DNA of 30,326 nt from a virus: positions 1-30,326 of the IMG/VR virus record IMGVR_UViG_3300049024_000110; one strand, 5' to 3'. Positions 1 to 30,326 of the stretch are shown piece by piece; the first letter of the stretch is position 1, and each line of letters starts with the position of its first letter. Made by a program: the position numbers and the translations under genes. The notes under the pieces are model-generated. The model ran no database searches, was not told where the DNA came from, and was given only the letters and a program-made list of their open reading frames with translations.

Positions 1-3000
1 CGTAGGTGGTGATGATCATCTGACCTTCACGGCCGGCGTCTTTGGTATCCGCGAGCTGATGCAGGTGGATATCAAAAAATTTCCCTTCGTCCTGCCAGTC
101 TTTGACCTTTGCATCGGTCGGAACAACTATCAATACATCACGTTTGCCCATGCGCTCAAAGCGCTTGATGATCCCGAGACCAGTGTAAGTCTTTCCGGTA
201 CCAGTGGCATCTGTGAAAAGGATTCCTTTATTGACCTCATCGATTGCCGGATCCCCTGACTTACGGAAGCCAGGCTCGTTCCAGAAACGTTCCTCCATCT
301 TGAGAACGTTGTCGACTTGATGTGGAAGAAGTAATGGTAATGACGCGGCAATGTTATCGCGATCTTTTGCAATGATCGGTACATTCCGATTTGCTCGCTC
401 CTGTAGCTTTACTTTTTCCTCGTGAGAAAGTCGTTTTGCGACTTGGTTTGAAGAAGCTGTGTCAGACTTTCCTGTTGTGCTTCGTCCAGATTGTTTTCCA
501 GTGTCATCAACTGTACTGCTTCCTCGATTGTCGGTACCTCTACCAACACGTTCTGCAACTGGCTCAGGCTGGATCTCTGCAGAAACTCCTGTATCTGACT
601 GTTCGCTACGAGCAGGGGGAATACGCTCTGAAAAGAAGAGATCACCTTGCTGTCCAATCCCTGTTCCTGAAGTTGTTTTGCTTCCGCGGCCAGTGCGTTC
701 TCCACTTGCATCTCCGTCATTGGAAACATTCGACTTGCCCACTTGCTTGTCAGTGTCGACTCGTGAGCTATTTGATTCCAGATCTCCTGCGGTACTTGTG
801 TCATCGTCGTTTTTTGTTGAAGTTAAGAAATCATCCACGCGAGTCGCCTTCAACTCCTGGAATGATGTAAGGTCATCGTTATCCGTTGTGGCTAAGATGC
901 TGCCATAGCCGGCCTTCAATGCCTGGAAGTATTTCCGGAAAGCATCCTCGCCGTATTGAGCAAGAACATCTTTCGCGATCTCCTGAAATTTGACAATACC
1001 AAGCTCTACATACTTACCAACGATCTTCGCTCCGATCAATGCGGCTTGGGGATTGAGACCGGTGGCCAGTGTGCCACCAAGTGTATTATTGAGTTCCTTG
1101 AACAGTGCGTCGAGCTCGCTGGATACTTGCTTTGACTTCGGAACATTCGATTGGCCGGCAACGCCACGTTTGATAAGGTGGCCTTTAGCCCAGTTTCTTA
1201 CCTTATCTGATGCATCGCTATTGACTATTTTTTTAGCTGCATGATCGAGAGCTTCTTCTTTTGAATTAAACTGTTTATCAACCACGTTTGGTAAACTTCC
1301 AAAACCTCCCGTTGAATCGGTCACACTTGGAGTTGCGATCCATTTATCATTGTCAAGTTGAACGAATCTTATCTCTGCTAACGGTTCTCCCTGCCATCCC
1401 TTTTTTGGATTGGGTAATGACACAGTTTCAATGTCCTCAGACACGAACACTCCATGGTCGTTTGGTACCGCCCCTTTCTTAGTCTTTAATTTTGGTTGAG
1501 ATTGTTCTTCCTCCTGAGCGTAGTTAGGATCTCCGAGGAAATCACGGATAGCTTTTAGCTCTGCTTGTCGCTCTTGGTCGCGTCGTTCTTTTGTTCCTTC
1601 GAAGTTTTCACGAAATCCTGGAACTGCTTGGAAGCTTTCAGCCTCTTTGCCAATTCGCTCGTTCCGCTCAGTAAGGTACTGGTGGATTTCTGCACGTCCT
1701 TCTTCTGTTCTTGCATACTCAAAGATATAGTTAATTGTCTCTTTTTCCGAATCCGTGAAAGCATCACTGTCCAGATATTTTTGGATGTTGGCCGACTTGT
1801 ACACTTCCGCGGTAAGCCCTTTGTCCAGGATACTTTGCAGTTCATCGCGCAAAGCCATATTTTCCTCAAATTCTCCCTGCTTTTCAGTGACATGAAGATC
1901 TGCCAACACATCCGAATCACTCTGAGAAATGTCCTCAAATGGCTTGGAAAGTGCCACGATCGCCGCCTCCTGTGTCTTCTTATTTTTATCGACCAAGGTC
2001 TTCGCGATGTGACGATTGAGAGATTTGCCAGTGAGCTCTTTATAGCGGGCATTGATGTTCCGTAGCACTTCATTGCCGACAGGACGAAACACATCACCTG
2101 CACCGTTGGGATTACGCTTCATGAAGTCCCAAACATCTTCGGCACTTACCTCCGTGCCGTCACCCTTCGGATTAATCTGGTGGGAAATATCCTGTGCGAT
2201 CTGATCGATCGCAGTGCCACCTTTGACTTTGAGGTATGATTTTGCGATACTGTTACCGACTGCGTTTTTGTCGCCGACAGTTTCCAGAAGAGATGCTTGA
2301 TTGACTTTGACTCCTTCGAGCACTCTAGCAATAGCTGCATCTCTTCCGCTAATAGCCGATGGGGTTCTAACCTCATCACTGTAACGTCTTGCAAGCTCAA
2401 CAGCTGAACTAATGTCTCCGTAAGGTGCGCCGGACCGTGACTTACTATCATCACCCTCCTGGTCGATGATCTGATCGACGTTCTCCCCATTGACATTACT
2501 GAGGCCACTATCAACGCCTGGTCCAGTGGTTGAGGATTGTTCTGTTCCATCTGTTGTTGGTGGTACCGCCACCTCGGTTTGTGTTTCTTCTTCGGCAGTA
2601 GGATCGATAACATCAACGTCTTCAGCTTCCGGAACTGAGACCTTTGTAAGCACCTCATCTTGGATGAACTCCTTTATTTCCTCCGGACTACGTGGATCTC
2701 CGTGATTCTTTGCAACGTCAACCACGTTGTTCATAATATCCTCAAACACTTCAGCTTGCTCCTCAGACTTCTGTGGGATATTGGCCAACTGCTTGAATGA
2801 AGCAATGCGATTAGCTGCAGCCATCGTGATGTTTCCTCCTGCAGATACACTTGATCCACCTACAGCACCAGCAAGACTTTCATCAAGCACTTGGAAATAG
2901 TCGATATCCTTCACTGCTTGAATTGTTCCAAGTCCCTTCATCCTCCCTATCGCGGTTTGGTTCAACGCGCTCTGAGTACCCTCGGTGTAGAATTCAACCT

Positions 3001-4366
3001 TACCGGCTTTACCTGTCTCTTTAAAGAAACTTGCTGTCCTGGATTTTAGATCTTTCTTCACTTGATCAAACCCGACTGTCTTTGCAACTTTACTTGCACC
3101 GAGGAATTCCAATGCGCCTTGAATTATACCGAAGTTTCTTGCTGTGATTGGCTCATCGAGATCTTGACGAATAACCTCCTCTGGTGTGATTCCTTTCTCC
3201 TGGGCAATCGCCAACGTGCCCTCTATCTGGTTGTTACCTATTTCCTGAATAACTGATGTAGCACCTTTGGAAGCGATTGCTGGAACAATCTGTGCAATCC
3301 CCTGTCCGGCGTTGCTGAAAACAAAATCCAGAACATCAAGAGGTTTTTTGATTTGGCTTACAGAACGAATCAGATTCTGATCATTCTGCAACATCACCGG
3401 AACGCCACCACCAATAGGAACAATCGCCAATGGCTGTTTCTTCCAATTCTCCGCCCATTCAAATGCAGCAACACGAGCGTCATCAACCTGTTCGTTGATG
3501 GCTTTGGTAGCGCCCGGGATAGCATTGATCACTTTTTTCAGCTGATGGCCGAAGCCAGGTCGAAGCATGGATTTTTCTAGATCTTCATCTTTGATCTTCA
3601 AATCCGAAAGAAGATTCTGAACAGTGCCGGCGGCTGCAGCTGGCATCTCAAATCCCAATGTCTTCTGGATGGAGCGTGAGAACGTACCAAAGACACGATC
3701 ACCGATGGAGCGATTCTCCTCGATCGCTTTTTCACGAGCAAGTTGTTCCCGGCTTTTTCCTGTTAACGCTGTTGCAAGATCATCAGCATCCATATCGATC
3801 GATGTTGGTGAAAGTCTACCTGAATCAACATCCTCAGCTCTGTCAGGATACTGCTGCTTATATATCTGCTTGCTCAGCTGTGTACGCTCTTCACTTGTTA
3901 ATCCGAGATCATTGAACAACTTAGTTTGCCGACGGCGGTTATCTCGATCATACGCCTCTTTACCGGCATCTAGCATGACCTTCATCTTCCGGATCTCATC
4001 GAGACGTTTGTTGTGATCCTTCGCCATCTCCTTATACCCATCATTGAGCACACGAAACTCATTGAGCTTCGCAGGATCCTGCTGAAGCACATCGTAGCTA
4101 TCAATAGCCAATTTGGCCCCCTGCAGCTTGCCCTGAAGTTCTTTCAGTTCACCAGTCTTTCCGTTGTAATCCGAAAGAAGTTGACGATAGTTAGCTGCGG
4201 GGGATATATCCGAACCAGTAAGCGATGAAGCGCTTGATTCTACTTTTTTTTTACGAACGCCCAATGGATCATCAGTGGCAGGCTCTTCTGTCACAGCTTT
4301 CTTCTTGGCGCGGATACCAAGTGGATCGTTGTTTGGATCGTTCGGTAATTCGTTTTCTGTAACCAT
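1..4366 (-). CDS. Giant polyvalent phage protein with SF2 helicase domain (C-terminus beyond window)
   Basis: Unbroken frame from ATG at 4366 to the left edge, 1455 codons, with no stop. The N-terminus carries two DPLG(I/V)R-Lys-rich repeats (residues about 15-45), then a charged, probably coiled-coil stretch (about 60-150). Next come long helical regions, a Pro/Thr/acidic linker (about 575-650) and a second disordered stretch (about 1165-1330). Residues about 1081-1155 resemble the helical segment that often precedes enzymatic domains in phage and plasmid polyvalent proteins. From about 1335 a superfamily 2 helicase begins: a Q-motif-like LLLPHQ, Walker A ATGTGKT at 1387-1393, motif Ia VLIVVPT near 1405, then MIITTY at the edge. 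The ATG lies 2 bases after the previous stop, in one operon with tail genes, so it is probably packaged and ejected with the DNA (inference). The strand-separating motifs and any further domains lie outside the window. A strawberry-notch/SNF2-like helicase is the best guess. Confidence 0.85.
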   Translation of the reverse strand, partial: MVTENELPNDPNNDPLGIRAKKKAVTEEPATDDPLGVRKKKVESSASSLTGSDISPAANYRQLLSDYNGKTGELKELQGKLQGAKLAIDSYDVLQQDPAKLNEFRVLNDGYKEMAKDHNKRLDEIRKMKVMLDAGKEAYDRDNRRRQTKLFNDLGLTSEERTQLSKQIYKQQYPDRAEDVDSGRLSPTSIDMDADDLATALTGKSREQLAREKAIEENRSIGDRVFGTFSRSIQKTLGFEMPAAAAGTVQNLLSDLKIKDEDLEKSMLRPGFGHQLKKVINAIPGATKAINEQVDDARVAAFEWAENWKKQPLAIVPIGGGVPVMLQNDQNLIRSVSQIKKPLDVLDFVFSNAGQGIAQIVPAIASKGATSVIQEIGNNQIEGTLAIAQEKGITPEEVIRQDLDEPITARNFGIIQGALEFLGASKVAKTVGFDQVKKDLKSRTASFFKETGKAGKVEFYTEGTQSALNQTAIGRMKGLGTIQAVKDIDYFQVLDESLAGAVGGSSVSAGGNITMAAANRIASFKQLANIPQKSEEQAEVFEDIMNNVVDVAKNHGDPRSPEEIKEFIQDEVLTKVSVPEAEDVDVIDPTAEEETQTEVAVPPTTDGTEQSSTTGPGVDSGLSNVNGENVDQIIDQEGDDSKSRSGAPYGDISSAVELARRYSDEVRTPSAISGRDAAIARVLEGVKVNQASLLETVGDKNAVGNSIAKSYLKVKGGTAIDQIAQDISHQINPKGDGTEVSAEDVWDFMKRNPNGAGDVFRPVGNEVLRNINARYKELTGKSLNRHIAKTLVDKNKKTQEAAIVALSKPFEDISQSDSDVLADLHVTEKQGEFEENMALRDELQSILDKGLTAEVYKSANIQKYLDSDAFTDSEKETINYIFEYARTEEGRAEIHQYLTERNERIGKEAESFQAVPGFRENFEGTKERRDQERQAELKAIRDFLGDPNYAQEEEQSQPKLKTKKGAVPNDHGVFVSEDIETVSLPNPKKGWQGEPLAEIRFVQLDNDKWIATPSVTDSTGGFGSLPNVVDKQFNSKEEALDHAAKKIVNSDASDKVRNWAKGHLIKRGVAGQSNVPKSKQVSSELDALFKELNNTLGGTLATGLNPQAALIGAKIVGKYVELGIVKFQEIAKDVLAQYGEDAFRKYFQALKAGYGSILATTDNDDLTSFQELKATRVDDFLTSTKNDDDTSTAGDLESNSSRVDTDKQVGKSNVSNDGDASGERTGRGSKTTSGTGIGQQGDLFFSERIPPARSEQSDTGVSAEIQPEPVAERVGRGTDNRGSSTVDDTGKQSGRSTTGKSDTASSNQVAKRLSHEEKVKLQERANRNVPIIAKDRDNIAASLPLLLPHQVDNVLKMEERFWNEPGFRKSGDPAIDEVNKGILFTDATGTGKTYTGLGIIKRFERMGKRDVLIVVPTDAKVKDWQDEGKFFDIHLHQLADTKDAGREGQMIITTY

Positions 4367-4368
4367 GC

Positions 4369-6171
4369 TTATTTAATTGTTCCGTCGTCGATTGCTTTCT
4401 GAAGTTCCTCGTCAGTGTACTTGTATTTTTCCTTGAGTTCCTTCAAAGTGAATTTCTTACCACCCTTTGCTGTGTAACTCTCTTTGAATTTGTAAGTGCG
4501 CTGTGCTCCTTCACCACGGAAGATCTTCGCGAGACTTTCGTAGTCATCCGCGGGAATTTCTTTGATATCAGCGTGGCCACCCTTCTGCCCTTCAAACTCA
4601 ATCTCGATAGCGTGCTTCTTGCCGAAGCCAAAAATTCCTCCGTCTGTTTCGATCTTCCGTGCGCTCTTGATCTTCTTCCCATCTGCATATCGGCCAACAA
4701 GTGTCTCCATTGATTCACCATTCTGCCATTGTTGCACTGCACCGTTCTCAATAGCCTTGGTATCTTCGTTGACCTGCTGCTTACCGGCATTTCCACGATA
4801 TATAGAAGATGGATTCCATCCCATAAGTCCGATGAGCTGATCTGTGGAGAAATGATTCTTTGCCTCCGCGGGAGAATTTTCAAATAGACCATTGATTGAT
4901 TCAAAGGCACCTTCATTTGCGAGGTTGATCTCCTCCATCTTCGCCATACCACGGTCGGAGTATTTGACGCGAAGCACCAGGCGTGGGCTCGCGTTGTTCG
5001 TTACCACGCCACCATTTGCAAAAACTTCTGTTGTCCCAGGCGTAGCATTACCAGGAACAATTTTAGCGTCAAGAATATGACCATCACCGAACTTCGAATT
5101 TCTGAGGGCACCGACTGCAGACTGTGCTTCCGGTGTCAATGAACCATCAGAACCAATGCTGTTGATGATAGCGTTGATTTTATTGGCGCGATTTGTAGCC
5201 GGCTGCATCTGCCATGGTTTCAATCCGAAGGCGCCATAATTGTATGACTCAGGGTTACGGCTGAAACTTGGCTTTATGTCCTGCTTGAGATCTGCAGATT
5301 TAATCAGGACTGGACGCACGACGTCTTTTACGTCGACGCCTCTCTTCTCCGCTAACGCTGTGTAGGCAAGTCGTGCGGTATCTGAATTGAGGAATGATTC
5401 GTATACTTCCGGAACATCGTTGATGATTGGATTGCCGTCACTGTCTGTTTTTACACCTTTCAGATTGGTCGGATCCTCAGTATAGATTTGTCCCTTCCAC
5501 TTTGTCTCGATATCCTGTGTTAGAATACCATTATTCTGAGCTGCCTGTGTGACGTAGTTGGTCATGTTATCATTCAACCCGTCCTTATAATCCTTCTCGT
5601 ACTTCAGGAAGTTGAAACCGAGTGGATCATTCTTGTAGATGTTGCGGATACTATTAACATCCACGTCGTCAAGATTCTTTGCTGTGCCGTCCGGGTTCAG
5701 ATAAGTATCATTAATCTTGCCGTTGTAGTACTCGCTTAACAGGTATGGGTTTTTTTCGATTTCCTTCCTGGTTGCCTCGAGCTCCTGTTTGATATAGTTG
5801 GAACGGCGAGCGAGATCATTCACCTCATCCCATCCACGTTTTACAGATCTCTGAAAGTTTTGATCCTCGGCCAACGATGGATTCTTCTCCAAAGCCTCCA
5901 GCACTTTCTTACGATGTGAATCAGTTGCGTCGATCAATTGCTTGTTGAATGGTTCGTAAGCACGTTCAGGCTCCACATTGATCATCTCCCACATCTTCTT
6001 ATCGCGCTTCTCCTGCAACAACTTTGCTTCCTCTGCAGCAACCGCCTGTTTACGTTGAATGTCGGCCTTACGCATGTAGTAAGCACGCATAGGATTACCC
6101 TCACGGCCGAATATTTGGGCTTGGCCGGTGCCCTCCATTCCACGATAAACAATGCTTTCCGGAGTCTCCAT
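4369..6171 (-). CDS. Putative virion cargo/ejected protein, 600 aa
   Basis: A 600-residue protein with no signal peptide or membrane segment. The first 170 residues are highly charged and likely alpha-helical or coiled coil (runs of EEAKLLQEKRDKK type). The middle is mixed and rich in Asn and Asp. The C-terminal 45 residues are Lys/Gly-rich, a KGGKKFTLKELKEKY-type ending common in large internal proteins of Bacteroidota phages. It lies 3 bases after the 261-residue gene and 2 bases before the giant helicase gene, downstream of the muzzle gene, where crAss-like phages encode cargo proteins that leave the capsid with the DNA. That role is inferred from position and composition; I see no enzymatic motif. 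Confidence 0.7.
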   Translation of the reverse strand: METPESIVYRGMEGTGQAQIFGREGNPMRAYYMRKADIQRKQAVAAEEAKLLQEKRDKKMWEMINVEPERAYEPFNKQLIDATDSHRKKVLEALEKNPSLAEDQNFQRSVKRGWDEVNDLARRSNYIKQELEATRKEIEKNPYLLSEYYNGKINDTYLNPDGTAKNLDDVDVNSIRNIYKNDPLGFNFLKYEKDYKDGLNDNMTNYVTQAAQNNGILTQDIETKWKGQIYTEDPTNLKGVKTDSDGNPIINDVPEVYESFLNSDTARLAYTALAEKRGVDVKDVVRPVLIKSADLKQDIKPSFSRNPESYNYGAFGLKPWQMQPATNRANKINAIINSIGSDGSLTPEAQSAVGALRNSKFGDGHILDAKIVPGNATPGTTEVFANGGVVTNNASPRLVLRVKYSDRGMAKMEEINLANEGAFESINGLFENSPAEAKNHFSTDQLIGLMGWNPSSIYRGNAGKQQVNEDTKAIENGAVQQWQNGESMETLVGRYADGKKIKSARKIETDGGIFGFGKKHAIEIEFEGQKGGHADIKEIPADDYESLAKIFRGEGAQRTYKFKESYTAKGGKKFTLKELKEKYKYTDEELQKAIDDGTIK

Positions 6172-6174
6172 AGA

Positions 6175-6960
6175 TTAATAGTTGTATTGACCTCTGCTTC
6201 TTAAAACCGCTTCTTCGTAAGGCGATAGCTTCATATTCTGGAACCGTGTCAATCCACGTGGTTTGCCAAAGTTCTGGCCATATAGGTAGCCTGTAGTTGC
6301 AGGAGCTTTCGTCGCAGTAACGGTATCGCTACCAAGTCCTGTAACATCCGATAGATTTGAATCGATAGCTGAGTCGGGCAATGAATACACAAGACCTTCA
6401 GCTCCTGTTGTGATGGCATTGTACTTATTCTGAGCTGATGCACCGTACAAGGCAGACTTCGCAGCATTCAATGCATTATATGATTCCTTTTCGAATGCAC
6501 CTCTGATCTCAAGAACACGATTGAGATCCCGGCGACGTTCACGACGGAACATCTCATTGTTGACTTCAAGATCTTTGATCAACTCTTTCTCTCTGCTATC
6601 TGCATCGGCTGCTGCTTGCTGAATACGCCCAGGGGTACCACCAATTTGTTTTGCCGCAGAAATTGCGCTTGCAGTTCCTTGACGCAACTTCTCCAATCCG
6701 CGTGCATAACCAGCCGGCTGTGCTGAAGAATCAATACGCGCATTGAGTTCAGCTTCTTTTATTCCAGGTGGTACATAGTTTGAAGCTTTTAAACTGTCCG
6801 CCTTCTTTTCTTGCTTGTTTGCCTGGTATAAACCATATGCGGCCGTACCGAGAGCAACTAGCGCATTGACCCAATATGCTCGATCGCGCGGATACAACTT
6901 GCGCAGCGTCGAAGCCATTATTGCTTCAAATAAGATGTAGAGCAAAATCAGCTTTTCCAT
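6175..6960 (-). CDS. Putative internal virion (ejection) protein, 261 aa
   Basis: Residues 1-14 are strongly hydrophobic. A second Met at residue 15 (MASTLRKL) is an alternative start and would leave an apolar, Ala/Gly-rich segment at about 31-48 near the N-terminus. The rest is Ala-rich, helical and basic, with many Gln, Arg and Lys, and ends in a loose Tyr/Asn/Gly tail. This plan, an apolar N-terminal helix followed by a long Ala-rich helical body, resembles the small ejection proteins of podoviruses such as T7 gp14, though I see no direct sequence match. It starts 9 bases after the muzzle gene and is followed 3 bases later by the 600-residue cargo candidate. The order supports a capsid-internal protein that helps form the DNA conduit; this is inference. 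Confidence 0.6.
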   Translation of the reverse strand: MEKLILLYILFEAIMASTLRKLYPRDRAYWVNALVALGTAAYGLYQANKQEKKADSLKASNYVPPGIKEAELNARIDSSAQPAGYARGLEKLRQGTASAISAAKQIGGTPGRIQQAAADADSREKELIKDLEVNNEMFRRERRRDLNRVLEIRGAFEKESYNALNAAKSALYGASAQNKYNAITTGAEGLVYSLPDSAIDSNLSDVTGLGSDTVTATKAPATTGYLYGQNFGKPRGLTRFQNMKLSPYEEAVLRSRGQYNY

Positions 6961-6969
6961 AGTCTCTTT

Positions 6970-9900
6970 TTATAATGAAAATTTTTCTTCTTTATACACG
7001 ACGTTGACATGGCTGCACGCAGCCTCGTCAGTACGATCATTGACAACCTTTACAAGCAGGTAGGTAGAGACCATCTCATCACCAGACAACAATGGAGTTT
7101 GTGGATCTACAATCCCGGGTGTGTTTACATCACGAAGCACAGGTGCATTCCACTTGCCTTCATCGAGAGTAAACTCATTGGCAGGAATGAAACTCTCCTG
7201 CCCTTCCTTGGTCGACAACTCGATCGGATTGAAATCTTCATCTGTGGGATCCGTCGCGATGTCGCCTTCGATATGAATGTTTAAATAACGCTTGTTGCGT
7301 CCGGGATACGGATTACATGCGAACACCCAATAACGTGGATACTGCACCCCGTAGAAGTTGTTGTAAACGTTATTCTTGTTATGCTGCCACAGTTGGCCTT
7401 GCTTGAATGAAAACAAATTAAGCCCCAGGTTAACCATGTGCTCAGGGGTGAATGGATAACGGGTCTTCCATTCATTGTCTTTAATGTTGAAGGCCCATGT
7501 CTCAGCTGCATGAATGACCGTTTCACCTTCTTTTACTTCCGGGAAGGTTATTAAAAGCTCCTTCTCTTGATCATCGTAGGCGGTGATGATCTCGATCGAG
7601 TTACGGTAAGGAAAAAGCACCTGTGCTTTCTTGTAGAAGTAATCTTCCATTCCATAGACAGACACTGGCCAGTTACCAGCATTTGTATATCTGACTACCG
7701 CACCACGATAAGCATCCCACCAATAGAGTTGATCGTTGATTGCTATCACAGACTCTGGATTAATGGTACCAAATCCGCCTATCAGCTTACGATCATCACC
7801 AACTACACTTTCAGTCTTTGCGAGAATGAAATCGTTACCCTGGCGAATAAAACCCTCGCCGATATATAAGGTTGATGTCTCGCGTTCATGGATCGCAACA
7901 AGAACTTGTCCTGCTCTTTTCAAACATCTCACGCGACCTCTTTCGACGGAAAGCGGATATTGATTTTCAGCGCGGAATACATTTAGACCATTGACAAATG
8001 TTCCTTGAACATATGGCTCCGAGAATCCAAACGTGGAAAACAGATCTACCTTCTTCGAATCTTGATTTGTGATGCGTACTCTTCCGATCGACCAAGCCGA
8101 CTTTGTGTAGTCCAATGATTGAGCAACCTTAATTTCACCAAAGTACAGCACTTCTACAGATGACGCTTCACCAGGAGGATCAACAGAAACAGCTGATACA
8201 ATCGGTGTGATATTTGAGTTGAAAATACCAGAAGGTGATTCACCTCTCCAACTTCTAAGCGGCAATGCTGAAGCTAAAAACGCTCTTTGTGGGGGATCTA
8301 CTGGTGTAGAACCGTTTGCCACCAAAGCATTCATATCCGAATACAGACGACCATTAGGGTCATCAGTCGTAAATGCATCATTTGGCGGTATCACGTCAAC
8401 GATGTAAGTATCGCCATCGATAATGCCATCCTTGGTATTAAATACACGAAGTTGATTTGCTGGACCTATAGACCTGATACTCATCCATGGCCCAGTCTCG
8501 TAAAAGATATCGTCTGTTGTCTCTTTCTGTAGAAATATCTCAACTTCGAATACTAAACTAGGATTAGCTGTTCGGAGATAAGTCTTTTCCTCAGCTGTCA
8601 TGTTAAGCACGAGAAAATCACTTACTATTCCTTCGACACGGAAGATGCGATATGGTAAATCTGCAACCTTGAATTTTACGAAATAGGTGTTATCAGGCTT
8701 TATCGGGAGATTGTACGGAATTTGAAGAAGCACAACCTTACCCTGGAATGGCGTATGAGTGAACATCCGGCCATTCCAGTTGTAACCATTTTCGTGAAAA
8801 ATGTTATCAACATCAGGCACCCCAACTTGATCGGCCTGCATATCACGAAAATACCAATGGATCACAGCCTTACATTGCACGTAAGCTGCTTGATTTTGAT
8901 TCTTTGAGATAACGATGCAGTACTTAGTAAATCCAGATGGAGGTGTTCCGGTTAATGTCCATTTGATCTTCTGTTTGATGATCTCATTTGCACCAGCTGC
9001 CGGCTCTTGGTCCGGAATCGAAATACGAACCTTTTTTTGGACGTAAGATGTACGACCATAATCATCTGAGAAGACAATTCCAACATTGTATATACCTCCT
9101 AGCTTAACAAAACGATCAAGCACATCACCGATGTATTGATGCGGCGACGCAGCGTGAGTACTTGCATACGTATAACTCTCGAGACTTAGGCTGAGACCGA
9201 ACGTTGATGTGTTTACATCAAAACCAGTGATGTCAAGCGGAAGAAATACCCGGTTGTCTATGATTTCCAGTGCACCTGTAACTGCTGGAATTTCATTGGC
9301 CAGCTGGTCACGTTCAACTATTGGTACAATTGTCTGATTCTCTAAGTTTGTGAATCTCGTTGTAAACTGACTGACAACAGGACCGGAAATAATTACCTCG
9401 TTAAAAATGTAATAGTCACCATTGTTTCCCTTCCTTATTGCGACCTCAATCCTCTTGAGAATTGGAAATAACTCGGCTGGAATTTCACCTGTTACGTCAA
9501 TTGCATTGTCAGCATTATCTGATGGATTCGCATTTTTCCTTATGTAAAGACAATCGCTTAACGGTGAGAATGTTGATTTTCGATTGTCAAGAAAAACATA
9601 GCGAAATGCTGCTTGCCATGTATTTCCAGCGACATTGTTGATTGGTATAGTGGCATCGGTCGCTTTAGAAAGCATAGGCGCATCAAGCGGTGGCCGAACA
9701 GCCAATGATAACAGATACTTATTGTAAGGCGCAACATATTCACCAGCGCGAGCCCTCACCAAATCAATATAAAATGGCGCGTGCTTTCGATCATTCATAA
9801 TCAACGCATTGTCAATCACGCCACCGGTTAAATATTCAGCAGGTACAGCAAACAAGCCACCCCCACTGTTGAAGATATCACCAGCAAGAAGAGTAGTAAA

Positions 9901-10212
9901 TGTTTCATTGTCGATCGAATATTCGATAATGCGGTGATTTCGAAGTCTATCATAAACGACATAGATGATCGTGTTATCTCGATCATTCGGAAATACTCCG
10001 ATCACCTTTGTTGAGCTATTGACTGGTAAATTGTTGTTGACTTTTTCAACATTGCCTTTGACACTCAATACCCGGCCGTTTTTGTATCGACAATTCAAGG
10101 CATCTACCAAATCACCAGGCAGGAACATGCGATCGCCAGATCCGGGAAATACGGCATCTGGTGCTACGTCCTTTTGTATCCTGCGTGGAATATATTTTTC
10201 GATGCCTGGCAT
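6970..10212 (-). CDS. Tail muzzle / stabilization protein, crAss-like, 1080 aa
   Basis: A 1080-residue protein whose N-terminus (residues about 1-70, with IPRRIQKD, GSGDRMFLPGDLVDALNCR and SVKGN) matches the pattern of the crAss-like protein annotated as 'stabilization protein', shown in phicrAss001 to form the tail muzzle. It is beta-rich throughout. Residues about 690-860 read like propeller blades (repeated W, GxVxR, LYWWDAYRGAVVRY). The last part is a beta domain ending in YKEEKFSL. It is expected to sit at the distal end of the short tail and close the channel that holds cargo proteins. The ATG at 10212 overlaps the stop of the previous ring-type gene by one base, so translation is probably coupled. 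No signal peptide, unlike the fibre genes further right. Confidence in a structural tail role is high; the exact position in the virion is by homology. Confidence 0.8.
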   Translation of the reverse strand: MPGIEKYIPRRIQKDVAPDAVFPGSGDRMFLPGDLVDALNCRYKNGRVLSVKGNVEKVNNNLPVNSSTKVIGVFPNDRDNTIIYVVYDRLRNHRIIEYSIDNETFTTLLAGDIFNSGGGLFAVPAEYLTGGVIDNALIMNDRKHAPFYIDLVRARAGEYVAPYNKYLLSLAVRPPLDAPMLSKATDATIPINNVAGNTWQAAFRYVFLDNRKSTFSPLSDCLYIRKNANPSDNADNAIDVTGEIPAELFPILKRIEVAIRKGNNGDYYIFNEVIISGPVVSQFTTRFTNLENQTIVPIVERDQLANEIPAVTGALEIIDNRVFLPLDITGFDVNTSTFGLSLSLESYTYASTHAASPHQYIGDVLDRFVKLGGIYNVGIVFSDDYGRTSYVQKKVRISIPDQEPAAGANEIIKQKIKWTLTGTPPSGFTKYCIVISKNQNQAAYVQCKAVIHWYFRDMQADQVGVPDVDNIFHENGYNWNGRMFTHTPFQGKVVLLQIPYNLPIKPDNTYFVKFKVADLPYRIFRVEGIVSDFLVLNMTAEEKTYLRTANPSLVFEVEIFLQKETTDDIFYETGPWMSIRSIGPANQLRVFNTKDGIIDGDTYIVDVIPPNDAFTTDDPNGRLYSDMNALVANGSTPVDPPQRAFLASALPLRSWRGESPSGIFNSNITPIVSAVSVDPPGEASSVEVLYFGEIKVAQSLDYTKSAWSIGRVRITNQDSKKVDLFSTFGFSEPYVQGTFVNGLNVFRAENQYPLSVERGRVRCLKRAGQVLVAIHERETSTLYIGEGFIRQGNDFILAKTESVVGDDRKLIGGFGTINPESVIAINDQLYWWDAYRGAVVRYTNAGNWPVSVYGMEDYFYKKAQVLFPYRNSIEIITAYDDQEKELLITFPEVKEGETVIHAAETWAFNIKDNEWKTRYPFTPEHMVNLGLNLFSFKQGQLWQHNKNNVYNNFYGVQYPRYWVFACNPYPGRNKRYLNIHIEGDIATDPTDEDFNPIELSTKEGQESFIPANEFTLDEGKWNAPVLRDVNTPGIVDPQTPLLSGDEMVSTYLLVKVVNDRTDEAACSHVNVVYKEEKFSL

Positions 10213-10976
10213 TAACCTTTGATTGTTTGGGTATTGTTACTGCGCAAAGCTTCCTTGAGATCATCGATCGAGATATCTAAGTTGTTCACCAACGCGTCAT
10301 CAGATTCATTCTCCCAGATATCTTTCATCTCTTTCGCTTCACCACGGGAGAATTTCTTTGTCTCAAAAAGACGATGTTGCCAATGGATGTAGTACTGCAA
10401 AGCTTTGAATGCGTATTCATGGATGACAGTTTTTCCAGTCGGATTAATACCATCAGAGATGTACTCCAAGTACACCTTATTGACATTGTTCACTGGATTT
10501 TTGAAATCAAACTTCCGCGACTTCCAGTCGGCACTGAAATATCCGCGATGGTTGTAATCACATATAGCACCGTAGTAATGATTGCCACCGTTATACCATA
10601 GATCTTCTGTGTAGAATGGAAGGAAGTTGTCAGTAACCGTGGCTATCTCGATATCAGGACAAGGGGCATCACCAGAAATTTTCGAGATACTTTTATCTGA
10701 TGTGAAGACCTTGATTGTGTTTCCGCAACGGAACCCAATCTTAGTCCAGTCGACCATGTCTTCAGGGAAATTCACACTCTTCCATGGCGTCATCTCAAGT
10801 TCAACGAAATGAATATCGCGGAGCACGGTAAACGTTAGCTTACGCACTCCGTCAAGACACCACTTATGAAACTGATTGAATCGCTCAACGCCATACTGCA
10901 AATCATCCAATGCCGCATATGTCGCTGCAGATGCGGTATAGAATTTTGCGTTTCCTCCTAGCTTCTTGTCAGACAT
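10212..10976 (-). CDS. Putative ring/tail-hub type protein, 254 aa
   Basis: A 254-residue soluble protein rich in aromatic residues, without transmembrane segments. The first half is beta-rich (VRKLTFTVLRDIHFVELEM, then a WTKIGFRCGN motif that looks like a baseplate or collar beta-sandwich). The C-terminal third is helical (an EYAFKALQYYIHWQHR stretch) and ends with an acidic helix. It lies third in a tightly packed set: its start overlaps the 217-residue gene by 8 bases, and its stop overlaps the muzzle start by one. In crAss-like phages the genes between capsid and muzzle encode the ring and hub proteins joining portal to tail, and this gene fits one of them. I cannot say which ring. Confidence 0.6.
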   Translation of the reverse strand: MSDKKLGGNAKFYTASAATYAALDDLQYGVERFNQFHKWCLDGVRKLTFTVLRDIHFVELEMTPWKSVNFPEDMVDWTKIGFRCGNTIKVFTSDKSISKISGDAPCPDIEIATVTDNFLPFYTEDLWYNGGNHYYGAICDYNHRGYFSADWKSRKFDFKNPVNNVNKVYLEYISDGINPTGKTVIHEYAFKALQYYIHWQHRLFETKKFSRGEAKEMKDIWENESDDALVNNLDISIDDLKEALRSNNTQTIKG

Positions 10977-11622
10977 TCTGAGGTCTTATGTTAGGGTTGT
11001 TGTCATTAACTCGATCATTCGGAAAGCGATTCAATATGTCGTTCTTCACGACACGCTTCACTCGCGCAATATTCTCACCCAACACTGGAAGAGGATCATC
11101 ATTTCCCCAGGTATCCGGAGCTGGAACAATAAGCTTAAGAAGGACTTTGGTTACTTTATCTTGAAGGATGTTCCTCATCCAGTATACCTTGCGACCTTCA
11201 GCATAGAATCCATAATTATCACGCTCGAAATTGCCATGCTGCAGATGCACTGTAACTCCCGGATTTGTTACCGGAATCATTTGTTTCAATGGTGTGCGCA
11301 TGTCGGCCAAACAATGAAGTCCTTTGTTCCAGGACATTGACATGAAAGTTGACGGAAGATCTATGTAAGCACGTTTCGTCGATGCTTCATATTGAACCTG
11401 AACATCAAAGTAAGAAGCGATGTATTGCGTGATATGTGACCGGTCGTTCTCGCCGTCAGATCCCGCGCGACGATTAAGGAGCTCGAGCTTCAGATCTTCA
11501 CGCAAAGCGTCACGGACCGAAAGGCGAACGAACGCCTCATCATAAGGCGAATCATCTGGAATGGGTCCGCCACTAAGATCCTTGATCACGCTTTCCGTTA
11601 TGGTGTTCAGTGTCTCAATCAT
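10969..11622 (-). CDS. Putative tail ring protein, 217 aa
   Basis: A 217-residue protein with a helical N-terminus (residues 1-55, acidic and basic alternating) and a beta-rich centre. The centre contains a YIDLPSTFMSMSWNKGLHCL segment and several Tyr/Trp-rich strands. The C-terminal 50 residues are basic and helical, ending in an Asn-rich tail. Size and position fit the ring proteins that form the collar below the portal in crAss-like podoviruses. The start overlaps the stop of the 216-residue gene by four bases (ATGA type), and the end overlaps the next start by eight. No catalytic motif is visible. The role is inferred from operon order and general fold. Confidence 0.6.
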   Translation of the reverse strand: MIETLNTITESVIKDLSGGPIPDDSPYDEAFVRLSVRDALREDLKLELLNRRAGSDGENDRSHITQYIASYFDVQVQYEASTKRAYIDLPSTFMSMSWNKGLHCLADMRTPLKQMIPVTNPGVTVHLQHGNFERDNYGFYAEGRKVYWMRNILQDKVTKVLLKLIVPAPDTWGNDDPLPVLGENIARVKRVVKNDILNRFPNDRVNDNNPNIRPQNV

Positions 11623-12269
11623 TTTTGTTGATCAGTTGCGCGCGCCTGTTCAGAATATACTGTGAGTTCCCGGTCACGAAGGTTTACACCCATCGCAGCC
11701 AGAACTCGCTTCTTTATGTCATTGAATAATGCAGGTGAGAATTCGATATCCACCGTATTATCCTCGTCGTACACATAGCGATTACCAACCTTGGTATAGA
11801 CATACACTGGACGTGTAGGAGCCTTGAAATACTCCATCACCACATTCTGGCTAGGATACACTTCAAGTACGGGTGTAGGAGGATCTGCTCCCTCCTGGAT
11901 CTCAATACGAGCTATAACATTTGTTGCACTCGGCGGATTCACCTTACTGTTCTTTCTGTCATTCCAGAATTTATCGGGAACCAGGTCTACTTTGACATCA
12001 GCCAAAGTTCTGATCGCTCGACAATGGAGGTAATCCTCTGGAAGATTACCCTTATTCAGAGTGATCGTAATAGCCTTTTTCCGCTTAAAAGGATTGAGAT
12101 AATCCTCGATCTTCTGGTTTTTGGGGTAATTGTCGTAGTAGGTGTTGAAGAGCTCTGTAATGACCTCGTATACCACCAGATCAATGTTTTCCGGGGGCTG
12201 CTTCGTAGCGATATTCTTTCCCGCCAGGAAATTGCAGAGATCGTGAACGTCTTTGATGAATGTCGCCAT
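11619..12269 (-). CDS. Putative tail ring / connector protein, 216 aa
   Basis: A 216-residue protein. Residues 1-60 are helical, including an LVVYEVITELFNTYYDNY stretch typical of adaptor proteins that bind the portal. Residues 65-175 are beta-rich, with a PVLEVYPSQNVVMEYFKAP segment and a VYTKVGNRYVYDEDNTVDIEF hairpin region. The C-terminus is helical (FNDIKKRVLAAMGVNLRD). This architecture resembles head-to-tail connector and ring proteins of crAss-like phages. It is the first gene of the tail operon: a terminator and a pair of AACAWWTGTT-type dyads lie just upstream, the nearer one ending 3 bases before the ATG. No Shine-Dalgarno sequence precedes the start. Identity as ring protein is probable, the exact number unknown. 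Confidence 0.6.
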   Translation of the reverse strand: MATFIKDVHDLCNFLAGKNIATKQPPENIDLVVYEVITELFNTYYDNYPKNQKIEDYLNPFKRKKAITITLNKGNLPEDYLHCRAIRTLADVKVDLVPDKFWNDRKNSKVNPPSATNVIARIEIQEGADPPTPVLEVYPSQNVVMEYFKAPTRPVYVYTKVGNRYVYDEDNTVDIEFSPALFNDIKKRVLAAMGVNLRDRELTVYSEQARATDQQK

Positions 12270-12272
12270 TTA

Positions 12273-12308
12273 AACAAATGTTCTACAAAATACATCAAAT
12301 GTTATAAT
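12273..12308. promoter_or_regulatory. Paired AACAWWTGTT dyads upstream of the ring/muzzle operon
   Basis: Two copies, 12273-12285 (AACAAATGTTCTA) and 12294-12308 (ATCAAATGTTATAAT), start 21 bp apart. The core AACAnnTGTT is an inverted repeat, so each copy could bind a dimer. Position between a terminator and the first ring-protein gene suggests the operator or promoter of that operon. The same motif occurs at 25173, 25195 and 25935. Activator, repressor or sigma-factor role cannot be told apart from sequence. Confidence 0.45.
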
Positions 12309-12320
12309 TCCACACAAAAA

Positions 12321-12349
12321 AATTTTTACCCCTCGTTTTTTAGGGTAAG
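12321..12349 (-). terminator. Intrinsic terminator of the fibre operon
   Basis: Read on the minus strand, the end of the 624-residue gene forms TTACCC / GGGTAA arms around an A-rich loop that includes the stop codon, followed by AAATTTTTTT. It separates the fibre cluster from the ring/muzzle operon. Confidence 0.6.
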
Positions 12350-14214
12350 AATAGCTTATGGCCGGAAAAGCACCCAGCGGTATATCCTAAATTCACATTG
12401 TTCGAATAACCATCGATATCGTAGTTGCCGCCATACAGATTGAAGGATGCAAGGCTGGCACCAGCATTAAACACCGGGCTCCCGCTCGTACCGGGACGAT
12501 ATGTCTGCGTCAGAATCAACTGTGATTCACTTGCTGTCCTTCTGAACGTATTGGAGATAGTCCATCCAGATCTGTCAGAGGGCAACGTACCGACGTCGCG
12601 AATTTCGTCGTATGGGGAATCGTTGCTTCCGCCGGTTGAGATCGCGTTATATGCGATCTTCAATGTGGCATCCGGAAACGTGCTTGGCGCATCAAACTGA
12701 ACGCCAAATGGGTTATTATTAACATCAGCACAGATGAACGTATTATTGAATATCTCAACGTGACAAGCGATCTGGTCTTCGTAGTTGATGAAGAAGAACT
12801 GGTTTGGGTTTGTTGTAACTGTGGATCGTTGTCTGCAGTAGTTGGCGTAGAAATGATAATTACCATTGCCTGTAAATCCATTTTGCAGGGAGCTGAACAT
12901 CTCCACGTCCTCGAAGTAATTTCTGGCCACGTATGCAATACCACGATTACCGTCGTTGAACGATATCGCTGAGTTGTGTGAGCTGTTTGCCTCCAATGCG
13001 TTATTCCTTCCGTAATTACAGATGACAATCGCACCGGTTGTCGATGTAAACTGAATGAAGTCCCTACCTGTGTTGATCACGCTATTGTAGCCAATGAAGA
13101 TGTCACCGACACTATATGCACGATATATCCCTGTAATCGCCGCATCCTCAAAATGGCCAAGGTAAATCCCTTCGTCACGCGCATTTTCTATCTTGAGGTT
13201 AAAGCCATCAAAATATGCAGGCGTGAAGTATCCAGGATCTCCGATGGTTCCATTACAGTCGGCTGAGACTGACGCATCTGCATTTGTACCAGCAAACTGT
13301 AGGCATGCTCCCCCTAAGGTGTTAACACCGCGAGTCTGATCAAAGTGAACATTAAAGATCCTGATACCTTTGATGTACGACCCGATGAAATACATCAACT
13401 GTGATTGATCTCCAGCGGTACTTCTTCCATTCAACTTAATTCCGTACCTATCCGAAGTACCTTTCCCGTCGATCGTTACGTATTGGCATCGTTCGCCAAA
13501 CAACAACAACTGTTGAGTACTTGTCTCGGTCAACGTGACCTGGCCACCCACGTTCTGAATTCTAACCGGACTGGCCTCTGTCCCGATCAGTCCAATCCAA
13601 TCGATGTTAACTCCAACGAAATTGTTTTTCAGGGCGATCTTGAATCCTGGTCGAACCACCTCTTGAAAATCAAATGATGCATTCGTTCCCCCGTCGTATG
13701 TGATTGAAAGTCCGCCTGGGATTGAGTACGTGCCAGCCTGTACTTGAGCCAGGTCGATAACAAGATTTGCGTCACCTTCAATAAACTTCGGTGGTTCTAT
13801 TCTCAACCCGCGGATGTAATTTCTGGGCTTAATGGCATTAAGGCCTACAGCATTGACGGTTATGTCGTACCACCCTTCAGGTAAGGTTGATAAATCGATT
13901 TCATCCCCTAACGGTGTCGCATCAATACTTCCATCTTCAGAGTCTGTGACAGTCCATGAATAGACAACACCGTAACTTCGTTCAGATCCACTCGAAAATG
14001 AAGTAGCATGCAATACTACCGGTTCATTCGTTCGGCCAACATATAGAAATGGATCCTTCGTGCTGGCTGGCTGCATCTCAGGAACCGAAACAGAGTCGAT
14101 CGACTGAAACAGCGTTTGTTTTTGTGTATTAGTAACCGATGGAAGAACCTGTATCTGAGCTGCACTGGCAATAGCCAGCGCGAGCTGTAAAACAATTAAT
14201 GCTATTTTTTTCAT
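12340..14214 (-). CDS. Tailspike-like right-handed beta-helix protein with signal peptide, 624 aa
   Basis: Residues 1-19 form a clear Sec-type signal peptide: two Lys, a Leu/Ala/Ile-rich core, and SAA before Gln20. Residues about 35-130 look like a PKD/Ig-type beta-sandwich (YSWTVTDSEDGS, EGWYDITVNA). From about 200 to 540 short strands repeat in the rhythm of a pectate-lyase-type parallel beta-helix (VTIDGKG, IRIFNVHF, GIYLGHFEDAAITG, DIFIGYNSVINTGRDFIQF, VEIFNNTFI). Such folds in phages are receptor-binding spikes that often degrade capsule or exopolysaccharide. I cannot assign catalytic residues. The start overlaps the preceding stop by one base. A phage spike should not need a signal peptide, so this is odd; the two neighbouring fibre genes show the same oddity. 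It is the last gene before a terminator. Confidence 0.75.
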   Translation of the reverse strand: MKKIALIVLQLALAIASAAQIQVLPSVTNTQKQTLFQSIDSVSVPEMQPASTKDPFLYVGRTNEPVVLHATSFSSGSERSYGVVYSWTVTDSEDGSIDATPLGDEIDLSTLPEGWYDITVNAVGLNAIKPRNYIRGLRIEPPKFIEGDANLVIDLAQVQAGTYSIPGGLSITYDGGTNASFDFQEVVRPGFKIALKNNFVGVNIDWIGLIGTEASPVRIQNVGGQVTLTETSTQQLLLFGERCQYVTIDGKGTSDRYGIKLNGRSTAGDQSQLMYFIGSYIKGIRIFNVHFDQTRGVNTLGGACLQFAGTNADASVSADCNGTIGDPGYFTPAYFDGFNLKIENARDEGIYLGHFEDAAITGIYRAYSVGDIFIGYNSVINTGRDFIQFTSTTGAIVICNYGRNNALEANSSHNSAISFNDGNRGIAYVARNYFEDVEMFSSLQNGFTGNGNYHFYANYCRQRSTVTTNPNQFFFINYEDQIACHVEIFNNTFICADVNNNPFGVQFDAPSTFPDATLKIAYNAISTGGSNDSPYDEIRDVGTLPSDRSGWTISNTFRRTASESQLILTQTYRPGTSGSPVFNAGASLASFNLYGGNYDIDGYSNNVNLGYTAGCFSGHKLFLP

Positions 14215-17200
14215 CAGGCGGCTAATTTGTATTCATTGTGATCATCCTCTTTGTTACGAGCTTTTCGTAGCGAAAGGATGATCAACACATAGTACCACGG
14301 GATTGAACTGTGGTTTGTTGAGAGTCTAATACCTTGGTAAATAAGTGGAGCAAGCTTACCGTTGCCTTGATCGTTCGGATGAACCACATCTATAAAATCG
14401 CCGTCCTGTATCTTTAGCGCTCGCCATGGATTTACAAAAATAATATTGTACCCCTGCTCGCTAAGTCTTTCGATCATCAGCATCTTCTGATACATCAGAT
14501 CTTGTGACCGAGCTCGCCTGTTTGCATCATCATGTTCTGTCTCGCCAACGACAACAAACCGAACCCCTGGTATATCGCGCTTGTATGAAAACATCAACCT
14601 CTCCCATTCTTCAACCTCACGATCGAAAAGAGTTTCAGAGGTCATCGCGTTGGTACCGACAAAATTTACAATTATGTTGGCTGGATAGGTACCGTTCACT
14701 GAGAGTATTCCTGGTGCCGTGGAAAGAAGACCATCGGAATCTTCACCATTCAAACCATAGTGGTTTACTGGAGCTGAACCTTGTGAACCAATATAAGTCG
14801 TTCCTGAAATATCGCTATCGGCAAGCGTTAATGTTCTTACACCAATGTACAAACCATTGGTTGTGACACCAGCGGTACCGCTAACTGTACGGGAATCACC
14901 ATCAGGTCTAACCGTCGGCGATGTTAGCGTACTAAGACCAGAAGGCACTGTTGTTGATGGAGAGTCTTCAGGTCGCCAGCGATAGTTAAATGCTTGCGTA
15001 AAGGGAGTTACTGTAAGTGTTCCGGATTTTGTCATTGTAACTGATCCACCGACGCGATCAACCCAATTCGCATTTCCGGATTCACTTCCAAAAAGAAGTG
15101 TGATACCATCCTCTTCTACATAAACATTATTCTTAGTAGCCTGATAACTTGCTTCAACTTCATTGTCAGTCATCCCTGTGTTTTCATATAATGCCACCGC
15201 AAGTATTCCTCCAGTGAACTGACTTCCACCTGAAAGGGCTCCAATGATAAGATCATCTGTAGATGTTGTTATTCCGGATACAGCAACTGCAGTGTTCTCT
15301 TTGTGGCCATTGCGATAGGAGTACATGAATCCTCCACGAATCACAAAATGGTAGATACTGATATCATCCTCTTTTTCAGAGAATGTTACATTCCGACTGC
15401 GCTTGATCGTGTTGGTACCATCACGCACACGAAGAGCAAGATCAGATCCTGCAGCATTAGCGATAGCCTCTACGGCCCACCCGTTTCCACTTACCGCCGC
15501 TGTTTTACCAAAGATCACCATTGAACCAGTCATGAACACTGGTTTGACGACAATCTTCACCGTCATCGATGAAGTTGCATTGTAACTTGATCCAGCTGTG
15601 TAAGCAAGTCTATTAGCCGACGACCAGCCAGTGATGTTATTGACACTGATCGTAGTCTTGCCTACATAGTTGTTCGCAGTGATCTCATCTACATAACCCA
15701 ATGGGGTAGTCCAACTTGTGAGGCTTCGTTTTCGAATTGGATCGATCTCATTGATGAATGAAGGGTCTGCGATAACCGAAGATGTCAGCTGCGCGTAAGT
15801 AAGTTCAGTAGTGTTTGTCCATCCGGTTGCAGTCTGCAGTGTAGCATTACCTGAAGGATTCGGCATTACTCTCGTCTCAGCAGCATTGTGCCAATTACCT
15901 GCGGCATTTCTGTTTGAAACATCGCCTCCTTGCGGTTTTGGATATTTTTTCGTTGCAAATCCGCCTTGTAGGGTTCCCCGGAAACCATTGTCTGCGTTGT
16001 ATTTAGTTCCGATCAATGAAGCTGTTGCAGCATCTAAAATTTCAACTTCTTTCAGTATACCAATATTGTTGTTTGATGTGCTCGTCCGCATCAATTGGCT
16101 AAAGGTGGTGCTCGTTGCATCAACAACGGACGGATTGCTGTCGATTAGAATCGTAAATCCATTGATCGTCAAAGTGACATTACCAAGTGGATCTCGTGTA
16201 AGAATTATTGTGGAAAAAACATTGTTTGCCCAACCGATCGCTGCGGCAGTACTCGCACACGATAACGTATATGTTGTTCCAGATCCTAGACGAAGGGTTC
16301 CATTCATTGAACCTGCTGATGTTCCAAACGCCAGCTGATTTGCTGTAGTCGCGGTACCGAGAATATCTTGCGTCGTAGCAATGGCGTCTGGGGCATAGAT
16401 GATTTTTATCGAGAACTTGGTGGTACTAAACAGTATGTTTGATGTAAGCGTCACATACTGATTAATTGCATTCAGTCTTCCGAGATGGCTGAAACCATTC
16501 AGTATGTTATAATGATATGTGTCCTGTGTACCGGTCCAATCGACTGTTCCGGAAAGTGTGGCATTTAAGGAGTTGACGGCATCAAAAGCTGTAGTGCCTG
16601 AGCCTTCTGCACATGGAATCACTGAGCCATTACTCAATACAATATGATAGACTGTCCCAGCTGTCGCAGTGATGGTGTTACCCACGATAGCAAGGGTGCT
16701 TGTACCTTCATCTGAGGTAATTGTGATGCCGGCGAGAGAGGAGAATGTAAAAACAAGGGTTCCATCAGAGGTAAGACAATGAGATTTTACAAGCGTTCCG
16801 TCATTATTATTACTACTTCGATCTTCGATCGTAGAGGTGCCGCTAAAGCCAGTTGATGTAAACAACCACTGAAGGTTATTATTGCCTGCGAAAACTGGTA
16901 AGGCGCCGGTGTTATTTGTTACTGCTGAGTTGGAGAAGGATGCAAGGAAATTATTATTGATATCCTTGATTCCAGATCCATCACCTGGATTGACGTATGT
17001 CAGAAGAGGAACATCTCCATCTATAACATTTGCGCTCAATGTTAACTCAATTGTCTTCGCGACCCCATCAATAATTTGTGCAGTGATGATCGGATTACTC
17101 GCAACACCACTAATAGACCACTGTAAATTATTCGGCGTTTGGGTGTTAATATCAGAAGCGTCCGAAAGTGTTACGGTGATTAGATTCGGAGTAGTATTTT

Positions 17201-17342
17201 CAACTGCGGCGGATGAAAAAACTGGTGGAGCGGTCTCTGTTCTATTCGGAAAGGAGCTTGATACTCCACTTTGAATAAGTAGATCCTGCGAAAAACCCGA
17301 GAATGATAGAATCGCAAAAAGTAAAACAAATAGCTTTCTCAT
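14214..17342 (-). CDS. Large fibre protein with two LamG-like domains, SGNH hydrolase and signal peptide
   Basis: The chosen start is the ATG at 17342, 4 bases after the previous stop. An in-frame ATG at 17366 would add eight residues before the basic start of the signal peptide and overlap the previous gene. Residues 1-19 (MRKLFVLLF core, cleavage near FSQ) form a signal peptide. Then come a bacterial Ig-like region (about 35-130) and two concanavalin/LamG-like regions (about 280-430 and 570-730). A C-terminal SGNH/GDSL hydrolase spans about 810-1000: GDS near 815, a conserved Gly near 862, VGTN near 894, DVVHPN near 985-990. SGNH domains in fibres usually remove acetyl groups from surface glycans. 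The last 30 residues contain a short apolar stretch (WYYVLIILSL) followed by Arg/Lys, like a weak membrane anchor. Neighbours are fibre genes on both sides. The domain reading is by eye. Confidence 0.7.
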   Translation of the reverse strand: MRKLFVLLFAILSFSGFSQDLLIQSGVSSSFPNRTETAPPVFSSAAVENTTPNLITVTLSDASDINTQTPNNLQWSISGVASNPIITAQIIDGVAKTIELTLSANVIDGDVPLLTYVNPGDGSGIKDINNNFLASFSNSAVTNNTGALPVFAGNNNLQWLFTSTGFSGTSTIEDRSSNNNDGTLVKSHCLTSDGTLVFTFSSLAGITITSDEGTSTLAIVGNTITATAGTVYHIVLSNGSVIPCAEGSGTTAFDAVNSLNATLSGTVDWTGTQDTYHYNILNGFSHLGRLNAINQYVTLTSNILFSTTKFSIKIIYAPDAIATTQDILGTATTANQLAFGTSAGSMNGTLRLGSGTTYTLSCASTAAAIGWANNVFSTIILTRDPLGNVTLTINGFTILIDSNPSVVDATSTTFSQLMRTSTSNNNIGILKEVEILDAATASLIGTKYNADNGFRGTLQGGFATKKYPKPQGGDVSNRNAAGNWHNAAETRVMPNPSGNATLQTATGWTNTTELTYAQLTSSVIADPSFINEIDPIRKRSLTSWTTPLGYVDEITANNYVGKTTISVNNITGWSSANRLAYTAGSSYNATSSMTVKIVVKPVFMTGSMVIFGKTAAVSGNGWAVEAIANAAGSDLALRVRDGTNTIKRSRNVTFSEKEDDISIYHFVIRGGFMYSYRNGHKENTAVAVSGITTSTDDLIIGALSGGSQFTGGILAVALYENTGMTDNEVEASYQATKNNVYVEEDGITLLFGSESGNANWVDRVGGSVTMTKSGTLTVTPFTQAFNYRWRPEDSPSTTVPSGLSTLTSPTVRPDGDSRTVSGTAGVTTNGLYIGVRTLTLADSDISGTTYIGSQGSAPVNHYGLNGEDSDGLLSTAPGILSVNGTYPANIIVNFVGTNAMTSETLFDREVEEWERLMFSYKRDIPGVRFVVVGETEHDDANRRARSQDLMYQKMLMIERLSEQGYNIIFVNPWRALKIQDGDFIDVVHPNDQGNGKLAPLIYQGIRLSTNHSSIPWYYVLIILSLRKARNKEDDHNEYKLAA

Positions 17343-17346
17343 GATC

Positions 17347-19155
17347 TTAGTTGTCTTTAGCTGCATCGGTTGTTATCCTGATTGAAATACCAAGAAGCTT
17401 CGCGTCAGCGTTTAGCGTGTCGCTTCCGTTGTCAGCATCTCTTGATATTTGTATTGCTAGAAAATCAGCGTCGGCAGGAGTACCGGCAAGTGTGATCGCT
17501 GATGTGGCCGAGGTGACATGAACATCATTGGCGGCTAGAAACGTATCTGTGACTGACTGTGCCGTCCCTAATGCGGTGCTCAGAGGATCGTCATTTGAAT
17601 ATGCTCCGCCATTAATACTCCAAATAACGTCGCCGGATCCACTCGCAGCTGTCCAATACACGACGACAGTTATGGTTCCATTATTATATTTCCTGGGTAA
17701 CACAAGCTGCAGTTGAGCAAACTCATCTGTTGCTGCATCGAAATCCAGGGATTGAATATTAAATAGAGAAGTCGAAATCTCTGTTCTTGCCAAGGCTGCG
17801 CATCCTGCGGTCACTCGTGGCCACATACCAGCTGATGAAATAAACAGATCTTGTGTTCCTGTAACGTCACCAGTTGTAAGGCCAGTGCACGTTGTGCATT
17901 CGGTACCTGAAAGGACCCACGTGTCAGTGAGTACCTTCTTAAAATACATCAGGTATCCTTTACCTTTTGAATTAAGAGTATGGCCAGTTGGCATTAATGC
18001 TGTAACACTACCCGCAAGAACTACCGTCAAAGACCCATCGCCACGATGTTCGACTACAAGTTGTGAACCGATCGGAAATGCTACAGTTGAATTGGCGGGC
18101 AATGTTAAGTTTTGAGGGCTCGCTGAGTTCATCACCACATGCTTGCTATCCTTGTCGGCAAGGACAAAAGTGTAATTACCGGTTTGCAAATTCTCGGTAA
18201 CAAGTTCGTCTGACTTTAGATCGAATGCCGCCTGTTGGGCAGTTGACACTGGCTTGTTAGCATCACTGGTATTATCGACGTTGTTCAACGCAAGAGTTGT
18301 CTTCGCCTGGGCTGGTGTTCGCGAGGCCCATGCGCTAGAAACCGCTACTAAGAAATTATCAGTGGTTGCGGTTAACCCAGCGATGGTGGTGAGATCAGCA
18401 TCAACATCTTGTTTGTTAGCAAGCGCATCAAACACCGCATTCTCGGATGGTGCCGTTGTTGTTGCGCCGTTATTTAACGCATCAACAACTAAAGCCAGGT
18501 CGGTACGATACTGAGCAAGTGTTCTATTCGTCCATGCACCAGCTTTCCTTTGAATGATATCATCATTCGATGGACTCAATGCCCCAATTGCTGTAAGATC
18601 TCCATCAATTGTCTGAGCGCCGATATCAGTCGGTGTTGGCCAGTTGATTACAGGATCCGTAGCCGTTCCGGTAACACCATCACCAGTCACACTTGCTACA
18701 CCTGAACCACCCCCGCCTGTTGCAAGGTCCTTCACGACGAATGAAGTACCATTGTAAGAAAGTGTGTAACTCGCCCCTGTTGTCGCCGCCGCCAGTTGTC
18801 CTGCGGTCAATGCCGCTCCTGACCTGGAAACAATCGGAACTGTAGCCAGTGCCCCAATTTTCAACGTAGAAGCTCCTGTATTCGCGTTGGCAAATTTCAA
18901 CTCAATAACAAGGTTCGTATAAGTCGTTACTCCCTCAATTGACACCGTGTATGTGTTGGTACCGGACGCCGTAGACGAAAATCTCGACTGCTTTGAGTTG
19001 ATGATCGCATTGTACATATTGACAGCATTGTCAGATATGTAGCTCTTGCCTTTGATTGTCGTCTGTACCTGAGTCTTAAGATCCGTATCAGTAGTCTGCG
19101 CGAGTGACAGAACACTGATCGCAACCAGATGGAAAAATAAAATGAACTTCTTCAT
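17347..19155 (-). CDS. Tail fibre protein with signal peptide, 602 aa
   Basis: Residues 1-19 are a Sec signal peptide (MKKFILFF core, SLA before Gln20). The mature part is classic phage tail fibre. Residues about 75-145 show the pattern 'NTGASTLKIG..PIVSRSGAALTAGQL...YNGTSFVVKD', widespread in fibre shafts. Two copies of a DxDLT-IxxL...W..RT-AQxxT-L unit lie at about 185-220 and 253-288. LNNVDNTSDANKPVSTAQQA at 290-309 is a hallmark of trimeric fibres. The C-terminal 180 residues look like a beta-rich receptor-binding head. The contradiction between export signal and fibre shaft is the notable point. The gene begins 6 bases after the stop of the small membrane protein and is followed 4 bases later by the SGNH fibre gene. 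Fibre assignment is firm, host receptor unknown. Confidence 0.85.
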   Translation of the reverse strand: MKKFILFFHLVAISVLSLAQTTDTDLKTQVQTTIKGKSYISDNAVNMYNAIINSKQSRFSSTASGTNTYTVSIEGVTTYTNLVIELKFANANTGASTLKIGALATVPIVSRSGAALTAGQLAAATTGASYTLSYNGTSFVVKDLATGGGGSGVASVTGDGVTGTATDPVINWPTPTDIGAQTIDGDLTAIGALSPSNDDIIQRKAGAWTNRTLAQYRTDLALVVDALNNGATTTAPSENAVFDALANKQDVDADLTTIAGLTATTDNFLVAVSSAWASRTPAQAKTTLALNNVDNTSDANKPVSTAQQAAFDLKSDELVTENLQTGNYTFVLADKDSKHVVMNSASPQNLTLPANSTVAFPIGSQLVVEHRGDGSLTVVLAGSVTALMPTGHTLNSKGKGYLMYFKKVLTDTWVLSGTECTTCTGLTTGDVTGTQDLFISSAGMWPRVTAGCAALARTEISTSLFNIQSLDFDAATDEFAQLQLVLPRKYNNGTITVVVYWTAASGSGDVIWSINGGAYSNDDPLSTALGTAQSVTDTFLAANDVHVTSATSAITLAGTPADADFLAIQISRDADNGSDTLNADAKLLGISIRITTDAAKDN

Positions 19156-19161
19156 GAGTGA

Positions 19162-19551
19162 TTAGTCTTGTTTTGTAGAAGGAAGGATGCCCGACTTGCG
19201 GCCAGCGACATAGCTGATGGCGAACAGTATAAATTCTGAAAGTGGACCAGCTCCCATGTACAGTACACCAAGAACCGGCAATTCAACAGAGAAGAATTTT
19301 TTTAGGAAGTAAGTGTTGGCGAGATGAACAACATCCGGTAAATACCAAACGAGTACCGGTCCGCAGAGTGTGGCAAAGATCCAGTTATCATAATTGTGCT
19401 TTTTGTATGTCTTGAAGTCAAAATCTTTGTCCTGCGCATCGAACTTACTCTTTGCTAGAACCCACATCCCTACGTTATACAATAACGAGCCGAACAATGC
19501 CACACCAAGGTGGAAGACATACCAGAGAACGATTGACCATGAGATTTCCAT
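19162..19551 (-). CDS. Small integral membrane protein, holin candidate, 129 aa
   Basis: A 129-residue protein with three apolar segments: about 5-32 (VLWYVFHLGVALFGSLLY region), 58-80 (IFATLCGPVLVWYL) and 88-113 (LPVLGVLYMGAGPLSEFILFAI). They are separated by a charged, Lys/Asp-rich loop (33-55) and followed by a short basic tail. Three segments and small size fit a class I holin, but no family motif is recognised and no endolysin gene is visible next to it. It lies inside the fibre cluster, between the Mtd-like protein and the first signal-peptide fibre, so a role in export or membrane passage of the fibres is an equally open alternative. Confidence 0.55.
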   Translation of the reverse strand: MEISWSIVLWYVFHLGVALFGSLLYNVGMWVLAKSKFDAQDKDFDFKTYKKHNYDNWIFATLCGPVLVWYLPDVVHLANTYFLKKFFSVELPVLGVLYMGAGPLSEFILFAISYVAGRKSGILPSTKQD

Positions 19552-19570
19552 AAAGGGGTTTGTTTAAGTG

Positions 19571-19954
19571 TTACTCAATTATTTTCCATTTCGTGCCGTC
19601 TTGCTCAGGATCATCTTCCAACGCGATTACCATAGATCTTTCAGCACGGTTTAATCCATCGATAGTACCTTCTGCATTTGTTATCCAGAAGTCATTAGCC
19701 TTGGGTACGCCGAGCGGACCACTACCACCAGTAGATGGATAGTCGCCGGCTGGCGTGAAATATCCGCGATTGACCAGTGTTCCTGCTGGAGCTTCACCCA
19801 TGAAGTATGGCAGGTCGTTGTAGCTGTCTACACCATTCCCAATCTTCAATCGGCCAGTATCCTTTTCATATGCCTGTTGACCGTCAGCTAAGAGTGGGTT
19901 TGCTGCATCTAAAGCTGCAGCTGTACCTCGTTTTATTTGAATAATGTGTGCCAT
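19571..19954 (-). CDS. Mtd-N-like fibre/adsorption protein, 127 aa
   Basis: The N-terminal 55 residues follow the pattern 'IQIKRGTAAAL...LADGQQAYEKDTGRLKIGNGVDSYNDLPY', the domain found at the start of phage receptor-binding proteins such as major tropism determinant and many fibre tips. The remaining 70 residues are a small beta region rich in Gly and Pro. At 127 residues it is a short fibre component, possibly a joint between fibre and tail. It begins 10 bases after the previous stop. No C-type lectin fold or variable region is present, so it is not a target of a diversity-generating retroelement as far as visible. Confidence 0.65.
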   Translation of the reverse strand: MAHIIQIKRGTAAALDAANPLLADGQQAYEKDTGRLKIGNGVDSYNDLPYFMGEAPAGTLVNRGYFTPAGDYPSTGGSGPLGVPKANDFWITNAEGTIDGLNRAERSMVIALEDDPEQDGTKWKIIE

Positions 19955-19964
19955 CTATACAGGT

Positions 19965-20696
19965 TTATACTACTTCGCCTTCGTCGATTATCTCAAGGCC
20001 ACCATAAACTGCGTCAGGTGGACCACCGTCAATATTTCCAACACTGTTGCTATTCCATCGCTCACGATCTTCCTCACTTACATGTAGTCCATCCGTTTCA
20101 CCAACACTCGCAAAGTGATCTTCCAGTTCTTTGATCCTGGCGATATCATCAGCATCCAATTGATCGAGGTCATCTTTGTTATCATGCTCATGCAGACGTT
20201 CATCATCTGTTTTTACAAAATCCTCGGGAAAACCAGCAGGGAATAGATCTTCCCACGATTCAGGTAAGAAGTTTTCTATAGCAACGATCCGTATGTTCAA
20301 TGAGCTATCAGCAGACATTCTGGCTGCGGTTTCATTGGCTAATTGAACTGTTGTAGCATAGCTTCCGGAAGGAATGGTGACGATTTGATTGGGATGAACA
20401 AGCATCTGGATCCCGCCGTACGTGGCAGGAATAACCATGTTCAGATCCAACCAGTCATTAAAGAAGTCGATCAGATCATTTACTTCTTTATCGGTCAAGG
20501 CCTCTTGGTTCTGATTTCCAATTAACGATAAGAAGTCAAAGGACTCGCTGATCATGTCCATCAATTCCTCGGATCGTTCGCTTTGATAGTCATGTCCATC
20601 AAATTCTCCGATAAACTCCGTCTGCAGAGCGCGCACTCTCGTCAACACTTTAGGTGTGAAGTCTCTTATGCGGTATTCTGTTGCTGCAGTAATCAT
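19965..20696 (-). CDS. Fibre or fibre-attachment protein, 243 aa
   Basis: Residues 1-75 are helical and acidic, followed by a beta segment (about 88-125). Residues about 175-205 hold an H-x-H-x-NK-xx-LD-x-L unit followed by a helix and W, a motif seen in many phage neck and tail fibre proteins near the trimerisation region. The C-terminus ends in Gly-rich loops. The ATG directly follows the TAG of the upstream gene, suggesting coupling. Position at the head of the fibre cluster fits a protein that joins fibres to the virion. No enzymatic residues seen. Confidence 0.6.
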   Translation of the reverse strand: MITAATEYRIRDFTPKVLTRVRALQTEFIGEFDGHDYQSERSEELMDMISESFDFLSLIGNQNQEALTDKEVNDLIDFFNDWLDLNMVIPATYGGIQMLVHPNQIVTIPSGSYATTVQLANETAARMSADSSLNIRIVAIENFLPESWEDLFPAGFPEDFVKTDDERLHEHDNKDDLDQLDADDIARIKELEDHFASVGETDGLHVSEEDRERWNSNSVGNIDGGPPDAVYGGLEIIDEGEVV

Positions 20697-21389
20697 CTAT
20701 ATGAGAGTTGATTGAAAGTCAAAAACCTCTTCGATATTGGTCTGAGCTTCATTGTATGCCTCAGCTTTCAATGCTGCATCAGCTGTGCGAATCAATCCTT
20801 CAACCCATTCATGGTTCAGTCGATATGGTTCGTATTCCTCTTTGCTGATTTCTTCCTTGATGCGAAGGCGAAGTGCCTTCATCTTCTTACCAAGAAGCTC
20901 TTCAGCGAACTTGACAGCGTCCGGAATGATCAATCGATACTGATTGTCCTGGATGACGTTTTCGTTTGTAACAAGGTCTTCGGCGGACTCAACTACTACC
21001 CAAGCGGATGCAACCATCTGCTTGATAAAAGGCTGCGCGGGATTCTGATTATCCCACACGACATCATCATCTTCATAAACACCCAAGGGATTGAAGATTG
21101 GAAGGGCAAAAAGATTGTAGTTGAGTACACCGTTGACTTGCTTCGATATACTTACCGTGAAAGACTCCACAGTAAGAGGGTTATATGCTGCGATCGAAGC
21201 GGCTACATCACCGGCAACAATTTTGTGCTCGGCGAAAATTATTACTGCTAACTCATTGCGAGACAAATTTGGAGGGCCAAATCCACCGGGATTATCATCA
21301 ACATGATAGTCGCCAGTTGTCTCAAGGAATTCGATGTATACTTCGGTTCCTGCTTCGTTGATTGTGGCGGTGGATTTAATTTCGTTCAT
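20697..21389 (-). CDS. Uncharacterised virion-cluster protein, 230 aa
   Basis: I do not recognise this protein. The first 120 residues are beta-rich and acidic (EVYIEFLETTGDYHV, VESFTVSISKQ). Residues about 125-230 are helical and charged, with many Glu and Lys (AEELLGKKMKALRLRIKEEISKEEYEPY) and a WVEGLIRTADAALKAEAY stretch. No signal peptide or membrane segment. It is the first gene after the terminator of the 304-residue gene and ends flush with the start of the fibre-attachment candidate. The mixed beta/helix plan suggests a structural adaptor between virion and fibres; this is only inference from position. Confidence 0.5.
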   Translation of the reverse strand: MNEIKSTATINEAGTEVYIEFLETTGDYHVDDNPGGFGPPNLSRNELAVIIFAEHKIVAGDVAASIAAYNPLTVESFTVSISKQVNGVLNYNLFALPIFNPLGVYEDDDVVWDNQNPAQPFIKQMVASAWVVVESAEDLVTNENVIQDNQYRLIIPDAVKFAEELLGKKMKALRLRIKEEISKEEYEPYRLNHEWVEGLIRTADAALKAEAYNEAQTNIEEVFDFQSTLI

Positions 21390-21410
21390 CGCTTTGAGTT
21401 TTTAAGTTTT

Positions 21411-21441
21411 TAAAAGGCCGCATCGACTAGCGACACGGCCT
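21411..21441 (-). terminator. Intrinsic terminator after the 304-aa gene
   Basis: On the minus strand AGGCCG pairs with CGGCCT around a 15-base loop, followed by TTTTAAAAAC. A second dyad just upstream (21437-21480, CCTCGGT / ACCGAGG with inner GGTTTC / GAAACC) overlaps the stop codon and shares bases with this stem. Confidence 0.55.
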
Positions 21442-21471
21442 CGGTTTCTCAGTAACCCCTTTTGAAACCAA

Positions 21472-22386
21472 CTACCGAGGTATGATTTGGTAGTGCTCTT
21501 CAAAGAGTTTTGTCAACTCTTGATAATGTGCGTGTCCTTTCCCCGCCGGGTCAATCAGGTAATCAACAAGGGATTTGACAGAACCTTTTTCTGTTTCAAG
21601 CCTCGTGATGACATCGCCTTTACCTTTGGCTTTGCCACGAAACTTCCATTGAAGGTTCTTATCGTGATTGTCAAAAAATATTTTGTTACGCATCACCAGA
21701 TCATCGACGATGACACGTGTATATGATTTCGGTTCCTTGATCGCGACTAAGAAGTCGATCGGTTGTTTGTCGGCGACTTCACTCAATGAAGTTTTCAATA
21801 GAACAGGATCCGCATTGAGATCAAATTTGTACAAGTGAGGATAGCGCTTTTGAATTTTCTGCGCCATTGGTACATACTCGTCTTCTTCCTGGATGGCGAT
21901 CAGACCGAGTGCAAGGGCTTTGTAGTCAAATACATTTCCTTTAATGGAAACTTCCTTCTTCTCGTTCACTACGTAGAAGATGTTTGGCTTGCCTTTATCC
22001 CGAAGTGGATTCGAACCATTCTTATCGTGACAAAGAGCAAACCATAATGTGTTCTCCTGTCCTGCAGTCAGGAAAATACTTCCTGTTGGTCCAAAGGCAA
22101 GATATTTTTCAATTGGGACGTAAATGGTACCACCATTCTCTGTGGCTTTCGGATCAAAACTGTCAATGTTGATGATCAGCTTTTTCTTGTTGCCATCATA
22201 TCGGTCAGTAATTAGTGTACGACCAGGCAAGTGATGCGCTGCTGGTGTTACAACCTTGCGCGTTGAATGCGGGTCTACGACGTTTGCTCTTGTGAGCCTT
22301 AATTCTACAACTTCTCCCTCTGGAATAGGGTTAAGTCCAACTTCCTCGGCGTACTGTTTCGAAACTACATCTTTGATGCTTTGCAT
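21472..22386 (-). CDS. Uncharacterised structural-operon protein, 304 aa
   Basis: Not recognised. A soluble protein with a basic, beta-rich first half (VVELRLTRANVVDPHSTRKV, LIINIDSFDP, GTIYVPIEKYLAFGPTGSIF) and a helical, strongly basic C-terminal third (QWKFRGKAKGKGD, SLVDYLIDPAGKGHAHYQELTKLF). No signal peptide or membrane segment. It stands alone between the capsid gene terminator and its own terminator. In crAss-like genomes an unassigned protein of similar size often follows the capsid gene. Possible roles are a capsid auxiliary or DNA-binding internal protein, neither provable here. Confidence 0.5.
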   Translation of the reverse strand: MQSIKDVVSKQYAEEVGLNPIPEGEVVELRLTRANVVDPHSTRKVVTPAAHHLPGRTLITDRYDGNKKKLIINIDSFDPKATENGGTIYVPIEKYLAFGPTGSIFLTAGQENTLWFALCHDKNGSNPLRDKGKPNIFYVVNEKKEVSIKGNVFDYKALALGLIAIQEEDEYVPMAQKIQKRYPHLYKFDLNADPVLLKTSLSEVADKQPIDFLVAIKEPKSYTRVIVDDLVMRNKIFFDNHDKNLQWKFRGKAKGKGDVITRLETEKGSVKSLVDYLIDPAGKGHAHYQELTKLFEEHYQIIPR

Positions 22387-22408
22387 ACTAAAACGTTTTT
22401 GGGGTTAA

Positions 22409-22436
22409 GAAAAAAAGGGGGAGATAAACTCCCCCT
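22409..22436 (-). terminator. Intrinsic terminator of the capsid operon
   Basis: On the minus strand AGGGGGAG and CTCCCCCT pair around a 5-base loop and are followed by seven T residues. It lies 14 bases after the capsid stop codon: a strong, textbook intrinsic terminator. Confidence 0.8.
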
Positions 22437-22450
22437 CGGAAATGATTCGA

Positions 22451-23863
22451 TTAAGCGAGCTCCCACTTAGCGAACTTGTGGCGGCAGTGCATCTCAAGAC
22501 CGATATATGTGGCCATGTGAACACCAACACCGAGTTCGTCATTGGTCGGGAATGGCACTGCGAGAGCACCAGTTTCCCACATCAGGTAATCACCTTTATC
22601 TGCATGTGAACTTGCAGCGCGTCCCCATGTAGGGCTGATCAACTGAATGTATGGCACGTAGTGCGGTACATCAGGATAACCATCAGGGTTAGGGTTAGAA
22701 GCATTACCAGTCGGAATGAAAATTCCCATGTGGCGGAATGGCAAGCCAGGTGCGCCAAGAGAATCTTTGTGTCCGAAGATATCCCACTGCTGGAAGTAGA
22801 ATTCATACGCTCCAACGCTGTACGATTTAAAGTTCAGCTTGATCGCCTGTTCTTCGCCACCATTGAATGGTGAGAAACTGATGTTACCAGTTCCATTTGC
22901 AGCGAACTCTTTCAGGTAATCTTTCAACTTCAACATCAAGTTGATACCGTGTCCAACGATATAAGACTTCTCCGCAAAGTTGTTATCCAATGCGAGGATG
23001 ACTTCGTCGAATGCAGCACCGTCAGGTTTGTTGAAATACTCCAGTGTGATACCGTGCTGATCAATCTGAGGAATAAGACCAAATGCACTGTTGATCGGCT
23101 TACTGTTTTTGTTTGTCAAACCACTCGCTTGTGGAGTCAACAGAACTGCAGCTTCTTTCTGGAATTGAAAACGCTGAGCTGTCTTGTCGATGTTATGGTA
23201 GTACAGATACTTCTTACCATTTTCGAACTCGATCCAGGTCTGGTTTTGAAGTTCAACGTCAGTTGTGTCGTAGAACTCGCGAACTATTTGCAGTTTGTTT
23301 GTGATCTTCTCGAATTGCTCTGAACGACCTTCAGTCTTTGTAGACTTCTCGATCTGCGCGTTTGAGAAGAACATGATCACGCTACCAACAGTAGCGACTG
23401 TTCCGATATCCTGAGATGAGTTCCACTTCTTAACGGTTACCATGTGGGCACCTGGAGTGGTACGTGTTACAGTGTTGACATATCCAGTTGTTTTACCATC
23501 CTGGAATAAGCACGACATACCCTCAACCGGATATGAACTCTCATCGGTACCACCGATGTCACCATGATCACCTGCACTCAGTACGATATCAAACATTGCT
23601 CCGTTTGGAGTGATACTCGCGATCGTTGCAGCAGCCTTGATGAATTGTTGCTCCTCGTAAAAGGAATATTCACTGCGCTTTACTCTGCGCTTGCCATGAC
23701 GTCCGGCGATTTGCTTGAGCCACGACAACGCACTCATGTGCGGTACTGTCCGCTGAAGCTTCGCATAGATCTCGTCTTCATAGACGTCCATGGGATTGAA
23801 GAGAGCGTATGAAGCACCTCCCTGATTGGAAGCACCACCGCCCAAAAAATTCTTATTATTCAT
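22451..23863 (-). CDS. Major capsid protein, crAss-like HK97-fold type
   Basis: A 470-residue protein with the length and the N- and C-terminal pattern of crAss-like capsid proteins. It has a Gly-rich start (FLGGGASNQGGASYALFNP), a helix with HMSALSWLKQIAGRHGKRRVKRSEYSFYEE, an alternating beta/helix body, and a C-terminal TYIGLEMHCRHKFAKWEL. It builds the icosahedral head around the scaffold. The HK97 fold is known for the family and not provable from sequence alone. The gene follows the scaffold-like gene by 25 bases and ends in a strong terminator. Spacing to the start shows no Shine-Dalgarno, as is usual for Bacteroidota. No inserted domain or truncation is evident. Confidence 0.8.
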   Translation of the reverse strand: MNNKNFLGGGASNQGGASYALFNPMDVYEDEIYAKLQRTVPHMSALSWLKQIAGRHGKRRVKRSEYSFYEEQQFIKAAATIASITPNGAMFDIVLSAGDHGDIGGTDESSYPVEGMSCLFQDGKTTGYVNTVTRTTPGAHMVTVKKWNSSQDIGTVATVGSVIMFFSNAQIEKSTKTEGRSEQFEKITNKLQIVREFYDTTDVELQNQTWIEFENGKKYLYYHNIDKTAQRFQFQKEAAVLLTPQASGLTNKNSKPINSAFGLIPQIDQHGITLEYFNKPDGAAFDEVILALDNNFAEKSYIVGHGINLMLKLKDYLKEFAANGTGNISFSPFNGGEEQAIKLNFKSYSVGAYEFYFQQWDIFGHKDSLGAPGLPFRHMGIFIPTGNASNPNPDGYPDVPHYVPYIQLISPTWGRAASSHADKGDYLMWETGALAVPFPTNDELGVGVHMATYIGLEMHCRHKFAKWELA

Positions 23864-23888
23864 GATTGGTTAAGTGTTTAAAAAATTA

Positions 23889-25130
23889 TTACTTAAGAAT
23901 GCCAACCGTCTTCAAGGCATTCACGCTCTCCTTTGTAAGAGTTCCGGCTTTTTGTTCATCAGTTAAGTCCTGGATCCCCCCAGTACCACCGTTGCCACCT
24001 GGATTACTCAGATTGCGTTTTGTCTTTAGTTGATTGGCGTGATTGTCTGATTGGCCTTGTTGATAGATCTGGTGGAAGAAATCTTCCATGAATTCTATTC
24101 GAGCGACCAGAGCGCCCCATTTCTTCATGTCCGGCATTTTCGAATCAGCTGTCATGATGCCATGCTGTTCGAGCTTCTTATCCCACCATCCTTGTGGATC
24201 ACGAAGCGCGTCGATAATAGCTGGCAGCTGTTTCTCTTTGTCGAGTTTGAAGTTGAATGTGCCTTCAGTTTTTTCACCCGCCTCATTGGTGGCCATCAGA
24301 CTGATTGGCGGGAGATTTTCAAAACCTTCGAGCTGTTTGTTAATGAACTGAGTGTACTCGATTTTCTCCTGTGCTAATTCGGCGGCTGTTTTTTCGACCG
24401 GCCTGGTCTTATTCCAGTCGTCTAACACTTTTGAAACATCGGCGCGGGCAAGGTCTGTGGCTTGTTTTGCCCTGATTTTTTGAATGTTAGTTTGGGGATT
24501 CTGCTCATCAGCAGGATTGCCATACTTTTCAAGCTCTTCGGCATGAAATAAATCAGCTATCTCTTCCTGAGATAAACTCTGATTCTCCGGTTTCAACTTG
24601 AAAGATTCAAAACGAATACGCTGATCAGGCGTATTCTTTAGGTCAAGCTCACTTAATTCGAGTAATTGACGAGCCCTGCGGGGCTCCATACCTTCGACCG
24701 AGTTCGCAAAGTCATACAAGAATTTTGCACGCTCTGACTTGAACTTTGGTCCTGCCTTATACTCACTCAGTTGGTTAACTTGCGCTTCGAGATCTTTGGC
24801 TTTGGTGAGATGTTGCACGAAGCCATCCTCATTCTCAAAGCCATGTTTCTTTAAAAATTCAGTGTAGTCCACTGGTTTGTCCTTCGCAGCTGCTGCACCA
24901 CCAGCGTTTTGCTGCTGTTGCTGTTGTTGAGCTGCGGCAGCACCGGTGCCACCCTGATTACCTTGTTGTTGCGTTGTCGATGGAGGACTAGCCGGTCTTC
25001 CTGTACGTAGAATCGATTCAAGATTCTTTACATCGTTATCTGTCAAGCCACCATTTGCGCCATCATTACCGGCGTTTGTGTTTTGATTTTCGTCTGTGGT
25101 TTCAACCACTTGTGCTGCTCCGTCTGCCAT
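23889..25130 (-). CDS. Scaffolding-type capsid assembly protein, 413 aa
   Basis: Acidic, helical, low-complexity protein directly before the capsid gene, the usual scaffold position. Residues 1-85 are disordered, with Gly/Ala/Gln and a run of seven Gln (24910-24929). Residues about 90-330 are mostly charged helix with coiled-coil-like segments. The last 45 residues contain a Gly-rich linker and a short amphipathic helix (LTKESVNALKTVGILK), like the capsid-binding tails of scaffold proteins. No protease motif is seen. The start at 25130 lies in a divergent promoter region shared with the plus-strand ORF at 25237. Confidence 0.65.
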   Translation of the reverse strand: MADGAAQVVETTDENQNTNAGNDGANGGLTDNDVKNLESILRTGRPASPPSTTQQQGNQGGTGAAAAQQQQQQQNAGGAAAAKDKPVDYTEFLKKHGFENEDGFVQHLTKAKDLEAQVNQLSEYKAGPKFKSERAKFLYDFANSVEGMEPRRARQLLELSELDLKNTPDQRIRFESFKLKPENQSLSQEEIADLFHAEELEKYGNPADEQNPQTNIQKIRAKQATDLARADVSKVLDDWNKTRPVEKTAAELAQEKIEYTQFINKQLEGFENLPPISLMATNEAGEKTEGTFNFKLDKEKQLPAIIDALRDPQGWWDKKLEQHGIMTADSKMPDMKKWGALVARIEFMEDFFHQIYQQGQSDNHANQLKTKRNLSNPGGNGGTGGIQDLTDEQKAGTLTKESVNALKTVGILK

Positions 25131-25172
25131 ATAGTTTTTCTTTGGGGGTTACGATTGCGGGTGAAACTATAT

Positions 25173-25208
25173 AACATTTGTTCTATTTCATAACAACATT
25201 TGTTCTAT
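25173..25208. promoter_or_regulatory. Two identical AACATTTGTTCTAT sites 22 bp apart in a divergent promoter region
   Basis: Copies at 25173-25186 and 25195-25208 are identical over 14 bases and two helical turns apart. The core AACAnnTGTT is an inverted repeat. They lie in the 106-base gap between the scaffold gene (leftward) and the 25237 ORF (rightward). They probably bind a phage or host regulator or form part of late promoters; which strand is controlled is not clear. Confidence 0.5.
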
Positions 25209-25213
25209 CGCAT

Positions 25214-25224
25214 TTTTTTGGGTA
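25214..25224 (+). promoter_or_regulatory. TTTTTTGGGTA element, candidate promoter part
   Basis: This 11-mer recurs at 26429-26439, also upstream of a plus-strand gene. It may be part of a promoter. It also resembles ordinary T-rich sequence, so confidence is low. Confidence 0.25.
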
Positions 25225-25236
25225 TTTTGAACCGGA

Positions 25237-25536
25237 ATGATTAAAGCGCATCAAGTAGAAAAGCGGTTGATGATTAGCTCGGTGGAGCTCTATGATGCAC
25301 TTGATCGAGAAACAAAGAAGTACTATCTCTGGACAACCAGATACATAGCAAACAATCAATCCCTTGAGAGCCCGAGGGATTTTTTTTTACATCCACAAAG
25401 ACGCCGGCACAGGAAAGATTTTTACCTATCGATCGCCTTGGCGAAAAGCCTTCTAATCCGCGAAGGGACGATAATATCTAAACAGATCCGTTACTACATT
25501 GAGGACAATATTGAGCGAACCGCTCGGATTTCGTAA
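25237..25536 (+). CDS. Small hypothetical protein, 99 aa, containing an intrinsic terminator
   Basis: Not recognised. It is basic (Arg/Lys-rich), helical in prediction by eye, with Tyr-rich central residues (KKYYLWTTRYIANN) and a C-terminal amphipathic helix (RYYIEDNIERTARIS). It could be a small DNA- or RNA-binding protein. The coding status is uncertain because a strong intrinsic terminator (25358-25389) lies across codons 41-51. Either this is a short transcript with no product, or an attenuated gene. It is followed 23 bases later by the CAP-like secreted protein on the same strand. Confidence 0.45.
   Translation: MIKAHQVEKRLMISSVELYDALDRETKKYYLWTTRYIANNQSLESPRDFFLHPQRRRHRKDFYLSIALAKSLLIREGTIISKQIRYYIEDNIERTARIS
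25358..25389 (+). terminator. Intrinsic terminator inside the 99-codon ORF (attenuator candidate)
   Basis: AATCCCTTG and CGAGGGATT form a stem of nine pairs including one G-T, with a 6-base loop, followed by nine T. A transcript starting near 25220 would end here at about 170 bases. Confidence 0.6.
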
Positions 25537-25559
25537 ATTGTGGAAAACGAACTCCACAC

Positions 25560-25934
25560 ATGAAATTTCTGATCATTTTCTTGTTTTTGCCGATCTTCGG
25601 CCTTGCTCAGAATGTTGAATCACGCCAGGCTTTTTTGGCAATCAATGGCAAGAGGTCTGAGCTGAAACTTCGGAAACTTTCATACTCGTCGGACAAGCAA
25701 ACGGAATGCGATGCGCAAGCTGTCTTGTACAGCATCGGCCAGGAGAACAAGTTATCGTGTGATGGTTGTCTGGATGAAATAAAGTATGAAGCAGGATCCA
25801 TGTCAGATCTCCTGAAGAAGATCATAGACCCGAAAGCCAAGCATATGGCGGAAGATCAGACCGGAGTCACAGTCTCTGTGATGGTCATCGACTCAAAATA
25901 CTTCGCAGTAATTCGAACGCAAAAGCCGTTTTAG
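25560..25934 (+). CDS. Small secreted CAP-like (SCP) protein, 124 aa
   Basis: Residues 1-16 form a signal peptide (KFLIIFLFLPIFG core, LA before Gln17). The 108-residue mature part loosely follows the CAP/SCP fold pattern: an N-terminal helix 'FLAINGKRSELKLRKLSYS', an 'ECDAQAVLYS' helix, then 'IIDPKAKHMAEDQTGVTVSVMVIDSKYFAVIRT' with strands at the end. Three Cys residues in the middle could form a disulfide. It is shorter than usual CAP domains and the usual His/Glu pocket is incomplete, so the assignment is tentative. A late-expressed exported protein in a virion gene island may act on the host envelope or the surroundings. Its stop is directly followed by an AACATTTGTT site. Confidence 0.5.
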   Translation: MKFLIIFLFLPIFGLAQNVESRQAFLAINGKRSELKLRKLSYSSDKQTECDAQAVLYSIGQENKLSCDGCLDEIKYEAGSMSDLLKKIIDPKAKHMAEDQTGVTVSVMVIDSKYFAVIRTQKPF

Positions 25935-25949
25935 AACATTTGTTATAAT
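25935..25949 (+). promoter_or_regulatory. AACATTTGTTATAAT site before the structured RNA
   Basis: Starts the base after the CAP-like stop codon. It combines the AACAnnTGTT dyad with TATAAT. If it acts as a -10-like element, transcription would begin about 25955 and cover the pseudoknot element. Fifth copy of the motif in the window. Confidence 0.4.
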
Positions 25950-25954
25950 TTTCT

Positions 25955-26117
25955 TCTGCTTTTTGTTGCGTCGTAAGCCGCACAATCCTTATTTGCCCAG
26001 ACTATCACGTACCAGCGACAAACGAAAAGATCTTATCAGAGGTCCCATGATCGTTTGTCGTCGGTAACAACGAGGTTCGTGATAGTCCCTCAAAATGGGC
26101 CTCTGATTTCTTTTTAC
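25955..26117 (+). ncRNA. Candidate pseudoknotted structured RNA, about 160 nt
   Basis: No gene is found here. Four helices can be drawn. H0: 25963-25970 with 25979-25985. H1: 26000-26009 with 26078-26087, ten perfect pairs, plus ACC/GGT at 26011-26013 and 26074-26076. H2, nested: 26016-26025 with 26051-26060, ten perfect pairs. H3: 26035-26048, in the H2 loop, with 26095-26107, thirteen pairs and one bulged T. H3 crosses H1 and H2, giving a pseudoknot, and is followed by TTTCTTTTT, so it could also serve as a terminator. So many long perfect helices in 160 bases strongly suggest selection for RNA structure. No known family recognised; a tRNA, tmRNA or riboswitch does not fit. Confidence 0.55.
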
Positions 26118-26339
26118 ATACAATTGGTTTTGCAAGACTTATTGAACCAGTGATGCACAACAGGCGTCACGAAAAAAAAGTATCGTTCAGGGGAATGCGT
26201 GAAATCCGGGTAGATCAACCGACTATCGAACCCGGTCATCTGAAGCCGAAAGGTAACAAGTAGCGCGGTCTGTACAGAGCAGAGGTTTCCCCCTGCTTCG
26301 GTAGAAGCCTTTCTGATGTGAAGTAAAAGAAAGGATTAG

Positions 26340-26387
26340 TTCTCAGAATATGTATCAACGCTGCAAAGGTAATACATATTCAGAGAA
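26340..26387. repeat. 16-bp inverted repeat, one mismatch, 16-base spacer
   Basis: Arms 26340-26355 and 26372-26387 match at 15 of 16 positions (core AGAATATGTAT / ATACATATTC). Could be a hairpin of the non-coding RNA, a protein-binding dyad, or a terminus scar. Confidence 0.6.
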
Positions 26388-26428
26388 GAAGGGTCGGTAT
26401 GCCCATACATCAACAACTTTTCACTCAC

Positions 26429-26439
26429 TTTTTTGGGTA
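26429..26439 (+). promoter_or_regulatory. TTTTTTGGGTA element before the 194-aa gene
   Basis: Same 11-mer as 25214-25224. TAGATTTC 12 bases further on resembles the Bacteroidota TAnnTTTG promoter element with one mismatch, but the spacing is poor. Low confidence. Confidence 0.25.
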
Positions 26440-26526
26440 ATTACAACAAATAGATTTCACGTGATTTGAATCCTTATAGATCGCCAACATGGCGGCTTCG
26501 ATTGTTCAACTTAACAACAAATCTTT

Positions 26527-27111
26527 ATGCAAATCTTCTTAACCGCCAAATCAAAGAATGGCGACAATTATGTGAAACCACGTGTGGTGATCGTGGATCC
26601 AGCAAAGATCTCAATGACTCCTGTTTCAAAATCTGGCGGGTACAGTCAGGGACTTTGTCGGGTCGAGGAGAAATCAGGTAATTCTGTTGATGTGTATTAC
26701 GTGTACGAGTCTCCAGCAGAGATCAACGCACAAATCTTGATGAATGAAGGCCAGGCGACAGGACTTCTGGCAAAAAAATTCATCGATCTCAGTATCGACG
26801 CGGCTGGTGCTACCGCTGCAGCTGCCGCTGATATCGTGAAGTATTTCACTGAAATCGACACAGCGACCGCTACAACAACTGATGGTTATCAGCTTCCCGC
26901 AGCAACTGTTGGCAAAGTATGCGTTGTCTACAACACTGTTCCTGGTGCAGGAGGCGCCGGTATTGCGTTGGACGCGTGGCCACAGACAGGTGAGAATTTC
27001 CGCGGACTTGCTGACGATGCAACATTGCAACACGCGGTGAATATTCGTAAGCATTACGTTTGCTTGGAAGCAGGCACCTGGGATGTTGCGGATGACTTCA
27101 CACAGGCATAA
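26527..27111 (+). CDS. Putative virion decoration or head-fibre protein, 194 aa
   Basis: Residues 1-110 are mixed beta/helix (a PRVVIVDPAKISMT start, VYYVYESPAEINAQILMNEGQ helix, Ala-rich stretch at about 95-118). Residues about 120-194 follow the pattern 'TTTDGYQLPAATVGKVCVVYNTV...ALDAWPQTGENFRGLADDAT...CLEAGTWD', a small beta domain common in phage capsid decoration and fibre-tip proteins. It is the only clearly virion-type gene on the plus strand. It is followed by a strong plus-strand terminator and, beyond that, the converging portal operon. The exact part of the virion is unknown. The start was chosen as the ATG giving the longest frame; an upstream ATG at 26489 is out of frame and gives only 17 codons. 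Confidence 0.6.
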   Translation: MQIFLTAKSKNGDNYVKPRVVIVDPAKISMTPVSKSGGYSQGLCRVEEKSGNSVDVYYVYESPAEINAQILMNEGQATGLLAKKFIDLSIDAAGATAAAAADIVKYFTEIDTATATTTDGYQLPAATVGKVCVVYNTVPGAGGAGIALDAWPQTGENFRGLADDATLQHAVNIRKHYVCLEAGTWDVADDFTQA

Positions 27112-27145
27112 GCATTTTTTGCGCTGTTATTTGCCGCAGCGTTTG

Positions 27146-27175
27146 AACCCGAGCAGAAATGTTCGGGTTTTTTTA
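27146..27175 (+). terminator. Intrinsic terminator after the 194-aa gene
   Basis: AACCCGA (27146-27152) pairs with TCGGGTT (27163-27169), 10-base loop, then seven T. Ends the plus-strand island. Confidence 0.8.
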
Positions 27176-27180
27176 TTGCC

Positions 27181-27210
27181 AAATAAAAAAGGCCTGAGTG
27201 ATCAGGCCTT
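27181..27210 (-). terminator. Intrinsic terminator of the portal operon
   Basis: On the minus strand AAGGCCTGA and TCAGGCCTT pair around a 4-base loop, followed by TTTTATTT. It faces the plus-strand terminator six bases away, isolating the two units. Confidence 0.8.
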
Positions 27211-27235
27211 GACGCGTAAGTTGAACGATGTGAAC

Positions 27236-27754
27236 TTAACGGCGTGAATATGGTAAGTCAGTCTGTGGTTGCTTGCGTATGCAAGTGATTTGACCAACAG
27301 CTGTAATACGGATCTTACTACAAGGGATAGGCACTACTTCACCAACTGCATAAGTCTTTGCGATCAATGTTGCTGCATCGATATTAGGATCATCAGGAAC
27401 CAATTCAGAGAACACTAATCCTGTTGCTACGTTCACGATGAAACCTTCACAGTCAAGCGCTACAATGAGGTTGATGTTTCCGGCTGCAGTAACACCGAAG
27501 GTTCCATCTGCGATGAATGTGTTTGCATCGATCACTTTTTTCACCTTGTGAGCCGTATTGGCGTAAGCGCCACCAGATGTGATCCAGAAGCTTTGATGCT
27601 TCTTCAGACCATGGCCCGCGGCGGTGATGATTATCTGGCCGGTACCACCATCAGCGATCACAGTATATGCGATCGTGCGCTGTCCAACTCCAATGACATC
27701 AACACCCCTTGTTGACATCAAGCTTGCGAGATTTTCTTCAGTTAATTTTAACAT
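27236..27754 (-). CDS. Small beta-rich virion protein, 172 aa
   Basis: Residues 1-22 are helical; 25-110 form a beta domain with a GHGLKKHQSFWITSGG...GAYANTAHKVKKVIDANTF motif, like the small beta barrels found in phage decoration and fibre proteins. Residues 110-172 contain more strands and a short basic tail. The start lies 6 bases after the portal stop, so it is co-translated with the portal. In phicrAss001 a head-fibre gene follows the portal, so this may be a counterpart; similarity is not shown here. No signal peptide. Confidence 0.55.
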   Translation of the reverse strand: MLKLTEENLASLMSTRGVDVIGVGQRTIAYTVIADGGTGQIIITAAGHGLKKHQSFWITSGGAYANTAHKVKKVIDANTFIADGTFGVTAAGNINLIVALDCEGFIVNVATGLVFSELVPDDPNIDAATLIAKTYAVGEVVPIPCSKIRITAVGQITCIRKQPQTDLPYSRR

Positions 27755-27760
27755 GATATA

Positions 27761-30163
27761 CTAAGGTTTTGATGTTGCTGGTTGTGGCTTTGGTTTCGAC
27801 TTCTCCTTCGCGATATCCATCTGTCCCTTCAAGAGTGCCATTAGAAGTTCATTGACACGTTCCGCTTCCCCTTCTTTCAATTCAGCACCCTTGAGGATCA
27901 TCTCATGTAGGAATTTCCGATCATCCTCCTGTTTCTTTTGCTGCTTATCGAATTCCTTCTCGGCCATCTTCTGCTGGAATTCCATCTGCATGGACTTCTG
28001 TTTAGCCTGCTCTGTTGCGACAGCGGTCTTCGTGTTCTCTTCACCCTGGACACGCATAAGATTTTCTTGCTTTGCCGCTTCACGATTTTCACGTTCAATC
28101 ACATGCTTCCGGATCATCAGGATCTGGCGATAAGGATTCTCCACCATCTCGATCTCAATAGCTTTCTCTCCTGGTATCTCTTTATTGGTGACCATCAAAT
28201 TCAAGATCGCTGATATCTTTTCCTTGACTTTATCGTCCGGACCTTCTTCAAGAATGATACCCATATCGATGAGTGGGAGATCCCGATTCAGCATAAAATA
28301 CTTGTAGCTTTCCATACCAAGCGACTCGCTGATGATAGCAGGATTCATCCGCTGGACATTGTTCTGCAGCAGGTAGAACATATTTTTTCCTGACTTCTCG
28401 TAGATGGTTTTGTAAGCCTCAAGGATGTGTGACATCGCATTGTCGGAGGCATTGAAAGCCAGTTGTGCCACTTCTTTACCGGTACGCTCAGCCGGCGTCC
28501 CTCCTTCTGAAAGAACGTTGAGACCAACCATATCCCGGGCTTGATCAATCCACTGCTTCATCAAAACCAAGTGATCGCTTGCTCCCTGAGACAGTCCATT
28601 GACTAATTCCTCAAATGGTTTTGTATTTAGTGGCGAATCGTGTTGATCATACCCATCGTAGATAAAGCTACCTGTCTCTGCATACATCTCAAGAGCCTTC
28701 TTGGGATCTAATTTTGCATTTCCTTTGCCAGTACGAGCAAGGGCCTTCTTCTCGATCGCAATGCCAGGCGGCTTTGATTGAGATGAGTGACTCTGATACT
28801 GCAAGTAGTTTAATTGAACCTGGTCCGCGGCCTGCTCAATCATTCCGATTGTGCTGATGAAGTCGGTTGAAACTAATACAACAGGAAGAACAGTTTCTTG
28901 CCAGTCAGTTGCAGGACGCAACATGTTCGTCATTAACCCATAGCTGTAGCAATATTCGGTATCAACGACCCAAGTGCCTTGATATACGTTGCGTACTTCC
29001 GTTCGATAAATCCTTTTCTTGCCCTCGAATTTTTTATTGAATTCGTCGTCGGTCAATCCCTTACCATCATTGACAGAAGCATCGCCCAGGAATGGAACGT
29101 AATTTGGAGCCTCGGTCTTTGTTCTGGTGTTTCCAGATGAATTCTTGTATTCAACATTGACCTCAGAATCGGTCGTTAAATACAGTAACTCAAATACAGT
29201 AACCTTCTCATGATCGTACGCATAGGAATATGTTCCGGAATTGTAATGTTCACTGTACTTTCCAATATAACCATTCCCACCGCGAGCAACAGATGTTTTG
29301 TGAGCAATGTCCTTCAACTCCTCCTCCTTCAAATTCTTTGCTTCCCTGCGTAACTGTGAGATAGTTTTCTCAAGGTACTCGCCAAAGCGAATCATATCGC
29401 GAAAGTCTGGAAGGACACAATGATTGGTGACTGATCGATCGATCATCACCCGCCGTGACTTTATTTTCCCGTTGACATCAATGTATTGCCGGGTACCACC
29501 AACGCCATAGTCAAAAAGATCTCCAACAATTTCTTTCTTCTCCTGCTTCCAGTTAGAATCCTCAAATGCTTTTTCCAGCATGTCCAACACCTCCATTGAA
29601 GTGATGTCTTTTGGGTTCATCTCGATATAAGGATCAATCTCTGCTGCTGAAGCCGGTGGTACTTCACCAGGAGGAATTGGACGTTCAAGACCAAGTCTTG
29701 CAAGTTGCTCGAAGCGCTCAATCTCTTCTTTGTTTACGATGAATTCCAGAAGTTTAGATCTGTACTTCTGCTTTGCACTGATACTTTTCGGATCAATTGC
29801 TCGAGCTCTCATCCGGAGCGGGATAGAGATAATTTTATTAACAGCTGAGTTCCTGATACGCGGTACCACCTTCAGGATCTCGTAATTGATATTACGGAAC
29901 GAGTGGTTAGGGACGTCGCCTTTTTCTCGCTTCAAACCCATAAGTTCCTTGTACTGCAATTGGCTTTGTTCGCCACGTGCGTACTGCTTGTAGCGTTTGA
30001 GGTTCTTATTGTTCCGGCACAACGAAACATCCATTGGGCCATGGGCAGCTTCCTCATGAAAAGCTTTCGCGTACTTTAAAAAGTAATCTTTGGTAGCCTT
30101 TACCGACGATGGAACAAATTCGTTCGGAAAGCTATTGATGCCGTTGCTCTTGATTTCGTTCAT
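27761..30163 (-). CDS. Portal protein, crAss-like
   Basis: An 800-residue protein with the length and features of crAss-like portals. The N-terminal part has many basic and aromatic residues (YKELMGLKREKGDVPNHSFRNINYEILKVVPRIRNSAVNKI). A helical clip/stem region lies near 400-600 (TISQLRREAKNLKEE at about 265, GMIEQAADQVQLNYLQYQSHS near 440, KQWIDQARDMVGLNVLSEGGTPAERTGKE near 530). A long charged coiled coil makes up the last 110 residues. It forms the dodecameric ring at the special vertex through which DNA is packaged and ejected. The ATG overlaps the stop of the preceding gene (ATGA), as in terminase-portal pairs. No break or missing section is visible. Confidence 0.85.
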   Translation of the reverse strand: MNEIKSNGINSFPNEFVPSSVKATKDYFLKYAKAFHEEAAHGPMDVSLCRNNKNLKRYKQYARGEQSQLQYKELMGLKREKGDVPNHSFRNINYEILKVVPRIRNSAVNKIISIPLRMRARAIDPKSISAKQKYRSKLLEFIVNKEEIERFEQLARLGLERPIPPGEVPPASAAEIDPYIEMNPKDITSMEVLDMLEKAFEDSNWKQEKKEIVGDLFDYGVGGTRQYIDVNGKIKSRRVMIDRSVTNHCVLPDFRDMIRFGEYLEKTISQLRREAKNLKEEELKDIAHKTSVARGGNGYIGKYSEHYNSGTYSYAYDHEKVTVFELLYLTTDSEVNVEYKNSSGNTRTKTEAPNYVPFLGDASVNDGKGLTDDEFNKKFEGKKRIYRTEVRNVYQGTWVVDTEYCYSYGLMTNMLRPATDWQETVLPVVLVSTDFISTIGMIEQAADQVQLNYLQYQSHSSQSKPPGIAIEKKALARTGKGNAKLDPKKALEMYAETGSFIYDGYDQHDSPLNTKPFEELVNGLSQGASDHLVLMKQWIDQARDMVGLNVLSEGGTPAERTGKEVAQLAFNASDNAMSHILEAYKTIYEKSGKNMFYLLQNNVQRMNPAIISESLGMESYKYFMLNRDLPLIDMGIILEEGPDDKVKEKISAILNLMVTNKEIPGEKAIEIEMVENPYRQILMIRKHVIERENREAAKQENLMRVQGEENTKTAVATEQAKQKSMQMEFQQKMAEKEFDKQQKKQEDDRKFLHEMILKGAELKEGEAERVNELLMALLKGQMDIAKEKSKPKPQPATSKP

Positions 30164-30326
30164 GAGTTAAAAAATTGATTACAAAAATCTTCGCTGTCAA
30201 AATCATTGTAGTCGCCATCATCAGAGGTAGACGGTAACAACCGGCTCTGATTGCCACTAATATCATAGCGACGGAAGTATTTAGATACTAAGTCCTCTGT
30301 TTTTTGGGTATTCCACTGATAGTAGT
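30160..30326 (-). CDS. C-terminus of probable large terminase subunit (partial)
   Basis: One open frame reads in from the right edge and ends at TGA 30162-30160, giving 54 residues with a KYFRRYDISGNQSR segment and an acidic tail (DDGDYNDFDSEDF). The stop overlaps the portal ATG. In crAss-like and many other tailed phages the gene before the portal is the large terminase, so this is most likely its C-terminal end. The ATPase and nuclease domains lie outside the window, so the call rests on position. Confidence 0.5.
   Translation of the reverse strand, partial: YYQWNTQKTEDLVSKYFRRYDISGNQSRLLPSTSDDGDYNDFDSEDFCNQFFNS

Follow-up and report, generated by a model that had tools for sequence, protein, structure and literature searches.

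Small RNAs encoded in antirepressor islands are already known from the phages P22 and P1. The immI region of the temperate phage P22 (ant, arc, mnt and the sar RNA) is an antirepressor island with a small RNA, embedded in the late genes, and sar acts as a cis-antisense RNA to ant. In P1/P7-type phages, the C4 antisense RNA is a small RNA in the unit of the antirepressor gene. For temperate crAss-like phages, on the other hand, the decision between lysis and lysogeny is, to our knowledge, little understood. Phages and prophages also encode the large ornate RNAs GOLLD and ROOL (PMC12286853).

Here, we analyze a structured element, a putative small RNA, at positions 25955-26117 (plus strand) of a viral DNA stretch of 30,326 nucleotides, called the window in the following. 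We will argue that it is a phage-encoded structured small RNA of ca 100-160 nt with its own transcript, most likely regulatory and controlled in the same way as an antirepressor gene, a reading to which we assign an about even chance. The locus resembles P22 immI in that a small RNA and an antirepressor gene share an island among late genes, and, as for sar and C4, the RNA is encoded next to the antirepressor gene, here in two phages. Unlike sar, it is encoded by the strand that also carries the AntA-like gene, to whose start region it shows no complementarity. It differs from C4 in being downstream of the gene, in showing no antisense pairing with the antirepressor start, and in having no Rfam match. 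With GOLLD and ROOL it has in common that it is a structured non-coding RNA of bacterial viruses to which no function is assigned, but it is much smaller (about 100-160 nt) and again has no match in Rfam. What would be new, compared to these systems, is thus an RNA outside the Rfam families.

The window is a contig of a crAss-like phage with portal and capsid genes. The portal protein matches phrog_6547 at 4e-59 and is 23-25% identical, over 90% of its length, to that of Cellulophaga phage phi38:1 (Pervagoviridae) and relatives, the matches at this level coming from Cellulophaga, Flavobacterium and Maribacter phages. The capsid protein is 22-25% identical to those of the same crAss-like relatives. 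With these portal and capsid matches, the phage is assigned to the crAss-like phages (order Crassvirales), whose members are recognized by homologous portal, capsid and terminase proteins. A contig from the same sample, IMG/VR 3300049023_000163 (G001, here contig 163), agrees with the window at every position of 25134-30326 apart from a 30-bp insertion, and is probably a continuation of the same genome. It carries two tyrosine-integrase-like genes, which make it probable that the phage is temperate, and two DNA methyltransferase genes. The latter lie at L087 8374-10212 and 5938-7893, and the first of them shares 66% identity with the homologous gene of G398, the relative described below, a value much higher than those of the structural genes.

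The element is part of a plus-strand island whose orientation is the reverse of that of the late genes and which separates their portal side from their scaffold/capsid side, with the order AntA-like gene, 124-aa ORF, RNA and p194. The AntA/AntB-like antirepressor gene (25237-25536, 99 aa) matches PF08346 with E=0.0011, below the cut-off, and has a homologue in the relative. The 124-aa ORF (25560-25934) has a signal-peptide-like start, while p194 (26527-27111) encodes a 194-aa protein without assigned function that is conserved in the relative's island. A terminator scan places an intrinsic terminator that closes the island at 27145-27170 (plus strand), and another one, which stops the minus-strand operon of the portal side in front of the island, at 27189-27210. 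These terminators isolate the island. It also contains a second structured hairpin at 26340-26387 (plus strand, z -5.5), recognized from its fold and from the comparison of the contigs. Its counterpart in the other contig lies at L003 about 1200-1300, where the exact 30-nt insertion creates a three-way junction at the apex and leaves the main stem unchanged. Inside the AntA-like ORF, a terminator-like hairpin with nine T (25358-25381) is followed by GATTTTTTTTTACATCCA, which resembles GATTTCTTTTTACATACA following the helix called H3 below.

Given the portal/scaffold location beside p194, one could imagine a pRNA-like role in packaging, an RNA of the virion or an assembly factor, and the position next to the head genes is indeed kept in two phages. 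This option is nevertheless very improbable, as the island, set off by terminators, has the reverse direction of the late genes and an antirepressor-like gene at its start, and Rfam returned no resemblance to the phi29 pRNA. The initial annotation had left packaging or capsid assembly, regulation of late genes and host targeting all open; the surroundings, i.e. the AntA-like gene and an operator-like motif, now favor regulation over packaging or host targeting.

The two perfect ten-pair nested helices and the thirteen-pair helix crossing both of them that had been described for the element are present. The outer helix H1 is formed by 26000-26009 and 26078-26087 (GACTATCACG/CGTGATAGTC), and nested in it is H2, formed by 26016-26025 and 26051-26060 (CGACAAACGA/TCGTTTGTCG); both consist of 10 perfect base pairs. 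H3 connects 26035-26048, within the H2 loop, to 26095-26107 (ATCAGAGGuCCCAT/ATGGGCCTCTGAT), with 13 pairs and U26043 bulged. Dinucleotide shuffling of the 30-kb window, repeated 600 times, never produced the 10+10 bp combination of H1 and H2, and a relaxed trio with arms of 8, 8 and 7 was seen 15 times in the 600 shuffles. When loop and tail were shuffled 20,000 times with H1 and H2 given, 17 shuffles reached the pairing of H3. The fold z-score of 25955-26117 is -4.3 on the plus strand, compared to -2.8 on the minus strand. H3 can be extended by a further helix, H4, in which GAAAAGA (26024-26030), an A-tract overlapping the end of H2, pairs with TCTTTTT (26109-26115) of the T-run. The minimum free energy fold contains in addition a small 5' hairpin, P0 (25963-25985), and the segment GCCCA (25995-25999), which competes with H3 by offering TGGGC 26096-26100 another pairing partner. 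The coding potential of the element is limited to short ORFs (≤51 aa), none of which matches any family.

In terms of energy, the best fold is nested, at -50.8 kcal/mol, and consists of H1, its TACC/GGTA extension, H2, and GCCCA paired with TGGGC. The pseudoknot including H3 was estimated at between about -40 and -51 kcal/mol, a value that changes with the penalty used and with whether TACC/GGTA is retained, and at this level of modeling the pseudoknot is not clearly favored over the nested fold. It is also important to consider the geometry. H1 and H3 are joined by a linker of 7 nt, which by our own geometric estimate would not reach across a straight stem of ca 25 bp, so that the full pseudoknot needs a bend at the internal loop of the stem, which is asymmetric with 6 and 17 nt. 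The three helices may form at once, and the full pseudoknot is putative. The earlier proposal of a discrete RNA of about 160 bases is retained as regards a structured RNA, which is syntenic in the relative and has a promoter there, while its pseudoknot is not clearly favored in energy.

When H3 is instead forced to form a nested hairpin, it extends into H4 with a total energy of -40.3 kcal/mol. As nested folds, H1/H2 and H3/H4 are mutually exclusive (-50.8 vs -40.3 kcal/mol), and H3 and H4 together are terminator-like, although with a long loop. The element could therefore also be a cis-acting leader of p194, in which H1/H2 and H3/H4 with its U-run are the antiterminator and terminator forms that govern read-through. 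Consistent with this are the sequence TTTCTTTTT directly 3' of H3, the competition of GCCCA with H3 for TGGGC, and the fact that, in both phages, the next gene of larger size is p194. However, the terminator scan made no call at H3/H4, p194 starts about 410 nt downstream in the window and about 500 nt downstream in the relative, and the latter, in which a hairpin is inserted between the 3' strands of H3 and H4, has not kept the U-run terminator. We thus consider a p194 leader unlikely. The T-run that had been noted downstream of the element does exist (26107-26115), but it is able to pair with the A-tract 26024-26030 and the relative lacks it.

For the RNA itself, one relative proved informative, IMGVR_UViG_3300046791_000283 (L206/G398, 79 kb), which was found by a capsid scan, so the comparison is one of two sequences. 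Its capsid, terminase and portal proteins are 55%, 49% and 45% identical to those of the window, with general synteny. At the same place, and again on the opposite strand, it has an island with an AntA-like gene, a structured non-coding RNA stretch and a p194 homologue, and without the 124-aa ORF. The AntA protein of the relative scores above the PF08346 cut-off (32 bits) and aligns with that of the window at E=4e-8 and 29% identity. The non-coding stretch has a fold z-score of -6.2 on the island strand vs -4.0 on the other, with energies of -59.9 and -45.9 kcal/mol, respectively, and the fold of the island strand makes use of G-U pairs.

A local alignment of the two RNA cores (p=0.005) puts the H3 strands of the window on the strands of a long hairpin in the relative, and the A-tract on the closing stem of that hairpin. 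In the common core hairpin (H3 and H4), 17 homologous pairs are kept, 4 of them with changes on both sides, which are the compensating changes that the initial annotation had proposed to look for in a homologous intergenic region, here seen in one relative. When H3 and H4 are threaded onto the relative, the resulting score is reached by 2 of 1500 shuffles, and the site is the best of 304 windows in its genome. With H1 added, none of 1200 shuffles reaches the score, and the site is the best of 698 windows; both this type of score and the final alignment were devised with the pair already in view. With H1 included, the alignment comprises 23 pairs, of which 16 are unchanged, 6 have two-sided changes, 1 has a one-sided change and none is broken, but as its paired strands were excised and joined by hand, it is a count of pairs and not an independent test. 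A single-sequence covariance model of H3 and H4 missed the relative when the whole genome was searched; in the syntenic stretch of 1.2 kb, it ranked the L206 site first, at E=0.24.

On the basis of this comparison, the conserved part would be H3 extended by the A-tract/U-tract helix H4. H2 has no counterpart in the relative and thus appears to be specific to this phage. For H1, there is a possible 6-bp counterpart with 2 two-sided changes, but its 5' strand, GGTCTAC, overlaps the relative's promoter and would not be transcribed from it, which makes H1 insecure as a conserved helix. A complement of the H1 3' strand recurs downstream in both phages, as a second GACTATC at 26221-26227 (plus strand) in the window and, in the same arrangement, as GGTCTAC at position 352 of the relative's spacer. 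This downstream 7-mer is possibly an alternative partner of the H1 3' strand. It could be argued that the inverted repeats of a non-coding spacer arose by chance and have no RNA function, in particular as there is just one distant homologue. The shuffle tests in both phages, the conserved position and strand, and the core hairpin kept with two-sided changes make this explanation quite improbable.

We also searched for a promoter of the host type (Bacteroidota), defined as TTTG-N18-21-TAnnTTTG. A perfect TTTG-N19-TAnnTTTG is located upstream of the RNA in the relative, and it is the sole one in the 79 kb, counting both strands; the pattern occurs in 44 of 3000 shuffles of the non-coding stretch. 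In Flavobacterium, the -7 box TAnnTTTG is found at -12 to -5 (PMC9723704), which places the start at L206 983 (minus strand). This is the first base of the closing stem, and the predicted RNA of ca 116 nt would be closed by its own ends (983/868, minus strand). A promoter at the start of the RNA points to transcription.

This bears on another alternative, namely that the inverted repeats are a DNA-level element, i.e. a site at which a protein binds or recombination takes place (operator, replication or packaging site), and that the RNA fold is incidental. The repeats fold on the other strand too, and palindromic operator-like sites are found nearby. The island strand, however, folds more strongly in both phages, most clearly in the relative, the helices are kept through two-sided changes rather than by sequence, and the relative's promoter argues for a transcript. 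A purely DNA-level role therefore seems to us rather improbable.

In the window, no consensus promoter was found upstream of the RNA, just an operator-like motif with TATAAT. The promoter-like TATAAT of the earlier description is present, at 25944-25949, but has neither a -35 box nor the Bacteroidota -33 box. It is situated inside the motif AACATTTGTTaTA, which is repeated at the control regions of the phage; the copy upstream of the RNA is AACATTTGTTATAAT (25935-25949, plus strand). The motif, AACATTTGTTCTA, is near-palindromic and occurs twice before the AntA-like gene (25173-25207, plus strand, by motif comparison), once before the RNA, and at two further control regions of contig 163, its core always being oriented toward the downstream gene. 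It is probably an operator or promoter of the phage. The sites of the form TAGAACAtTTGTTCTA are 25173-25207 and 25935-25947 in the window, L088 9361-9441 and L087 14426-14492. Adjoining one of these clusters is an 83-aa ORF (L087:14514-14765, plus strand), which may be a candidate regulator acting via the motif; it has no Pfam match, and we take it to resemble a small DNA-binding protein. The sole perfect TTTG-N-TAnnTTTG promoter of contig 163 is at L087 14904, and the stretch downstream of it has no convincing gene and an ordinary fold (z 0.2).

At the gathering threshold, Rfam release 15 (4227 families) gave no match across the whole window, and at a relaxed threshold the hits were at chance level, the element scoring E 2-9 and the relative E 4.4, in agreement with the initial annotation, in which no family had been recognized. 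A blastn search of the island against phages and plasmids gave no meaningful match. Among the viral contigs scanned with the H2 stem pattern, the phage's own contig alone had H1 and H3 as well, and in 1.07 Mb from distant portal relatives the same architecture gave chance-like AT-rich matches only. A search of 1.1 Mb of loci with a covariance model of H1 and H2 detected no relative, and the model gave a single hit when run on 395 Bacteroidota genomes, a host hairpin that has neither H1 nor H3.

Two known modes of action were also considered. An HDV-like ribozyme, suggested by the crossing topology, was rejected, since a P3-like hairpin is missing from the relative and Rfam gave no ribozyme match. 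An antisense effect on the start of the antirepressor gene is not supported either, the start region ranking 3411 of 6482 in duplex energy. Without such complementarity, a mode like that of P22 sar or P1 c4 is unsupported.

Taken together, the result of the Rfam search, the syntenic structured RNA with two-sided changes and the promoter in the relative make a discrete structured RNA in the plus-strand island well supported at the level of sequence. That the element is transcribed, and that it acts as a regulator, we infer, the latter from its neighbors. In the reading that we prefer, the RNA would be made as a separate transcript from the opposite-strand island that also carries the AntA-like gene and p194, and its conserved core would be a long hairpin consisting of the closing stem H4 and H3. 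In this phage, the enlarged loop of the hairpin would pair with a 5' extension via H1 and H2 to give a pseudoknot. The RNA would be under the same control as the antirepressor gene and could take part in a lysis-lysogeny or early-late switch. A bolder version, which we put forward only tentatively, is that of a new family of pseudoknotted regulatory RNAs in the antirepressor islands of temperate crAss-like phages, in which either the 5' arm or a receptor located downstream would enter the loop of the conserved closing hairpin and thereby switch phage gene control.

If true, this would add an RNA family that is missing from Rfam. A conserved small RNA beside an antirepressor gene, with its likely ends defined, would also offer a concrete handle on lysis and lysogeny in crAss-like phages.
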